A DNA stretch of 64,000 bases, from contig QAZA01000045.1 in NCBI GenBank assembly GCA_003054695.1, forward strand, positions 817,956-881,955. The letters are read 5' to 3'. The first letter of the stretch is position 1, and each line of letters opens with the position of its first letter. This DNA is from Verrucomicrobia bacterium LW23 (lineage in GTDB: Bacteria > Verrucomicrobiota > Verrucomicrobiia > Methylacidiphilales > UBA1321). The translations under genes and the position numbers were made by a program. Shown piece after piece: positions 1 through 64,000 of this stretch. The notes below the pieces were generated by a model. That model saw nothing but the letters and a program-made list of their open reading frames with translations, was not told where the DNA came from and did no database searches.

Positions 1-2
1 TA

Positions 3-163
3 AGCAGCTCAGGGCAATACGCCAGCGAGCGCGTGGAGGTCATGCCTGAGCCGGGAAGGACTCAGATGGCAGCAACCCATTGGCGCAAGATCTTGACCTT
101 CAAGCCATCGCGTACTCCTCAACGTATGACCATGGGGATACACCTCGTCCCCCCTCCCCCTTA
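3..163 (+). other. Left-edge stretch, no supported gene
   Basis: One frame is open from the window edge to a TAG at 161-163, but the peptide shows no recognisable motif and its last codons run into the palindromic repeat at 157-260. It could be the tail of a gene starting outside the window or chance. I see no other gene between 1 and 296. Confidence 0.15.
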
Positions 164-260
164 GCGGCTTTGTCCCCCTTCGCGTGAAAAACTCCCCTTC
201 TGTCCCCTGAGAAAGGCTTACGGATTATTTCACGCGAAGGGGGACAAAGCCGTTAAGGGG
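157..260. repeat. Palindromic intergenic repeat, family A copy 1
   Basis: Two 33-nt arms (157-189 and 228-260) are reverse complements with a single mismatch, separated by 38 nt. The core of the right arm is GGGGACAAAGCCGTTAAGGGG minus its last base. It lies 37 nt beyond the dnaX stop codon and could end transcription by folding, although no T-run follows. Further complete or half copies occur elsewhere in the window, always between genes. Confidence 0.9.
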
Positions 261-296
261 AAGCGGATGCCTGGATGCGGTAGGCAGCCAGCCAGG

Positions 297-3038
297 CTAC
301 TTGCGGGGCGAGACGATGCGCGCCTCGAAAAGCTCCAGCGCCTGGCGGATGAGCGGGTCGTTTTCGAAGGAGGCCGAGTCGAGCTTGCCGGCCGGGCCGT
401 CTTCCTCGGCGGCCGCGGTGGGGCGCTCCTCCACGTTGCCGAGGATGAAGGTGATGAGGGGGATGAAGCCGATTTCCTCTTGAAAGGCGGTCTCGATAAT
501 CTCCAGGTTCTTCTTATGGCGCAACCAGTTAAGTTTGCTGCCAAATTTGGTGGGTACCTTGATGTACAGCTCCGCCCCGCGCACGTCCTCCACGCGCATG
601 GAGCCGATCATTGCGGCCTCCGTGGGGCGGGCGGCGGCGAAGGTATCGGCCACGGCGGCCCACACGGCGGGGGCGTTCTCGATGCGCCGCCCGGCGTTGG
701 CGGCGGCGCGATCGGCGGCGGCCCTGGCGGCGGGGCTGGCGCTTTTGCCTCGGCCACGGCCCGCGCCTTTCGGAGGCTCCGCGCTGCCTGCGGCCACGGG
801 CGGCGCGTCCTCGCCGGGGGAGGCAAAGGGCGACATCTCTTCCTCATCCCCCGCGCCACCCGGCGCTGCCGATAGGGCGGGGCCCGAGGAAATGGACGCG
901 GAAGGCGCAGGCGTTTGTGGCACGACGCCGAGGGATGCCGGGATGTATTTTTGCTTTGCGGGCGACGGAGCTGTCTCCCGTGCCGTTTCGGCCGCCGGCG
1001 CAGGCGCGCTGCGGGGCGCCGCTGCGGCTGGCGCGATTTCCGGAATCGGCGAAGCGTTCGCGGGCGTATCAGGCGTAGACGGTATCACAGACGTCACAGG
1101 CGCCGCAGTTTCAGATTCGGCAATAGCGTGTGACACGCCTACCTCTGGCCCAGCGCCGGATGGCATGGGCGCATCCACGGGTGCGGCCGTCTGCGTGGCG
1201 GGCACAGCTTGCGCGGCGGGCGCGGAAACCTCGACAAGCGGTGCGGTGCCCGGCAGTGCCAGCGCCACTTCTTCCGGCGCAGGCGTAATCGCAGCGGGCG
1301 CCGCAGTAACGTTTGGCGCGGGCTCGGGAGCTACGGAGACAGCTACGGGAGCGGGTGGCGTGGGAGATGCGGGGGCGTCGCCGAAAAGATCGGGGCCTGC
1401 ATCCGGCGCGCTCGCGTGCTGGGCCTCCGTGCTTTGCGGGAGCTCCGTCGCGGAGAGCAGCACGTCGGGCTTGCCCGAGGGAGGCGTGGCTTCTGTGTTC
1501 GGCGCCGCCGCCGCCAGGGCAGGTGTTGCCAAGGCAGGCGCTGCTACGGCAGGTGTCGAGGGCGTTGCAGGAGCTTCTACTTTCCCGGCGGCAACGGCAT
1601 CCGCAGCCCTGTCGGGGGATGCTTCGGTTGCTGTATCTCCTGGCACAGCACTCGCCCGCAGAGGGGCGGGCACCGGCGCAGTCGCAGTCGTTGGCGCTGG
1701 CGCGGACACAGCTTCCTCCAAACGGGACGGCCCGGCTGCCAGAGGTACGGAGCTTTCCGGCACGGCGGCCACGTAGGTACTGCGCACCGCGGCTGCTGCT
1801 GGGGTCGCGACGGGTTCCCCCCCCGATACATCGCCCGGGGCGCCGGCAAGGGCGCGGGTGCCGGTGGAGGCGGCGCGGGCGGCGTAGCCGGGGCGCGGGG
1901 GCGTGTCCTTGTCGCTGCCCAGCTTGAGCAGGATGCTCTCCAGCGAAACTTTTTCCCTCAGCGTGCACAGCTGAATCATCGTCACCTCAAACAGCACATC
2001 CTTACTCAGCGCGTAGCGCAGGCGGCTCTCCAGCGTGCCCAGCTCTTCCAGCACCGCGGTGGCGCCGGGGCGCGATATTTTGGCGGCGCACGAGGCCAGG
2101 GCGTCCAGCTCGGGTTGGGGGAGTTCTCCGGCAAGTGTCTCCGGCGCAATCTGATAGACAATCAGGTTGCGGAAAAAGCGCAGCAAATCCTGGCTAAGCC
2201 GGCCCAGATCCTTGCCGCCGCGCACAAAGGCGCGCGTTTGCGTCAGCGCCTGCACCACGTCGCCGTTGACGACGCAATCCGCCAGCTCGGCCACGGGGCC
2301 GAAGCCGCTGAGGCCAAACTGCGCCAGCACGTCGGCTTCCGTCACGCGGTCGCCGTAAAAGCCAATCACCTGGTCCAGCGCACTTTCGGCATCGCGCAGG
2401 CCGCCCTCCGCGTAGCGGGCGATGGCGGAGAGGGCGCCCGGCTCGGCTTCCACCCCTTCGTTCTTACAGATTTTACCCAGGTGCGCGGCGATGGCGGTAT
2501 CCGGAATACGGCGCAGGTCAAACCGCTGGCAGCGGGAGAGGATGGTGGCCGGCAGCTTGTGCACTTCGGTCGTCGCAAAGATGAATTTGACGTGCGGCGG
2601 CGGCTCTTCCAGCGTCTTTAGCAGCGCGTTAAAGGCGGCGCCGGTGAGCATGTGCACTTCGTCGATGATATAGATTTTGTACCGGCCGCGCACGGGGGCG
2701 TAGCGCACGTTGTCGCGCAAATCGCGCACCTGCTCCACGCCGTTGTTGCTGGCGCCGTCAATTTCCAGCACGTCCAGGCTGCGCCCTTCGGCAATCTCCA
2801 CGCAAACTTCGTCGTTCAGGTCGAAGTCGATCTTTGGCCCGTTGGAGCAGTTAAGCGCCTTGGCCAGGATGCGCGCCGTGCTGGTTTTGCCCGTGCCGCG
2901 CGGCCCCACAAACAGGTACGTTTGTGCAATGCGTCCCAGCCGAATCGCGTTCTCCAGCGTGCGGGTAATGTGTTCCTGCCCCACAACCTCGGCAAAGGTA
3001 CGGGGGCGATATTTACGGGCAAAAACCTGGTAGGCCAT
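297..3038 (-). CDS. dnaX: DNA polymerase III subunit gamma/tau
   Basis: This is the ATPase of the replicative clamp loader, which opens the sliding clamp and (tau form) couples polymerase to helicase. The N-terminal 370 residues are a clear AAA+ module: Walker A GPRGTGKTS at 45-53, Walker B IIDEVHML at 124-131, sensor 1 FATTE near 154 and the SRC arginine finger near 168. Only Cys64 and Cys79 remain of the usual four zinc ligands. A roughly 400-residue Ala/Pro/Thr-rich linker follows, then a folded C-terminal domain from about residue 790. At 913 aa it is much longer than the E. coli protein (643 aa). No ybaB or recR follows in the window. A programmed frameshift that would give a short gamma form is not obvious. 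Confidence 0.95.
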   Translation of the reverse strand: MAYQVFARKYRPRTFAEVVGQEHITRTLENAIRLGRIAQTYLFVGPRGTGKTSTARILAKALNCSNGPKIDFDLNDEVCVEIAEGRSLDVLEIDGASNNGVEQVRDLRDNVRYAPVRGRYKIYIIDEVHMLTGAAFNALLKTLEEPPPHVKFIFATTEVHKLPATILSRCQRFDLRRIPDTAIAAHLGKICKNEGVEAEPGALSAIARYAEGGLRDAESALDQVIGFYGDRVTEADVLAQFGLSGFGPVAELADCVVNGDVVQALTQTRAFVRGGKDLGRLSQDLLRFFRNLIVYQIAPETLAGELPQPELDALASCAAKISRPGATAVLEELGTLESRLRYALSKDVLFEVTMIQLCTLREKVSLESILLKLGSDKDTPPRPGYAARAASTGTRALAGAPGDVSGGEPVATPAAAAVRSTYVAAVPESSVPLAAGPSRLEEAVSAPAPTTATAPVPAPLRASAVPGDTATEASPDRAADAVAAGKVEAPATPSTPAVAAPALATPALAAAAPNTEATPPSGKPDVLLSATELPQSTEAQHASAPDAGPDLFGDAPASPTPPAPVAVSVAPEPAPNVTAAPAAITPAPEEVALALPGTAPLVEVSAPAAQAVPATQTAAPVDAPMPSGAGPEVGVSHAIAESETAAPVTSVIPSTPDTPANASPIPEIAPAAAAPRSAPAPAAETARETAPSPAKQKYIPASLGVVPQTPAPSASISSGPALSAAPGGAGDEEEMSPFASPGEDAPPVAAGSAEPPKGAGRGRGKSASPAARAAADRAAANAGRRIENAPAVWAAVADTFAAARPTEAAMIGSMRVEDVRGAELYIKVPTKFGSKLNWLRHKKNLEIIETAFQEEIGFIPLITFILGNVEERPTAAAEEDGPAGKLDSASFENDPLIRQALELFEARIVSPRK

Positions 3039-3098
3039 CGTTTGGAAACCCTACATCATAAGGATGGCGAACCAAACACAAAAGTGCGCCGCGCTCGT

Positions 3099-3395
3099 TC
3101 AGAAGGCGAAGACCACCCGGGTGCGCGCATCGAAGCACGCCTTGCACTCAAACACCGCCAGGTGCTCCCATGGCGCGAATTCGTCTGCCATGGGGAAAAT
3201 CCCCGTCTCGATACGGTGCTCCGCAATAAACTGCGGGGAGAGGAGATAGGCGTCCATGCTGCGGCCACCCAGGGTGTACCGCACCTGGTGCGCCATCAGG
3301 ATAAACTCCTTGTGGCAGGCGCTGTCGTAGTCGGACGAGACCTGAACGACAGGCATCCCTCTTTTACCGCACTTGGGACAATAGATGCGCGGCAT
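3099..3395 (-). CDS. Small protein with two CxxC motifs
   Basis: This is a 98-aa protein of unknown function. It carries CPKC at residues 6-9 and a second CKAC pair near the C-terminus, a spacing that would suit one zinc ribbon bridging both ends of the chain. There is no signal peptide or membrane segment. It lies 60 bp upstream of dnaX on the same strand, so the two may be co-transcribed, but no functional link to the clamp loader is known. The ATG start fits the available space; no clear Shine-Dalgarno sequence is visible. Confidence 0.6.
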   Translation of the reverse strand: MPRIYCPKCGKRGMPVVQVSSDYDSACHKEFILMAHQVRYTLGGRSMDAYLLSPQFIAEHRIETGIFPMADEFAPWEHLAVFECKACFDARTRVVFAF

Positions 3396-3437
3396 AAGGT
3401 TAGTCTTTGGGCGAGAGGCGGGTTTGATACAATCTGC

Positions 3438-3549
3438 TTTATCCCCACTTAGCGGCTTCGACCCCCTTAGCGCGAAACCTACCTACCCCCTCCCTCTCAG
3501 TGGGGGAATTTTCGCACGAAGGGGGACGAAGCCGCTAAGTGGGGATAAA
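3438..3549. repeat. Palindromic intergenic repeat, family A copy 2
   Basis: The arms at 3438-3468 and 3519-3549 (31 nt each) pair with one mismatch, and a smaller CCCCCT...AGTGGGGG hairpin sits in the loop. The sequence AAGCCGCTAAGTGGGGATAA in the right arm recurs at 39731-39760. The element lies between the acetyltransferase stop and the start of the CxxC protein. Confidence 0.9.
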
Positions 3550-3600
3550 ACGGAGCGGGGAAGCTGGCTTGATATGCCTGGCTTTTCTCTCGATTGCATC

Positions 3601-4470
3601 TTACAGCCCGGCCGCCCGCTCCGTCCACCACGCTGCGGTGTAGGCCATGTGCAGGCCGCAGGCCATCTGGTTGGTGCGGCTGGAGCTCTCGAAGTCCGCG
3701 GCGCCGATGATGAACTCGCAGCCCAGCGCGCGGGCCTCCGCAATGCGGTGGCGGATGAGCGCGGTTTGCAGGCCGCGGCCGCGATACTCCGGCAGCGTGC
3801 TGGCGCTGGCCAGCAGGCCGATGCCGTCCGCCGCATACAGGATGGCCTGGGCGGCGGGCGCGCCATCCACATACGCGGTGTAGAAGCGCAGGCTGGGCAG
3901 CGCCCACCAGGGGCGGCGCAGCGGGCGCAGGGAGTCCACCTCCGCAACAGGCACCTTGTAGGGGCGCAGCTGTAGATCGATGTGCGCCTCGACCTCCTCC
4001 GCCGTGCGCGCCGGGCGGATTTCCGTGCCGGCGGGCAGGGCCGGGGCGCCTGCGAGGGAAGGGGAGGGGAGCTCCGCCAGCGGCGCCCACATCACGGCGT
4101 GGAAGCCGATGTGCCGCAGGCCCAGCTCCGTCAGCACGTCGGCCTGCGCGGGGGAGAAGCCATCCGGCACAATCCGTGCTTTTACGGGGCAGTTATGCTG
4201 TCGGAAGAACGCGATGGCGGCGCGCACTTTATCGGCGGGCTGTTGCGTCAGGTTGTAGATACAACGCGTCCACCCCGCATGCCCATTGGTCGAGCACGTG
4301 GCGCGGATCGCGGCCTCCCCTCCCTCGGGATCGCGATAAAACGCGTAGCCCTCCGGATTCCCCGGCACCCCCGCCAGCGTTGCGCGCATCAGCGCCTCAA
4401 AGTGATCCGCCATGTGGTTCTCAAACCGGCGAACGAGGGCGCGCGTCAGAGGCGTGGGTTGTAGTGTCAT
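3601..4470 (-). CDS. GNAT-family N-acetyltransferase
   Basis: This is a 289-aa protein whose C-terminal half is a GNAT fold. The acetyl-CoA-binding motif A is visible as LPEYRGRGLQTALIRHRI around residues 225-245, followed by the beta5-alpha4 stretch with GCEFIIGAADF. The N-terminal 140 residues look like a second, degenerate GNAT-like repeat, as in two-domain members of the family. The substrate cannot be told from sequence. It starts 15 bp after the upstream hypothetical gene (4486-5016), so the two probably form an operon. No signal peptide, so cytoplasmic. Confidence 0.8.
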   Translation of the reverse strand: MTLQPTPLTRALVRRFENHMADHFEALMRATLAGVPGNPEGYAFYRDPEGGEAAIRATCSTNGHAGWTRCIYNLTQQPADKVRAAIAFFRQHNCPVKARIVPDGFSPAQADVLTELGLRHIGFHAVMWAPLAELPSPSLAGAPALPAGTEIRPARTAEEVEAHIDLQLRPYKVPVAEVDSLRPLRRPWWALPSLRFYTAYVDGAPAAQAILYAADGIGLLASASTLPEYRGRGLQTALIRHRIAEARALGCEFIIGAADFESSSRTNQMACGLHMAYTAAWWTERAAGL

Positions 4471-4485
4471 GGCCGGGGTGGTGGT

Positions 4486-5016
4486 TTACCGCAAAATCTG
4501 CGCAAAGCGGTACACCAGCTGCGTGCCGGCGGCGTCCGTCATGTGGTCGGGAGAGACGAACTGCACTTTCCAGCCGCGGGCGGGTGTGGTGTTGGGCTCC
4601 AGGCCCAGGCGTTTCAGTTCATCGGCCAGGGCGGCGGCGGGCAGGGGCAGCAGAGCGGCGAGTTTTGCCTCCAGCTCCATCATTGCGGCCTCGGTGTCGC
4701 CCGGAGCGGCGGGGGGCAGAACGCCGAGGTTGAGCAGGGCATCGAGAGGTTTGGGGGTGTAGGCCCGAAACTTTGCGTGCAGGGCGGCCTCCTTTGCAAT
4801 AAACGCCTGCAACTCCGCAAGTTTCTCCGGCTCAAGGGGATTCACCAGACGCGCGTTGCACACTTCCTCCGCGAACGCCTTTTTGTACGAGGCGCTGACG
4901 AAACGTTTGGAGAAGACGAGCGTCATGCCGTCCAGCGCCAAAATGCGGTACACCTGCCACAGGCCCCGCGACATACTCTCCATCCAGTCGCCGGGCTTAA
5001 ACGTCTTGTTCGACAT
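4486..5016 (-). CDS. Hypothetical protein (176 aa)
   Basis: I do not recognise this family. The N-terminal 50 residues ([20 protein letters not shown]...) look like a small beta-barrel seen in several uncharacterised proteins, followed by helical, Ala/Leu-rich sequence. The start at 5016 (MSNKTF) was preferred over an in-frame upstream codon at 5037 because the upstream residues look non-coding. It is followed after 15 bp by the acetyltransferase, and is divergent from pstB. Confidence 0.55.
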
Positions 5017-5258
5017 ACGTACCTGACAGCGTGCCACAGATGGGCAACGGTGGCAATGCGTTCAATAGTGCTTCATTTTGCCGCACGCGCGCCGATAGAG
5101 GCAGCTTAAGTGGGGATGCCTGGCAAAGCCCGCAGCCGCGCGCTTTTGGTCACAGGATCTTAACATTCGCGCAGTTGCCCGGACTGCCGCCGCGGCGTAT
5201 GGTGGGCTTCAGTAAGACGCGAACACCCACCGCCGTCCCCAACCTAACCCGTACTGTT

Positions 5259-6167
5259 ATGAGCGAATCGTCCGTACTCCAGGATAAAGCCACCATCGAC
5301 GCCAATGTGGCCGAGATGACCCGGCGCGCCGATGAAACCGCGGCAGCCCGCCCCAAGGAGCCCGCCCCCTGGAACCGCAAGATGGACGACGCCGGTGAGC
5401 GGCTTGGCGCCCCGACTTCCATCTCGTGCGATCACGTTGACTTCTTCTACGGCGCCAAACAGTCGCTGTTCGACATCACCATGAAGATCCGCAAGAACCT
5501 GGTGACGGCGTTCATCGGGCCGTCCGGTTGCGGTAAATCTACGCTCCTTCGCTGTTTTAACCGCATGAATGACCTGGTGGACGGCGCCGGTGTTCGCAAG
5601 GGGCAAATCCTCATCAACGACACAGACATCAACCAGCTTGCGGTGGACGTGATCGACCTGCGCAAGCGCGTGGGCATGGTGTTCCAGAAGTCGAATCCTT
5701 TTCCCAAGTCCATCTACGAGAACGTGATCTACGGCCTGCGCCTGCAGGGCATCCACGATCGCAAACGCCTGGACGAGGTTGTCGAAAAGAGCCTGCGCGG
5801 CGCCGCCCTGTGGGACGAAGTGAAAGATCGCCTCCACTCCAGCGCCCTGGGCCTCTCCGGCGGCCAGCAACAGCGCCTGTGCATCGCCCGCGCCGTGGCG
5901 GTGGAGCCCGAGATTATTCTGATGGACGAGCCCTGCTCGGCGCTCGATCCGATCGCCACCGCCAAGGTGGAAGATCTCATCCTGGAGCTGAAGAAGAGCT
6001 ACACCATTGTCATCGTGACGCACAGCATGGCCCAGGCCGGCCGCTGCAGCGACATGACCGCCTTCTTCTACCTGGGCAAGCTCATCGAGTTTGATCTGAC
6101 CGAAAAGATCTTCACCAACCCCAGCCTGCCGCAGACGGAGCAGTACATCTCCGGCCGTTTCGGTTGA
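5259..6167 (+). CDS. pstB: Phosphate ABC transporter ATP-binding protein
   Basis: PstB hydrolyses ATP to drive phosphate import through PstA/PstC and also takes part in Pho signalling. The 302-aa protein has Walker [10 protein letters not shown], the PstB-type RCFNRMNDL stretch just after it, the Q-loop [16 protein letters not shown], signature LSGGQQQR, Walker B IILMDEP and the switch His in VTHSMAQA. About 45 N-terminal residues precede the usual start of the domain. The ATG at 5259 was chosen over longer in-frame starts, which have no similarity. pstS, pstC, pstA and phoU are not in the window after it: the next genes are small membrane proteins. They may lie elsewhere. Confidence 0.93.
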
Positions 6168-6192
6168 TTTGCCGCGGCGGTACGCGTAGAGT
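6164..6192 (+). promoter_or_regulatory. Candidate promoter close to start of 6202 gene
   Basis: TTGATT (6164-6169), a 17-bp spacer and TAGAGT (6187-6192) end 9 nt before the ATG at 6202. The predicted transcript would begin at or just before the start codon. The -35 overlaps the pstB stop codon. Confidence 0.4.
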
Positions 6193-6201
6193 GGCGGCGG
6201 T

Positions 6202-6564
6202 ATGAGGGAGCAAATGCCGCCGTCTCAGACAGCGCGCTCGCCGGGATTCCTCGAAGGAGTCGGCGTGGCCATGGCGTGCCTGACGGGTGGGGTGCTGTCG
6301 GTTGTCGGCGCCTGCCATCTGTCGTGGTGGTATTGGTTCTCGGGTATCCCCGACAATGCCGGGCAGTTTGTGGGGGTTGCGGTTGCCCCGTTTTTTCTGG
6401 TGAGCTGGGTGGTGCTCGCGCTGCTTCTCTTACCGCCAGGCATTGGCATGAGCCTCGGCGTTGTGTGGCTGATCAAGTGGACCGACAAAGCCTGGGCTCC
6501 GCGCCGGCGCGGCCCGGTTGTGCGCGAGGGGGAGGATCCGCAGGCGGAGAAGAATTCGCGCTGA
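6202..6564 (+). CDS. Small membrane protein (120 aa)
   Basis: This is an unrecognised protein with two hydrophobic segments, about residues 20-40 and 55-90 (the second long enough for a hairpin), and a charged C-terminal tail that is probably cytoplasmic. It is the first of three consecutive small membrane proteins (6202, 6627 and 7069), each with its own promoter-like sequence. The shared phrase FFLVSWVV / FVLVSWAV in this and the next protein suggests they are distant paralogues. Confidence 0.6.
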   Translation: MREQMPPSQTARSPGFLEGVGVAMACLTGGVLSVVGACHLSWWYWFSGIPDNAGQFVGVAVAPFFLVSWVVLALLLLPPGIGMSLGVVWLIKWTDKAWAPRRRGPVVREGEDPQAEKNSR

Positions 6565-6592
6565 GAGGGGGGACAAGGCGGACGCCGCATGC

Positions 6593-6620
6593 TTGACGCC
6601 GGATATAACGTTGTTACTGT
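6593..6620 (+). promoter_or_regulatory. Promoter abutting start of 6627 gene
   Basis: TTGACG (6593-6598), a 16-bp spacer and TACTGT (6615-6620) are followed after 6 nt by the ATG. This is the TANNNT-N6-ATG layout expected of a leaderless transcript; no Shine-Dalgarno sequence could fit between. Confidence 0.5.
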
Positions 6621-6626
6621 GCGGAT

Positions 6627-7025
6627 ATGCCTGATATCACGCATTTCGCTCAGCAGGATTCCAGTCGTGAGGTCACGGTGGAGGTGGTGGAGGAGATCGA
6701 ACGCAAGGCCATGCGCAGGGCCGCCTGGGCCGTCGTCTGGAAGATGGGCGTGAGCCTGATGGTGGGACTGCCGATTGCCATTGCCGTGGCATGGCCGATT
6801 GTGACGGCCGTGACAGGGATGCTATTCCCGGAGTTTGGCAAGGACGCGGGGCCAGGCGGTGGCCTTGGGCCGGGGCTGATTATCGTCCCCTTTGTACTGG
6901 TGAGCTGGGCGGTGATTTCCCTTGCCCTGTACCCGTTCGCGGTGCTCGGGGCGTATCTGCTTATCCTCGGGGTGCCGGCCCTGTGCAAATGGCTGTGGAA
7001 GATGGTTCCCCGTCGTGCAATGTAG
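6627..7025 (+). CDS. Small membrane protein (132 aa)
   Basis: The function is unknown. A charged, Glu-rich N-terminus (residues 1-30) precedes a hydrophobic segment at about 36-68, a Gly/Pro-rich loop (KDAGPGGGLGPG), and a second long hydrophobic region at about 84-122. The phrase PFVLVSWAVISLALYPF resembles PFFLVSWVVLALLLLPP in the neighbour at 6202-6564, which supports a shared origin. The start is set by the promoter immediately before it. Confidence 0.65.
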   Translation: MPDITHFAQQDSSREVTVEVVEEIERKAMRRAAWAVVWKMGVSLMVGLPIAIAVAWPIVTAVTGMLFPEFGKDAGPGGGLGPGLIIVPFVLVSWAVISLALYPFAVLGAYLLILGVPALCKWLWKMVPRRAM

Positions 7026-7033
7026 GCTTTGTA

Positions 7034-7063
7034 TTGCAAAGTCAAAGCGGTTCTCTCTATCGT
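7034..7063 (+). promoter_or_regulatory. Promoter abutting start of 7069 gene
   Basis: TTGCAA (7034-7039), an 18-bp spacer and TATCGT (7058-7063) are followed after 5 nt by ATG at 7069, again predicting a leaderless mRNA. GGAGA lies between, so weak Shine-Dalgarno use from an upstream transcript is also possible. Confidence 0.5.
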
Positions 7064-7068
7064 GGAGA

Positions 7069-7356
7069 ATGCCCTTCACCTCCACAAAGCCTTACTCTAA
7101 CCCTGCAAAGACACCTCTGCTTCACGGCTTTATCGCTCACGCCGTCTCCGTCCCTGCCAGTGGAGTAGTCGCGTGGTATCTGCCCTGGGGCTTCTCGTAC
7201 GGGCTGAATGCTATCAATCCGGGCATTCCTGTGGATCTGGCGTGGGGGCCGGAAATGGAGCAACTTGCTCTGCTTGCCTGGCTCTTGCTTGGCGGCATCC
7301 TCTACCCTCTGGTCGCATTCTGTATCTGTCGCGCTTTTGCCCGTTCGCGCCCATAG
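7069..7356 (+). CDS. Small membrane protein (95 aa)
   Basis: An unrecognised protein with two predicted transmembrane segments (about residues 18-40 and 63-88) separated by a loop rich in Pro/Gly. It is the third member of the small-membrane-protein run after pstB. A longer in-frame extension upstream to 6922 overlaps the previous gene and lacks any protein-like character, so the ATG at 7069, directly after a promoter and GGAGA, was chosen. Confidence 0.5.
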   Translation: MPFTSTKPYSNPAKTPLLHGFIAHAVSVPASGVVAWYLPWGFSYGLNAINPGIPVDLAWGPEMEQLALLAWLLLGGILYPLVAFCICRAFARSRP

Positions 7357-7607
7357 CCCTGTCCTCCCACCTACGGCGTGCCGTCAGTCAGCCTTCGCCG
7401 GCGGCAGATGCGAAGGAAGGCGGGAGTGCGGGGGCTGCTGGGCTTCTCCCTGCCGTCGCATTGAATCGCTTTCAAAAAGGGTCGCATTGCCTTATCATGC
7501 CGGGCATGCGGCATCCCTTCGCCACGCGGTCCACAAACCCAGCGTCAGCAAGCGCTTACATCCGGCCTCCCCGAGCGCCTCGCCACCATTGCCATGCCTC
7601 TGGTGCA

Positions 7608-8216
7608 ATGTGCGCTGTGTTCGCCGTGGGCGCTTTGCCACAAATGTTCCTCATCGCCGGGTTGTCTCTTTGGGTAGCGATTTGCACCGGCTGCGGCCCG
7701 TCCACACCGCCTCCCCCTCCTCCGCCGCCCCTGCCGGGCGGCTTGCCGGATGTCATTGACCAGGGGACGTTCTACATCATCAACAAGGGCCACAAGCAGC
7801 TGGTGGCGGACAAGGGGGCCGACTTTACATCCGACTGGACGGTGCTGGACGCCGCTCCGGACAAGGTGTACGCGCTGAGCGGCTGGCTGCGCGTGGTGGA
7901 TGCCGCCACCTTCCGCAAGCTGGATTACCAGTTCCGCGAGCTCGATCCCTACAAGCCCTCCTCGCCCGGCTATGTCGAGCTCAAAAAGCACATCGTCACC
8001 CTGCCCGTGGCCGTGGGCGGCGAGCGCGCGCACGTGGAGCAGTTTTACGCGTTTATGACGAACGGGCCGTATAAGGAGCCGCAATCCTTCCGCTTTACCG
8101 GCAAGCGCGGCAGCGTTACCAAGTTTACGGAGAACGGGCTGCGCATCACCATGCCCGGCGGGCCGGAGATGGAGCCGTACATCGTGCTCAATATCCAGCA
8201 GATTATCTACAAGTAG
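7608..8216 (+). CDS. Putative proline-rich lipoprotein
   Basis: This is a 202-aa exported protein. A hydrophobic leader ends in AICTGCGPS, where the Cys could be lipidated, although the -3 residue is Cys rather than the usual Leu. Eight consecutive prolines follow, then a globular domain of about 150 residues (DQGTFYIINKGHKQLVADK onwards) of unknown function with no recognised motif. Two starts are possible, 7608 (MCAVFAVG) and 7644 (MFLIAGLS); the second gives a more compact signal peptide. The 250-bp gap before it holds no gene. It converges on the adhesin gene. Confidence 0.65.
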   Translation: MCAVFAVGALPQMFLIAGLSLWVAICTGCGPSTPPPPPPPPLPGGLPDVIDQGTFYIINKGHKQLVADKGADFTSDWTVLDAAPDKVYALSGWLRVVDAATFRKLDYQFRELDPYKPSSPGYVELKKHIVTLPVAVGGERAHVEQFYAFMTNGPYKEPQSFRFTGKRGSVTKFTENGLRITMPGGPEMEPYIVLNIQQIIYK

Positions 8217-8350
8217 CGTGTTGGCAGGCAGATCGGCTAACGGATGAAAATACGATTCTCCTGTCGGTTAGCTCCTGGTCCAAGCTTTTAGCGCAGCTTC
8301 AAACCGCGCTTCGTGTAGGTTATTGACCGCTCTGGCCACAGCAACCGGCG

Positions 8351-11300
8351 TTACCGGCCTCCTGCGGGGCCGGTCAGCTGGCGCTCGATGGAATCGGTGA
8401 GGGCGTTGTTTAGCTCGGGCGGAACCTGGCCGGGGGGGATGGGCGCGGCGCCGGTGCCGTCGAGGACGCTGGTTTCGCCGCCGCCGACGATCTGGTCGAA
8501 CGGGGCGGTGCCGGTGCCATCCAGGCCCAGGGCTTTGTCCATCTCGGCTTCCACGGCATCGGTCAGCGCATTGCGGGTTTCGGCCGGGGCGGCGACCGGG
8601 GTGATGGCGTTCGGGTCAATCTGCACGGAGTCGCCCCGGGTAAGGAGGCCGGGCGCCTCGCCGGGGCCGGGCTGGCCGGGTGCGGCGACGGTACGGCCGG
8701 TGGGGTTGGGCTCGCCGGTGCCGGTGGCGGCGGCCAGATCCTTCTCTACCTCGGGGGAGAGGCCTTCGCGGGTTTCCGGAGGGAGGTTGGGGTGGGTCAG
8801 CTCCGTAATGTTGCCGGCGCCGTCAAACTCGATCGCCTCGTTGCGGTTGACGATGGAGTCGTAGAGGCCGAAGTTGCCGAGGCCGTCGCCCAGCAGGTCC
8901 AGCCCGCGGTCGACGGGGAAGTCCATTTCGGGCTGGTCGGCGTTGAGCTGGGTAGCCGCGGCATCGACGAAGGCGTCGAGGATGTTGTTGACGCCGGTGG
9001 CGTAGAAGATGCCGTTGCCGTCGGGGATCTGGTCGGCGTCGAGGGGGAACGTCCGGCCGTAGACGACGAAGTCGGTAATGAGCCCGTTGAGGAAGGTCCG
9101 GGATTCGTCACCGGCAAAGAGGTTGAATACCGCGCCGCCCTCAAGCGAGAAGACGTTAGGCCCGGCGTTGTTGATGATGGCGCCGTCGGTGGCCAGCGTA
9201 AGGCGGTTGCCGGAGCCGCTGACGGCGATGTTTGCGCCCTCCGCGAGGGTGAGATCGCCGCCGTAGGAGGCGATGGTGACGTTGGAGTTGATGTTGCCGC
9301 TGTTGATCTGCCCGACAATCGTCATGCCGGGATCCTCAAAGATGTAGAGATCTCCGCCACGGTACACGTCGCCGAGAAAGTTGATCTTGTTGTCGACGTG
9401 CCCCAGTGTGATGGTGGAGCCCGAGACGAGCGTGAGGAAGTTGACGTTGATGGCGCCCGTCTGCGTAATCGGGCCGCCCGCAGTGAGCGAAAGGGTGTCT
9501 GCCGTGGCGGACGCCAGCTCCAGGTTGCCCTCCGCCACAATGCTGATTTGCGTGCCGGCCAGCGCCCACGAGGAGATGCCGCTGGAGTTGGAAACGGCTA
9601 TCGCGCCGGCGCTTTTCAGCGTTACGCCGGAGCCATTGGACGAGTTGAGCGACCCGATGTTGATGCCCCCGCCGGCAATGACGACGAGCGGCGTGACCAC
9701 GTTGACGGTGCCGGGCAGGTTAAGGCTGCCGACGTTGAACGTGGTGGTGCCGGAGACGCCAAAGGTGGTGGTTCCGCCGCCGGACTCCTCGAAAGTGCCG
9801 GTGATGCTGCTGGTGCCGCCGATTATCAGATCGCCACTGTGCGTTACGGAGAGGTGGGAGGCGAAGATGCCCTGCTCGATTCGCACCGTGGTGGCCGCCA
9901 GGTCAACGCCGCCCAGAGCGGTGCCGGGGCTGCCGAACATCTGGATGGAGTCGCCCGCATCCGCGACGAGGCCGCCGGGCCCGGAGAGGTTGCTGTGAAA
10001 ATTGATGTCGTCGGAGGCAAAGAGCAGCGCACTGCCCGACTGCAGCGTGGTCGGGCCGATGAAGTCGATGCTGCCCAGCGCGTTGAGGAAATTGCCGTTG
10101 AGCGTGACGCTGGAGCCCGCCATGGTTAAGTTGCCCAGCGCGTCGATAAAGGCGCCGCTTTCCAGGGTGGTGGCCCCGCCGGACTCCAGGAAGTTGCTGG
10201 TCAGGATATCGCCCAGATCCTGCACGGTTAGCGAGCCGGAGTGAACCAGCTGGGTGTCGCCGGCCACATCCATAAGGGAGCCTATGAGGATGTTGTTGGT
10301 GTTGACCACCAGATCCCCGGTCAGGATATCGGTATCCTGCGAAAAGTGGGTGGTGCCGGTGCCGGAGGACTGGGTGAAGCTGTTGACCCGCACCAGGTTG
10401 CCAAAGGTGACATTGTTGGCGCTGCCTATGATGAGATCGTCCAGCGAGAATGTCACGCCAACCCCGCCGTTGAACGCAACGTTGCCGCCGCCGGCGTTAA
10501 TAGTCAGGGAGTCCGTGCCGTCCCCAAAGCTGCTATCCACACCCTGGTTAAAGGTGACATTGCCGCCATTGGTGTTGATCGTCGATTGCCCGAAGGCAGC
10601 GAGCTCGAAGGGGACATTGAAGGTGATGGGTGTGCCGTTGCTCGTAAGCGTCAGCGGCCCAATTGCCGTAACAACACCGGCGCTCAGCGAGGTAAACTCC
10701 ACAGGCGCGCCGAAAGTTGCATTACCGGAGAGAAATATTGTGTTGAAGTAGGACTGGAAAGTAATGAGGCCGTAGTTGGCGTTCATGCCGCTGACGTTGC
10801 CAATCTGCAGGTCACCCGCGTTGATGGGCTGGCTGCCGGCGAGGCTCGAGTCGTCACCTGCGGTAAAATTCTTGCCGACGTAGAGGTGACTGGCCACGAA
10901 CTGCGAGAAGGAGGCCTCGGGGAAGTTACCCGGGACGGCGTTGATCGTCATCGTGGAGCCGTCTACGTTGTTGCTGATGTACATCTCGCCCGCGCTCATC
11001 GTCGCGCTCGCTTCGATGTCGAACTGGGCGCCGCTCAGGTGCAAATCGCCGCCGTTGGTGTTAATGGTAACGCCGGGGCCGATGTGCAGCGTATCCGTGC
11101 CAGGGGGGCCGGGGGGCGCGTGCACAGAGCCCGCCTCCAGGAACAGCGCCGCGCCGTTGGTGGTAATGTCCGCGTAGACAAAGATATCGTTACCGGCCTG
11201 AAACGCGATGTGCTCGCCGCTGGTTTGGGTGAACGCCAGGTTGGCGCCAACGTTGATGGTAATGTTGTTGGAGGCCTGCAGGCTGATGCTACCGGAAAGT

Positions 11301-12853
11301 GCCATCAGAGAGCCCGGCGTATACGTGACATTGAAAGGGGCGTCGGAAAAGTCGACATCATTGGCTGGTGTGTCGGAGCCGCCCACGTCGACGATAATGT
11401 CGTTCGGATCGAGCAGGATCAGGCCGTCGGCATAGCCGCCGGAGCGCGCCACCACGTTCACTTCCCTGGGAGTAAAGATCAGCGTCTGTTTGCCGGACGT
11501 CTCGATAAAGCCGCCGTTGCCGCCGGCCGGGCCGCCGCGGGCCGTAAGCGTGGAGTAGCCGATGTAGGTCAGATCATCCGCCCAGATGACAATCTTGCCG
11601 CCGTCGCCGGAAATCAGCGCATCGGCGCGGAGCTCCACGCCTGCGTCAATAAAGGTCTTTTGCGCGTTCAGCACGTCGGGGTTCTTGCCCTGATAGTCGC
11701 CGCCTACCAGAATCTCGCCGCCGCCCGCCCAGCCGCTGGCGTCAACACGCGCGCCAGAGGAGAGCAGCACCTGATCGCCCAGCACGTGCACGGTGCCGCC
11801 CTTCTGGCCGGCATCGGTGTTGGAGACATTGATGGCGCCGGAAATCTCTGTGGTGCCCCGCGATCCCGGGCTGCCTGCCACGCGCGCCCGGTTACGGCTG
11901 GCGGAGTTGACCACCACGCGGCCGCCTTTGGCCTGCAGCGTGCCCTTGCTCACAATCTTGCCGCCGTCCGTGCTAAGGAAAATGCGGCCACCCTTGTTTT
12001 GCAGGCGGTTGGCGCGTACCGTGCCGGTGTTGTTGATGGCCAGCGCGTAAACGTTGCCGCCGGCCGCCTTCAGCTCCGCGGTGGCGGCGTTGATTTTGCC
12101 GGTGTTGGTTACGCCCTTGTCGCCCTTGCGGATGCCCAGCTCGCTCTCCTTTACCCGCACTTTCAGGCGGCCTTCCACGCCTTCGCCTCCTTTGGGCGCC
12201 AGAACAATATCGTTACCCGCGCCCAGGCCCGCGGTGCCGTTGGGCGCGTTAATCTCGCCGTGGTTTTCCACCTCCTGGCCAATCAGGATAACATCGCCGT
12301 TGGATGCATTGATGACACCAAAGTTCTTGACGCTTGCTGCGCTGTTGCCCAGAAAGTTCATCTGGCCGCCGGCCATAAACTGCTCGTCCGCAATATCCAG
12401 CGTGGAGGCCAGAAAGCCGCCCACATCAATGCGCGCCCCCGCACCCACCACAATGCCGTTGGGGTTGATGAGGAAGATGTTACCATTGGCCTGCAGCGCG
12501 CCCATAATGCTAGAGGGATCGCCGCCGGTAACCCGGTTCAGCGCCGCGGAGTTGACGCCGGGCTGAATAAAACGCGTTGTCTCCCACGGGTTTATGGAGA
12601 AACCCTGCCAGTTCACAATCATCCTGTCCGAGCCCTGGGTCACGGTAAGGGTGGAGCCATTGCGATCAAAAGTGCCCTGCCCGGCCACCACGGATTCGCC
12701 CGTGGGGTTGGCCATCAGAAGGCAGGGAGTCCAGGCGCCGCACAACACACTGGCCACTGTTGCGTACATGGCAACGTGGAGAATTTGCGTCACGCGCAGG
12801 CAGAGACGACTCAACGCCTTACCTTGCACGGGGTTACGGCGGATAGGATCCAT
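8351..12853 (-). CDS. Giant filamentous-haemagglutinin-type exoprotein (TpsA-like)
   Basis: This is a 1500-aa secreted adhesin-like protein. A long signal peptide (about residues 1-48, hydrophobic core 25-47) leads into a TPS secretion domain (about 49-300) with the diagnostic INPNGIVVG and TGGDPSSIMGALQANG phrases, where a partner TpsB barrel normally recognises the cargo. From about 450 to 1250 it is an irregular beta-helix rich in Gly, Asn, Ser and Thr. The last 250 residues are acidic and Pro-rich. Residues 49-470 are close to the neighbour at 13117-16404, so the two arose by duplication. No TpsB gene is in the window. Confidence 0.88.
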   Translation of the reverse strand: MDPIRRNPVQGKALSRLCLRVTQILHVAMYATVASVLCGAWTPCLLMANPTGESVVAGQGTFDRNGSTLTVTQGSDRMIVNWQGFSINPWETTRFIQPGVNSAALNRVTGGDPSSIMGALQANGNIFLINPNGIVVGAGARIDVGGFLASTLDIADEQFMAGGQMNFLGNSAASVKNFGVINASNGDVILIGQEVENHGEINAPNGTAGLGAGNDIVLAPKGGEGVEGRLKVRVKESELGIRKGDKGVTNTGKINAATAELKAAGGNVYALAINNTGTVRANRLQNKGGRIFLSTDGGKIVSKGTLQAKGGRVVVNSASRNRARVAGSPGSRGTTEISGAINVSNTDAGQKGGTVHVLGDQVLLSSGARVDASGWAGGGEILVGGDYQGKNPDVLNAQKTFIDAGVELRADALISGDGGKIVIWADDLTYIGYSTLTARGGPAGGNGGFIETSGKQTLIFTPREVNVVARSGGYADGLILLDPNDIIVDVGGSDTPANDVDFSDAPFNVTYTPGSLMALSGSISLQASNNITINVGANLAFTQTSGEHIAFQAGNDIFVYADITTNGAALFLEAGSVHAPPGPPGTDTLHIGPGVTINTNGGDLHLSGAQFDIEASATMSAGEMYISNNVDGSTMTINAVPGNFPEASFSQFVASHLYVGKNFTAGDDSSLAGSQPINAGDLQIGNVSGMNANYGLITFQSYFNTIFLSGNATFGAPVEFTSLSAGVVTAIGPLTLTSNGTPITFNVPFELAAFGQSTINTNGGNVTFNQGVDSSFGDGTDSLTINAGGGNVAFNGGVGVTFSLDDLIIGSANNVTFGNLVRVNSFTQSSGTGTTHFSQDTDILTGDLVVNTNNILIGSLMDVAGDTQLVHSGSLTVQDLGDILTSNFLESGGATTLESGAFIDALGNLTMAGSSVTLNGNFLNALGSIDFIGPTTLQSGSALLFASDDINFHSNLSGPGGLVADAGDSIQMFGSPGTALGGVDLAATTVRIEQGIFASHLSVTHSGDLIIGGTSSITGTFEESGGGTTTFGVSGTTTFNVGSLNLPGTVNVVTPLVVIAGGGINIGSLNSSNGSGVTLKSAGAIAVSNSSGISSWALAGTQISIVAEGNLELASATADTLSLTAGGPITQTGAINVNFLTLVSGSTITLGHVDNKINFLGDVYRGGDLYIFEDPGMTIVGQINSGNINSNVTIASYGGDLTLAEGANIAVSGSGNRLTLATDGAIINNAGPNVFSLEGGAVFNLFAGDESRTFLNGLITDFVVYGRTFPLDADQIPDGNGIFYATGVNNILDAFVDAAATQLNADQPEMDFPVDRGLDLLGDGLGNFGLYDSIVNRNEAIEFDGAGNITELTHPNLPPETREGLSPEVEKDLAAATGTGEPNPTGRTVAAPGQPGPGEAPGLLTRGDSVQIDPNAITPVAAPAETRNALTDAVEAEMDKALGLDGTGTAPFDQIVGGGETSVLDGTGAAPIPPGQVPPELNNALTDSIERQLTGPAGGR

Positions 12854-13116
12854 AGGGAAGGGGAAATGGGAGAGTGGTTCGCAAGCACCGTAGCGAGTTT
12901 GCGTAAAATGTTCAACAAGGTTACAAGCGATTCCGCAACAATATTGGATGCGGAAGCTGATTCATACAAACGTGCACCGTGGAGAGCTCCGGCGCCCCCG
13001 CACCCATCCGTATGCCGTGAGGTAACGAAGAGACGTTGCCCCTCTGCTTCCTTGCACTGTTCTATCCCATGCGATCCGTGGTTTAGCACGGCTAAGCCCC
13101 CCCGTCGCCTCACGCC
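12854..13116. other. Intergenic gap between the two adhesin genes
   Basis: No gene is visible. The part next to 12853 is A+T-richer and presumably carries the promoter of the 1500-aa adhesin. GATCCGTGGTTTAGCACGG near 13074-13092 is a diverged member of the ACCACGGA repeat family. Confidence 0.5.
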
Positions 13117-16100
13117 TTACGGCAGGCGCAACTCACCGGCGGGATCCGACACGAGATTGCGCAACGCCTGCTCCACCTGCTGCCCCAGCGCTCCGCGCGT
13201 TGCCTCCAGCAGGGACTGGTTGGAGACCTTATAGATGCCGGCATCGCTGATAAGATAAGAGTCATCGCGCCCCACAATCACCTCGTAGCGCACAAAATTA
13301 CCGTCCGGGTCCGGCAGGAAAATCCATACGCGATCGGTAAGCGAAACGTCCGGCAAGTCCGACTGCAGCACAATCGTCTGCGCCTTCATGAAATCATGGA
13401 GAGCATCCAGGAGGTCAAACGGCTCTCTGTCAGGCGCGTCCCCCACCGCAGGCGGCAGATTGCCAAAAAACACGCCGTTGCCGGGGGGAAAGGCGGGATT
13501 GGGCACCCGCGTGTTGCCATACACCACAAAATCCAGCCCGTTAAGGAGGGAAAGGCCGCCGAGATTCGCGCCGCCCTCTGTGGAGGAATAGAGATGGAAC
13601 AGAGCGCTGCCACCCAGCCCCAGCAGCACGCTGGCGTTCTCAATGGTAAGGTTGCCCAGCGCCCCCAGGGAGACGATCGGCATGGACGAGCCCTCGCCCT
13701 GAATGCTGAACTGCGCGCCCGCCCCCAGCACCAGGTTGCCCGCCGATACAGCCGTAAAGGACCCGCCGCCGGAGACAAGCCCCGAAACCACCATGTTGCC
13801 CGAAGAATAAAAGGATGCCGTCGACCCAAACGCCACATTCAGCAACTGATCCAGCACATTGCCCGTGTTGGAGAGAGCCACCGGCCCGCCCGCCGCCACC
13901 TGCAGCGTGCGCGCGCTCACCACACTGTCGCCCGTTTGCGCAACGGCGCCACCCGCGTTAAGGCTAAGACTGCCCGCCACCAGGTTGCCCAGCGTAATCG
14001 CCCCGTCGCTGGTAAGCACCACCGACGTACCCTGCACCTGAGTGCCGGCCCACTGCGCAAAGCTGCCGGCGGAGGTCACCTCAAGCGTGCCTACATTCAC
14101 ATTGCCCAGCAACGTCGAGCCGCCGGCCTGCAGCGAAAACGCCCCGCCGCTCAGCACCGTGCCCGCCGTCTGCACGATGGACCCGCCCGCCTCCGCCCGG
14201 AAGGAGGAGGCCGTAACGCTGCCCAGCGTGATATCCCCCGTGGCCTTGAAAAGCGTCGGCGAAGCAGGCGCGATCGGCGCCACGGAAGCAAGGCTGCTTG
14301 CCGTAAAGTATTGGTACACACCGGATTGCACCGTCGTCTCCATAAGCGCGCTGCCCAGCACCAGCGTGCTGCCGCTCAGCCTCAAAAGCATGTCGGACGT
14401 CAGGCCCGCGTCGCCTACCGTCATCGCCATGGTGGAGCGATCCCCCGGGAAGCGGCCCACAAATACCGTGCCCGCCCCGGCGTTAACGTTGCCCTGGATG
14501 TCGAATGTCAGCGCGTTCAGCGAGATATCCGCGCCGCCCGACGTGACCGTCACGCCGGGCGCTATATAAATGACGTTGTTGACGGGGTTAGGCTCCACCG
14601 CAAACAGACTGAACTCCGTGGAAAAGAACGAGTAAACCGGCGGCGGCGCCGACGGCATGGCCGAGTTGGCGATAAACGCCAGCTGTGTGTTGTTACCCGT
14701 TACACTGGCATTAATAAAAATGGAATTGCCCGCCTGGAAGATCACCCGGTTAGCCGAAGTAAAGCTCAGCGCCTCGTTAATATAAATAGAGTTGCGCGCC
14801 TGCAGGACAACATTGCCCGTAAGCACATTAAGCGAGCCGGGTGTCAGATAAAAATCGACAGGCGGGTAGTAGTAATAACCTACATCATTAAACAGCACCT
14901 CTCCGTCTGCCACTTCATAATCATCGTACGAAAAAGTGCCTTCAATGTAGATATTCTCAGGATCCAGCAAGATAATGCCATCGCTCCCCGGCCCGCCGCC
15001 CTTTACTGTAATCTCACGCGGCGCAAACACCAGGCTCTTCTTGCCGGACGTCTCGATAAGACCGCCGTTGCCGCCGCCCGGGCCGCCCTTCGCGCTCAGG
15101 ATAGCGTCCTGAATCACCGTCTGGTTGTCGGACCACACAATAATCTTGCCACCATCGCCGTGCTGCAGCGCATCGGCGCGCAAATGGGCTCCGGCGTCCA
15201 CAAACGCCAGGTCCGCATTCACCACACTGTCATTCGCACCCTGAAAATCGCCGCCGACGAGAATGGTGCCGCCGCCTGCGTTGCCCCTCGCGTCCACCAC
15301 CGCGTTTTTGCCCACAAATACCCTGTTGCCAAGCAGATGCGCCGTGCCGCCCGTGCGCCCGGCGCGGTCGTCGGAGACATCCACCACGCCCGCCTGCAGC
15401 GTGCTGCCGGAGGATCCGGGCGAGCCTGCGGCGCGAGTGCGGTTTTGCGACGCAGAGTTCATCACCACCTTGCCGCCGCGCGCGCGCAACGTACCGTGGT
15501 TGGCCACCTTGCCGCCGTCGGACGTGAGAAAAATACGGCCGCCCCGGCTCTGCAGCGCGTTGGCGCGGATGACGCCGGTGTTGTTAATCGCCAGCGCGTA
15601 AACATTGCCGCCGGCCGCCTTCAGTTCGGCCGTGGCCGCGTTGATGCGACCCGTGTTAGTCACGCCCTTGTCGCGCTTGCGCACACCCAGCTCCGCCTCG
15701 CTCACGCGCACCGTAAGTTTCTGGCCATCAACGTCTCCCGTCGGCTTCAGGAGAACGTCATTGCCGGCGGCGAGCGCGGCCGTGCCATTAGGTGCGTTAA
15801 TTTCGCCTTGGTTAATGACTTCCTGGGCAATCAGGATGACATCACCATTAGATGCATTAATCACGCCCAGGTTCTGCACCGTCGCGGCGCTGGGCCCGAG
15901 AAAATTCATCTGCCCGCCGGCCATAAACTGCGCATCGCTTACATCCAGCGTAGAGGCCAGGAAACTGCCCGTATCAATACGCGCGCCATTGCCAATAACA
16001 ATGCCGTTGGGATTAATGAGATAGATGCCGCCGTTGGCCTGCAGCGCCCCCATAATCTGCGAGGCGTTGCCACCGGTCACCCGGTTTAATGCCGCGGCGT

Positions 16101-16404
16101 TCACACCCGGTTGAATAAAACGCGTTGTCTCCCAGGGATTTATGGAGAACTCCTGCCAGTTTACAATCATCCGGTCGCTTCCCTGAGTCACCGTAAGCGT
16201 GCTGCCATTGCGGCTGAACGTGCCCTGCCCGGCCACGACACTTTCCCCCGAAGGATTGGCCAGCACGGCAAGTGGCGCCCACACGCCGCATAACACGCTG
16301 GCTACCAGGGAGTAAGCAACGAAATCCACGACCGGTCGCAGCCGGGTGAGGCCCGTGCGAATGCGCGAAAAACGCGAGGCTGTGAGGTTGCGATCGACAT
16401 CCAT
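13117..16404 (-). CDS. Second filamentous-haemagglutinin-type exoprotein (TpsA-like)
   Basis: This 1095-aa paralogue of the 8351-12853 product has the same architecture: signal peptide to about residue 48 (cleavage near VLANPSG), TPS domain with INPNGIVIGNGARID, and a Gly/Asn/Ser-rich beta-helix stalk. The first 470 residues match the neighbour almost position for position; the distal stalk has diverged and is shorter. The C-terminus (residues about 1000-1095) is a distinct charged segment without a cell-wall or autotransporter anchor. It is upstream of its paralogue on the same strand, with a 263-bp gap, so each probably has its own promoter. Confidence 0.87.
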   Translation of the reverse strand: MDVDRNLTASRFSRIRTGLTRLRPVVDFVAYSLVASVLCGVWAPLAVLANPSGESVVAGQGTFSRNGSTLTVTQGSDRMIVNWQEFSINPWETTRFIQPGVNAAALNRVTGGNASQIMGALQANGGIYLINPNGIVIGNGARIDTGSFLASTLDVSDAQFMAGGQMNFLGPSAATVQNLGVINASNGDVILIAQEVINQGEINAPNGTAALAAGNDVLLKPTGDVDGQKLTVRVSEAELGVRKRDKGVTNTGRINAATAELKAAGGNVYALAINNTGVIRANALQSRGGRIFLTSDGGKVANHGTLRARGGKVVMNSASQNRTRAAGSPGSSGSTLQAGVVDVSDDRAGRTGGTAHLLGNRVFVGKNAVVDARGNAGGGTILVGGDFQGANDSVVNADLAFVDAGAHLRADALQHGDGGKIIVWSDNQTVIQDAILSAKGGPGGGNGGLIETSGKKSLVFAPREITVKGGGPGSDGIILLDPENIYIEGTFSYDDYEVADGEVLFNDVGYYYYPPVDFYLTPGSLNVLTGNVVLQARNSIYINEALSFTSANRVIFQAGNSIFINASVTGNNTQLAFIANSAMPSAPPPVYSFFSTEFSLFAVEPNPVNNVIYIAPGVTVTSGGADISLNALTFDIQGNVNAGAGTVFVGRFPGDRSTMAMTVGDAGLTSDMLLRLSGSTLVLGSALMETTVQSGVYQYFTASSLASVAPIAPASPTLFKATGDITLGSVTASSFRAEAGGSIVQTAGTVLSGGAFSLQAGGSTLLGNVNVGTLEVTSAGSFAQWAGTQVQGTSVVLTSDGAITLGNLVAGSLSLNAGGAVAQTGDSVVSARTLQVAAGGPVALSNTGNVLDQLLNVAFGSTASFYSSGNMVVSGLVSGGGSFTAVSAGNLVLGAGAQFSIQGEGSSMPIVSLGALGNLTIENASVLLGLGGSALFHLYSSTEGGANLGGLSLLNGLDFVVYGNTRVPNPAFPPGNGVFFGNLPPAVGDAPDREPFDLLDALHDFMKAQTIVLQSDLPDVSLTDRVWIFLPDPDGNFVRYEVIVGRDDSYLISDAGIYKVSNQSLLEATRGALGQQVEQALRNLVSDPAGELRLP

Positions 16405-16431
16405 AACAGAAGCTTTTGGAGCAGCGCGAAA

Positions 16432-16460
16432 AGGCTATGCAGATTTATTACGGAAATCAA
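16432..16460 (-). promoter_or_regulatory. Candidate promoter of the 1095-aa adhesin
   Basis: On the minus strand TTGATT (16460-16455), a 17-bp spacer and TAGCCT (16437-16432) sit about 28 nt before the ATG at 16404, in an unusually A+T-rich stretch (16440-16495). Confidence 0.35.
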
Positions 16461-16528
16461 CGTTATAAATGCATATAAGTAACACTGTACGGCTTAGACG
16501 AATCACCCCGCCCAAATTTCAGCGAAAC

Positions 16529-17572
16529 TCAGGGCGACCGGGCCACCGCCATACAAACGCGCAGCGTCTCATCCACATTACGCTCAATCGTAAAGCGCGA
16601 CGCAAGTTGTTGGGCGGGAGCACGTAGCGCAGCACGCAAGTCGGCATCCGCCAGGCGCCGGATAAGATCGGACATCGCCGGCACCGCATCCGCCGCAGGC
16701 AGCACAAACCCGTCCCTGCCGTGGGACATAACTTCAGAAACTCCGTTGTGGCAGGTGGTTATGACGGGCAAACCGGCAGCAAGGGCCTCCAGTGTGGCGT
16801 TGGAGAACGGATCGTAGAGCGTCGGCAGCAGAAAGATATCCGCCGCCGCATAGATGTGGGGCATGAGCGAGGCGGGCGCGGAGTCGACGATGGCCAGGCG
16901 GGCATTCTTGACGCCGCAGCGGGCCACAGCCCGTTCGGCATAGGAGGTCCCTTTGCGTTCGCGGCCTTTGCCCACCAGGGCGATGATATACTCATTGTCG
17001 CTCCACCCCATGTGCTTTCTGCCGCGGGCTCTGTCACCGCCATTTGCAAAGTGATCGTACGGGATCCCGTTGTACACCACATGGATACGATCAGCCGGGT
17101 AGGCAAAGCGCTTTGCTATTTCTCCGGCCACGTGATGCGAGTTCGCAATGATACTTCCTGTCGCTTCCGGCGAAAACATGCGTCGCTCCAGCGCACACAT
17201 GGTGTTGTTTTTGAGCTTGAGCCAGTTGGCAATGCGTCCGCGGATGGGCGAGTAGCGGGCGCGCAATTGCATCCACTCGGCGTGGATGCCGTCACCGGCG
17301 CGGTAAAGATCGCAGCCTTCGATGCGCTCCAGACTAAAGACGAGCTGATAGCGCGAGCGCAAGTCCTGACGCTGAATCTGTTTCGCAAAGCCTTCGGGAT
17401 CAGAACTTTGCACAACGTTGACATCCTTGATCGACGAGCCCTGCCCTTCCCAGCCTTCAGTCCACAGGGCGACTTCATGCCCACGCATAACCAGATGCGC
17501 CGCAAGACGTTCCAGATAGCGCTCGGCGCCGCCGGTGGGGGAGTAGCGCCTGCGGATAAGCGCGATCTTCAC
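16529..17572 (-). CDS. Glycosyltransferase family 4 (WaaG-like)
   Basis: This GT-B glycosyltransferase transfers a sugar from a nucleotide donor, probably onto LPS core. It has 347 aa and starts with GTG inside the lpxK stop codon (GTGA overlap), which explains why longer in-frame starts were not used. The N-terminus [19 protein letters not shown] is the acceptor-domain GGAE motif; the donor site is DPFSNATLEALAAGLPVIT, where Asp replaces the first Glu of the usual EX7E. Position after lpxK and the WaaG-like N-terminus suggest an inner-core role. The acceptor is not established. Confidence 0.88.
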   Translation of the reverse strand: MKIALIRRRYSPTGGAERYLERLAAHLVMRGHEVALWTEGWEGQGSSIKDVNVVQSSDPEGFAKQIQRQDLRSRYQLVFSLERIEGCDLYRAGDGIHAEWMQLRARYSPIRGRIANWLKLKNNTMCALERRMFSPEATGSIIANSHHVAGEIAKRFAYPADRIHVVYNGIPYDHFANGGDRARGRKHMGWSDNEYIIALVGKGRERKGTSYAERAVARCGVKNARLAIVDSAPASLMPHIYAAADIFLLPTLYDPFSNATLEALAAGLPVITTCHNGVSEVMSHGRDGFVLPAADAVPAMSDLIRRLADADLRAALRAPAQQLASRFTIERNVDETLRVCMAVARSP

Positions 17573-18846
17573 GCCGCGGAACCCGGAGTTGGGGTGGCCG
17601 CCCCAAGCAGTTGCGGCTGAGGAACTAGTGAGGGGGCCGGCGCCGCGCCAAACTCCTCGGGATCGGGTGACGCGGCGCAGGAGTACTGTTCGCACAAGTC
17701 GCGCACGCACTTGTGGAAGATTTCCTCGCCCTGGAGAATCTTGATTTCCACGCGCAGGAAGTAGATGGGCAGCAAGCACTTATCGCGGCGGGGAAAGCGT
17801 ACCGCATCCTTCTCCGTGGTGATGACCGCGCGCCCGCCGCGCGCCTTGGTGCGTTGCAAAACCTGCTCGATCTCCTGCGCACTGAAGCGGTGGTGATCCG
17901 CAAAGCGTTTGGAATAAAGGAGATCCACACCAAGGCGCTTCAGCCCGTCCTCAAAACTCTCCGGCCGCGCGATGCCCGAGACGGCGCCGACGCGCATGCC
18001 TTTGATGACGTCGAGCTCCACGCGCTGCCCGGTCATCAGGTCCTCCAGGTAAAGGGGCGTGTGCGTGCACTCGATAAAGCGGGCGTGCTTGTTGTACTGG
18101 CGTAAGTCCTTCTTCAGCACCGACATATCGCTGCCGTTGCATTTGGTGAGGAAGATGATGTCAGCGCGTTTGAGGTGCTCCGGCGGCTCGCGCAACATTC
18201 CACGCGGCAACATGTAATTATTGCCGTAGGGCGCCTCTACATCAACAAGAAGCACATCGAAGCGCTCCTTGAGTGGAAGATACTGGTAGCCGTCGTCCAG
18301 CAAAAGGGTGTCGCAGCCAAACTTCTGGATGGCGTACATGCCGCTTTTCACGCGATCCTTGCCTACCAGAACCACCACATCATGAAGGTTTTGCGCCAGC
18401 ATGAACGGCTCGTCGCCGGCCATGGCGGAGTCCAGAAGGAGCGAGCGGCCGTCGCAGACAACCCGTGGAGGGGTGGGGTCGCCCCCTCGCAGGAAGCGGT
18501 GCCATAAGCGCTTGAGCAGAGGCGCTTTATAGCTTTTGTAGCCGCGACTGAGGATCGCGACTTTGCGCCCGTTCTTCGTCAGCTCGCGAGCGAATTTCTC
18601 CACCACCGGCGTTTTGCCTGTGCCGCCGACGGTGAGATTACCCACGCTAATAACCATGCAACCCAGCGCGTGCACGGGGTAGTAGCGTTCCTCATACATC
18701 CATACCCGCAGCTCCATAATGCGGCGGTAGAGGCCGGAGAGCATCCAAAGTACGAGGCGCAGCAGGGCGGCGCGTTTGCCGTAGCGACGTTCGAGAATAA
18801 CGTCGACGGCAAACTCTTCCAGTCGTTCCATCGATTTACCAGCCAT
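17569..18846 (-). CDS. lpxK: Tetraacyldisaccharide 4'-kinase
   Basis: LpxK phosphorylates the 4' position of tetraacyldisaccharide 1-phosphate to give lipid IVA at the inner membrane. The 425-aa protein has an N-terminal hydrophobic anchor (about residues 27-50), the LpxK-specific P-loop [14 protein letters not shown] at 69-82, and DDGYQYLPL. It is longer than E. coli LpxK (328 aa) because of an extended N-terminus and an Ala/Pro-rich tail of about 35 residues. It overlaps the downstream glycosyltransferase start by 4 nt, so the two are translationally coupled. Confidence 0.95.
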
Positions 18847-18910
18847 GCGGTGCGCACTTTAGCAGATGCACCGCCACCCCGCAAGGGGCGTTACCGGGCG
18901 GCCGCCGCCG

Positions 18911-19153
18911 CTACACGTGGTCCCTCTCCGCAATGGCCAGCATGGTGACGAAATAGCCGATGATAAGAAGGCCGGTGGTGATGTTAAGGCTCAGCGAGTC
19001 CACAACCTCAATAGCAAACTGTATGCATATAAGGGCGATGAAAGCACACAACCCTGTTACTACATAGTACTGCTCTCTGGCCTTCCACAGCCTGAAGACC
19101 AGGAAGCATAGCACCGCAATGGCCATGAGAAGGATGGCATACTGTGCCTGCAT
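18911..19153 (-). CDS. Small membrane protein (80 aa)
   Basis: An 80-aa protein with three hydrophobic stretches (about residues 4-22, 29-48 and 55-73) and almost no loops, so very likely an inner-membrane protein. I do not recognise it. It lies 64 bp upstream of lpxK on the same strand and could be the first gene of the lipid A/LPS unit. A TATACT hexamer at 19172-19167 supports the start. Confidence 0.6.
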   Translation of the reverse strand: MQAQYAILLMAIAVLCFLVFRLWKAREQYYVVTGLCAFIALICIQFAIEVVDSLSLNITTGLLIIGYFVTMLAIAERDHV

Positions 19154-19166
19154 GTGTTATGTCCCG

Positions 19167-19196
19167 AGTATAAGTTTGTGTATGTAATGATGTGGA
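19167..19196 (-). promoter_or_regulatory. Candidate promoter of the small membrane protein
   Basis: On the minus strand TCCACA, an 18-bp spacer and TATACT (19172-19167) end 13 nt before the ATG at 19153, predicting a leader of only about 6 nt. The surrounding 19150-19255 stretch is clearly A+T-richer than its neighbours. The opposite strand has TATAAA at 19351-19356, a plausible -10 for hemL. Confidence 0.35.
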
Positions 19197-19465
19197 ATTT
19201 GTATGAAACAGTATGTTGATAAGACTATACTCGCAGTTATTGATGGCGCAAACTTTTTCCGCTCGTAGCAGCCGGTAGCGTTCTCCGTGCCGGCGTTGCG
19301 CCCATTCCTGTTTTCGCACAATTCCTTCTCGCGATTTTCCGATCGTGATGTATAAAGAATAGCGAGCACCGGCGTGAAGCCGGACAGACCTGGCGGCTTC
19401 CCCACCGGTGGCGTGGCTCGCGCATCCGGCGCTGCGTAAGGTCCTCTGCTCCAGCAAGATAAACC

Positions 19466-20842
19466 ATGGCCTTCCCTTCCAGCCCCACCGCCGCCTCGTA
19501 TCTGCTCTCCCGCGATAACGCTTTTGTGTCGCCCATCGCCGCCCTCTCCAGCACGCCCACGCGTGCGGAGTCGCACCGCCTATTTGAGGAGGCGCTGCGC
19601 TATATCCCGGGCGGCGTCAACTCGCCGGTGCGGGCCTTCCGTGCGGTGGGGGGCGATCCGTTTTTTGCGCGCCGGGCGCTGGGCGCGCGTGTGGAGGACG
19701 CGGACCGCAATGTGTATATTGACTACGTGTGCAGCTGGGGCCCGTCCATCCTGGGCCACGCGCATCCGGAAGTCGTTCGCGCTGTGCAGGAAACAGCGCT
19801 GGGCGGCCTCAGCTTCGGCATTCCCCACGGGGGCGAGGCGGAGCTGGCGCGCAAGGTAAGGGAGTGGGTGCCCGGCGTGGAGCGGGTGCGCATGGTCAAC
19901 AGCGGCACGGAGGCGACGATGACGGCGATACGCCTGGCGCGCGGGTTTACGCGGCGGGATAAGATCATCAAGTTTGAGGGCTGCTATCACGGCCACGTGG
20001 ATTCGCTGCTGGTAAAGGCCGGCAGCGGCGCGCTGACGCTGGGGCAGCCGGACAGCGCGGGCATCCCGGCGGCGCTGGCCTCGCTGACGATTGCGGTGCC
20101 GTTTAACGACCTGGCCGCGGTGGAGGCGGCGTTCAAGGCCAATCCGCACGAGGTTGCGGCGGTTATCGTGGAGCCGCTGCCGGCCAACGCGGGCATTCTC
20201 CCGCCTCGCGAGGGCTTTTTGCAGGGGCTGCGCCAGCTGTGCACGGAGCACGGGGCGCTGCTGATCTTTGACGAGGTGATGACGGGCTTTCGTCTGGCTA
20301 AAGGCGGCGCGCAGCAGTTGTTTGGGGTGCGGCCGGATCTCTCCACCTTCGGCAAGGTCATCGGCGGCGGCCTGCCGGTGGGGGCCATTGGCGGTCGCAA
20401 TTATATTATGGAGCACCTGGCGCCGACGGGTCCGGTGTACCAGGCGGGCACTCTCAGCGGCAACCCGCTGGCCATGGCGGCGGGCCTGGCGCAGCTGCGC
20501 GTGCTGGAGCGCGAGAACGGATTTGCGAAGCTGGAGACGCTGGGCGCCCAGCTGGAGGCCGGCGTGCGCGAGGCGCTGCGGTCGACGGGGGCGCCGTGCA
20601 GTTTTTATCGCTACGGCTCCATGTTTTGCCTCTACTTTACCACGCAGCCGGTGTGGAGCCTGGGCGATGCGAAGACGTCGGATCTTGCCAAATTCACGCA
20701 GTTCTTCTGGCACTTGCTGGATAACGGGGTGTACATTGCGCCCTCGCAGTTTGAGGCCGGGTTTATCAGCCTGGCGCATACGGAGGAGGATATTGAGGCG
20801 ACGGTGGCAGCGATGGCGGCGGCGCTCAGGGAGATGTATTGA
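19466..20842 (+). CDS. hemL: Glutamate-1-semialdehyde 2,1-aminomutase
   Basis: HemL converts glutamate-1-semialdehyde to 5-aminolevulinate, the C5 route into haem. The 458-aa protein is a fold-type I PLP enzyme with SGTEATMTAIRLARG (phosphate binding), the FDEVMTGFR Asp that contacts the pyridine nitrogen, and the Schiff-base lysine K297 in STFGKVIGGGLPVGA. About 30 N-terminal residues are additional to the usual 430-aa length; an internal ATG is not available before the conserved region begins, so the ATG at 19466 stands. No other haem gene is adjacent. Confidence 0.95.
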   Translation: MAFPSSPTAASYLLSRDNAFVSPIAALSSTPTRAESHRLFEEALRYIPGGVNSPVRAFRAVGGDPFFARRALGARVEDADRNVYIDYVCSWGPSILGHAHPEVVRAVQETALGGLSFGIPHGGEAELARKVREWVPGVERVRMVNSGTEATMTAIRLARGFTRRDKIIKFEGCYHGHVDSLLVKAGSGALTLGQPDSAGIPAALASLTIAVPFNDLAAVEAAFKANPHEVAAVIVEPLPANAGILPPREGFLQGLRQLCTEHGALLIFDEVMTGFRLAKGGAQQLFGVRPDLSTFGKVIGGGLPVGAIGGRNYIMEHLAPTGPVYQAGTLSGNPLAMAAGLAQLRVLERENGFAKLETLGAQLEAGVREALRSTGAPCSFYRYGSMFCLYFTTQPVWSLGDAKTSDLAKFTQFFWHLLDNGVYIAPSQFEAGFISLAHTEEDIEATVAAMAAALREMY

Positions 20843-21234
20843 AAACCGCCAGGGGTTGGCCCTCGACGGATCGCCGCCGTCCGCCGCCCCGCAAAGAAAT
20901 GTGCGCGGTGCGATTCGAGGGATTGACGCGACCGCCGCATGTGCCGATAATACAACCGTAAGGAGGGGTGGAACGGACGAAATGCGAGGCGCCTGATGCT
21001 GGAAAAATGGTGAGGCACCAGGCATCGCCGCACCGGCATTGGCGCGAGATTTTTTTTGCAGAGCTGCCGGCTTCAACCGTTATACTCCCCAGCAGCCAGC
21101 CCAGCCGTACAGTGGGCGCAGTTTCGCCTCCTTTTACAGCTCCGGCCTTTACGGGGTGGTAAATGGGCGGGAGACTGCGCGCGCAGCAGCCGTCGGCTTT
21201 CTATTTCTGAGCCCTCAGCCCTCCGCCTACCCTC
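20843..21234 (+). other. Untranslated region with strong promoter and SD but no gene
   Basis: After hemL this 392-bp gap contains a consensus promoter (20923-20951), a near-perfect Shine-Dalgarno sequence AAGGAGGGG (20959-20967) and two tiny frames that overlap in TGATG: ATG at 20981 gives MRGA-stop, ATG at 20996 gives MLEKW-stop. No longer convincing gene is present, so the region may be a 5' leader for the anti-sigma kinase gene at 21235. Confidence 0.35.
20923..20951 (+). promoter_or_regulatory. Strong sigma-70-type promoter
   Basis: TTGACG (20923-20928), exactly 17 bp, then GATAAT (20946-20951). It points towards the HATPase gene at 21235, giving a predicted leader of about 275 nt. Confidence 0.6.
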
Positions 21235-21690
21235 ATGCAGCAAACCATGCGCTCCGCCTTCCGCCGTACCATTCGCAACGATGCCGCGGAGTTGCAGACG
21301 CTGTGCGAGGACGTATGCACGTTTGTGGAGGAGATAAGCGTGCCGTGCAAGCCGGCCTATGTGGTGTGTCTTGCTGTGGAGGAGATGATGACGAACGTCA
21401 TCAAGTACAGCTACGACGACGCGGGAGTGCACGACATCCACCTCGACATCACGTGCGACGGCCAGCATGCCACGATCCGCCTTCAGGACGACGGCCACGA
21501 GTTTAACCCGCTGCTGGCGCCGCCCCCCAACAAGGATCTGCCCGTCGAGGAGCGCCCCGTCGGCGGCCTGGGCATTTACCTGGTGCGCAAAATGGTGAAC
21601 GACGATATGACCTACCAGCGCGAGGACGGCTGGAACATCCTCACTATCCGCATCCCGCTGCAGGATGACGAAGAGCCGTGCGGGCCGTAG
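21235..21690 (+). CDS. HATPase_c_2 anti-sigma-type serine kinase (RsbW/SpoIIAB-like)
   Basis: This is a 151-aa GHKL ATPase of the family whose members bind a sigma factor and phosphorylate a STAS antagonist. The N-box is EEMMTNVIKYSY (Asn54), the G1 box DDGHEFNP (about 85-92) and the G2 box GGLGIYLVRKM (about 110-120). It is a paralogue of the protein at 33672-34166. No STAS or sigma gene is adjacent here, so its partner is elsewhere, possibly the STAS protein at 33232. No clear Shine-Dalgarno sequence precedes the ATG. Confidence 0.88.
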   Translation: MQQTMRSAFRRTIRNDAAELQTLCEDVCTFVEEISVPCKPAYVVCLAVEEMMTNVIKYSYDDAGVHDIHLDITCDGQHATIRLQDDGHEFNPLLAPPPNKDLPVEERPVGGLGIYLVRKMVNDDMTYQREDGWNILTIRIPLQDDEEPCGP

Positions 21691-22068
21691 TAAAGCGCGG
21701 ATTATTGAAAGCTTCGCCTAAATGGTTGATGCTAAGCAGCTTGGGCTTGAAGCGCAACCCCGTGCAAATCAGCTATCCGGAACAGGCCCCCTCCCCCTTT
21801 GCGCGATAAAATCTGCATCCGGGACTTTGCCGGAACAAAGAATCTCACGCCAAGGGGGGAGGGGAGGGAGGAATGATCCTCGCCCATCCCTCTCCTCCCC
21901 CGCGCTATTCATCTATTTGGTGAGATTCGCGGCTAAATAATCCCCGCTTCTTCCCTCTCCGGCATTGACGCGGGGCACTTTCCGGTCTTGTATTTCTTTG
22001 GGGCTGCGGCATTTGCCGCGATTGCGCCTCGCCGCGTCTGCTTGTCCTTACCCGTCACTTTTATTCGC
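21691..22068. repeat. Intergenic gap with degenerate palindromic repeat
   Basis: The 378-bp gap contains a diverged palindrome at 21787-21864 (CCCCCTCCCCCTTT pairing with AAGGGGGGAGGGG), related to family A by its flanking GCGCGA/CACGCC. The rest holds the candidate MoxR promoter at 21965-21993 and no convincing gene. Confidence 0.5.
21965..21993 (+). promoter_or_regulatory. Candidate promoter of the MoxR gene
   Basis: TTGACG (21965-21970), a 17-bp spacer and TTGTAT (21988-21993), about 75 nt before the ATG at 22069. Confidence 0.4.
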
Positions 22069-23079
<1,011 letters not shown>

Positions 23080-23121
23080 GGGGAGTGCGGGCGGGCTGGA
23101 AAGCGGGAACCCGCGGCCAGC

Positions 23122-23150
23122 TTGCGCTGCTTCCGGAAATATGGGAATAT
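23122..23150 (+). promoter_or_regulatory. Promoter-like sequence of the antitoxin gene
   Basis: TTGCGC (23122-23127), 17 bp and GAATAT (23145-23150) end 6 nt before the ATG at 23157, the same -10/start layout seen at other genes here. Confidence 0.35.
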
Positions 23151-23156
23151 GCGCCA

Positions 23157-23474
23157 ATGAAGACCACGCTCGAAATCGATGATGATCTTTATCGGCAGGC
23201 CAAAGCCGCTGCCGCACTTTCGGGCACGGAGATGGATGAGCTGGTGAGCGAAGGTCTCCGGCTGGTATTGCAAAAGCGCAGGGTTGCACGGGAGCCGCTG
23301 CCGAGAGAAAAGCGAAATCCTCGCCGGCTGCTTGGCCTGTTGAAGAGGGAGTTTGCCGGGCGAACGTCTGCCGAAATTCTAGACGAGCTTCGAGGGCCAG
23401 TGGAGCACGATGTTGCGGCTCGCGTTGAGGCTGCTCGCATTGCTGAGGAAAACGCCAAGGGAATTGGAGCCTGA
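23157..23474 (+). CDS. VapB-type antitoxin
   Basis: This 105-aa protein opens with MKTTLEIDDDLYRQAKAAAA, the ribbon-helix-helix signature of VapB antitoxins that bind DNA as dimers and use the C-terminal tail to neutralise a PIN toxin. The RHH spans about residues 1-40; the remaining basic then acidic tail would be the toxin-binding part. It ends 3 bp before the ATG of the PIN gene, so they form one operon. Because that toxin is interrupted, the antitoxin may now be free of its target. Confidence 0.8.
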   Translation: MKTTLEIDDDLYRQAKAAAALSGTEMDELVSEGLRLVLQKRRVAREPLPREKRNPRRLLGLLKREFAGRTSAEILDELRGPVEHDVAARVEAARIAEENAKGIGA

Positions 23475-23477
23475 TCG

Positions 23478-23957
23478 ATGCCGGCCATCGATAAGTCAGT
23501 GGTACTAGCCACACTTAAGTGTGAGCCGGGCGAAGCACGGCCAGCGCGTCTAGACGACAGGTGTAAGCAGGCGATTCTGAGAACCTCGAAGAGGTTCCAT
23601 CACTTAGCCCAGGGTTACCCGAGCGAAGCGATAGAACCCTGGGAAAAGTCGAGGGAGAGGACAACCCCAACGTGGGTTGCATCCCTCTGTCCAGCAACAG
23701 GATGCAACCCACGTTGGGGTTGTTCAGAAGTGAGTCCTTCACCCAGGGTTCTCTCGCTTCGCTCGGGGAACCCTGGGCAAGGTGATGGAACCTCTTCGAG
23801 GTTCTCGGAAAGGCATGCGCACGGCGGCAATCGCACCTCCCTACTTGCCGACTTCCTGATAGCCGCGCATGCCTTTGCGCACGCGACCGCGCTGGCAACT
23901 GCGGATCGCGGCTACACGCGCACCTACCTCCCCCGCCTTACCATCCTGCAGCCCTGA
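23478..23957 (+). pseudogene. PIN-domain (VapC-type) toxin interrupted by a palindromic element
   Basis: VapC toxins are Mg-dependent ribonucleases with four acidic residues. Here residues 1-33 keep a PIN start (MPAIDKSVV, Asp5) and residues 111-159 keep a PIN end (ADFLIAAHAFAHATALATAD, Asp125 and Asp143 spaced as usual). Between them residues 34-110 are encoded by a 228-bp palindrome (23579-23806) that has replaced or split the middle of the domain, including the second acidic residue. The insert is exactly 76 codons and has no stop, so the 159-codon frame stays open. Activity is very unlikely, but a stable product might still be made. Confidence 0.75.
23579..23806. repeat. Nested cruciform repeat, family C copy 1
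   Basis: The outer arms (23579-23643 and 23742-23806, 65 nt) pair with only about four mismatches; an inner perfect 23-nt pair lies at 23662-23684 and 23700-23722 (core CAACCCCAACGTGGGTTGCA). Each outer arm also contains a short self-complementary GAACCTC-GAA-GAGGTTC. Because of the symmetry both DNA strands encode nearly the same peptide (RTSKRFHHLAQG...). A diverged copy is at 27407-27556. Confidence 0.92.
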
Positions 23958-24026
23958 GCTGACCCCTTACCTCTCGCACCCCCGCAACCCCCGCCGCACG
24001 CCCCCCCAACCCAAACCACCCCCCAC

Positions 24027-25214
24027 ATGAAAATCCTTATCCTTGGCGGCGGCGTGGGCGGGCTGGCGGCGGCCATCGCCTTGCGCAGGGTGGGGCTGGA
24101 GGACGTGGCCGTGTACGAGCAGGCGGCAGAGTTCACCGAGGTCGGCGCCGGGCTCGGCGTCCTCTCCAACGCGGTGCGCGCCCTGGAGGCGCTGGGCATC
24201 GACGGCCCCGTGCGCAAGCACGGATTTCCGCTCCAGGTGGGGCAGATTTGCAACGCCCAGGGCCGTGTGCTCGTCTCGCTGGAGTTCTCCTCGCTGCTCG
24301 ATCCTCGCTACCCCAGCTACGTGGCGCATCGGGCGGATCTGCTCGGCTGGCTGCTCGACGCCCTGCCCCGCGACATCCTGCACCCCGGCCACAAGGCCGT
24401 CATGGTCGACATCTCCTCGCCCGACCGCGTTGCGCTTCACTTTGAGAACGGCGCGCGGGCCGAGGGCGACGTGCTTATCGGCGCCGACGGCATCCGCTCC
24501 ATGGTGCGCACCGCCCTGTGGGGGGAGCACCCCATGCGCTACGCCGGCCAGGTCTGCTACCGCGGCATCGCCAACTACAAGCTTAAGGAGCCCCACATCA
24601 TGCGCGAGATCAACGGCGCCGGCATGCGCGCCGCCCCCATCGCCATCTCGCCGGAGCGCGTCTACTGGTGGGCCGCCCTCAACGGCAAACCCAACATGGG
24701 CGACCAGGACGACCCCGCCACCCGCCGCGAACGCCTGCTGGAAACCTACCACAACTGGCCCTTCGAGGTCCCCGAAGTTATCGCCGCCACGCCTACCGAG
24801 GCCATATTGCGCAACGACCTCTACGACATCTCCCCCCTCAAAACGTGGACGCAGGGCCGCATTACCCTGCTCGGCGACGCCGCCCACCCCATGCAGCCCA
24901 ACCTCGGCCAGGGCGCCTGCTCCAGCCTGGAGGACGCCGTTGTCCTGGCCCGCCACATGGCCCCCTGGGCCAAACGCAAGACGCGCAAAAGGGAAAGGGT
25001 GGAGGAAGTGCTGCGCCTGTACGAAGCCGAGCGCCTGCCCCGCACCACCCGCCTCGTCAAGGAGAGCTGGAACTTCGGCACCACCAGCCTCTGGAGCTCC
25101 CCTCTGGCCGTAGCCCTGCGCGACATGCTCATGTCCCTGATGCCCCCCTCCATCGTCGCCCGCGGCTTTGACCGCAACATGAACTTTGACGTAGGCAAGC
25201 TGCCAATGGCCTAA
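24027..25214 (+). CDS. FAD-dependent monooxygenase (class A flavoprotein)
   Basis: The 395-aa enzyme has the FAD-binding Rossmann motif GGGVGGLAAA at residues 7-16, the DG fingerprint (GADGIRSMVR) that holds both FAD and NAD(P)H, and the second FAD motif GDAAHPMQPNLGQGACSSLED. This layout is that of aromatic hydroxylases and zeaxanthin-epoxidase-like enzymes. The substrate cannot be named. No signal peptide. It starts immediately after a C-rich stretch with no promoter-like sequence; the upstream VapBC remnant reads in the same direction. Confidence 0.88.
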   Translation: MKILILGGGVGGLAAAIALRRVGLEDVAVYEQAAEFTEVGAGLGVLSNAVRALEALGIDGPVRKHGFPLQVGQICNAQGRVLVSLEFSSLLDPRYPSYVAHRADLLGWLLDALPRDILHPGHKAVMVDISSPDRVALHFENGARAEGDVLIGADGIRSMVRTALWGEHPMRYAGQVCYRGIANYKLKEPHIMREINGAGMRAAPIAISPERVYWWAALNGKPNMGDQDDPATRRERLLETYHNWPFEVPEVIAATPTEAILRNDLYDISPLKTWTQGRITLLGDAAHPMQPNLGQGACSSLEDAVVLARHMAPWAKRKTRKRERVEEVLRLYEAERLPRTTRLVKESWNFGTTSLWSSPLAVALRDMLMSLMPPSIVARGFDRNMNFDVGKLPMA

Positions 25215-25233
25215 GGCTGTCGACATTTCCGCT

Positions 25234-25339
25234 GCATCCCCCTGGCGAAACTTTCCGTCCTTGGCGGTACTATCTGCCTTGGATCTACGGACCTTCAGAT
25301 AAGATCGCCAAGGGCGGAAAGTTTCGCCAAGGGGGATGC
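25234..25339. repeat. Palindromic intergenic repeat, family B
   Basis: Arms at 25234-25266 and 25306-25339 pair over 33 nt with one mismatch and one bulge; TATCTG/CAGATA (25271-25276, 25296-25301) extends the stem. CTGTCGACATTT directly precedes it. The element sits in the 346-bp gap between the monooxygenase and the SDR gene; apart from it and the operator at 25535-25560 nothing else is visible there. Confidence 0.9.
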
Positions 25340-25534
25340 TTCCACCATGTTCAACTTTTCTTACGTTCCCCCTTTAGAATCCGCAGTTGCAACGTGTAAA
25401 ATGTGAAGGAGATCAAGGGAGCCGCGCGTGCGCGTGGTGCCCGAATGTGATACGCCGGGGCTTGCGCGCGGATGTTACCAAGGAATGTATCCGTGACTAC
25501 AGTTAAATCATCCCCTCCGACAGTTGCGCGCCGC

Positions 25535-25560
25535 TAAAGTTCAGTTATTTTGAACTTAGC
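25535..25560 (+). promoter_or_regulatory. Operator-like palindrome at the SDR start
   Basis: AAGTTCA and TGAACTT (25537-25543 and 25551-25557) are perfect inverted repeats separated by GTTATTT, and the symmetry extends to GCTA/TAGC with one bulged A. The palindrome ends at the base before the ATG at 25561, a position where a bound repressor would block the start. Confidence 0.45.
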
Positions 25561-26349
25561 ATGAATCTCCAACTCGAAGACAAAGTTGCACTCGTCACCG
25601 CCTCCTCCGGCGGCATTGGGCAGGATATCGCCACATCTCTCGCGGCGGAGGGCGCCACCGTCATCATCAACGGACGGTCCGCCGCCACGGTGGACAAGGC
25701 CATCGCCGAAATCGCCGCGGCCGTGCCAGGCGCAAAGCTCAGGCCGCTGGCCACCGACAACGGCACGGCCGCCGGCTGCGCCGCCACCATCGCGGCCGTA
25801 CCGCAGGTGGATATCCTCGTCAATAACCTCGGCATCTACGAGGCCGTCGGCTTTTTTGAGGAGACCGACGACGACTGGCAGCGACTCTTCGACGTCAACA
25901 TCATGAGCGGCGTACGCCTCAGCCGCCACTACCTGCGCGGCATGCTGGACCGGGGCTGGGGGCGCGTCGTGTTTATCTCCAGCGAAAGCGGCATTATGCC
26001 CGCGCCCGAGATGGCCCACTACAGCGCCACCAAAGGCATGCAGCTTTCCATCAGCCGCAGCCTTGCGGAGCTGACCAAAGGCACCGCTGTCACCGTCAAC
26101 AGCGTACTGCCCGGCCCCACGCGTACGGACAACGTCATCAAGTTCATGAACAGCATCTACCCCGGGCTGAGCGAAGCCGAGGTGGGCCGCAAGTTCATCG
26201 AGCAAAACCGCCCCACCTCTCTCATCCAGCGCCTCATCAACCCCAAGGAGATCGGCGATGCCGTCACCTTCGTCTGCAGCCCCCTGGCCAGCGCCATGAA
26301 CGGCACCACCCTGCGCGTGGAAGGCGGCCTGGTGCGCTTCATCGCGTAG
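25561..26349 (+). CDS. Short-chain dehydrogenase/reductase
   Basis: A classical SDR of 262 aa that would oxidise or reduce a hydroxyl/keto group with NAD(P). The cofactor motif is TASSGGIG at 13-20 (one Gly of the usual TGxxxGxG is Ser), followed by NNLG, the catalytic Ser in FISSESG, and Tyr/Lys in HYSATKG. The C-terminus VEGGLVRFIA lacks membrane character. Substrate unknown; the palindrome at its start suggests control by a dedicated repressor not encoded next to it. Confidence 0.9.
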   Translation: MNLQLEDKVALVTASSGGIGQDIATSLAAEGATVIINGRSAATVDKAIAEIAAAVPGAKLRPLATDNGTAAGCAATIAAVPQVDILVNNLGIYEAVGFFEETDDDWQRLFDVNIMSGVRLSRHYLRGMLDRGWGRVVFISSESGIMPAPEMAHYSATKGMQLSISRSLAELTKGTAVTVNSVLPGPTRTDNVIKFMNSIYPGLSEAEVGRKFIEQNRPTSLIQRLINPKEIGDAVTFVCSPLASAMNGTTLRVEGGLVRFIA

Positions 26350-26390
26350 CCCGGTTTGCGGACCTCTTATCGTGCCCCTCCCCCTTTATC

Positions 26391-26500
26391 CCCACTCAGA
26401 GGCTTTGTCCCCCCTTGAGGCAGTCGACATTCGAGATCGAATTGCAATCCAGGACCTCGCCATCCCCTCCGTCCAATCTGTGTTATCCGTGGTTCAATTG
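26391..26500. repeat. Half family-A repeat next to ACCACGGA-type repeat
   Basis: TTTATCCCCACTCAGAGGCT (from 26396) continuing to TTTGTCCCCCCTT is one arm of family A without its partner. It is followed by GTCGACATTC (26423-26432) and by GTGTTATCCGTGGTTCAATT near 26480-26499, a member of the ACCACGGA family. This fills most of the 306-bp gap between the SDR and the next gene. Confidence 0.65.
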
Positions 26501-26570
26501 CGCAGAAGAAGGAAAAAATGTTGAGGTTTCCGATACCTTTCTTGCCATTAGCATTGTTTATGCCATAATA

Positions 26571-26598
26571 TTGTCTTCATTGATATTTTGTCTATCTT
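26571..26598 (+). promoter_or_regulatory. Candidate promoter of the 26656 gene
   Basis: TTGTCT (26571-26576), 16 bp and TATCTT (26593-26598) in a locally A+T-rich stretch, about 50 nt before the ATG. Confidence 0.3.
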
Positions 26599-26655
26599 TG
26601 ACAACAAGCCCTGCCGGTCGACGCCAGACGGCAGCCGGAGCGGCTGCCCATCCCC

Positions 26656-27342
26656 ATGCACGAGCTCCTCGCCCACGACTCCTACGCGCCACGCCCCTAC
26701 ATGCCGTTCACCCTTCCTGGTGGCGAAATCGCGTGGGGCTGTCGCTTTGGCGGGAAGCCGCCCGAGGGGGTGCGGCCGCCGTTCGAGCCCTTTGTCTATC
26801 TCCTTACGCTGCAATACTCTATCGACCCGCACATCGAGTTCTCCGTCTTCCTCAACTTTAGCGCGGCGCATCGCGACGACCACTTTAACATCCTCTCGGA
26901 GAACAAGTACCGCATGTTCGACGCCGCATCGCCCGACGGCCTGGACCTGCTCTACGTGGCCGTGCACGGCGCATCCGTTCGCGACGAGGCGGCGGACCCC
27001 CCTTACGTGTTGCCCAGCAGCCGCTTTGAGTACGGCGAGCTTGCGGCGGACGAGAGCGACGACATGTTTGAAGTCTACCGCCACCACAAAATTGGCGGCC
27101 TGCCTAAATATCACTACTTCAAGCCCAGCATTGCGGACGCCGGCCGCGCGCTGCTGATGAGCGGTTGCACCCACCTGCTGCAGCTTAGCCCCCCCGGCGC
27201 CAACGATTTTACTGTGCCACCCCACGAGGGCGAGCCGCCGGGCTGGCCCGCCACGATGTCCTGGCCGTTTGGCGACTTCGTCTTTCACCTGTTTTTACGC
27301 ATTGTAAACGACAGGTACGTCTTTTACTTCGGCTGGGCCTAG
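26656..27342 (+). CDS. Uncharacterised protein, possibly DUF1963/YwqG-like
   Basis: The 228-aa protein has no signal peptide or membrane segment. Two stretches recall the YwqG (DUF1963) family: HHKIGGLPKYHYF around residue 140 and LLQLSP about 25 residues later, followed by a short beta-rich C-terminus (FVFHLFLRIVNDRYVFYFGW). The match is from memory of the family pattern and is weak. If right, it is a cytosolic protein of unknown biochemical role. Its stop lies 65 bp before the family C repeat. Confidence 0.55.
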   Translation: MHELLAHDSYAPRPYMPFTLPGGEIAWGCRFGGKPPEGVRPPFEPFVYLLTLQYSIDPHIEFSVFLNFSAAHRDDHFNILSENKYRMFDAASPDGLDLLYVAVHGASVRDEAADPPYVLPSSRFEYGELAADESDDMFEVYRHHKIGGLPKYHYFKPSIADAGRALLMSGCTHLLQLSPPGANDFTVPPHEGEPPGWPATMSWPFGDFVFHLFLRIVNDRYVFYFGWA

Positions 27343-27406
27343 TGTTGCGGCAAGGATCTATTTTAGGATTATGACGGTTCAAGAAGAGATGTTCGCAAGG
27401 CTCTGA

Positions 27407-27556
27407 CAACCTCAACGAGGTTGTATAACCTAGCCTTGGGTAAAGGCGCGAAATCGAACGCCCCCAACGCGGGTCGCATCCCTTTTCGACGCCGAGGGAT
27501 ACAACCCGCGTTGGGGTTGATCTGAAACTGCCGCTTACCCAGGGGGCTTTGCTCTA
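27407..27556. repeat. Nested cruciform repeat, family C copy 2
   Basis: This diverged copy of 23579-23806 keeps the same modules in order: CAACCTCAACGAGGTTG (27407-27423), CCTTGGGTAAA pairing with CTTACCCAGGG, and the inner CCCAACGCGGGT...ACCCGCGTTGGG pair (about 27462-27474 and 27504-27517). Its right end provides the stop codon of the minus-strand gene at 27554. Confidence 0.8.
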
Positions 27557-28015
27557 GGGCGGGGACGGCGCAGCGGGCGTTGCACGCGCCGGGGATGGTG
27601 AAGGAGCGGCCGCTGTGGCGCTGATCGCGGAACGCTTTGCCTCCAGCCATGTGGAGGCTATCAGGTAGAACGCCACGATGCCTATCAAGATGACCGCCGC
27701 ACGGGACAGCAGCCGTTTCTCGCCCGCGCGCCTGGCTTCCGCGCTCGTCTGTTTGGGCAGCTTTGCCTGTGCTTCCGCAGCCGCCGCCTCGGGGAACTCG
27801 TAAAAGCGGTATTTGACGGGGACGCCTTCGGACCCGTTGCGGATCGGCGTGTCCCCGTTAAGGATCCCGCGTTTGTGCAGCACCACAAGTTCCCCGTAGT
27901 CCAGCGGACCCAGCAATTCGCCGCGTGCGTTGGTGTAAAAATAGCGCTTCCCCACCCGGCTTGCCAGCGCGTGGGGAGAGGTGGGCGGGGCGGCGGTTGT
28001 GCGGCGGAAGATCAT
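27554..28015 (-). CDS. GYF_2-domain membrane protein
   Basis: The 153-aa protein has an N-terminal GYF_2-like domain (RYFYTNARGELLGPLDYGEL onwards, about residues 22-75), a fold that in many PVC proteins presents a WxxG-GPx type face for peptide binding. A basic linker leads to one transmembrane helix (AAVILIGIVAFYLIASTW, about 107-124) and an Ala/Pro/Ser-rich tail. The ATG at 28015 (MIFRRT) was preferred to a longer frame. The stop lies in the edge of a family C repeat, so the tail may be a recent replacement. Confidence 0.7.
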   Translation of the reverse strand: MIFRRTTAAPPTSPHALASRVGKRYFYTNARGELLGPLDYGELVVLHKRGILNGDTPIRNGSEGVPVKYRFYEFPEAAAAEAQAKLPKQTSAEARRAGEKRLLSRAAVILIGIVAFYLIASTWLEAKRSAISATAAAPSPSPARATPAAPSPP

Positions 28016-28274
28016 AGCGGTACGGTGACCGGACTTGCTCCGGAATGGAGCTGAGGCCGGGCCGGCGTGTCCTCTCCTCACCCCCAATCATAGACAGTCA
28101 GGCCAGGAGCGCAATACAGGACCGCAAATCAATCGCCACGGCAGCCCGTATGCGCAGGGGCGGCAGGCACGAGTATATCCCAGGGGGCGCTATTACGTCC
28201 CTAAAGCACGCAACTCCCTTTCCAGCATGCCCTTTGGTGCGAGGGAGTGAGGCGCGGCGCTGCTTGCATCCCTG

Positions 28275-28283
28275 TGCTATAGT
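28275..28283 (+). promoter_or_regulatory. Extended -10 promoter abutting VOC start
   Basis: TGC followed by TATAGT (28278-28283) is an extended -10 element. Five G residues separate it from the ATG at 28289, so the mRNA would be leaderless. No good -35 is present, as is usual for extended -10 promoters. Confidence 0.45.
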
Positions 28284-28288
28284 GGGGG

Positions 28289-28726
28289 ATGCGTTCGACA
28301 TCCCGACGCCGTTCCCGCATTCTCGATCATATCGATCTTCGCGTGCCGGACCTTGCCGGCACCGCTCCGTTCTACAACACGCTGCTGCCGGAGCTGGGCT
28401 TTTGCCGCGCGGCGGACATCGCCGGCTGGCTGCAGTATTATGCTGAGGCGGAAGGAGATACAACCGCCGACAGCCCCACGTCGTTCTTCGGGGTGGCGCA
28501 GGATGCCCTCCATCGCCCCAACGCCACGCGCATCGCGTTCTGGGCGGAATCCCCGGGCGAGGTGGACCGCCTGGGCACGCTGCTTGCCACCATCGGCGCA
28601 CGTAATATCGAGGGCCCAGCCTGGGAGCACCCCGGCTATTACGCTGTCTTTTTTGAGGACCCCGCCGGCAACCGCCTGGAGATTTGCCACCGCACGGAGA
28701 ACCACGGGCAGGTGCAGCTTAGCTAG
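28289..28726 (+). CDS. VOC (glyoxalase/bleomycin-resistance fold) protein
   Basis: This 145-aa protein has the paired beta-alpha-beta-beta-beta layout of the vicinal oxygen chelate family. ILDHIDLRVPDLAGTAPFYN at the N-terminus gives the first metal ligand (His14) and the C-terminal FFEDPAGNRLEICHR gives the terminal Glu ligand. The basic start MRSTSRRRSR is unusual. The reaction (lyase, dioxygenase or resistance protein) cannot be inferred. It has a second, only distantly similar, VOC relative at 35476-35913. Confidence 0.82.
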   Translation: MRSTSRRRSRILDHIDLRVPDLAGTAPFYNTLLPELGFCRAADIAGWLQYYAEAEGDTTADSPTSFFGVAQDALHRPNATRIAFWAESPGEVDRLGTLLATIGARNIEGPAWEHPGYYAVFFEDPAGNRLEICHRTENHGQVQLS

Positions 28727-28762
28727 CGTGGCATTAACATGAGTGTATTTGCGATATCCTGT

Positions 28763-28781
28763 GAAGCGCCAACGGCGCTTC
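28763..28781. terminator. Perfect hairpin between convergent genes
   Basis: GAAGCGCC-AAC-GGCGCTTC is a perfect 8-bp stem with a 3-nt loop, lying between the converging VOC and TPR genes. There is no U-run, so termination would be inefficient or bidirectional. The same core AAGCGCCAACGGCG recurs at 39826-39839. Confidence 0.45.
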
Positions 28782-28848
28782 AGATTGTGTCATGTCCACA
28801 CGGCCCTCTAGCTGTACGAATTGGTCTAAGTCCCCCCCGTGCCGTTGT

Positions 28849-30903
28849 TTACGCTGCCCACTGCTTCTTGATTGCCTCGTCCAGCCGCTTCTGGATCAGC
28901 TCCAGCTTGGGGGGCAGAAGCTCGCGGAAGAGTTCCGTGGCGCCGCGGATGTGGCCGGCGGCGTGGAGGGCGATGCCGATGAAGCGGCGCGGGTCGGAGC
29001 TTTGCATCTCCAGGGCTCGGATGATGCTGAAATCGACGGGGTCGCGATTGAGCGGGTCCTCGCGCAACAGGGCGGCGGCGGGGCGCACGGCGGCGGCAAG
29101 TTCGGCTTCGGTGGCGTCGGGGCGGGGGAGGGCGGCGAGGCAGGCGTCGCCCCACTCAATGGTGGCGCGGTAGTCGTGAATCGCCTCGGCGTAGCGGCCC
29201 ATCGACTCGAAGCCCATGCCGCGGTTGGCGTAGGCGGCCGGGTTGCGCGGCGCCAGCTCCACGGCATAGGTAAAGTCGGCCATGGCGCCCTCGCGGTTGC
29301 CAGCGGCCACGCGGGCGATGCCGCGGAACGTGTAGGCGTGGGCGCTGTGGGGGGCGCGGCGGATGGCGGAGGAGAGGTCCTCCTCGGCGCGCTCCGGCGC
29401 CTTGCCCTGCATGAGGTAGCTGAGGCCGCGGTTGTAGAGCACTTGCACGGCATGTTGCGTGCTCAGCTCCTCAATCAGCCGCGTGTAGTCGGCAATCGCG
29501 CCGTCAAAATCGCCGGAGGCCATGCGGGCCAGGGCGCGGTGGAGGTAGGCCAGGTCGTGGGCGGGGTCGGCTTCGATGGCCCGCTCTGCCTCGGCGGCGG
29601 CGCCGGCAAAGTCGCCCTGCGCCATCAGGATGGTGCAGCGGTAGGAGTAGGCGGTGTGGTTGCGCGGGTTCATCGCAATCACGCGCGCGCAGGCTTGAAG
29701 GGCGGGCTCCCAGTGGCCCTGCTGCATCTCGCACACGCCCAGGCTGAGCTGGGCGGCCTGGTCGTCCGGCGCAAGTTCCAGCGTGCGAACGAGATCCGCG
29801 CTGGCTGCGGCAAAATCGCGCCGGTGCGTGCGGACGATGGCGCGGTTGTGGTAGGCCTGGGCCAGCTGCGCGGTCAGTACCTCCGGCGCGCTTTCGGGGT
29901 CGTCGCTGGCGACAACTTCGGCATCGGTTACCCGCATGGGCTGTTTGCGAAACGCCTGGCTGATGGTGAAGCGCAGCGAGGTCGACTCGGCCGGCATCGC
30001 CTCCACGGCGTTATCTGCCGGCGTAGCCTGCTTGTTAAAGCTTGCGCCGGGGGAGCCTGCGGCAAGGGCCGGTTGCGGCGTCAGCGTGCCGGCGGGGCTT
30101 GCGGCCGGGGTGGCGGCGGAGGAGTCCTGGCGGGTGGCGGCGGCGCGGGTCTTCTCGATCATCCGCAGCGTGCGGCCGGCGCTGTCGATAAAGCGGGTGT
30201 AGTCGGCGAGCGCTTCGTCGTCGTTGTGCAAGCCCTGGTGGGCCTGGCCGCGCAGCAGGTAGAAGGCGAGCGTGTCCGGGGAGTGCTCGTGCAGCTTTTC
30301 CAGGTCCTGCATGGCGCCTTCGTAATCGCCTTCCTGCAGGCGCAGGGAGGCGCGGAACTGGTAAACTGTGGCGTTGTGGGGCTCCAGCGTCAGCACGCGG
30401 TCGTAGTCGGCGCGCGCGCCCGTAAAGTCTTTTTTCTCCGTGCGCAGCACGGCGCGGAAGCGGTGCGGGTCCACCTCCATGGGGGAGGTTCGCACGGCGG
30501 TGTCCAGATCTCCGAACGCGCCCTGGATGTCGCCGAGAACGGCGCGGGCTACGCCGCGGTAGGTCAGCGCCAGGGTAACCCAGTCGCGCTCGTAGGCGGT
30601 TTTGGGGCGGGGCAGGGCGTCGGGTTTCCAGTTAGACTCGCGGGCGAGCAGCTCGATGCCGCGGTCCAGGTCGGGGATCGCCGCTGCGGCGTCGCCTTTG
30701 GCGGCCAGGGAGGCGCCGCGGCCGATGTAGGACTCCGGGCTGGTGGGATTCATCCGCAGCGCCATGGAGTAGACGGAGATTGCGTCGTCAAAATCTCCCT
30801 GGGTACGCAGCACGTTGCCGCGCGACTCCAGCACCCGCGGCGTTAGCAGCCACAGGGAGGACACTACCATTATTACGATGATAAGAATATAAAGTGCAAC
30901 CAT
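28849..30903 (-). CDS. Large membrane-anchored TPR protein
   Basis: A 684-aa protein with one N-terminal transmembrane helix (VALYILIIVIMVVSSLWLL, residues 2-20) and about a dozen tetratricopeptide repeats, recognisable by the A-x3-G-D-x-x-x-A pattern (RTQGDFDDAISVYSMAL, ARVAAGNREGAMADFTYAV, ARMASGDFDGAIADYTRLI). A proline/threonine-rich unstructured insert at about 245-315 splits the repeats into two blocks. Such proteins act as scaffolds for protein complexes. Whether the repeats face the cytoplasm or periplasm is not decided by sequence. It stands alone, with no operon partner. Confidence 0.85.
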   Translation of the reverse strand: MVALYILIIVIMVVSSLWLLTPRVLESRGNVLRTQGDFDDAISVYSMALRMNPTSPESYIGRGASLAAKGDAAAAIPDLDRGIELLARESNWKPDALPRPKTAYERDWVTLALTYRGVARAVLGDIQGAFGDLDTAVRTSPMEVDPHRFRAVLRTEKKDFTGARADYDRVLTLEPHNATVYQFRASLRLQEGDYEGAMQDLEKLHEHSPDTLAFYLLRGQAHQGLHNDDEALADYTRFIDSAGRTLRMIEKTRAAATRQDSSAATPAASPAGTLTPQPALAAGSPGASFNKQATPADNAVEAMPAESTSLRFTISQAFRKQPMRVTDAEVVASDDPESAPEVLTAQLAQAYHNRAIVRTHRRDFAAASADLVRTLELAPDDQAAQLSLGVCEMQQGHWEPALQACARVIAMNPRNHTAYSYRCTILMAQGDFAGAAAEAERAIEADPAHDLAYLHRALARMASGDFDGAIADYTRLIEELSTQHAVQVLYNRGLSYLMQGKAPERAEEDLSSAIRRAPHSAHAYTFRGIARVAAGNREGAMADFTYAVELAPRNPAAYANRGMGFESMGRYAEAIHDYRATIEWGDACLAALPRPDATEAELAAAVRPAAALLREDPLNRDPVDFSIIRALEMQSSDPRRFIGIALHAAGHIRGATELFRELLPPKLELIQKRLDEAIKKQWAA

Positions 30904-31102
30904 CCAAACTATCTCCAGTCAGTCAATCTCGTAGTCAGCCAGCAAGTGTATAGAAGCGAACGTGTTAGCGTTGCGTTTATGTGGATCTTCCGCCGGGGCG
31001 GTCGGAAAATCAGGTGCGGCATTGCAAGCAGGTCTCACGCCATTCGGCAACGCCATCCTCCTGTTTTCGCGATTTTGCGAATGCGGCAGCCGCCGCGCAG
31101 CC

Positions 31103-32902
31103 TTACGGCGGCGCGGGTGTGGCCGAAGGCGCGGGCGGCGGCGTGTTTTCGCGCAACGTGCCGTCGGGCTGCAGATGCCACAGCCACATCTCCTCAAAGG
31201 GACCGACGGAGGCTTTGCCGAAAACGCGCACCTGCAGGGTGCGGTCGTCCTTCCAGCTGTCGGCCGCCACGGTAATGCGCTCGATTTTGCCTAAGCGCCG
31301 GAGCCGGGTGTGCATGGCGCGGCTTAGCGCAAGGTGGTCCGGCTTATGGAGATACGCGGGCACTTCCGTCGGCAGCACGGGGGCGGGGGGGGCTTCCTCT
31401 TCCTGGCCTTTGCCCTTGGCTTTGGCTTTGGCCGCGGCGGCGGCTTTGGCCTTGGCGGAGCCCTTTGCACCGGGCTTCTCGGTCTCCTGCGGAAAGAGGG
31501 TGGCGACGGGCACGAAGCTGACGGCGTAGACGCAATCGCCCTGCGTTGTCGAGAAGTCGTTGATAGCGGCCACCTTGCCGCTGGGGGACCACAGCACGGC
31601 CAGGGCACGCCACCGGCCGTTCCACATCAGCCCGATGCGGCTGGTGCGGCGCGATACGATCTCCACGCGATGCCGCATAATGCCGCCGGCGTCCTTGCCC
31701 AGCTCGCGCCGTTGAATCACCCACTGTTTGTCGGGCGATTCGCTGACGCCTTCCACGCGTGCGGCGGCCAGCGTTGCGGTGTCCATGGCGTCGCCGCCGG
31801 GGCGGGGGGCGGAGGCCGCGGTCGTCATGCCTGGCAAAGGCGCGGCGGTTTGCGCCGCCAGGGGCGACGCGCTTGCGACAAACTGCGCCAGCATGGCCAG
31901 GCCTGTGCCGATGCAGCCCAGCCGCGGCGGAAAGCGGCGCCGCGTGCGCAGGCGCGCGGAGCTGCCGGAGGCGCCGGGCTCCTCCACGGCGGGCGGCTCG
32001 GCCTCCAGCGGTGCCAGTTGGGCGGGCACGGGGGTGGGATCGCCCATCGGGCTGAGCTCAAATGCGTTGGGCAGCCCCTCGCGAAAGGTGGGGTAGCGCG
32101 GTGCCCAGCCGGTGGCGCGCAGCGCTCGGTTTGAGACACATTTGTTGGTGAGCCCGCGCTTGCGGTCCGTACGCACCGGGCCGTAAGGCGGCAGCGGCCG
32201 GTTGAAGAAGCGCGCGCACCAGGTGTAAAACGTGATGGCGTCGACCGGCTCGTCGTCCACGCCATTAAAAATGCCGCACGGGCACTCAATCTCCAGCAGG
32301 CGCCGGATGGCGGAGGCCGCGTCGTCGCGGTGAATCTGGTTGATGACGCGGCGGCCGTCGCCTTCCAGCACCGCCTCGCCGTTCAGGTATTTCTGCGCCA
32401 GCGCGCTGCGGCCGGGGCCGTAAATGCCGGCCAGGCGTAGCACGGAGCCGCCGGCGCCCAGCGCCATGGCCTCCGCCTTGCGCAAAATGCGGCCCGTCTC
32501 CACGGTTGGCTCCGCGCGGGAGGTCTCGTCGACCCACTCGCCCGACGTTTGGGCGTACACGGAGGTGGAGGACACAAACACCAGGGGCGCGCCGCGGCCG
32601 TGGACGATGGCCTGGTACAGGCCCCAGTAATAGACCAGGCGGTAGCCCTCCGGCCCGCCTCGCTCCGAGGAGGCGCAGTGCACCATGGCGCGGAACTGCT
32701 GGTCGGCCAGCTTTTCCCACGCGGCGGGCTCCGCAATATTGCCGTGGATGGCGGGGATCTTTTCCGCTTCCAGCTCGGCCACACTGTCCGCACTGCGCAC
32801 CCAGCCCAGCACGGGGATTCCGCGCTCCTGCAACTGCCGCGCCAGCGTGCGTCCCACGTACCCGCACCCGAGAATCAGCACCGGAAGATCGCACCCTGTC
32901 AT
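31103..32902 (-). CDS. NAD-dependent epimerase fused to an exported-type domain
   Basis: Residues 1-290 are an NAD(P)-binding sugar epimerase-like domain (YeeZ type): LILGCGYVGRTLARQL dinucleotide motif, SSTSVY and the FNGVDD stretch. A Pro/Glu linker follows, then RLRTRRRFPPRLG plus a hydrophobic core and ASPLAAQ, which together look exactly like a signal peptide, at about 318-352. The remaining 245 residues are an unknown domain with a Lys/Ala-rich insert (AKAKAAAAAKAKAKGKG). A single continuous frame covers all. Either this is a real fusion spanning the membrane or two genes lost their separating stop. Length 599 aa. Confidence 0.75.
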   Translation of the reverse strand: MTGCDLPVLILGCGYVGRTLARQLQERGIPVLGWVRSADSVAELEAEKIPAIHGNIAEPAAWEKLADQQFRAMVHCASSERGGPEGYRLVYYWGLYQAIVHGRGAPLVFVSSTSVYAQTSGEWVDETSRAEPTVETGRILRKAEAMALGAGGSVLRLAGIYGPGRSALAQKYLNGEAVLEGDGRRVINQIHRDDAASAIRRLLEIECPCGIFNGVDDEPVDAITFYTWCARFFNRPLPPYGPVRTDRKRGLTNKCVSNRALRATGWAPRYPTFREGLPNAFELSPMGDPTPVPAQLAPLEAEPPAVEEPGASGSSARLRTRRRFPPRLGCIGTGLAMLAQFVASASPLAAQTAAPLPGMTTAASAPRPGGDAMDTATLAAARVEGVSESPDKQWVIQRRELGKDAGGIMRHRVEIVSRRTSRIGLMWNGRWRALAVLWSPSGKVAAINDFSTTQGDCVYAVSFVPVATLFPQETEKPGAKGSAKAKAAAAAKAKAKGKGQEEEAPPAPVLPTEVPAYLHKPDHLALSRAMHTRLRRLGKIERITVAADSWKDDRTLQVRVFGKASVGPFEEMWLWHLQPDGTLRENTPPPAPSATPAPP

Positions 32903-33231
32903 AGCGAAGTTTGCCCTTTCATGTGCGGTGCGCGGGTGTGGAGATGCGGTTGTCGAACCGAGCCCCCTGTGGGCCGGCCAAGCCGTGGTGCGTGGATAAT
33001 GGGTTCAGGCGTATAGAATGGAATAATACGAGAACCCATAATCTACGATAAAAATCGGATCGCGCAGCCCAAATCGTGCACGTTACGGCGCAAGCTTTTG
33101 AGCGGCAACGTGTTAAAATCGCAAAAGCTGCGACATTACGCCCGATAACAGGCGCTGCCTCCAACCATTTTGCACAGTTAGCTGGCCTTGTGGCGGTGCC
33201 GATTTTGGGATGCAGGCTGGGCGAATTGGCC
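32903..33231 (-). other. Promoter-bearing intergenic region
   Basis: No gene is visible in these 329 bp. On the minus strand TTATCG (33051-33046), 17 bp and TATTAT (33028-33023) form a good promoter for the epimerase fusion gene, giving a leader of about 115 nt. AGCTTTTG and CAAAAGCT near 33091-33130 form a small inverted repeat. Confidence 0.45.
33023..33051 (-). promoter_or_regulatory. Promoter of the epimerase fusion gene
   Basis: -35 TTATCG and -10 TATTAT with an optimal 17-bp spacer, reading towards the ATG at 32902. Confidence 0.45.
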
Positions 33232-33612
33232 TTACTCAAACAGCGCCTCGCGGGCGGCGGCCACACTTTCGTACTTCAGGATAAGGCCGGCCAGGCCGGA
33301 GACCTCGACAAGTTCGCGCAGGGGATCGGCGGCGCCGCACAGGGCCAGCTTCCGGCCGGTTTTGCGCAGATCCCGGGCAATCTGCGCCAGCACACGCAGG
33401 CCGCTGCTGTTGAGATACTCCAGCCGCGCGGCATCGATGAGGACGTGGCGGGGCGCTGTAACGTCCAGCTGTACCTGCTTTTGGAGAAAGCGCTGGGCCT
33501 CCGCGCTGGTGTGGGAGTTGAGAACGCCCTCCGCAACGACAACGGCGCTCGCGGCGTTGGCAATCTCGCAACCGGTGCTGTCGGGCGGGGGAATGTAGAT
33601 CTTGAAGTGCAT
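33232..33612 (-). CDS. STAS-domain anti-sigma factor antagonist
   Basis: This is a 126-aa STAS protein of the SpoIIAA/RsbV type. In partner switching it is phosphorylated on Ser by a HATPase kinase and, when unphosphorylated, sequesters that kinase. The phosphorylation motif is LEYLNSSGLRVL (Ser69 or Ser70), preceded by HVLIDAARL and followed by KTGRKLALCGAADPLREL. The start at 33612 (MHFKIYIP) fits the domain boundary. It follows the kinase gene (33672-34166) by 59 bp on the same strand. Confidence 0.9.
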   Translation of the reverse strand: MHFKIYIPPPDSTGCEIANAASAVVVAEGVLNSHTSAEAQRFLQKQVQLDVTAPRHVLIDAARLEYLNSSGLRVLAQIARDLRKTGRKLALCGAADPLRELVEVSGLAGLILKYESVAAAREALFE

Positions 33613-33671
33613 GGCCGGGAGGTGGAGGGAAGTTAACGGACGGGACGAACGGCTGCCGGCCGGGGGGGAAA

Positions 33672-34166
33672 TCATGGCTCATCGTTGTCGTCCCCGTCGC
33701 CGGGTACCTCAGCCGACCCGCTGGGGACGGCGACGCCGGCCGACGGCCCCCGCAGGACGCGGTGCAGGTGCACCAGGTTGTGGCCCTCGGTAAAGCGGTA
33801 GGCAACGGTGTCCATCATCTTTTTGCACAAGTGGATGCCCAGGCCGCCAATGGGCCGGTCCTCCACGCTGAGGGTGGTATCCACCTCCTTGCGCGAGAAG
33901 GGATCGAACGGGGGCGCCTGGTCGTCGAGGGTGGCGCACACCGTGCCGTCGTGCACGGACATGGTCACCACGATGGGCAGCTCGCTGTCCCCCTTGTAGC
34001 CGTAGTTGATGACGTTGGTGACGAGCTCCTCCAGCGACAGCGTAAAGGCAAAAATGTCCTTGTGCGAAAGACCGTGCGCCTCCCCGAACTCGGCGATGAA
34101 CTCGCTCAGGCGTTCGATCTCCGCAAGGTCGCTGCGGAGAGTGATGGTGGCTTTCGGCTCGGACAT
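33672..34166 (-). CDS. HATPase_c_2 serine kinase of a partner-switching module
   Basis: A 164-aa GHKL kinase, paralogue of the 21235-21690 product. N-box SLEELVTNVINYGY (Asn51), G1-box DDQAPPFDP, G2-box PIGGLGIHLCKKM. The order kinase then STAS protein on one strand is the classic partner-switching pair, in which the kinase holds a sigma factor or another target until the STAS protein is dephosphorylated. Its acidic C-terminal tail (GDGDDNDEP) is not part of the fold. No phosphatase (PP2C) or sigma gene is in view. Confidence 0.9.
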   Translation of the reverse strand: MSEPKATITLRSDLAEIERLSEFIAEFGEAHGLSHKDIFAFTLSLEELVTNVINYGYKGDSELPIVVTMSVHDGTVCATLDDQAPPFDPFSRKEVDTTLSVEDRPIGGLGIHLCKKMMDTVAYRFTEGHNLVHLHRVLRGPSAGVAVPSGSAEVPGDGDDNDEP

Positions 34167-34295
34167 GGCGCGTCGGGGGAAAGGGGAAGGTGCGAGCAGT
34201 CAGGCAATGTCGTGAGGCGGGGCGGGGCAGGGGGATTGCAGGGGAGGCAGACTGGCGGGGTGCGGCATCGCCCGCGCGGCGGTCTCGGGAGGAGG

Positions 34296-34946
34296 TCAGA
34301 CACGCAGGGGCTGGAAGTAGACGGCCATGCGCTTCTCAAAGTCGAAGTGGAGCGCGCGGTGGCCCTCCATGTCCTTCAGCACCCACTCGGGGGAGACATC
34401 CTTGAACGGCCTCTCCAGGTTCAGGATGATCGTCTTGGCGCGGGCGGTATCCGCCGCCTCAAACATGGAGACGATGGGGTATGGAAGCTCCCCGTTGGCG
34501 TTGTTGTCGTCCACCTCAATCCACTCGCTGTCGGCCATTTGCGTGGCGGAATCCAGCGCGTAGTCGCGTATACAGTGCAGCAGCCATACCCGGTCCAGCC
34601 GGTAGAACCAGCGGGGCGCCTCAATCAGCGATCCGAACTTGCGGCGTTTGTCCAGCAGCTTGGCCAGGTGGGCGTCGCGGGCGCTTTTGCCCAGAAAATT
34701 CCAGCTCCACTTGCCGGCCTTCACGTCCTCGATCTGCTTTTCCAGATCCACAAAGGCGCGCAGCTTGTCGATATCCGCCAGAAGCCGCTTGCACTGGGGC
34801 ACGGCCATCCCGTCCTTCACGCGGTCGACCTCGTTGGGGACGTTGAGTTTCTCCGCAATGCGCTCCGGCGAGTCGCTCAGCGCGAAAATCTCACTTACGC
34901 GGGATATGGCGGTCTCCGGGTCGAATGCGGCGGTGAGCAGATGCAT
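34296..34946 (-). CDS. Hypothetical protein (216 aa) upstream of the partner-switching pair
   Basis: I do not recognise this protein. It is soluble, charged and mainly helical in its first 130 residues (LEKQIEDVKAGKWSWNFLGK), with a beta-rich second half (GELPYPIVSMFEAADTARAK) and no signal peptide. An in-frame extension to 35084 includes repeat-derived sequence and was rejected; the ATG at 34946 fits. It lies 129 bp upstream of the kinase on the same strand, so it may share regulation, but no role in signalling can be claimed. Confidence 0.55.
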   Translation of the reverse strand: MHLLTAAFDPETAISRVSEIFALSDSPERIAEKLNVPNEVDRVKDGMAVPQCKRLLADIDKLRAFVDLEKQIEDVKAGKWSWNFLGKSARDAHLAKLLDKRRKFGSLIEAPRWFYRLDRVWLLHCIRDYALDSATQMADSEWIEVDDNNANGELPYPIVSMFEAADTARAKTIILNLERPFKDVSPEWVLKDMEGHRALHFDFEKRMAVYFQPLRV

Positions 34947-35147
34947 GGCTTGCGTAGTATGCGGGATACGTGCGGTGCATGTAAAGCGCGAGAACAGAGG
35001 CGCATCGATTTCTTGGGACAAGTGACCCGCGCTGCCTCGCGGGAATTCGGGAGAGTATTTAACCACAAATAGCACGAATGACACGAACAGGCGGTGGGGA
35101 GGAATGGGGGAGAGGAGGCGGCAGGTTGGGGAGCTGTATCCCCCTCC

Positions 35148-35228
35148 CCTCCGTGCTATCCGTGGTTAAGTATCCCTGTGGAAGGGGACGAATGAATGAA
35201 CCACGGATCACACGGATTGCACGGAGAT
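35148..35228. repeat. ACCACGGA-type heptamer repeat (family E), inverted pair
   Basis: CCGTGCTATCCGTGGTT (35151-35167) faces AACCACGGATCACACGGATT (from 35199) continuing to GCACGGA, forming a degenerate inverted repeat whose unit is close to CACGGAT. A further diverged unit, AACCACAAATAGCACGAATG, is at about 35061-35080. Confidence 0.75.
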
Positions 35229-35280
35229 GGGTCGCTCCTGCGAAGTTTTCGTCCCTATGCTAAGTCCTTGTTTCCATTCC

Positions 35281-35414
35281 ATCCCCCTTCGCGTTGTTTG
35301 CGTCCTCTGCGTGAAATCGCATTGATGCTTAGGACCAGGGTTCCAGGCCGTCCCATGCGTATGGGCCGTTTCGCGCAAAGGGCGCTAAGGACGCAAAGAA
35401 CGCAAAGGGGGGGG
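35281..35414. repeat. CGCAAAG-type heptamer repeat (family D), inverted pair
   Basis: The left arm (35281-35316, CCCCCTTCGCGTTGTTTGCG...) pairs imperfectly with the right arm (35369-35414), which reads GGACGCAAAGAACGCAAAGG in part. Together with family E just before it, this fills the 529-bp gap between 34946 and 35476; no gene is seen in it. Confidence 0.75.
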
Positions 35415-35475
35415 AACGGATCATATGAGACAATGGCAGGCAGGAGGGCGCATTCTACTTCCCGGCTTTTGCGTG

Positions 35476-35913
35476 CTAACCCTCCGCCCGCACGCTCTCC
35501 CGCACGCCATCGCCGGGGTAGGTGGTAAGCTCCAGGTTGTAGTCGTCGGGATCGCGGAAGTAGATGGAGCGGGAGATGCCGTGGTCCATCTCGCGGAAGG
35601 GGATGCCGCGCTCGGCGAAGGCGCGCTTGAACTCGGCATAGGCGGGGCCGGAAACGCGGAACGCCTGGTGGACGCGGTCCGGGATGCCGCGGGAGGTCCA
35701 CGTTTCGCCCTCGCGGCGGCGGAACAGGGCAATGATGGCCTCTCCCCGCCCGACAAAGCGGCCGCTGCGCGACCACCACTCCTTAACCAGCACGGGGCGG
35801 AAGCCCAGGACATCGCGGTACCACGCCTCGGAGCGGTCCAGATCCTCCACGTACAGGGCAATGTGGTCGTGGCGAAAGATATCGGATTCGGGGGCGTCAG
35901 CGGTATCGCTCAT
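35476..35913 (-). CDS. VOC-family (glyoxalase-like) protein
   Basis: A 145-aa vicinal oxygen chelate protein. DHIALYVEDLDRSEAWYRDV carries the first metal-ligand His, a second His lies in VHQAFRVSG, and the C-terminal YFRDPDDYNLELTT gives the Glu ligand, matching the metal site of catechol-dioxygenase- or lactoylglutathione-lyase-like members. The ATG at 35913 was chosen because a -10 hexamer ends six nt before it. Substrate unknown. Confidence 0.83.
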   Translation of the reverse strand: MSDTADAPESDIFRHDHIALYVEDLDRSEAWYRDVLGFRPVLVKEWWSRSGRFVGRGEAIIALFRRREGETWTSRGIPDRVHQAFRVSGPAYAEFKRAFAERGIPFREMDHGISRSIYFRDPDDYNLELTTYPGDGVRESVRAEG

Positions 35914-35919
35914 GCCATC

Positions 35920-35949
35920 AGTATAGCCGGCCAATCATCGCCACGCCAA
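35920..35949 (-). promoter_or_regulatory. Promoter abutting the VOC start codon
   Basis: On the minus strand TTGGCG (35949-35944), 18 bp and TATACT (35925-35920) end 6 nt before the ATG at 35913, predicting a leaderless mRNA. Confidence 0.5.
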
Positions 35950-36455
35950 AAAAGTTGGCAAAAGTTGCAAGATGGAACGTCCCACCTGCGAACATGCACA
36001 ACGGGAGGCCGGGCCACTATGGCGGCGCGGCCTCGTGCATGTGTGTAGATCAACCCCAATCCTCACCCTGTGCGGTGACGGGTGGTCGTGCTGGCGCTTC
36101 TCCCGCCGGCGCGGCCGCCCGTACATGGTATTGGGGCCGCCCCCACAACTTCCCTCCACTTCCCCTTACTTTCAGCGCTCTATTTGTGTACGCCGTTGCC
36201 AGGACATTCCGCCGCCACCGCACCTTTCTTGCACAAATGCCGCAAAGGTGCTGGCGCGCGGGGCAAAACGGGGGCATGTTAGCAGCGGAGCCTTTCGGGT
36301 GCCGAGACGCCGTAGCGTTTTGCCCCGCCGGCAAGTCGCTTTTATGCGCGAAGCCTTCGCAGGGCAACGCGTTATGCATGCGTACCGGCCGGCCGCGCCA
36401 GTCTGGACCTCCGCAACCCCCCGGCGCTCGCTCGACAACAGCCCGCCTTATTTGA

Positions 36456-36484
36456 TTGACTTGTCCGCCGCGTCTCGAAATAGT
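36456..36484 (+). promoter_or_regulatory. Promoter of the exported-protein operon
   Basis: TTGACT (36456-36461), 17 bp and AATAGT (36479-36484), 19 nt before the ATG at 36504. Confidence 0.5.
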
Positions 36485-36503
36485 CGCCCGCTAACCACTC
36501 GCT

Positions 36504-37313
36504 ATGAGAAAGACCCACTTCTTCCTGAAACTGCTGGTTCTTGCGCCGCTTGTGCTGGCCGCCCCGCTGGCCCACGCGCAAATGAAACTGGACGAATCCC
36601 TGGCCAAGACGGCCTCGGTGGTCGTTCCCAAGCCTTCCGAATTGTTTTCTGCCATGACGCAGCTCGACTCCACGGTCGACTGGAACAAGGTGATGGCGTT
36701 CGTCAATACCGGCAAGGATAAAGGCCGCTTCGACTACGTGTCGGCCGAATACCGCGCGCTGAACCTGGGCGTGCGCCTGGCCAATGGCGCCGTTGCCGTG
36801 CAATCCCGCGACAAAAAGACCCTCACCGAAATCTCCCGCACCGTCAAGTCGCTGGCCGACAGCCTGGGCATCCGCGCCGAGCTGCTGGCACAGGCCGACG
36901 TGGTGGAGCAACTGGCCCGCGCCGAGAAGTGGCCGGAGCTGCTCAGCCAGCTGGACAAGCTGCAGGAAGACATCCTCACCGCCCTGAAGGAGCGCAAAGA
37001 GACCGACTCCGTAACCCTGGTACGCGTGGCCGGCTGGCTGCAGGGCCTCCACCTCGTCACCTACGGCCTTAAGGAAAATTACCACGAGAAAAGCTCCGGC
37101 CTGCTTCGCCAGCCGCAGCTTGCGGAAGACATCGCCAAGGAGCTGAGCAAACTGAAGGCGAAAGACCCGCTCATTGATGAAATCAAGGCCAAGGTCCTCG
37201 AGATCAAACCCCTGATCGACGTTGCCAAGGGCGCCCCGGTGCCCAAGGAGAGCATCGACAAGCTTTTCACCATCTCCGATGAGACGGTGTCCAAAATCGA
37301 AAAAGCCAAATAA
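36504..37313 (+). CDS. Exported helical protein (269 aa)
   Basis: A signal peptide (MRKTHFFLKLLVLAPLVLAA, cleavage after AHA at about residue 25) precedes a Lys/Glu/Leu-rich mature protein that looks almost entirely helical. No family is recognised. It forms an operon with the next gene, whose ATG is 3 nt after this stop, and a strong terminator closes the pair. Its amino-acid composition (few Pro, many Lys/Glu) differs from most neighbours. It is probably periplasmic or outer-membrane associated. Confidence 0.75.
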   Translation: MRKTHFFLKLLVLAPLVLAAPLAHAQMKLDESLAKTASVVVPKPSELFSAMTQLDSTVDWNKVMAFVNTGKDKGRFDYVSAEYRALNLGVRLANGAVAVQSRDKKTLTEISRTVKSLADSLGIRAELLAQADVVEQLARAEKWPELLSQLDKLQEDILTALKERKETDSVTLVRVAGWLQGLHLVTYGLKENYHEKSSGLLRQPQLAEDIAKELSKLKAKDPLIDEIKAKVLEIKPLIDVAKGAPVPKESIDKLFTISDETVSKIEKAK

Positions 37314-37316
37314 TAT

Positions 37317-37841
37317 ATGCGCATCCTTACCAGATACTGGATTCTCACGCTGGCCATCGTCGCCATGATGGCCACCTCGTCGATGTCGGCCCACGCGTCC
37401 GCCCAGGAAGCGCTGGATCTGGCCATCGAGATCGGCAAGGAAATCTACAAGAAGTACGGCATCAAGCCCTTCTCCGAGGACTCCGGCTTTCTCGATACCG
37501 GCAAGCAAAAGGTCTACAAGCTGACGCTGTACGAAGGACTTCCCTACACGTTCATCGTCACCGGCTCCAAGGAAGTGGAGAAGCTGGAAGTGGGCCTGTT
37601 TGACGAAGCCGAAAAGCTCGTTCTCGAAGGCACCACCAGCGAGAACGGCCGCGTCGCCACCCTGCCCTTCAAGCCCACCGCCACCGCCATCTACTACCTG
37701 GCCGTGCAGATGAGCAAGAGCACCGGCACCGGCGGCAACTTCTACGTGCTGCAGTACAACCCGCCCCCCAGCAAGGACGGCACCGAAAAGTCCTCGACCA
37801 TGAACTTCGAGGTCAAGCCCCTCCTCGCCTACGCCAGGTAA
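37317..37841 (+). CDS. Exported protein (174 aa), partner of 36504 product
   Basis: A signal peptide ends near SMSAHASA (about residue 29). The mature part contains a short helical lead (QEALDLAIEIGKEIYKKYG) and then a beta-sandwich-like region (YKLTLYEGLPYTFIVTG, AIYYLAVQMSKSTG, NFYVLQYNPPP) resembling pre-peptidase C-type (PPC) domains that accompany secreted proteins. That resemblance is suggestive only. Tightly coupled to the gene before it. Confidence 0.75.
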   Translation: MRILTRYWILTLAIVAMMATSSMSAHASAQEALDLAIEIGKEIYKKYGIKPFSEDSGFLDTGKQKVYKLTLYEGLPYTFIVTGSKEVEKLEVGLFDEAEKLVLEGTTSENGRVATLPFKPTATAIYYLAVQMSKSTGTGGNFYVLQYNPPPSKDGTEKSSTMNFEVKPLLAYAR

Positions 37842-37885
37842 GCTGCTGAGTCCCACGGGTTTGCAGACATAGGTACCCCTCCCTG

Positions 37886-37943
37886 ACCGCCCGCGCCGCC
37901 TCCCCCTTCCCCCCGAAGGGGAGGCCGGCCCGGGCGGTTTTTT
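37886..37943 (+). terminator. Strong rho-independent terminator
   Basis: ACCGCCCGCGCCGCCTCCCC pairs with GGGGAGGCCGGCCCGGGCGG around a short loop (CTTCCCCCCGAA region) and is followed by TTTTTT at 37938-37943. It closes the exported-protein operon. Confidence 0.88.
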
Positions 37944-38038
37944 GTGCTGCAAGGGCGGGACGTTGGCAGGCGACCCAGTCATCCCCTCCCGGTTCCTGTT
38001 GCAATCCTCGCAATCTTGCTCCACTCTCTCTGCCATCC

Positions 38039-39130
38039 ATGAAAAAGATTGGACTGATGGGCTGCGGCGTCGTGGCGCAGTATGGGCATTTGCCGGCAAT
38101 TCTGGCGACGGACGGGGCGAATGGCGAGCCGGGCCTTATTCTCCATGCGCTGTACGATCCCTACGAGGCGCCGTTGCAGACCGCGTGGGCGATGACTTCC
38201 TCCGCACCGCCGGCCGGCTCCCCCTCGGGCACGCAGCCTATTGGGCCGCAGCCGTTTACGGATATCGACGCGTTCTTTGCCTCCGGCATTGAGGCCGTGT
38301 CCATCACCTCCCCGGCGCCCGTTCATTACGACAACGTGCTGCGCGCTGCCAAAGCCGGGCTGCCCGTGCTGTGCGAGAAACCCCTGGCCACCACCTCCGC
38401 CCAGGCCGCGGAGATGATCGCCGCCATGGACGCCGCCGGAGCCACGCTGCACACCGCCTTCTGCTACCGCTTCAGCCCCGCCGCGCTGGAGATCCGCCGG
38501 CTGGTGCGCGCCGGCGCCATCGGCACGGTGCGGTCGCTGCGCCTCATCTACAACTGGGGCCTGCACGGCAAGTTCAGCACGGACGCGCAGGGCAACCGCA
38601 TTTTGCAGCAGCGCCGCGTGGGCCGTATGCTGGAGGGTGGGCCGCTGGTGGATTGCGGCACGCACCAGATCGACCTCGCCATGTTCTGGCTGGACAGCCC
38701 CATTGTGCGCTACAGCGGCCACGGCGCCTGGGCCGACGACTACGAGGCGCCCGACCACGTGTGGCTGCATATGGATCACGCATGCGGCGCCCACACTGTG
38801 GTGGAGGTCAGCTACTCCTACCACCACACCAGCCGCCGCGCCCGCTCGGAGTTTGTCTACGAGCTCATCGGCACCCGCGGCGTCATCCGCTACGACCGCG
38901 AAGCGCAAACGTTTACGGTGGAGAACGACGAAGGCTCCCAGTCCCTCCCCTGGGCGCCGGAGAAAAGCTTCGAGGGCCTCTACGCCGAGTGGGCGCGCGC
39001 CCTGGCCTCCGGCAGCTCGGAGCTCCTCACCACCGCGCAGGCCGGCACGCAGGTTACGGAAATCGCCCGTGAGACCACTAACCAGGCCATAGCCTCGCGC
39101 CTGGCCGTTGCCACGGCGGGGGCAGCCTGA
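38039..39130 (+). CDS. Gfo/Idh/MocA-family oxidoreductase
   Basis: A 363-aa NAD(P)-dependent sugar or inositol dehydrogenase. The N-terminal Rossmann fold starts at KKIGLMGCGVVAQYGHLPAI, the EKP motif that places the catalytic lysine is at VLCEKPLATT, and the C-terminal domain contains GGPLVDCGTHQIDLAMFWL with the conserved His. Two inserts (about residues 47-72) lengthen the first domain. The substrate is unknown; the neighbour DUF5069 gene gives no clue. Confidence 0.9.
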   Translation: MKKIGLMGCGVVAQYGHLPAILATDGANGEPGLILHALYDPYEAPLQTAWAMTSSAPPAGSPSGTQPIGPQPFTDIDAFFASGIEAVSITSPAPVHYDNVLRAAKAGLPVLCEKPLATTSAQAAEMIAAMDAAGATLHTAFCYRFSPAALEIRRLVRAGAIGTVRSLRLIYNWGLHGKFSTDAQGNRILQQRRVGRMLEGGPLVDCGTHQIDLAMFWLDSPIVRYSGHGAWADDYEAPDHVWLHMDHACGAHTVVEVSYSYHHTSRRARSEFVYELIGTRGVIRYDREAQTFTVENDEGSQSLPWAPEKSFEGLYAEWARALASGSSELLTTAQAGTQVTEIARETTNQAIASRLAVATAGAA

Positions 39131-39227
39131 GCCAGAGGCGGCGCGGCCACCTTCCGCAAGTTGTGTGATGTTTATGTGATTTTGTGGTTCAAACATTTCC
39201 CTCCTCCCCCCTCCCTTCGCCAAACCC

Positions 39228-39695
39228 ATGAAAACTCCTGGACTGCGCAGCCCCTATGAGATGGCCGGCGGCATCGTCTACTTCCCCCGCATGCTGGACA
39301 AGATCCGCCTGCACGCCGCCGGGCAGCTCCCGCCGGACTACGTGGAGAACCTCGGCAAAGGCTTCGACGGCCGCTGCTGCGCCTTCCTCGGCATCAGCTA
39401 CGAGGCCCTGCGCGACCACGTGCTGCACGCCACTGGCGAGGAAACCGGTGACGAAGCCATCGCCACCTGGGCCGCCGAGCACGGCCGCAATCCCAGCGAG
39501 ACCGACAAGGAGGTGTGGAACGGCTTTATGACCAAACGCGGCTGGCGCGACTCCTCCACCGGCTGGCTGCGCTTCCGCATCCACGAAGCCGGCCGCCCCG
39601 TCGACGGCTCCATCCTCACCATGTTCGACTTCATCGACGCCGACGAAGAAAACCCGCCCCGCACCTTCGCCGCCGTTACCGATCCCTCGCTGTAG
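39228..39695 (+). CDS. DUF5069-domain protein
   Basis: This 155-aa protein matches the pattern of DUF5069, a family I know mainly from Verrucomicrobia and Planctomycetes: LRSPYEMAGGIVYFPRMLDK near the N-terminus, then LPPDYVENLGKGFDGRCCAF. Function unknown. It has no signal peptide. It reads in the same direction as the dehydrogenase, 97 bp downstream, and ends about 25 bp before a half family-A repeat. Confidence 0.78.
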   Translation: MKTPGLRSPYEMAGGIVYFPRMLDKIRLHAAGQLPPDYVENLGKGFDGRCCAFLGISYEALRDHVLHATGEETGDEAIATWAAEHGRNPSETDKEVWNGFMTKRGWRDSSTGWLRFRIHEAGRPVDGSILTMFDFIDADEENPPRTFAAVTDPSL

Positions 39696-39720
39696 CAGTC
39701 CATCAGATACGGAGTGGAAT

Positions 39721-39761
39721 ATTTCGCACGAAGGGGGACAAAGCCGCTAAGTGGGGATAAA
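39721..39761. repeat. Half copy of palindromic family A
   Basis: This repeats the right arm of the 3438-3549 element almost base for base (CGAAGGGGGACAAAGCCGCT onwards), but no left arm lies nearby. AAGCGCCAACGGCG, the core of the 28763 hairpin, is at 39826-39839 in the same gap. No gene lies between 39696 and 39983. Confidence 0.8.
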
Positions 39762-39983
39762 TCCGAGAACTTGCGAATTGGTTAGAGCAGATTCCAGTTA
39801 GTTTGTCCTCAACAGCAGCGCTCCCAAGCGCCAACGGCGTGCCATAGACCAGGCCAGGGCGACGATGATGACGGCGGCTGCAATGCGAAGCGCTTGCCGT
39901 AGCGCGGAGGGCCGCCACTCGTACCCTGGAAACCTCCGCGCGTTTGGACCAGCATCATTCCTTTGCCTGGCACTCAGCCTCGG

Positions 39984-41315
39984 CTAGCAGGAGAACACGA
40001 ACTCTCCGGCCACCACGGTGGCCACGGCTTTGCCCTTCAGCTCCCAGCCGTGGAAGGGGGTGTTTCGGCTTTTGCTTTGGAATTTCTCTTTGTCGACGAC
40101 CCACTCGCGTGCGGGGTCGATGAGGGTGATGTCGGCGTCGGCGCCGGGGGAGAGGGTGCCTTTGTCCAGGCGCAGCAGTTTGGCGGGGTTGATGGTGAGC
40201 TTTTCGATCATTTTGGCCCAGGAGATTACGCCCGGCTCGATCAGCGTCTTTACAAACAGGCTCAGCTCCGTCTCCAGGCCCAGGATGCCGAAGGGCGCCT
40301 CGCTGAACTCCACTTCCTTCTCGTAGGTGGCGTGGGGTGCGTGGTCGCTGCCCAGGATCTCGATGGTGCCGTCGGCCACACCTTCCAGCAGAGCTGCGAT
40401 GTCCCGTTTGGTGCGCAGCGGCGGGTTCATCTTGAAGTTTGTGTCGTAGCCGGCTATCGACTCGTCCGTCAGCGCCAGGTGATGCGGCATTACCTCGGCG
40501 CTGATTTTGACGCCGCGTTGCATGGCCTCGCGCACCAGGCGCACGCTGCCGGCGCTGGAGAGGTGCTGGCAGTGCACGGTGCCGCCCGTCAGCTCGGCCA
40601 GCAGCGCGTTGCGGCCCACAATGACCTCCTCCGCGATAGCCGGCCAGCCTTGCAGGCCCAGCACGGTGCTCCAGTAGCCTTCGTTCATCACGCCGCCTTC
40701 GCTCAGGGCGTAATCCTGGCAATGGTCCAGCAGCGGCAGGTCAAACATCTGCGCGTACTCCAGGGCGCGACGCATTAACTCGTTGTTCTGGATGCACTTA
40801 CCGTCATCCGTAATGGCCACCACGCCGGCCTGTTTCAGCGATCCGATCGGCGCGAGGGCCTCGCCTGCCATGTTTTGGGAGATACAGCCCGTGGTGTAAA
40901 CGTTGACAATCGCCGTCTCCGCGATGCGCTGGCGCAGCCATGCGATGGTGTTGGGGCCATCCGCCACCGGTTTGGTGTTGGGCATCGCCACGATGGTGCT
41001 GAATCCGCCGGCCGCCGCCGCGCGGGTGCCGGTGGCGACCGTCTCTTTGCTGCCCTGGCCGGGCTCGCGCAGGTGCACGTGCAGGTCAATGAGGCCGGGG
41101 CAGACGATAAGTCCCGAGCAGTCAATCACTTCCACGGATTCGTTGACGGGAATCTCCGCGACGATTTTTCCGTCGCGCACGTACACCTCGCCGATCTCGT
41201 CGCGCCTGTTGGCGGGGTCGATCACGCGGCCGCCCGTCAGCGCCCAGGAGCGGGTGCCGAGCTTGCGGTCGTAGGTGGAGACGAGCGAGGGATCGCGGGG
41301 GGCGAGCTTCATCAT
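39984..41315 (-). CDS. pyrC: Dihydroorotase, class I
   Basis: PyrC cyclises carbamoyl aspartate to dihydroorotate. The 443-aa amidohydrolase has the metal-binding HVHLREPG (His79 and His81), and GSDHAPHATYEK with the catalytic Asp; both are intact, so it should be active and not a structural pyrC' homologue. Its ATG overlaps the pyrB stop in ATGA, so the two are translationally coupled and may form the ATCase-DHOase complex known in several bacteria. It is the last gene of the pyr operon. Confidence 0.95.
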   Translation of the reverse strand: MMKLAPRDPSLVSTYDRKLGTRSWALTGGRVIDPANRRDEIGEVYVRDGKIVAEIPVNESVEVIDCSGLIVCPGLIDLHVHLREPGQGSKETVATGTRAAAAGGFSTIVAMPNTKPVADGPNTIAWLRQRIAETAIVNVYTTGCISQNMAGEALAPIGSLKQAGVVAITDDGKCIQNNELMRRALEYAQMFDLPLLDHCQDYALSEGGVMNEGYWSTVLGLQGWPAIAEEVIVGRNALLAELTGGTVHCQHLSSAGSVRLVREAMQRGVKISAEVMPHHLALTDESIAGYDTNFKMNPPLRTKRDIAALLEGVADGTIEILGSDHAPHATYEKEVEFSEAPFGILGLETELSLFVKTLIEPGVISWAKMIEKLTINPAKLLRLDKGTLSPGADADITLIDPAREWVVDKEKFQSKSRNTPFHGWELKGKAVATVVAGEFVFSC

Positions 41316-42331
41316 GACGCGGGGGAGGTGATATGAGGGGCAAGGGGCGCGCCGGGCGCCACGTGCAGCGGCTGGCCACCGCTAAGCAGGTAAAGGATGG
41401 CCATGCGCACGGCCATGCCGTTGGTAACTTGTTCCAGGATAACGCTGTTGACGCCGTCCGCCAGTTCGCTGTCGATCTCTACGCCACGGTTAATCGGGCC
41501 GGGATGCATGATGACAACGTCGGGCCGGCATTTGCGAAAGCGCGCCGCCGTAAGGCCAAAGAGTGAGACGTACTCGCCCAGGCTGGGGAAGAGGGCCTGC
41601 CGCTGGCGCTCGTGCTGAATGCGCAGCAGCATAATCACATGCGCCTCGGGCAGAATATCTTCCAGCTTGTGGCTGATGTTCACGCCCAGCTTCTTGAAGA
41701 CCGGCGGCACCAGCGTGCTTGGGCCCACCAGAGTCACGTCCGCGCCCAGCTTAAGCAGCGCCCATATGTTACTGCGCGCCACGCGCGAGAACATAATGTC
41801 GCCGCAGATGGCGATTTTCAGCCCCTTGAGGTCGCGGCCCAGACGCTCGCGGATGGTGAAGGTATCCAGCAGCGCCTGGCTGGGGTGCTCGTGCGCGCCG
41901 TCGCCGGCGTTTATAATGCCCGTGCGCAGACGCTCCGCCAGAAACTGCGCGGCGCCGGCGCAGGAGTGGCGCATTACCATAAAGTCGGCATTCAGCGCCT
42001 GCAGATTCAGGCCGGTATCCTTCAGCGTCTCGCCCTTCTTGAAGCTGCTGCTGCTGCTTTCCAGGGAGATGACGTCGGCGCTGAGGCGGTTGGCGGCCAG
42101 CTCGAACGAGGCGCGGGTGCGCGTGCTTGGCTCCACAAACAGGTTGACGACCGTTTTGCCGCGCAGCGCTGGCACCTTTTTGATGGCGCGGGAGTTAATC
42201 TCCTTGAACGCGGAGGCGGTGTCGTGGATGAGATCAATCTCCCACGGCTCCAGCGTGCGGATGCTGAGCAAATCCTTATGCTTCCACTGGCGCGAGGGGG
42301 TGGTGGGCGCCATGTATTCGGTGGGGCTCAT
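41312..42331 (-). CDS. pyrB: Aspartate carbamoyltransferase catalytic subunit
   Basis: PyrB condenses carbamoyl phosphate with aspartate, the first committed pyrimidine step. The 339-aa protein has the carbamoyl-phosphate loop STRTRASFELA, the HPSQALLD motif and HPGPINRG near the C-terminus. The regulatory subunit PyrI is absent; the operon order pyrR-pyrB-pyrC with 4-nt ATGA overlaps at both junctions is the pattern of unregulated ATCases. The start (MSPTEYMAP) lies inside the pyrR stop. Confidence 0.96.
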   Translation of the reverse strand: MSPTEYMAPTTPSRQWKHKDLLSIRTLEPWEIDLIHDTASAFKEINSRAIKKVPALRGKTVVNLFVEPSTRTRASFELAANRLSADVISLESSSSSFKKGETLKDTGLNLQALNADFMVMRHSCAGAAQFLAERLRTGIINAGDGAHEHPSQALLDTFTIRERLGRDLKGLKIAICGDIMFSRVARSNIWALLKLGADVTLVGPSTLVPPVFKKLGVNISHKLEDILPEAHVIMLLRIQHERQRQALFPSLGEYVSLFGLTAARFRKCRPDVVIMHPGPINRGVEIDSELADGVNSVILEQVTNGMAVRMAILYLLSGGQPLHVAPGAPLAPHITSPAS

Positions 42332-42867
42332 GGCGATACGACCTCCACAACGTCGGCCGGTACGGGGTCGACCTCGGTTAGTTTAACCTGCACGGTGTCC
42401 TCCAGCTCCGTGGTTATTTTGCGGGCGAAAAAGTCCGCGCGGATGGGGACCTGCCGGTGGCCGCGGTCAATCAGCGCCAGGAGCTGGATGGCGGCGGGGC
42501 GGCCCAGGTCCGACAGGGCGGCAAGGGCGGCGCGCACGCTGCGGCCGGTAAAGAGCACGTCGTCCACCAGCACAACCACGCGGCGGGTAATGTCGAAAGG
42601 GATGTGAGAGACCTGAGGCACGGGAATGTTCAGCTCCAGGTCGTCGCGATGGAACGTGATGTCCATCTTGCCCACGGGGGGCTCGAACCCGGCGATGGGG
42701 GCAAGGCGCGAGGCAAGGCGCTGCGCCAGCGTGTAACCGCGCGTGGGCAGCCCGATCAGCACAATGCGCCGCGGATCCGCCGCGTTGCGCTCCAGCACCT
42801 GGTAGCTCAGCCGCGTCAGCGCGCGATCAAGCGCATCGGCGTCCAGCAAAACGTTGGAAGAGGGCAT
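42328..42867 (-). CDS. pyrR: Bifunctional pyr operon regulator / uracil phosphoribosyltransferase
   Basis: PyrR is a phosphoribosyltransferase fold protein that in Gram-positives binds pyr mRNA and has UPRT activity. The PRPP loop is VVVLVDDVLFTGRSVRAAL; LIGLPTRGYTLAQRLA and HRQVPIRADFFARKI are also typical. The ATG at 42867 gives 179 aa, the normal family length; a longer upstream frame is unlike any PyrR. I see no obvious PyrR-binding loop or attenuator in the 90-bp leader, so its regulatory mode here is open. Confidence 0.92.
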   Translation of the reverse strand: MPSSNVLLDADALDRALTRLSYQVLERNAADPRRIVLIGLPTRGYTLAQRLASRLAPIAGFEPPVGKMDITFHRDDLELNIPVPQVSHIPFDITRRVVVLVDDVLFTGRSVRAALAALSDLGRPAAIQLLALIDRGHRQVPIRADFFARKITTELEDTVQVKLTEVDPVPADVVEVVSP

Positions 42868-42958
42868 TAAACCGCTATTAACGTGGCGGAGAGAGGGGAA
42901 TGCAAGGAAAAACGCGGCGCGGGGGCCGGGTGGAGAGGCGGCGGGGCGCTCCGCTACT

Positions 42959-44068
42959 TCAAGCAGACTCGGTTGTGGTACCCGGCACGGCAGCAACCGC
43001 GCGGCCCGCTTCCACCGCGTCCCGGTTTTTGCGCCGAAAAAGCGCCAGCAGCCCGCGCTGTACAGGGAGGTCGAGCAGGTAATGGATGGCGATGGACAAG
43101 GTGATGGTCAGGGCCATCATAAAGGAGAGAAACCACCAGTTCTGGGTGGGGATGACAATCTGGTGGTAGGCGTGCAGCCACGCCACGGCGTAGAGGCCGA
43201 TGAAGAGAAGGACGGTGTGGATAAGGTAGATGGCGTAGGAGGAGTCCCCCAGGACAACCATGGTGGTCTCAACCCACCCGGGGAGCTTGCCTTCGTAAAG
43301 CATCGCGGCGGCAACAGCTGCCGCGGCACACGGGCCCCAGGTGTAGACGCGCGAGTCGCCGGTGAAGGAGGGGCTGAAGTAGGCGGCGGCTGCGAGCGTC
43401 CCCGCGGCGGCAATTATGGCCAGGCACAGGGGCAGGCTTATCCTGGGGAGATGCCGGTTGGCCACGGCGAGACCGACCCCCAGGAGGAAGGCGAAGATGA
43501 TCGGATTGCCCAAAAAAGCCCACGGCATGGGAAGCCCCCTGCGGGCAAAGTAGGCAAGGGCGACGAAACCGCAGATCAATAACGCAACGCCCACCCGCCG
43601 CGGCGCCAGGAGCGCAGCCGCGAAGCAGAGGTAGAAGAACATCTCGTAGTTCAGCGTCCAGCCCACATTCAGGAAGGGGTAGGTGGAGCCGATCGGGCTG
43701 ACATGGGGGTAAAAGAGCAGGGAGAGACAGAGGTGCTCCCACGTCACCCGAGCCACTTCAAAGGTTTGGATTCTGTAGAGGTACGCGGCGTAAATGCAGG
43801 TGCAGAACCAGTAGAGCGGCACAATGCGAATGAGGCGGCGGATCAGGAAGTCGGCCGAGTTGGCCAGCGAGCCGAACTTGTCGAAGGACAGGTGCATCAT
43901 GATGAAGCCCGAGATCACGAAGAAGATGTCCACACCAAATCCAAGGACACCGAACGTGGTGTCCCCGGGCTTTTGAACATACTGATGGTGAAAGTGGGAA
44001 AATGCTATCGCCAGTGCCGCAACTGCCCGCATCCCCTGCAGTGACACGATCTTTTGGGGTCGCTCCAT
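42959..44068 (-). CDS. Acyltransferase family 3 membrane protein
   Basis: A 369-aa polytopic enzyme of the OafA/NolL type, which O-acetylates LPS, exopolysaccharide or other glycans at the membrane. It starts with the diagnostic LQGMRAVAALAIAFSHFHH, carries FGVDIFFVISGFIM, and has about ten hydrophobic segments. The conserved His (about residue 25) and the Arg pair in FLIRRLIRIVPLYWF are visible. It may modify surface glycans made by the glycosyltransferases here. It lies 91 bp upstream of pyrR on the same strand and could read into the pyr operon. Confidence 0.88.
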   Translation of the reverse strand: MERPQKIVSLQGMRAVAALAIAFSHFHHQYVQKPGDTTFGVLGFGVDIFFVISGFIMMHLSFDKFGSLANSADFLIRRLIRIVPLYWFCTCIYAAYLYRIQTFEVARVTWEHLCLSLLFYPHVSPIGSTYPFLNVGWTLNYEMFFYLCFAAALLAPRRVGVALLICGFVALAYFARRGLPMPWAFLGNPIIFAFLLGVGLAVANRHLPRISLPLCLAIIAAAGTLAAAAYFSPSFTGDSRVYTWGPCAAAAVAAAMLYEGKLPGWVETTMVVLGDSSYAIYLIHTVLLFIGLYAVAWLHAYHQIVIPTQNWWFLSFMMALTITLSIAIHYLLDLPVQRGLLALFRRKNRDAVEAGRAVAAVPGTTTESA

Positions 44069-44170
44069 GGCACGCGATGTTGCCGGGTATCAACGGGTTG
44101 GCAATGCAAAACGGGCACGGAACGTTGTCCCTCGCATTCGGGATTGAACCCGCTGCGCGAGAGGGGCAAG

Positions 44171-46171
44171 ATGGATGTCCCACACCTTACCATGAGCGCC
44201 GACATCAGCGACAACCCGCCCCAGGGCAGCGCCTTGCCTTCCGCCGTGGCTGCGCCTTCCCCGCCTCCCCCCGCCCCGGCCGCGCGCTGGCTGGCGCCGA
44301 CGGCGCTGATTATCTCGGCCGGCCTGTTTCTGTACGGGCTGGCCGGCGGGCTACTGCTGCGCATGCTGGGCGCCGCCAACGCTAAAGATAAAGCGCCGGA
44401 AATGGGCTTTTATCTCTACGCCACCATGGAGCCCGTGGTGATGTTTGGCCTGCTGGCGCTCTGCGTCCTGATGGCCGTGTTTATCGACAACAAAACGCGC
44501 GTGCCGGAGATGTGGCCGGGCGGCGACGGGACATCGGCCCTGCTGCGGCGCGTGGTGTGGCTGGTGCTGCCCGTGCTGGTACTGGCGGCAGGCGTGGCCG
44601 GCACCCTGCGCGTGATGCACGAGTATCCCTTTGCGCCGGAGGAGTATGCGATAACCTATCAGGCCAAAACCCGCGCCGGTGAGGCCCCGCGCGGTTTGGC
44701 CCCCGTGCCGCTGGAGCTGGCCTGGCTGGGCAACGCCGCCCGCCCCTCCTTCGTTACCCAGTACGGCCAGGTGCTGGAGAAACGAAGCGGCGTTAACGAA
44801 GGCGGCGACGTCTTCTGGCGTGCCGAAACATGGCGCACACCACCGGCCGGCGCCCGATGGGATATCGGCTGGCTGGAATCCGGCAGCGCTTACGTGACCC
44901 TGCGCGCCATAACCCTGGTGCTGGACCTCAGCTGGATCGTCAACCCCCTGCTCAGCGCGCTGTGCGTGGTGATGGCCGCGCTGCTGGCCCGCCGTCTGTG
45001 GCCGGACCGCACGTTTGCCCAGGCGGAGCTCCCCGCCGCAGCGCTCATGGCCGCCTCCACGCAGCTGCTGGTGACGGGGATGTCCGCCCACGCCGGGCCT
45101 GCCGCCCTGCTATGCAACATGTTGTGGCTGTGGTTGTTCCTTCGCGGCGACACCCTGGGCTATGTGCTCGCGGCGGTGGCAGCCTGGGCGGCCGTATGGT
45201 TCTCGCCGTGGCCCATGCTTTTCCTGCCCGTGGCACTTCCGTTTCTCCTGCGGCTGGCCCTGCGGCGCCAGTGGGCCAGGCTGAGCGGCAACGCGGCGGC
45301 GCTGGCGGCGGTGGCCGCGCACTGGCTTTACGTGACGCAAAGCCAGCGTGGCACGGTGTTTGGAGATCTTGGTACGCTGGTGCCGGTGTTTGTGGCCGGG
45401 CCCGGCGTTACCCCACTGTTCCCCGCCACGGCCGGGGGCGCTCAGCCGCTGGATGTTGTGCTGAGCAGCCTGAGCGTTCCCCTCTTTTTTGCGTGGCAGG
45501 CACTGCCGGTTACCGTCTTGGCCCTGGCCGCGCTGCTCAGCTGGCGCCGGCTGGAGGAGCCCGTGCGCGACATCGCGGCCGGGCTGGGGCTGGCGCTTGC
45601 CGCCGTGGCGGTGCTCTTTGTCAGCACCGGCTTTGCCTGGGGCAACGGCTACGCGCATGGGGTAATGGGCAGCGCGGTGCTGCTGGCCGCCGCCGGCTGG
45701 CCCGCCTTCCAGGAGTCCGCAGGCAAAGGCCGCGCCGGGCTTTTTCTTGTGCTGGGCCTGGCCGTGGCGGTGGGGGGCCAGCTGCCATGGCGCGCTTATT
45801 GCGCGGAGCAAACGGTGCGCCCGTTCGTGCAGGCATCGCAACTCGTTGATATTCAGCACGAAAGATTCCAGCTGATCGATCCCAACTACCTGTGGTATGG
45901 CGATATGGTGCTGCGCAACGGCCCCTTCCTGGCCGAAAACGGCCGCCCCGTGATGCTCCGCACCCCCGCTCTGCAAACCATCAACCGCGACAACTATGCG
46001 GTGGTGCTGGACGCCCTCAAACAACTGGGCCCCTCCAAGATTATCAAGGTCGATCACCTCGTCTCCCTCGGTATCCCCTCCCTATCCGAGGACGCCCTTC
46101 GCCACCTCGGCGTCCTCAACCGCGACGGCACCAACCCGGACTTGCCCCGCAACACCGGCAGCCCGCGCTAG
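44171..46171 (+). CDS. Polytopic membrane protein, possible GT-C glycosyltransferase
   Basis: A 666-aa protein with about 12 hydrophobic segments, a large extracytoplasmic loop after the third helix (HEYPFAPEEYAITYQAK..., about 140-240) and a soluble C-terminal domain of about 130 residues. This topology, with acidic residues in the first loop, is that of GT-C enzymes (GT39/GT83-like) that use polyprenyl-phosphate sugars. The assignment rests on topology only. The start at 44171 was chosen because GAGAGGGG lies just before it; the Ala/Pro-rich N-terminal 40 residues are cytoplasmic. Confidence 0.62.
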   Translation: MDVPHLTMSADISDNPPQGSALPSAVAAPSPPPPAPAARWLAPTALIISAGLFLYGLAGGLLLRMLGAANAKDKAPEMGFYLYATMEPVVMFGLLALCVLMAVFIDNKTRVPEMWPGGDGTSALLRRVVWLVLPVLVLAAGVAGTLRVMHEYPFAPEEYAITYQAKTRAGEAPRGLAPVPLELAWLGNAARPSFVTQYGQVLEKRSGVNEGGDVFWRAETWRTPPAGARWDIGWLESGSAYVTLRAITLVLDLSWIVNPLLSALCVVMAALLARRLWPDRTFAQAELPAAALMAASTQLLVTGMSAHAGPAALLCNMLWLWLFLRGDTLGYVLAAVAAWAAVWFSPWPMLFLPVALPFLLRLALRRQWARLSGNAAALAAVAAHWLYVTQSQRGTVFGDLGTLVPVFVAGPGVTPLFPATAGGAQPLDVVLSSLSVPLFFAWQALPVTVLALAALLSWRRLEEPVRDIAAGLGLALAAVAVLFVSTGFAWGNGYAHGVMGSAVLLAAAGWPAFQESAGKGRAGLFLVLGLAVAVGGQLPWRAYCAEQTVRPFVQASQLVDIQHERFQLIDPNYLWYGDMVLRNGPFLAENGRPVMLRTPALQTINRDNYAVVLDALKQLGPSKIIKVDHLVSLGIPSLSEDALRHLGVLNRDGTNPDLPRNTGSPR

Positions 46172-46320
46172 GCGCACGGGGGGAGTGTAGCTCCTCACGC
46201 AGGCGCTAACGTCCCTTCCCCTGTCGAAGCGCATTCGGCGCGCCCGCGCCAGGCTGCTGCGGGGCAGAATGCGCTTTTGCTTCCCTGCAACGGCATCTGG
46301 CCGTACGCTCTCGGGCATCT

Positions 46321-46992
46321 ATGCAAGGTTTCGGCCTCTTCTTTATCGTCTCCTTCCTGTTTGGCATCTACATCATCCTCTGGTTTCTTTGGACGATGTA
46401 CCGCATTACCACCCTGCGGCAATCGCTCAACTGGGTGGACGCCGCCCATCTGGGCGGGCTGATCGCCTACATGGTAATGCTGCAGATGGTGCGCCAGGAC
46501 ATGATGAGCGGCATCCCGCCCCTCGTCCCGCCCGCCGAGGTGGCCCGTGCTGTGCCGATCCGCCTGGAAGGCACCGGTACCGCTGTCGCCACGCGCTTTA
46601 TGGCGGACGGCGTGACGTGCTACGCGCTGTTGGTGGAAGTGCCTGCGGCCCAGTACAATGCATTCCTTGCCGCCAACGCCGAATCCGTGGGGCTCAAGCC
46701 CGGCCAGACGGTCAAGGCCGACGAGCGGATGACCAGGTTCCTCGACACCTTTATGCAGCTTGCCCCCGCGTTTGGTGCGCCTGGCAAGGTGGATAAAAAG
46801 CTGCCCGCCTACACGCCCTTTCGCCACAACTTTGGCGATGGCATGATTTTTCCGCTCTCCCCCGCCCCCGGCGCCACGGAGCCCGGCATCTACCGCGTCT
46901 ACTTCCGCATTGCGGACGTGCCGGAGCCTGCGCCTGCGACGACTCCGCCCACCAACGCACCGGCCCCCACCAGCCCGGTGCCGCCGGGTTAA
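46321..46992 (+). CDS. Membrane-anchored hypothetical protein (223 aa)
   Basis: Two hydrophobic segments (about residues 3-26 and 43-60) are followed by a soluble domain of about 130 residues and a Pro/Ala/Thr tail (PEPAPATTPPTNAPAPTSPV). No family is recognised. It lies 149 bp after the polytopic protein gene, on the same strand, so co-transcription is possible. Confidence 0.6.
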   Translation: MQGFGLFFIVSFLFGIYIILWFLWTMYRITTLRQSLNWVDAAHLGGLIAYMVMLQMVRQDMMSGIPPLVPPAEVARAVPIRLEGTGTAVATRFMADGVTCYALLVEVPAAQYNAFLAANAESVGLKPGQTVKADERMTRFLDTFMQLAPAFGAPGKVDKKLPAYTPFRHNFGDGMIFPLSPAPGATEPGIYRVYFRIADVPEPAPATTPPTNAPAPTSPVPPG

Positions 46993-47142
46993 GCGGTGCG
47001 GATCGCTGGGCCCTTGCGCTCGATTTTTTGCGTGCACTTTTGCAAGTGTCGCTGCTTCAGTATGTTGCAATGTGCGCGTTGATGTTTACCCGTTCGTCCG
47101 CTTAAAATCTTGTTTAAATTGCTTGGACTACGCGTAATCAGC

Positions 47143-47170
47143 TTGAAACTTCTGTATTATACGCTAAATC
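47143..47170 (+). promoter_or_regulatory. Candidate promoter of the 47276 gene
   Basis: TTGAAA (47143-47148), 16 bp and TAAATC (47165-47170), inside the most A+T-rich stretch of the neighbourhood (47085-47180). TTATAC at 47157-47162 is an alternative -10. Confidence 0.3.
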
Positions 47171-47275
47171 CTGTTTCCACCGCAACGGAACCTGCTGCGA
47201 TAGGCCAGAGCTGCTCGCAGACACCCCCCGGCCGTGGAAAGAGTGCACCGGGAGGGCCACCGTGGACGCCCCCGC

Positions 47276-48586
47276 ATGCGCGACATCACCCCACTCCCAA
47301 GCACACACCCAGGCACTGCGCCAGGCACCTCGCCTGCGCCGCTGATGGCCCGGCTGCACCGCCCCTGCCTGCAGGCCGGGGTAGTGGCCGGCATCGCCAT
47401 GGCCGCATGCGGCGTGCTGGGGATGTCCGGCCTGCTTTCCGCGTCTGCCTTCTCCACGGGCGCGCTGCCGCCCGCGCCCGCCCCCGGGGCTGCCGCGGCG
47501 CAAGTTCGCACGACCGCCAGCACGGCCATCTCCACCTGTGCCTCCGCCACCCGATCCGTTACGCCTCTCCCGGCTCCGGCAAGCACCGCGCCCGCCATGC
47601 CCGGGCCCCGCAAGGGGGACTCCGGCACGCGTGACGGCATTGGCGGTGCCGGCAGCAGCACCAGCGCCGGCAGCGCGGTCTCGGACAGCTCCCTGCGCAC
47701 TCTCGGCGGGCGTGCTTCGGCCGGGCGGCCGGCAACTCTTTCCTCCGCGACATCGCACAAGGCGGCTTCGGCGATCGGCATGCAGCGCATCGCGGGGGGT
47801 AAGCGCCCCGCCTTTGGCGGCGCGTTTGAGAAGGAGGTTGTCGGCACCTCGCAACGCTTTCTGCGGCCCTCGCCCGGAATGGGGCGCACCCTGGAGCGCG
47901 AGTTGAACAGCGAGCGCTTTGGCGACGCCCTCTTCCAGTCGCTCGGCCTCAAAATGGTTGCCCCGGCGCTGGAGCCGCACCGCTTTGTTGTCGCCCTGGA
48001 GCAGGCACCCGGAGGCCCCCTGGCGTACCGCCTCAGCCTGCGCACGCGCCGCTTTTCCAACGCGCAGATGGACAGCATCTTCCGCCTGGCGATGAACTAC
48101 CTGCAGCGCCGCATGGAGGGCCACTCGCCCGAGTTCAGCCTGGAAAGCACCCTCGTCTTCGGCGACCCCGCCACGGGCGTGGCCATGAGCGGCGCCGGCA
48201 TGACGGCCGCCCTGCTGCGCCACTTTCCCTGGCTGCCCACCCACCGCCTGCGCGTGGTTCAGCAGGACGCGCGCGGCGAGATGGTGCAGTACGCCCTGGT
48301 GGACGGCAACCTCGGCTGGCGCTACACCGTCTACCAAAGCCAGGGGCGCCACGTGGTGGAGGCCGAAATGCGCGACGCCGTGGAAGTCAGCGACGCCCAC
48401 CGCAAGCTCTTTGAGGACGCCGGCGCCGCCGCCCGCCACAACCTCCTGCGCCAGGGCATCGCCACCACCAGCCGCAACTGGGCGGACTTTTACGCGATTG
48501 AACTCAAGACCGTGCTGCGCGTCAAATACAACATCGACTGGCGCAGCCCCGCCGACATCGCCGGGCTGTACGCCACAGGGAACTAA
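47276..48586 (+). CDS. Exported or membrane-anchored hypothetical protein (436 aa)
   Basis: A hydrophobic segment at about residues 33-58 (AGVVAGIAMAACGVLGMSGL) after a short basic stretch is a signal anchor or signal peptide. A low-complexity Ala/Ser/Pro/Gly region (60-180) then leads to a folded C-terminal domain of about 240 residues without recognised motifs. Starts at 47276 and 47345 (MARLHRP) are both possible; the second gives a tidier signal peptide. It stands alone, facing the beta-propeller gene. Confidence 0.6.
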   Translation: MRDITPLPSTHPGTAPGTSPAPLMARLHRPCLQAGVVAGIAMAACGVLGMSGLLSASAFSTGALPPAPAPGAAAAQVRTTASTAISTCASATRSVTPLPAPASTAPAMPGPRKGDSGTRDGIGGAGSSTSAGSAVSDSSLRTLGGRASAGRPATLSSATSHKAASAIGMQRIAGGKRPAFGGAFEKEVVGTSQRFLRPSPGMGRTLERELNSERFGDALFQSLGLKMVAPALEPHRFVVALEQAPGGPLAYRLSLRTRRFSNAQMDSIFRLAMNYLQRRMEGHSPEFSLESTLVFGDPATGVAMSGAGMTAALLRHFPWLPTHRLRVVQQDARGEMVQYALVDGNLGWRYTVYQSQGRHVVEAEMRDAVEVSDAHRKLFEDAGAAARHNLLRQGIATTSRNWADFYAIELKTVLRVKYNIDWRSPADIAGLYATGN

Positions 48587-49040
48587 CGCCCTGTCGTCGA
48601 TAGGATTTAGGGGCTGTCGACATTCACCCTCCAAGGGTTAGTGGAACGCCAACTCCCCTTTCTCCCGCAACGTACGCTACGGGGACGAGATACGGAAAGG
48701 GCCAGTGAAGGCGTTTGCTCAACTGACCACAGATGACGAGGGAAATGAATGTCGACAACGTCGCGGATCCGCCCGTCGCGCCCGTTGCGTGAAAATCTGC
48801 TCCATACATCGCTTCGCCTTTTCGCGTGGCAATACGAAAACGGATTTTCACGCAACGGTCGCAACGGCGGCAATAGTCGTGTGTCGACACTTTCTGGAGC
48901 AAAGGCACTTCATTCGCGCCCGCTTTTTTTGACGGCGCGCGGCTCCCATGGAAGCCCGTTCACAGCCTGGAAAACAAAATCCTTGCCCATGAAGACAGCG
49001 GGCGCGAAGGGGCAAGAACGCTTCGCCTTCCTCAGATCCT
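48587..49040. repeat. 454-bp gap filled by nested inverted repeats
   Basis: TGTCGACATTCA (48615-48626) and TGAATGTCGACA (48746-48757) are perfect 12-bp inverted repeats. CCGTTGCGTGAAAATC (48782-48797) and GATTTTCACGCAACGG (48843-48858) are a perfect 16-bp pair of family D type. GTCGACACTTTCTGGAGC follows at 48892. No gene is visible. Confidence 0.8.
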
Positions 49041-50573
49041 CTAAGGCGTTGCCGGGGCAGCGACCGGTGGCGCGGGCAAAACGGTGCGGGCCAGCACAAT
49101 CTCGCGGCGCGTGGCGACATCGAACAGGCGGGTGGTTATGCCGGGGCTATCGCCGGAGGTCAGCACGTGCCGGCTGTCCTGGCTTATGCTGACAAAATCC
49201 AGCCCGCCGGGCACCCGCAGCGGCTCCCCCAGGGCGCGCAGCGTTGTCGCGTCCCAAAAGTAGACGGCCGTGGCATCGTTGCTGACGACCACGCGGCCGT
49301 CGGGGGAGAAGAAAAGCGGCAGCTCCGATACCGTGCGGGCGGGCACGCCGGTCGCCTGGCCGGTCGCGGCGTCCCACAGGCGCACGTCGCCGCCCACGGT
49401 GCAGGTCAGCACTTTTTTGCCGTCCGGGCTAAAGTTGGCAAGGTTGAGAGCGTCGTCGCGGTCCGGCGCGGGGGGAGTGGCGGACGCGGCGTTGGTGGGG
49501 GACGCGGCGTTGGTGGGGGACGCGGCGCCGGCGCCCGGTGCGGGGGCGGCTGCTGCCTGGGCGTAGCGGATCTCCGCCACCGCGCGCAGGTCGCTGGTAT
49601 CGTAGATGTGCAGCACGCCGCCGCCGGCGCCAAACATAAGGCGTCGGTCGTCCGGGCTAAACACCATCGTGGCGTCCTCGCCCTCCACCTGGGGCTTCAG
49701 CGGTTTGCCGATAAGGGAGCCGCTGCCGGTATCCCACAGGTTGAGCCCGGCTTCCCCGGCCGCCAGCAGGCGCGTGCCGCCGGAGTTGATGCACTGAAAC
49801 AGCTGCGCGCCAGGCAGCGCAAGCGGAGCGCGCGCCGCCTCGCCCGTGGCGGCAGCCCACCAGTGCAGGCGAATCTCGCCAACGGCCGCGCCTTCGCTCG
49901 GGTTGCGCTCGATGCAGCGCACCACCAGCACCTCCGCGCCGCCCGCGGTAAAGGCAACCTCCTGCAGGCTGGCCGGCACGCCCGCACCCGCCTGGCCCTC
50001 CGTGGCGCGGTAGGGGAAGGACCAGAGCTGCGCGCCGGTGGCGACATCAAACATGCTGGAGCTGGTGGCCTCGTCCACCACCAGCAGGCGCTTGCCGTCC
50101 GGCGCAAAGCGGTACAGCGGCTGCGAGCTGGTGGTGAGGTGCGCCAGCGCCGGGTAGGGCGGGGCGGTGACGTCGATCAGTTGCACGCCGCTTAAGGTGT
50201 TCAGCACCAGGCGCTTGCCGTCCGGCGAGAAGTCGGCGCCCGCAATATCGCGCTCCTGCAAGGCGCCCAGGGAGCGCCCGGTGCTCACATCAAACAGCTC
50301 GCCCCGGCCTTTGGAGAGAAGCAGTGCGCGCCTGCCGTCCGGGCTAAAGCTTGCGGAGCTCTGGAACTCGACCTGCAGCACGTCGGGCACCGGCCCCTGC
50401 GGCTGATACGGCGGGCGGTTTTCCTCCGCCGTGCGCCGAAACAGCTGCCACGCTACCACCAGCACCAGCAGGGAGATAAACCCGGCCAGCACCACCGGGT
50501 TAAAAACAAAGTTGAGCGGGTTGGACTTGACGGAAGTGTCGTCCGTTTTCGGCGGCTGGGTGGGCGGCGGCAT
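49041..50573 (-). CDS. Membrane-anchored WD40-type beta-propeller protein
   Basis: A 510-aa protein with a Pro-rich cytoplasmic start, one transmembrane helix (VVLAGFISLLVLVVAWQLF, about 27-45) and a beta-propeller marked by repeated F-S-P-D-G-x-x phrases: FSPDGRRALLL, FSPDGKRLVLN, FAPDGKRLLVV, FSPDDRRLMFG, FSPDGKKVLTC, FSPDGRVVVSN, plus three weaker blades. A low-complexity loop (ASPTNAASPTNAAS) encoded by an 18-bp tandem repeat interrupts it. Such domains act as interaction platforms; whether it faces the periplasm is not determined. It lies upstream of the solute-binding protein genes in coordinate order but is transcribed last, after a 401-bp gap. Confidence 0.78.
   Translation of the reverse strand: MPPPTQPPKTDDTSVKSNPLNFVFNPVVLAGFISLLVLVVAWQLFRRTAEENRPPYQPQGPVPDVLQVEFQSSASFSPDGRRALLLSKGRGELFDVSTGRSLGALQERDIAGADFSPDGKRLVLNTLSGVQLIDVTAPPYPALAHLTTSSQPLYRFAPDGKRLLVVDEATSSSMFDVATGAQLWSFPYRATEGQAGAGVPASLQEVAFTAGGAEVLVVRCIERNPSEGAAVGEIRLHWWAAATGEAARAPLALPGAQLFQCINSGGTRLLAAGEAGLNLWDTGSGSLIGKPLKPQVEGEDATMVFSPDDRRLMFGAGGGVLHIYDTSDLRAVAEIRYAQAAAAPAPGAGAASPTNAASPTNAASATPPAPDRDDALNLANFSPDGKKVLTCTVGGDVRLWDAATGQATGVPARTVSELPLFFSPDGRVVVSNDATAVYFWDATTLRALGEPLRVPGGLDFVSISQDSRHVLTSGDSPGITTRLFDVATRREIVLARTVLPAPPVAAPATP
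49483..49527 (-). repeat. 18-bp tandem repeat inside the propeller gene
   Basis: GACGCGGCGTTGGTGGGG is present twice in full (49483-49500 and 49501-49518) and half of a third copy follows. On the coding strand it encodes ASPTNA repeated, so copy-number change would stay in frame. Confidence 0.9.
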
Positions 50574-50723
50574 GCGTAAGTGCGTGGAATACAGGGGTGA
50601 ATGCGAGGCGGCGCCCCGCCGTGCAAGGCGCGTGGCGTTTGGGGGAACAATTCAGCCCAACGCTATCGCCCGCGCCGCACAATGCAATCCCGAAGCTGGA
50701 GCAGCAGGTAAAGCAAAACGTGT

Positions 50724-50931
50724 GGGCGGTTTCGCGCGAAGGACGCGAAGGGGGATTCAGACCCGAAGTGGAAATCTAATTGTTCCTCCGCGTAGCAAAT
50801 ATCGTAAGGCATTGCGGACACAACTTTCTTCAGCGAGGCATTACGATATTTGCTACGCGGAGGAGCAGATTAACCTATATCCCCCTTCGCGTTCTTTGCG
50901 TCCTCTGCGTCCTTTGCGCGAAACCGCCCAC
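50724..50931. repeat. Nested cruciform of family D
   Basis: The outer arms run 50724-50757 (TGGGCGGTTTCGCGCGAAGG...) and 50880-50931, the right one longer because of extra CTTTGCGTC heptamers. The inner arms 50786-50808 and 50842-50864 (CCTCCGCGTAGCAAATATCG...) are a perfect 23-bp inverted repeat with a 33-nt loop. It fills the gap between the propeller gene and the solute-binding protein gene; no coding sequence is present in 50574-50974. Confidence 0.92.
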
Positions 50932-50974
50932 GAATAATGCTTTACCCATTACCCCATGCTCTACTCCATCCGCC

Positions 50975-52513
50975 CTACCCGCCTGCTTTTGCCTCGCGCA
51001 GCACGTCGCCGTAGCGCTGGGCGGCGGCGCGTTGCCATTGCAGGATGAGCTGGTTGCGGCGCACGGGGTCCTCGTACGGGCTGAGCATCTCGGGCTTGCC
51101 CGCCTTGTCTTTGCCGCCAGTGGGGACGCGGGTGTAGATCTGCCGAATTTCATCCAGCGAGAGGGGCGGGGCCAGCAGGCGCTGCAGCAGGCGGGCTTTC
51201 AGCTCGGCGCGCTCCGGCGGCAGGGCGTTGACGGCCGCCCAGGCGGCGCGCAGCTCGGCGTGCATGTCCACAGCCCAGGCGCCCAGCAGGCCCTGCAGCA
51301 CGCTGCGCCGGCTGGCGGCCAGGCCAACGTCGTAGAGAAAGCCAAGCTTCTCGCGAAAGGGGTTGAGCCGTACCGGCGTGCGGTCGCCCAGCTCCTCGTA
51401 CAGCTCCGGCCGCACGGTCATGCGGTTGATCTCGTACCGCACCGCTCCACCGGGCACGCCGCGCGGCAACATCACCAGCAGCTGCCCCTCGCGGGAGACG
51501 GTGAACTGCACAAACCGTTGCGCCAGAAGACTATTCGGCGCCTGCCGAAAGATCGCCACGCTGTCGCCGCTGCATACCGATTTACCCGGCGGAACCCGGT
51601 AATCCGCCATGTTGCCGCCCAGGTAAACTTGCTGCGCAAGCCCATAGGAATCAATGGATAACGCATAGGCCGTCTCGCCAAAAGTGGCCTCCTTTACTGA
51701 CGAACTGGCGCTTTTGAGGAAGGAGCGCACATTGCCGCTCATGCCGAGAATAACGCGCCATCCGTGCTCCCACTGGTAGGCTTGCAGGATGATCTCGTAC
51801 ATCGCAAAGATGCTGCCGCTTTGCCGGGGATCGCCGCTGCTGACCCACGATTGCAGGCGCGGATCGGCCAGGTCCTCCCAGCTGTGCGCGTCGGGCACTT
51901 TGGCCCAGTCCCGCACCTGCTTGTTGACGAGGATGCCGAAGACGGAGGCGTAGGTGCTGATCCAGAGCAGGTCCTTGTCGCGCAGCGGCACGCCAAAGAT
52001 ATCGGCAGGCAGCTCGGCCATCATCCGGGGAGGCAGTTGCACGGGTTGAAAGTATCCCAGCCTGGCCAGGCGCGTAAACGGATCGGTGCCGCCGCCAAAC
52101 ATCACGTCGATATCCGCCACCGCGGCCGGGTTGTTGGTGATGTAGCGCTCAATCCCGCTGGTGCCGCCGATATCCAGGTACCGCACCCGCACCGGCACGC
52201 CAAACTTCTCCTCGTGCCAGCGCTCAAACCCGCGGGCAATCTCCCAGCGCAGCCCCTGCCAGTGGGGCGAGACAATGGTGAGCACCGCGCCGGGCTTAAC
52301 CTCGGAGGGGGCGGGAGTTGAAGTGGGAGCGGGGGTGGCAGAGGCGGCCGGGGCGTCCGCACCGAGGAGCGGGCCGCAGAAAACGAGCGCAATGGCCATC
52401 GCCAACGCGACGGCAAGCAGCCGCGACGTGCCCGCCCGGGCAATCCGAGGCAGAGCGAGAGGCTTGGCGATAGCGACGCGGCATTCCTGGCAATCTCGGC
52501 AAGTGGTGCTCAT
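50975..52513 (-). CDS. Extracellular solute-binding protein (ABC type, Fe/spermidine-like)
   Basis: A 512-aa periplasmic binding protein. The start at 52513 (MSTTCRDCQECRV) opens with a Cys-rich basic n-region, then a hydrophobic core (LLAVALAMAIALVF) and a cleavage site near LLGADA. The mature part begins AVLTIVSPHWQGLRWEIARG and has SGIERYI and GGTDPF, the pattern of class I/II binding proteins for ferric iron or polyamines. At about 460 mature residues it is larger than typical (330 aa), with a C-terminal Pro/Arg extension. No permease or ATPase is adjacent. Confidence 0.75.
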   Translation of the reverse strand: MSTTCRDCQECRVAIAKPLALPRIARAGTSRLLAVALAMAIALVFCGPLLGADAPAASATPAPTSTPAPSEVKPGAVLTIVSPHWQGLRWEIARGFERWHEEKFGVPVRVRYLDIGGTSGIERYITNNPAAVADIDVMFGGGTDPFTRLARLGYFQPVQLPPRMMAELPADIFGVPLRDKDLLWISTYASVFGILVNKQVRDWAKVPDAHSWEDLADPRLQSWVSSGDPRQSGSIFAMYEIILQAYQWEHGWRVILGMSGNVRSFLKSASSSVKEATFGETAYALSIDSYGLAQQVYLGGNMADYRVPPGKSVCSGDSVAIFRQAPNSLLAQRFVQFTVSREGQLLVMLPRGVPGGAVRYEINRMTVRPELYEELGDRTPVRLNPFREKLGFLYDVGLAASRRSVLQGLLGAWAVDMHAELRAAWAAVNALPPERAELKARLLQRLLAPPLSLDEIRQIYTRVPTGGKDKAGKPEMLSPYEDPVRRNQLILQWQRAAAQRYGDVLREAKAGG

Positions 52514-52736
52514 AGGGAGAATCCGTGCGCGCAAGTGCGGTGCCTCCACCTGTAGCGCATTTCGCCCGCCGGCAACAGCGATTTGTGGGGGGCGTGCATC
52601 ATCCCCCCCCCGCAATCGCAATCTCCGTGCAACCCGCGGTTAACAAAGCAGAACAATTGCCACTAAGTGGGGCTAAAGGGGGAAGGGAAGAAGTGGTGCA
52701 GTTCAATTAGCCTATAGATTCCTTTGACTCCGGAGG
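52514..52736. other. Gap with degenerate family A and E pieces
   Basis: ATCTCCGTGCAACCCGCGG (52620-52638) resembles family E and CCACTAAGTGGGGCTAAAGG (52661-52680) resembles one family A arm. No gene is visible between the two solute-binding protein genes. Confidence 0.45.
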
Positions 52737-54476
52737 CTAATTCTTGTGCTTCTGCTTGTCCGTCGGCACAAACCAGCGGGAGATGTCGAAGCAGGGGCGG
52801 GGGCCGAAAGTCTCGATGCCTTGCCAGCGGATGTCCGCCGCGGTAAGTCCCTTGGGGGCAACGAGAAACGCGCAGGGAACCTCCGACGAGATGATGGCGT
52901 GGATCTTCTTGTACATCGCTTCGCGCTTCGCGTCGTCGTACTCCACGCGTCCTTCTTCAATCAGCTTGTCGACCTCCGCGTTTTTGTAGCCGAGGTTGTT
53001 GCTGCTGCCTTTCTTGTCGGCGCCGCTGCTGTGCCACAGCTGGTAGGGGTCGGACTTCATGTCCAGCGCCCAGCCCATCAGCATGCTGTCAAACTGCCAT
53101 TCGTCGATATGCTGAAGCGCGGCTGCCCACTCCAGTTTGCGGATCTCCAGCTTGATGCCGGCGCGCGCCAGGTCCTGCTGAACAATCTGGCTGATCTGCT
53201 CGTGAATCTGCCGGCCGGCGATAATCATCAGGCTAAAGGTGAACGGCTTGCCGTCCTTGTCCAGCACGCCGTCGCCGTCGGTATCCACCCAGCCGGCCTC
53301 GGCCAGCAGCTGTTTGGCGGCTTCGGGATCGAACGCGGTGGGCTTGACGTCGTGGTTGTAGCTGCCGCTTTTGATGTAGAACGGGCCGGAGACCGGCGTG
53401 GCGTAGCCCAGGTACACGCGCTCAATAATCTTGTTGCGATCGATCAGCAAATCCAGCGCCTTGCGCACTTTCAGGTCCGCAAACTGCGGCCGGCGCAGGT
53501 TAAAGCCCATGTAGCTGTAGGCCGGGAAATCGTAGGCGAGCTTGTGGAAGCGCTTGTCGTTCTCCGGCTTATCAATCTCGCGCTTCCACTGCAGGGGCAG
53601 GATGGCTTCGTACAGGTCGATGTTGCCGCTCTTGAGCTGCGTCATCGTCACCGTGTCGTCCACCAGCTTGCGCAGCACAATCCTGTCGGGAAAGACAGGC
53701 TTGTTCGCGGCGTCCCAGTAGCCGGGGTTGCGCTTGATGGTGATGGCGTTGCCGGTGTCCCACTTCTCGAACGTGTAGGGCCCGCTGCCCACGGGGGAGC
53801 GACCGGCGGGGTGCTTGTTAAAGTCGCCATCGCCATAAATGTGTTTGGGCAGGATGCCGACGCCGCCGATCATGTCAAAAAACTTGAAGTAGGGCTTGGA
53901 CGCCTTGAAGCGCACCGTGTGGTCGTCCAGCGCCTCCCATTTCTCCAGGTCGATGTAGTAGACCTGCAGGTGCGGCGCCTCCGTCTTGGGGTCCTTAAGG
54001 CGATCGAACGTGAAGATCACATCCGCCGCGGTAACGGGCTTGCCGTCGGACCACTTTGCGTTTTTGTTGAGCCTGAAGGTGAAGGTGAGTTTGTCCTCGG
54101 AGACCTCCCAGCTTTCCGCCAGGCCGCGCTCGTACTTTTGCGTCAAGGGGTTCTGGCCAATGAGCCCCTCGAAGATGCCGCCGTTGACCATGCCTTCGTA
54201 CACGTCGGTGGCCAGCAATGGGTTGAGCGTGCCGGGCTCCCCCGCCAGGTTGCGCACCATCCAGTCGCCCGTAACGGCACCGGCCGGCGCGGGGCGGGGA
54301 GGCGCGGGCGCATACACGCCGCCATCGGTAACCTGGGCGGGCGCCGCCGGCGCCTGGGCGCGGGCGGGGTAAACGGGAAGCGCGGCGGCAAGCGCCAGAG
54401 CGGCCAGGGGCATCGCAAGGGCCGCGCGCGAACGGCGGATCTCCGCAAAAAAGGGTGGGATCAGGGATCGCAACAT
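52737..54476 (-). CDS. Peptide/nickel-type extracellular solute-binding protein (SBP_bac_5)
   Basis: A 579-aa binding protein for oligopeptides or similar ligands delivered to a Dpp/Opp-type ABC transporter. It has a signal peptide with a long hydrophobic core (ALAMPLAALALAAALPVYPA, cleavage near ARAQA at 40), then the family markers EPGTLNPLLATDVYEG, LTFTFRLNKNAKWSDGKPVT, SPVGSGPYTFEKWDTG and the C-terminal WALDMKSDPYQLWHS. The start MLRSLIPP at 54476 was chosen; a GTG nine nt upstream is also possible. Permease genes are not nearby. Confidence 0.9.
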   Translation of the reverse strand: MLRSLIPPFFAEIRRSRAALAMPLAALALAAALPVYPARAQAPAAPAQVTDGGVYAPAPPRPAPAGAVTGDWMVRNLAGEPGTLNPLLATDVYEGMVNGGIFEGLIGQNPLTQKYERGLAESWEVSEDKLTFTFRLNKNAKWSDGKPVTAADVIFTFDRLKDPKTEAPHLQVYYIDLEKWEALDDHTVRFKASKPYFKFFDMIGGVGILPKHIYGDGDFNKHPAGRSPVGSGPYTFEKWDTGNAITIKRNPGYWDAANKPVFPDRIVLRKLVDDTVTMTQLKSGNIDLYEAILPLQWKREIDKPENDKRFHKLAYDFPAYSYMGFNLRRPQFADLKVRKALDLLIDRNKIIERVYLGYATPVSGPFYIKSGSYNHDVKPTAFDPEAAKQLLAEAGWVDTDGDGVLDKDGKPFTFSLMIIAGRQIHEQISQIVQQDLARAGIKLEIRKLEWAAALQHIDEWQFDSMLMGWALDMKSDPYQLWHSSGADKKGSSNNLGYKNAEVDKLIEEGRVEYDDAKREAMYKKIHAIISSEVPCAFLVAPKGLTAADIRWQGIETFGPRPCFDISRWFVPTDKQKHKN

Positions 54477-54485
54477 GATGGCCAC

Positions 54486-54514
54486 ACAGTAGCCCTATTC
54501 GGCCCCCACGCCAA
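54486..54514 (-). promoter_or_regulatory. Promoter abutting the peptide-binding protein gene
   Basis: On the minus strand TTGGCG (54514-54509), exactly 17 bp and TACTGT (54491-54486) end 9 nt before the ATG at 54476, and directly before an in-frame GTG. The mRNA would have a leader of 0-3 nt. Confidence 0.55.
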
Positions 54515-54726
54515 GCGATATGGCGCGGGATGGGGTTTGGTTTGAGAGAGCCCTGGCAACTTTTCCGTCCCTCCGCGCCGGGGCAGCGGAGAGGCTGGCC
54601 ATGCATCCGCAGTAAAGGTTCCTCAAAAAGTCCTCCGCCCCGTTGCAGGTTATGGTAGTGTGTGGTCAGGGTCATCGCGGCTTGTGCGAGCGCGGAGTCC
54701 TCCTCCAAGTCCCCCACGGTATTGCT

Positions 54727-55305
54727 ATGAAATTCCCTTTCCTTATACGGCTAGCCGCCGCCCTTGTGGTGGCGATGTCTCTGCCGGCATACATGGCGCC
54801 GGCCGTTGCCGCTAAACCGGCAGGCAAGTCCACGGAGTCCCGACGCGACGGCAAGGCGCCTGCGGGCACCGGGTATGTCCGTATCATCAGCCCGGATTCG
54901 GGGCAGACCTTTGCGAACTTTGATATTCTGCACCAGCGCCTGCTGTGGAGCAAAACGCGGCAGGAGCTGCGCGCGCAAATCCGGTTCAGCAACCTTAAGT
55001 ACACGGATCGCCTGGTGCGGCGCGAGGACGACCTGCTCGACTTTCGCCTGCCGGGGGCGCGGCTTGATCCGGCCACGGGGATTATCACCGCCCCCTCCAG
55101 TACGGGAAGTCGCGTAGTGATAGGGCGTTACGTCAATCAGGTACTGGGCACCTCCATCCTTTTTGCGCCGTACGCGTTCGTTACTATCTATCACTCGCAC
55201 GGGCGGATTAACGTGGCATTGACGGCCAACCCGCGCACGGGCCCGGTGGATTTGCACTGGCAGGTGCGCGGTCGCGAGATGAGCTGGCGCAAGTTGTTTG
55301 ATTAG
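54727..55305 (+). CDS. Exported protein (192 aa)
   Basis: A signal peptide (MKFPFLIRLAAALVVAMSLP, cleavage near AVAAK) precedes a basic linker and a beta-rich mature domain (VRIISPDSGQTFANFDIL, RVVIGRYVNQVLGTSILFAP, INVALTANPRTGPVDLHWQV). No family is recognised. It is divergent from the peptide-binding protein gene and reads towards the secretin gene 279 bp downstream, which has its own promoter. Confidence 0.65.
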   Translation: MKFPFLIRLAAALVVAMSLPAYMAPAVAAKPAGKSTESRRDGKAPAGTGYVRIISPDSGQTFANFDILHQRLLWSKTRQELRAQIRFSNLKYTDRLVRREDDLLDFRLPGARLDPATGIITAPSSTGSRVVIGRYVNQVLGTSILFAPYAFVTIYHSHGRINVALTANPRTGPVDLHWQVRGREMSWRKLFD

Positions 55306-55356
55306 AGGCTGCCGGCTTCGAACTCGAATCGCGCGCCAGGATCACTCCATCCCCAT

Positions 55357-55408
55357 CCCCTCCGTGCAATCAATTTCATATGAAGGGGGAGTTATTAACC
55401 ACGGAACA
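55357..55408. repeat. ACCACGGA-type repeat (family E), inverted pair
   Basis: CCCCTCCGTG (55357-55366) and CACGGAGGGG (55399-55408) are a perfect 10-bp inverted repeat; AACCACGGAACACACGGAGG (from 55388) is a clear family E unit. GTCGACTGTCGACACTCTCC near 55442-55461 follows, echoing the 48892 site. Confidence 0.75.
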
Positions 55409-55549
55409 CACGGAGGGGAGAAGGGGACCTTTCTCCACGATAGTCGACTGTCGACACTCTCCAGAGCAGGTTATGGCGGCGGCTGCGCATCGCGGAGGGG
55501 AGTGCGACTGCTTTTTACGGACTTTTATATAAAAACTTCCATGCCGGGC

Positions 55550-55578
55550 TTGATTGTTTCAAGGAAAAAAGCTTTAGT
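55550..55578 (+). promoter_or_regulatory. Promoter abutting the secretin start
   Basis: TTGATT (55550-55555), exactly 17 bp and TTTAGT (55573-55578) are followed after 6 nt by the ATG at 55585, predicting a leaderless mRNA for the secretin. Confidence 0.5.
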
Positions 55579-55584
55579 TGCGGC

Positions 55585-58353
55585 ATGTCGCACCGCGATT
55601 ACACGTTTCTGGCGTGCGTATTAGGAGTGTTTTTACTCTTTTTCGCAGAAAAAATGCGCGCCGAAGAAAAGCCTTACGGCCCCCCCGAAGGTCCCGTCCT
55701 CCTTGCGGACGGACCCGCATCGGCCCCTTCGCAGCGCCCTGGTGCATCCAGCGATGGCGCAACGCCTTACATCATTTCGCGAGGCCCCTCCAACGTCCCG
55801 GCCGGCATCCCCTGGCAGCGTGGCGAGTTTAACGTGCTGGCCCAGGATCAGGACCTGCGCGACCTGCTGCGCCAGTTTGCCACCGCCTACGGCGTGCGCA
55901 TCTCCGTCAGCGACAAGATTGACGTGAAGGTGAGCGGCCGGTTCGAGGGGCTTCGGCCTGAGGAATTTCTGGAGCAGATGTGCCGCGCGTACAACCTGAT
56001 GACGTTTTACGACGGCAACATGCTCTACGTGTACCGCAACGACGAATCGAGCTCCACCATCATCCAGCTGCGCAAAGTGCCGCCCAGCCGCCTGCTTAAC
56101 GTGCTGCGCCTGTTGGGCTTAAGTCACCCCGCCTACGCCATCCGCGCGGTGGAGGACGAGGGCATCCTCATGGTCAGCGGCCCGCCTAAGTTTCTGGAGA
56201 CGGTGAACGACCTGGCGACCAAGATGGACACCACCGCGCAGTCCGCGCCCGCCGAGGCAACGCTCCGGGTCTTCTACCTTAAAAACGCCTGGGCCAACGA
56301 TCTGACGTTCGACTATCGCGACACTTCCGTCACCGTGCCGGGTGTCGCCACCTCGCTGCAAAACCTGATGGCCGGGGGCGCCAGCCCAGTGGGCAGCAAC
56401 GGCGTAACCACGCGCAGCCTGCGCAGCGGCACCGTCCCCAACCTGATGGGCAAAGGCCTGGCCTCCGAGCGGCCCCAGGCGGCGCCCGGCACCCGCCAGG
56501 TGGCGCCCACCCAGCTTAACAACGCCAAGGCAAGTACCGTATCCACAGAGGGTAACGGCGCCAGCGGCGGCACCTCCTCCAACCGCGCGCGTGGCGAGGG
56601 GCAGAACGCCGGGCAGGGCGATGGCATGGGCAATATTGCCACCTCGGGCGGCGGCCAGCTGGCGGCCGGCGAGGTGCAGCCGGTGATTCAGGCCGACGTA
56701 CGCCTCAACGCGGTAATCGTGCGCGACTCCAAGGACAAGATGGAGCAGTACGAGACGCTGATCGACGCTCTGGACCAGCCGGTCGAAGTCATCGAGATTA
56801 CCGCGGCCATTGTGGACGTGGAGAGCACCTACACCTACCAGCTGGGCATCGACTGGTCGTTCAGCACCGCTGGCGAGAGCAACGCCACGGGCATTGGCCT
56901 GGCGCCCGGCACCAGCAGCACCAGCACTGCCAACGGCGGCGCATCGCCCCTGGCGCCAAGCAGCGGCGCGGTGCCCGGAGCCAACCTGCCTTCCTTCTCC
57001 AACCTCGTCCCGGGCAGCGGCCTTAACTTTGCGACGGTGATTGTGGACAGCGGTATGACGTTCCTGGCCAACGTCAAGGCGCTGGAGAGCCAGGGCCGCG
57101 CCCGCACGCTCTCGCGCCCCTCTGTACTGACGCTGGACAACGTGGAGGCGCTGATCCAGCGCGAGGAGACCGCGTACGTCAAAGTCAACGGCTTTCAGGC
57201 GGTCGACCTGTTCAACGTCTCCACGGGCGTCAAGCTTAAGGTAACGCCGCACGTCATCGACGACAAGGGCGGGCGCCGGCGCGTCAAGCTGGTGGTGGAT
57301 ATTGAGGACGGCTCCTTTACGGCCAGCAGTACCACCGACGGCGTGCCCAACGTGCAGCAAAGCAACATCAACACGCAAAGCGTGATTATGGAGCGCCAGA
57401 GCCTGCTCGTCGGCGGCATTTTCCGTGAGGAGGACAACAAGAACGAATCGGGCATCCCGTTCATCCGCAAAGTGCCGCTCGTCGGCGCGCTGTTCAAGCA
57501 GGACCTTCGCAACAAGCGCAAGCTGGAGCGGCTGTTTCTGATTACCCCGCGCATCGTCAAGCTGTGCCAGAGCGACACGCGCATCCCCACCGTGCTGGAT
57601 AACAGCGCCCTGCCGGAGGCCGGCGAAGGCCACCCGCCGGTGACGAGCAGCGACCCGATGCGTCGCGCCACCGAGATGTATCCCCCGGACGGCATGCGCG
57701 GCGTGGAAGGGCGCGCCAACTCCACCTACAACCTGCGCAATATTGCGAAGCCGGAGCCCGACCCCGTGCTGCGCGATTCGCGCTCGTCCTACCGCTCGTC
57801 CCACCCGGATAAATCGCGCAACAGCATGCCGGCGCCCATCCGCAGCCGCACCGTTCCGGCCGAGCCTTCGGAGCCGCTGCGCATCCCGCCCTTTAGCCAG
57901 AATCAGAACGGGGGGGGGAGCGATGCGCGGGGCACCGGCAGCAACACCGCCACGGCGTCCGGCACCGCCACCTCTTCTTCCTCCATCCCGCAACGCGGCC
58001 GGCGGACAAGCCCGGCCGTCAGCCGCGGCGAGGCGTTGGCGCCGGCTCCGTCCGCTCCGGCGGCGCCCCGTGCCGTGCCGGCGCCCGCGCGGCGCACACC
58101 GGCCAGCCAGCCTGCTGCTCCCGCTCCCGCCCCTGCGTCACCGGCGCCGGCCCCAGCGCCGTCGTCGCCGGGCGCGCCCCCGATGTCCCCCGAGTCGGTC
58201 GCCGCCAACCGCCGCGCCATGGGCGATGGAGGCTACGCGGAGCCCTCTCCGGCCCCCGCTCCGCGAGCCACGGCCGTCACGCCCGGCGATCCCGCGCCCG
58301 CCCCCGCCGAGGCAGCCACGCCACGGAGATCGGCGCAGCGCAGCAAGAATTAG
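55585..58353 (+). CDS. Secretin resembling type III secretion ring protein SctC
   Basis: Secretins form the outer-membrane channel of type II and III systems and type IV pili. This 922-aa protein has a signal peptide (1-27), an N0/SctC-type domain (76-150: FNVLAQDQDLRDLLRQF then ISVSDKIDVKVSGRF and FYDGNMLYVY), a ring domain with VSGPPKFLETV (197-207), a third ring domain with a Gly/Ser/Asn-rich insert (255-365) ending IQADVRLNAVIVRD, and the secretin core with VPLVGALFKQDLRNKRKLER and ITPRI (400-660). The YscC/CdsC-like phrases VSGPP and TFDYRDTSVTVPGVATSLQ point to type III rather than GspD. The last 260 residues are Pro/Ala/Ser-rich and unlike secretins. No other type III gene is in the window. 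Confidence 0.85.
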   Translation: MSHRDYTFLACVLGVFLLFFAEKMRAEEKPYGPPEGPVLLADGPASAPSQRPGASSDGATPYIISRGPSNVPAGIPWQRGEFNVLAQDQDLRDLLRQFATAYGVRISVSDKIDVKVSGRFEGLRPEEFLEQMCRAYNLMTFYDGNMLYVYRNDESSSTIIQLRKVPPSRLLNVLRLLGLSHPAYAIRAVEDEGILMVSGPPKFLETVNDLATKMDTTAQSAPAEATLRVFYLKNAWANDLTFDYRDTSVTVPGVATSLQNLMAGGASPVGSNGVTTRSLRSGTVPNLMGKGLASERPQAAPGTRQVAPTQLNNAKASTVSTEGNGASGGTSSNRARGEGQNAGQGDGMGNIATSGGGQLAAGEVQPVIQADVRLNAVIVRDSKDKMEQYETLIDALDQPVEVIEITAAIVDVESTYTYQLGIDWSFSTAGESNATGIGLAPGTSSTSTANGGASPLAPSSGAVPGANLPSFSNLVPGSGLNFATVIVDSGMTFLANVKALESQGRARTLSRPSVLTLDNVEALIQREETAYVKVNGFQAVDLFNVSTGVKLKVTPHVIDDKGGRRRVKLVVDIEDGSFTASSTTDGVPNVQQSNINTQSVIMERQSLLVGGIFREEDNKNESGIPFIRKVPLVGALFKQDLRNKRKLERLFLITPRIVKLCQSDTRIPTVLDNSALPEAGEGHPPVTSSDPMRRATEMYPPDGMRGVEGRANSTYNLRNIAKPEPDPVLRDSRSSYRSSHPDKSRNSMPAPIRSRTVPAEPSEPLRIPPFSQNQNGGGSDARGTGSNTATASGTATSSSSIPQRGRRTSPAVSRGEALAPAPSAPAAPRAVPAPARRTPASQPAAPAPAPASPAPAPAPSSPGAPPMSPESVAANRRAMGDGGYAEPSPAPAPRATAVTPGDPAPAPAEAATPRRSAQRSKN

Positions 58354-58585
58354 CGGCGCTTCCTGCTCGCAGGCAGCCGAGCGGCCTCCGGGAGTAGCTG
58401 AACGAATTCGGCAACCATAAACTGGACACGTGTCTGCAGGAGGCGCTGCAGGTCGTGGATTTGATGCAAGATCGCGGGGCGGTCCGTCTGAAGGAGACCA
58501 GCGGTGCTCACTGCATGGCTGGTCCCTCGTCATCTTCGGCATCTTCCACCCCATCTCCAGAGTCATCTTTTTATCCGGTACTTCC
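58354..58585 (+). other. Gap with possible decayed coding remnant
   Basis: From about 58402 one frame reads LNEFGNHKLDTCLQEALQVV and on through DLMQDRGAVRLKETSG without a start codon. It looks protein-like but has no family match that I recognise, so it may be a gene relic or chance. Confidence 0.2.
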
Positions 58586-59155
58586 ATGAATCCTCGTTAT
58601 ACCCAGCTTCGCCTTATCCCCGCCTTCCTCCTTGCTGTGCTGGGGTTTGCGGCAACGGCCGGCATCCTTTCCGCGGCGGAGGGCAAGACGCCGGCGGTGC
58701 TGAAGCAGGGCGATCGCGTGGTGGCGACGACGAAGCACGGCACGGTGGAGATTACCGCCACCGGCGAAAAGGAGCGCACCTTCAGCTGGGCGCCCGGCAA
58801 AGTCTACACCGTCAGGTTCGAGCAACCCGGGCCCGCCGGCGACGCCTACCTGGAAAAGCGCGGCATCGGCATCTCCCCCGGCCCGGACGGCATCCGGCTG
58901 CTCAGCGTGGGCGAGTTCACCAACAACGGCCCCACGCGCAAGGACATCGTGCTGGACCTGCTGTTTAACGGCCACCCCAAAGGCGGCAACCCCGACATGG
59001 TGTGGACAGCGGACGGCCTGGTCGTCTACTTCAACCCCACACCTACGCGGGATTGCATGGTCATCCATGTCTTTCAGCTGCGCATTAACGGCAAAAAGCC
59101 CGGCAACATCCCGCTGCCCAAACACGGCTCTGTAAAGGTGCATCGCGCGGCGTAA
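58586..59155 (+). CDS. Exported protein (189 aa)
   Basis: The ATG at 58586 (MNPRYTQLR) starts a good signal peptide with core LIPAFLLAVLGFAATAGIL and cleavage near LSAAEG. The mature protein of about 155 residues is beta-rich (VVATTKHGTVEITATGEKE, LLSVGEFTNNGPTRKDIVLD) with a single Cys, and no known domain is recognised. A longer upstream frame is ignored because it lacks a start with leader character. It may be co-expressed with the secretin but is separated by 232 bp. Confidence 0.65.
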   Translation: MNPRYTQLRLIPAFLLAVLGFAATAGILSAAEGKTPAVLKQGDRVVATTKHGTVEITATGEKERTFSWAPGKVYTVRFEQPGPAGDAYLEKRGIGISPGPDGIRLLSVGEFTNNGPTRKDIVLDLLFNGHPKGGNPDMVWTADGLVVYFNPTPTRDCMVIHVFQLRINGKKPGNIPLPKHGSVKVHRAA

Positions 59156-61064
<1,909 letters not shown>

Positions 61065-61219
61065 CCTCGCGTCATCGCCCCCGGCCTGCCGGGTATCGGC
61101 GGCGGTTCGCTGCAATCGCCGCCCGCTGCCTTCTCCGTCGGTACGTCCGCATTCGAATTGCAGTTCCTCCTCCTCCCCCCTCACACTAGTCTCAAACAGC
61201 CACTACTGGCACGGTTTCC

Positions 61220-63559
61220 ATGGCATACGTCATCTTTGTCGCGGGTCTCGCGTTTCTCTTCTTTGTCCTCTCGTACATTTTGTCTGAGGGGGAGCAGCAG
61301 CGCCGTTTCTGGGGTTTGCTGGCTATTATTTCCAGCCTTATCATCAGCGTTGTGTCGATCTACTCCCACCCCGTCAAGATGGGTCTGGACCTGAAGGGCG
61401 GTATCTCCTTCCTGGTGGAGATGGAAGGCAACCCGCCGCCGGAGGCGATGAGCCAGGCGGTCAGCGTTATCCGCAAGCGCATGGATAGCACTGGCATGGC
61501 GGAAATCACCATCCAGCCCGTGGGCAACAACCGCATCAGCGTGTCGATCCCCGACGTGAATCAGGATCAGCGCGCCAGCGTGGAAGCCCAGCTGAGCAAA
61601 GTGGCGAAGCTGGAGTTCCGCGTGGTGCACCAGAACACCGACCAGCTCGCCCCCATGGCCGCCGTTCAGGGCCTGCCCCCGCAGCTGCAGGACGACTGGG
61701 AAGTGCTGACCGAGTACAACCGCCCCCGCCTGCCCAATGGCGCGCGCGATCCCAAAGCCAAGCCGGTGGCCTACCCCATCATCGTCAGCAAAACGGTGGA
61801 GCTGGGCGGCAAGGATGTCTCGTACGCTAAAGTCAATGTCGACCAGGCCGCGCATGTGGTGGTGGAGCTGACACTGAAGGGCGAAGGCGCCACCAGGTGG
61901 GCCGAGCTGACTGGCCAGCTGGTGGGTCAGCGCCTGGCCATTGTGCTGGATAAAGAGGTGAAGTCCGCCCCCGTCATTAAATCGCGCATCGATGGCGGCC
62001 AGGCCGTTATCAGCGGCGACTTTACGGTGGAGGAGGCGCAGGAGCTTGCGTCCTCGCTGATGAACCCGCTGGAATCTCCGGTCAAGATCATCGATCGCCG
62101 CTATGTGGATGCCTCTCTCGGTGCGGACTCGGTGCGATCCGGCTTTACCGCGGGCATCATCGCCACGCTGGGCGTTATTGCGTACATGGTGGTGTACTAC
62201 CGCGTGGCGGGCGCGATCTCCGTGGTGGCGCTCTTCGCTAACATCGTGCTGCTGTTTGGGTTGCTGACGCAGTTCCAGTTTACGCTCACGCTGCCGGGTA
62301 TCGCCGGCGTGGTGCTGACCATCGGTATGGCGGTGGACGCCAACGTGCTGATTTACGAGCGCATACGGGACGAACAGGCGGCGGGCAAACCGCTTAGCCA
62401 CGCCATCGACGCCGGCTTCGACCGCGCGTTCAGCGCCATCCTGGACTCCAACGTAACAACCCTGATTCCCGCCGTCATCCTGGCCCTGCTGGGCAGCGGC
62501 CCGCTGCGCGGCTTTGCAATGACCCTGACGCTCGGTATCGTGGCGAATCTCTTCGCGGCTATTGTTGTCAGCCGCAATTGCTTTGACTGGCTGCTTGCCA
62601 CCAAAAAGCTTGAGCGCATTACCATGATGCAGTTCCTCGCCAACCCCACGTACGACTTCCTGAAGTACCGCTGGCAGGGCATCTTTGCCTCCGTGGCAGT
62701 GCTGGCGCTGGGCTGCGCCTTTGCCTACATCAACTCCAAAACGCTGCTGGGCATCGACTTTGTCGGCGGCAGCAGCCTGGTGCTGAAGTTTGAGAAACCG
62801 GTTGAAACCGACGCCATCCGCAAGGCGCTGACCGACGCCGGCATCAGCTCCGGCCTGGTGCAGTATGGCGGCGATATAAGAGACCGCGTGCTGCAGGTGC
62901 AGACGGAAAGCGGCAAGGGGGACGCGGCGGAAAAGCTGCTCATCGAGAAGTTCCCGGACGCGAAGTTTAAGCACGGCAGCCTGGAGGAAGTCGGCCCCGC
63001 CTTCGGCCGCGAGCTGGCGCAGCGCGCCTTGCTGGCGCTGAGCCTCGGCCTCATCGGCATCCTGGTCTACAGCGCCATCCGCTTTGAGTGGAGCTTTGCG
63101 ATCGCCGCGACAATCGGCCAGATTCACGACGTGCTGATCGCACTGAGCTTCATGGCCATCCTTAACCGCGAGCTCAACCTCACGCTCGTCGGCGCGTTCC
63201 TCACCATCGCGGGTTACTCGATCAACGACAAGATCGTGGTGTTCGACCGCATCCGCGAAGGCATCGCGGCCAACGAGAAGGGTACGTTCTACGAGATCAT
63301 CAACCGCAGTCTGAACCTCACGCTGGCGCGCACCATCCTCACGGGCGGCTCGTGCGTCATCGCGTGCCTTGCGCTGATTTTCTTCGGCGGCCAGGTTATC
63401 CACGACTTCTCCGTGGCGATGCTCATCGGTATCCTCTCCGGTATCTACAGCTCGCACTTCACCTCCCCCGTCATCGCCTGGTGGCTGGACAGCTACCGCG
63501 ACCGCGTGGCCGCCGAAACCGGCCACAAAGGCAACACGGCGGAGACGATGCCCGCGTAA
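61220..63559 (+). CDS. secDF: Fused protein translocase subunit SecDF
   Basis: This 779-aa protein joins SecD and SecF, the proton-driven motor that pulls secreted proteins out of the Sec channel. The SecD half has two N-terminal helices, GLDLKGGISFLVEM, the P1 domain (about 55-280) and VLTIGMAVDANVLIYERIRDE minus its ends; the SecF half begins near 490 with LGIDFVGGSSLVLKF and contains IAGYSINDKIVVFDRIRE. Twelve helices are expected. It fits the export load suggested by the many signal peptides in the window. Confidence 0.97.
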   Translation: MAYVIFVAGLAFLFFVLSYILSEGEQQRRFWGLLAIISSLIISVVSIYSHPVKMGLDLKGGISFLVEMEGNPPPEAMSQAVSVIRKRMDSTGMAEITIQPVGNNRISVSIPDVNQDQRASVEAQLSKVAKLEFRVVHQNTDQLAPMAAVQGLPPQLQDDWEVLTEYNRPRLPNGARDPKAKPVAYPIIVSKTVELGGKDVSYAKVNVDQAAHVVVELTLKGEGATRWAELTGQLVGQRLAIVLDKEVKSAPVIKSRIDGGQAVISGDFTVEEAQELASSLMNPLESPVKIIDRRYVDASLGADSVRSGFTAGIIATLGVIAYMVVYYRVAGAISVVALFANIVLLFGLLTQFQFTLTLPGIAGVVLTIGMAVDANVLIYERIRDEQAAGKPLSHAIDAGFDRAFSAILDSNVTTLIPAVILALLGSGPLRGFAMTLTLGIVANLFAAIVVSRNCFDWLLATKKLERITMMQFLANPTYDFLKYRWQGIFASVAVLALGCAFAYINSKTLLGIDFVGGSSLVLKFEKPVETDAIRKALTDAGISSGLVQYGGDIRDRVLQVQTESGKGDAAEKLLIEKFPDAKFKHGSLEEVGPAFGRELAQRALLALSLGLIGILVYSAIRFEWSFAIAATIGQIHDVLIALSFMAILNRELNLTLVGAFLTIAGYSINDKIVVFDRIREGIAANEKGTFYEIINRSLNLTLARTILTGGSCVIACLALIFFGGQVIHDFSVAMLIGILSGIYSSHFTSPVIAWWLDSYRDRVAAETGHKGNTAETMPA

Positions 63560-64000
<441 letters not shown>

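What the first reader, a model, noticed from the sequence alone, without database searches (positions are those of the whole stretch)
23478..23957. PIN toxin gene carries an in-frame palindromic element of exactly 76 codons
The frame starts and ends as a VapC PIN domain but residues 34-110 are encoded by a 228-bp nested cruciform. The element length is a multiple of three and has no stop, so the frame survives. Because the arms mirror each other, both strands encode almost the same peptide (RTSKRFHHLAQG...). This may be a mobile palindrome that landed in a toxin and disarmed it, leaving an orphan antitoxin. Sequence shows the structure; toxin loss is inferred.
Basis: partly seen in the sequence, partly recalled or inferred. 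Interest (0 to 1): 0.72.

Follow-up and report, generated by a model that had tools for sequence, protein, structure and literature searches.

The report
Palindromic jumping element in broken toxin gene
A 250-base palindromic mobile element, one of about two dozen in this bacterium, sits where the middle of a small toxin gene (vapC) should be; its hairpins match those flanking a little-studied class of single-strand transposase, which probably moves it.

Summary
ORF 23478-23957 begins right behind a vapB antitoxin gene, ends as a PIN (VapC) domain, and has a nested palindrome (23567-23818) in between.

The palindrome is a dispersed repeat: 23 sites of at least 180 bp in this 6.6-Mb Verrucomicrobiota genome, plus many shorter ones. 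It is not a clean 76-codon insertion. About 57 central VapC residues, including a conserved Glu, are missing, so the toxin is very probably dead. The open frame on both strands is a by-product of symmetry; an intergenic copy has it too.

Best explanation: a non-autonomous element of the Y1 (HUH) transposase kind. Its order hp1-hp2-hp3-centre-hp3'-hp2'-hp1' is what flanks both Y...Q..HH Y1 transposase genes of this genome and most such genes sampled in the phylum (27 of 38 loci, against 0 of 22 other Y1 genes). A relative carries a transposase-bearing element and a similar ORF-less palindrome together. Y...Q..HH marks TnpA-Y1 'subclass 1.2', described as generally lacking such end structures; that is the novel part.

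No experiment was done; no parent element with matching hairpins was found in this genome, and no element-free orthologue among relatives.

The parts
23157..23474 (+). vapB-like antitoxin gene (105 aa)
   Evidence: Pfam PF09957 VapB_antitoxin, E 6e-5, 23.3 bits against a cut-off of 23.4; homologues at 34-57% identity over the N-terminus in 21 of 387 other genomes
23478..23566 (+). vapC remnant, N-terminal ~30 codons (MPAIDKSVVLATL..., keeps the first Asp)
   Evidence: weak match to profile positions 4-18 of intact VapC homologues; starts 3 nt after the vapB stop
23567..23818 (.). nested palindromic element, one of 23 sites of at least 180 bp in the genome
23581..23597 (.). hairpin 1 (GAACCTCGAAGAGGTTC)
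   Evidence: outer base pair covaries G-C/C-G in 12 of 12 copies
23608..23643 (.). hairpin 2 (CCCAGGG...CCCTGGG), preceded by TTAG
23661..23723 (.). hairpin 3 pair and centre (ACAACCCCAACG... / ...CGTTGGGGTTGT)
23742..23777 (.). hairpin 2' (mirror of hairpin 2)
23788..23804 (.). hairpin 1' (GAACCTCTTCGAGGTTC)
23819..23957 (+). vapC remnant, C-terminal ~46 codons (GGNRTSLLADFLIAAHA...TADRGY...)
   Evidence: profile of intact homologues E 6e-21; up to 58% identity to intact PIN ORFs in the phylum sample
27345..27544 (.). second, partly collapsed copy of the palindrome inside a MITE

Best explanation
23567-23818 is a non-autonomous mobile element made of two mirrored arrays of three hairpins. It is the ORF-less form of an element whose full version carries a Y1 (HUH) single-strand transposase of the Y...Q..HH type between the same two arrays. 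The transposase presumably recognises the hairpins in trans on single-stranded (lagging-strand) DNA and moves or copies the element; that step is inferred. One copy ended up in vapC. Around it about 57 codons of vapC were lost, probably by deletion promoted by the palindrome, although decay before insertion is possible (inferred). What remains is an open frame of 159 codons that lacks the middle of the PIN fold and one of its acidic catalytic residues, so the toxin is very probably inactive and vapB is an orphan antitoxin (inferred).
For: Repeat family: 23 sites of at least 180 bp and many partial ones in the genome, 74-82% identical for full-length copies. Standalone copies with recognised neighbours lie between genes: cydA|cydB, beside gcvT, before miaA, beside bpX4, VWA and others. 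Transposase link: a blind DNA search with the window element in 288 other genomes of the phylum hit G134:C9:119478-119545 (E 5.5e-9), about 85 bp upstream of a Y1 gene at 119630. That array recurs at about 20 other places in G134, including an ORF-less nested palindrome (L056). Both Y...Q..HH genes of the own genome (L080/L181, L079) have hp1-hp2-hp3-ORF-hp3'-hp2'-hp1'. Over 38 Y...Q..HH loci, up- and downstream flanks are inverted copies of each other with score >14 in 27; 0 of 22 other Y1 loci reach that; distant flanks have median 8.5. Three loci brought in by an element motif from other genomes, Planctomycetota among them, carry such a Y1 gene beside the hairpins. vapC loss: intact homologues are ~134 aa; profile positions ~31-87 are absent from the window ORF. 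Instability: collapsed copies exist in which inner hairpins are deleted (L084, L087, L090).
Against: No Y1 gene flanked by hairpins of this very sequence was found in the own genome (95% complete, 56 contigs); its two Y...Q..HH elements share the order of hairpins and the CCCAGGG/CCCTGGG core, but hairpins 1 and 3 differ. Movement itself was not observed. No element-free orthologue of this locus was found, so insertion is inferred from homologues elsewhere. The canonical GTAG foot of REPs is not at hairpin 2 of this copy (TTAG). Covariation supports both the local hairpins and the long mirrored stem, so which form matters is open.
Confidence: 0.82

Rival explanations
1. A palindrome of the Rickettsia RPE kind that is selected for in-frame insertion into proteins, giving a working fusion protein.
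For: The 159-codon frame is open, with no stop through 84 element codons. Intragenic REPs and RPEs that keep the frame are described in Opitutus terrae (also Verrucomicrobiota) and Rickettsia (PMC3733652).
Against: About 57 central VapC residues, including the conserved Glu, are missing. No other standalone copy examined lies inside a recognised gene. Frames are open in 13 of 138 cases, against 6.9% in shuffled sequence, and most copies have a stop in every frame. Intergenic copy L059 has the same mirrored open frame.
Confidence: 0.07
2. The palindrome is moved by a DDE transposase, as a MITE with terminal inverted repeats, not by a Y1 transposase.
For: At least 12 copies in this genome sit inside a TIR-bearing MITE with CTAG at its ends, and that MITE spread them.
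Against: The window copy and about ten others lack those TIRs and have unrelated flanks. MITE copies without the full palindrome exist, so the palindrome is a passenger there. The hairpin arrays flank Y1 genes in many genomes.
Confidence: 0.08
3. Assembly artefact: a repeat joined two unrelated contigs at the palindrome.
For: The genome is a draft of 56 contigs with some 20 copies; the L017 and L018 regions are identical over 3.2 kb.
Against: The window copy is at most 82% identical to any other copy, so it would not confuse an assembler, and the two flanks are the two ends of one vapC in the same orientation and frame directly behind vapB.
Confidence: 0.03

Closest known systems
TIRtrons / TIRYT and their dispersed TIR dimers (Di Nocera 2013, PMC3733652)
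   Same: Y1 transposase gene between long inverted repeats; the repeats also occur without the gene as dispersed dimers.
   Different: Those TIRs mostly share GGGGWSAS and most of those proteins are subclass 2.1 with a C-terminal HTH (PMC6006769); here there are three successive hairpins per side and a Y...Q..HH protein of ~150 aa.
TnpA-Y1 subclass 1.2 (Quentin 2018, PMC6006769)
   Same: Y...Q..HH motif, short protein, related to IS200 transposase.
   Different: Described as mostly Cyanobacteria/Bacteroidetes and generally without typical terminal structures or IS properties; in Verrucomicrobiota such genes have nested three-hairpin ends and ORF-less relatives.
REP / REPIN / BIME with RAYT (TnpA-REP)
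   Same: Palindromic, mostly intergenic, inverted pairs, linked to a Y1 transposase; an xTAG foot before CCCAGGG (GTAG at L080).
   Different: About 250 bp rather than 20-40 bp units; the window copy has TTAG, not GTAG; the transposase is of a different subclass.
Rickettsia palindromic elements (RPE)
   Same: Palindromic element inside a reading frame.
   Different: Here mostly intergenic; the host protein lost its middle.

Membership tests
Non-autonomous derivative of a Y1 (HUH) transposase element | dispersed multi-copy repeat without a conserved ORF of its own | tested here: met
   23 sites of at least 180 bp; most copies have stops in all six frames
Non-autonomous derivative of a Y1 (HUH) transposase element | ends shared with a Y1-bearing element in the same genome | tested here: inconclusive
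   same hairpin order and CCCAGGG core at L080 and L079 but different hairpin 1/3 sequences; sequence-level pair shown only in relative G134
Non-autonomous derivative of a Y1 (HUH) transposase element | movement by the Y1 enzyme | not testable with these tools
   needs a cleavage or transposition assay
GTAG REP | GTAG/GTGG at the foot of a 20-40 bp hairpin | tested here: not met
   TTAG precedes hairpin 2 in the window copy; the element is ~250 bp
TIRYT / subclass 2.1 | GGGGWSAS in the TIR and an HTH C-terminal domain in the protein | tested here: not met
   no GGGGWSAS on either strand of the element by reading the sequence; the own-genome Y1 protein is 151 aa with Y...Q..HH; HTH judged from length only
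TnpA-Y1 subclass 1.2 (for the associated transposases) | Y...Q..HH motif in an IS200-like short protein | tested here: met
   all 31 loci of the homologue set, among them both own-genome genes with such flanks; NCBIfam transpos_IS200 E 2e-14, just under its cut-off
VapC / PIN toxin (the ORF as it stands) | complete PIN fold with its conserved acidic residues | tested here: not met
   C-terminal part present, profile ~31-87 with the conserved Glu absent; whole ORF below the Pfam cut-off (17.3 against 23.6)
Rickettsia palindromic element | insertion mainly in frame inside genes | tested here: not met
   seven standalone copies with Pfam-recognised neighbours lie outside those genes

The most novel reading that the evidence does not exclude
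TnpA-Y1 subclass 1.2 (Y...Q..HH) is a true mobile family in Verrucomicrobiota and Planctomycetota: its genes lie between mirrored arrays of three hairpins, and it mobilises ORF-less nested palindromes that occasionally break genes such as vapC. This would correct the published view that the subclass lacks terminal structures and IS properties.
Probability: 0.6. Interest if true: 0.5.

Novelty: new variant of a known kind. Interest (0 to 1): 0.43.

Why it matters
It explains a class of long nested palindromes and spurious mirrored ORFs in genomes of the Planctomycetota-Verrucomicrobiota group, gives a little-studied transposase subclass a likely substrate that can be tested directly, and shows one route by which a toxin-antitoxin pair loses its toxin and leaves the antitoxin alone.

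Tried and rejected
Rfam: only sub-threshold chance microRNA hairpins. NCBIfam on the element peptide: nothing. Element DNA in 59 same-order relatives: absent. Same-family relatives for an element-free vapC: only distant homologues. Selection for coding in the element: rejected, frames are mostly closed. The 15-nt inverted match between the right end of the element and vapC (23806-23820/23865-23879) is probably coincidence between the element's GCATGCC end and the conserved AAHA codons of PIN. Deciding between local hairpins and the single long stem by covariation: both are supported, not decided. PDB search with the C-terminal piece gave only chance hits, and with the transposase nothing.

Full report
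What is in the sequence. ORF 23478-23957 (+, 159 aa) starts 3 nt after the stop of a VapB-like antitoxin gene (23157-23474; Pfam VapB_antitoxin E 6e-5). Its middle is a nested palindrome: outer arms 23567-23648/23737-23818 (82 nt, 88% complementary), inner arms 23661-23684/23700-23723 (24 nt, perfect). As a single strand it folds at -199 kcal/mol, z -21.8. The arms are themselves built of small palindromes: hairpin 1 GAACCTCGAAGAGGTTC, hairpin 2 CCCAGGG...CCCTGGG, hairpin 3 ACAACCCCAACG..., then the mirror order.

It is a dispersed repeat. Searching the own genome (6.6 Mb, 56 contigs, Verrucomicrobiota; the phylum is inferred from the kinship tables and from named loci, not from a label) gave 80 BLAST matches counted on both strands. 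Merged, these are 23 distinct sites of at least 180 bp plus many shorter ones. Two groups exist. At least 12 copies lie inside a TIR-bearing MITE (CTAGTG...GGCAARGATCTATTTTAGGAT) that carried them along; MITE copies without the full palindrome are present. The window copy and about ten others stand alone with unrelated flanks. Standalone copies with recognised neighbours are intergenic: between cydA and cydB, beside gcvT, in front of miaA, beside bpX4, nitrite/sulphite reductase, VWA and DUF4178 genes. Of those examined, only the window copy lies in a recognisable gene; three further standalone copies had no informative neighbour or were not tested.

What happened to vapC. The C-terminal 49 residues match intact PIN ORFs at up to 58% identity, 59% in the order sample. 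A profile of 16 homologues from the phylum matches them at E 6e-21 over positions 88-133 of 135. The N-terminal part matches only weakly (positions 4-18, DxSV motif), but its position behind vapB supports it. Positions of about 31-87, including the Glu conserved in nearly all homologues, are missing. So this is not an intact toxin with 76 extra codons: the element stands where about 57 codons used to be. Whether they went during insertion, later by palindrome-driven deletion, or before is not known; collapsed copies elsewhere (L084, L087, L090) show that these palindromes do delete. Loss of toxin activity is inferred from the missing core. Searches used the two pieces apart; the flanks were not joined.

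The mirrored peptide is a by-product. Over 23 copies, 13 of 138 frames are open, near the 6.9% of shuffled sequence, and most copies have stops in all six frames. Intergenic copy L059 has the same pair of open frames on both strands with a similar peptide (TSKRLYILAQGSPSNAREPWE...). So the open frame says nothing about translation.

What moves it. The DNA search with the window element in the phylum hit genome G134 at C9:119478-119545 (E 5.5e-9). A Y1 transposase gene starts about 85 bp further at 119630. The hairpin array upstream of that gene recurs at about 20 other places in G134; one of them (L056, C5:231033) is a complete ORF-less nested palindrome of the same design. In the own genome both Y...Q..HH genes (L080 on C50, L079 on C25) lie between the same ordered arrays, hp1-hp2-hp3-gene-hp3'-hp2'-hp1', with CCCAGGG/CCCTGGG in hairpin 2 but other sequences in hairpins 1 and 3. 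A motif scan of named genomes found the hairpin 2 motif in a Planctomicrobium MAG (several copies with the mirrored partner ~215 bp away), other Planctomycetota and Verrucomicrobiota; several further hits in other phyla look like chance. Three of these loci (L029, L037, L048) carry the Y1 gene beside the hairpins. The Planctomicrobium genome has about 20 such sites.

Test with controls. For Y1 loci of the phylum sample the upstream 220 bp was aligned with the reverse complement of the downstream 220 bp. With the first set (32 loci) the median was 22 against 8.5 for distant flanks of the same loci, P 3e-9. Split by motif, Y...Q..HH loci score above 14 in 27 of 38, other Y1 loci in 0 of 22 (highest 13.5); Mann-Whitney P 5e-5. 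The cut of 14 was read off the printed scores after the fact; the 95% cut of the distant-flank control (11) gives 30 of 38 against 7 of 22, Fisher P 7e-4. Loci are from different genomes for the most part but are not phylogenetically independent.

Structure. On 12 aligned copies both the local hairpins (91.6% of cells paired) and the long mirrored stem (90.4%) keep pairing and show changes on both sides. The outer pair of hairpin 1 switches G-C/C-G in all 12 copies, whereas the mirrored partner at that position does not pair in all; the spacer between hairpins 1 and 2 covaries across the mirror instead. Both forms may matter.

Comparison with the literature. Di Nocera et al. 2013 (PMC3733652) described REPs in Opitutus terrae (Verrucomicrobiota) including intragenic ones, and Y1 genes flanked by long TIRs (TIRtrons) whose TIRs also occur as dispersed dimers. 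Quentin et al. 2018 (PMC6006769) defined subclass 1.2 by Y...Q..HH, mostly in Cyanobacteria and Bacteroidetes, generally without terminal structures and without IS properties. The present element works like a TIR dimer or REPIN but meets neither the GTAG nor the GGGGWSAS definition, and its apparent transposase is of subclass 1.2 by motif. I found no paper describing three-hairpin mirrored ends for that subclass, in an open-access library only. Hence 'new variant of a known kind'.

Limits. Function and movement are inferred. The parent element with matching hairpins was not found in this draft genome. No element-free locus was found. Subclass assignment rests on the motif, not on a tree.

Noticed in passing
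window 27345-27544: A partly collapsed copy of the same palindrome inside a MITE with TIR GGCAAGGATCTATTTTAGGAT, 3.5 kb downstream of the vapC copy.
   Followed up: partly
L090, L102, L105, L087, L062 (own genome): A MITE of ~120 bp (up to ~345 bp with the palindrome), CTAG at its ends as a likely target duplication, at least 12 composite copies; in L062 one sits at a CTAG inside another palindrome copy. Its transposase was not sought.
   Followed up: partly
L084, L087, L090: Stepwise collapsed palindromes (inner hairpins deleted), a natural series of palindrome-driven deletions.
   Followed up: no
L017 (C10:431-3666) and L018 (C9:145843-149078): Identical over 3236 bp near gcvT: a duplicated region or an assembly overlap.
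   Followed up: partly
window 23806-23820 and 23865-23879: 15-nt inverted match (93%) between the right end of the element and the PIN AAHA codons; judged coincidence.
   Followed up: partly
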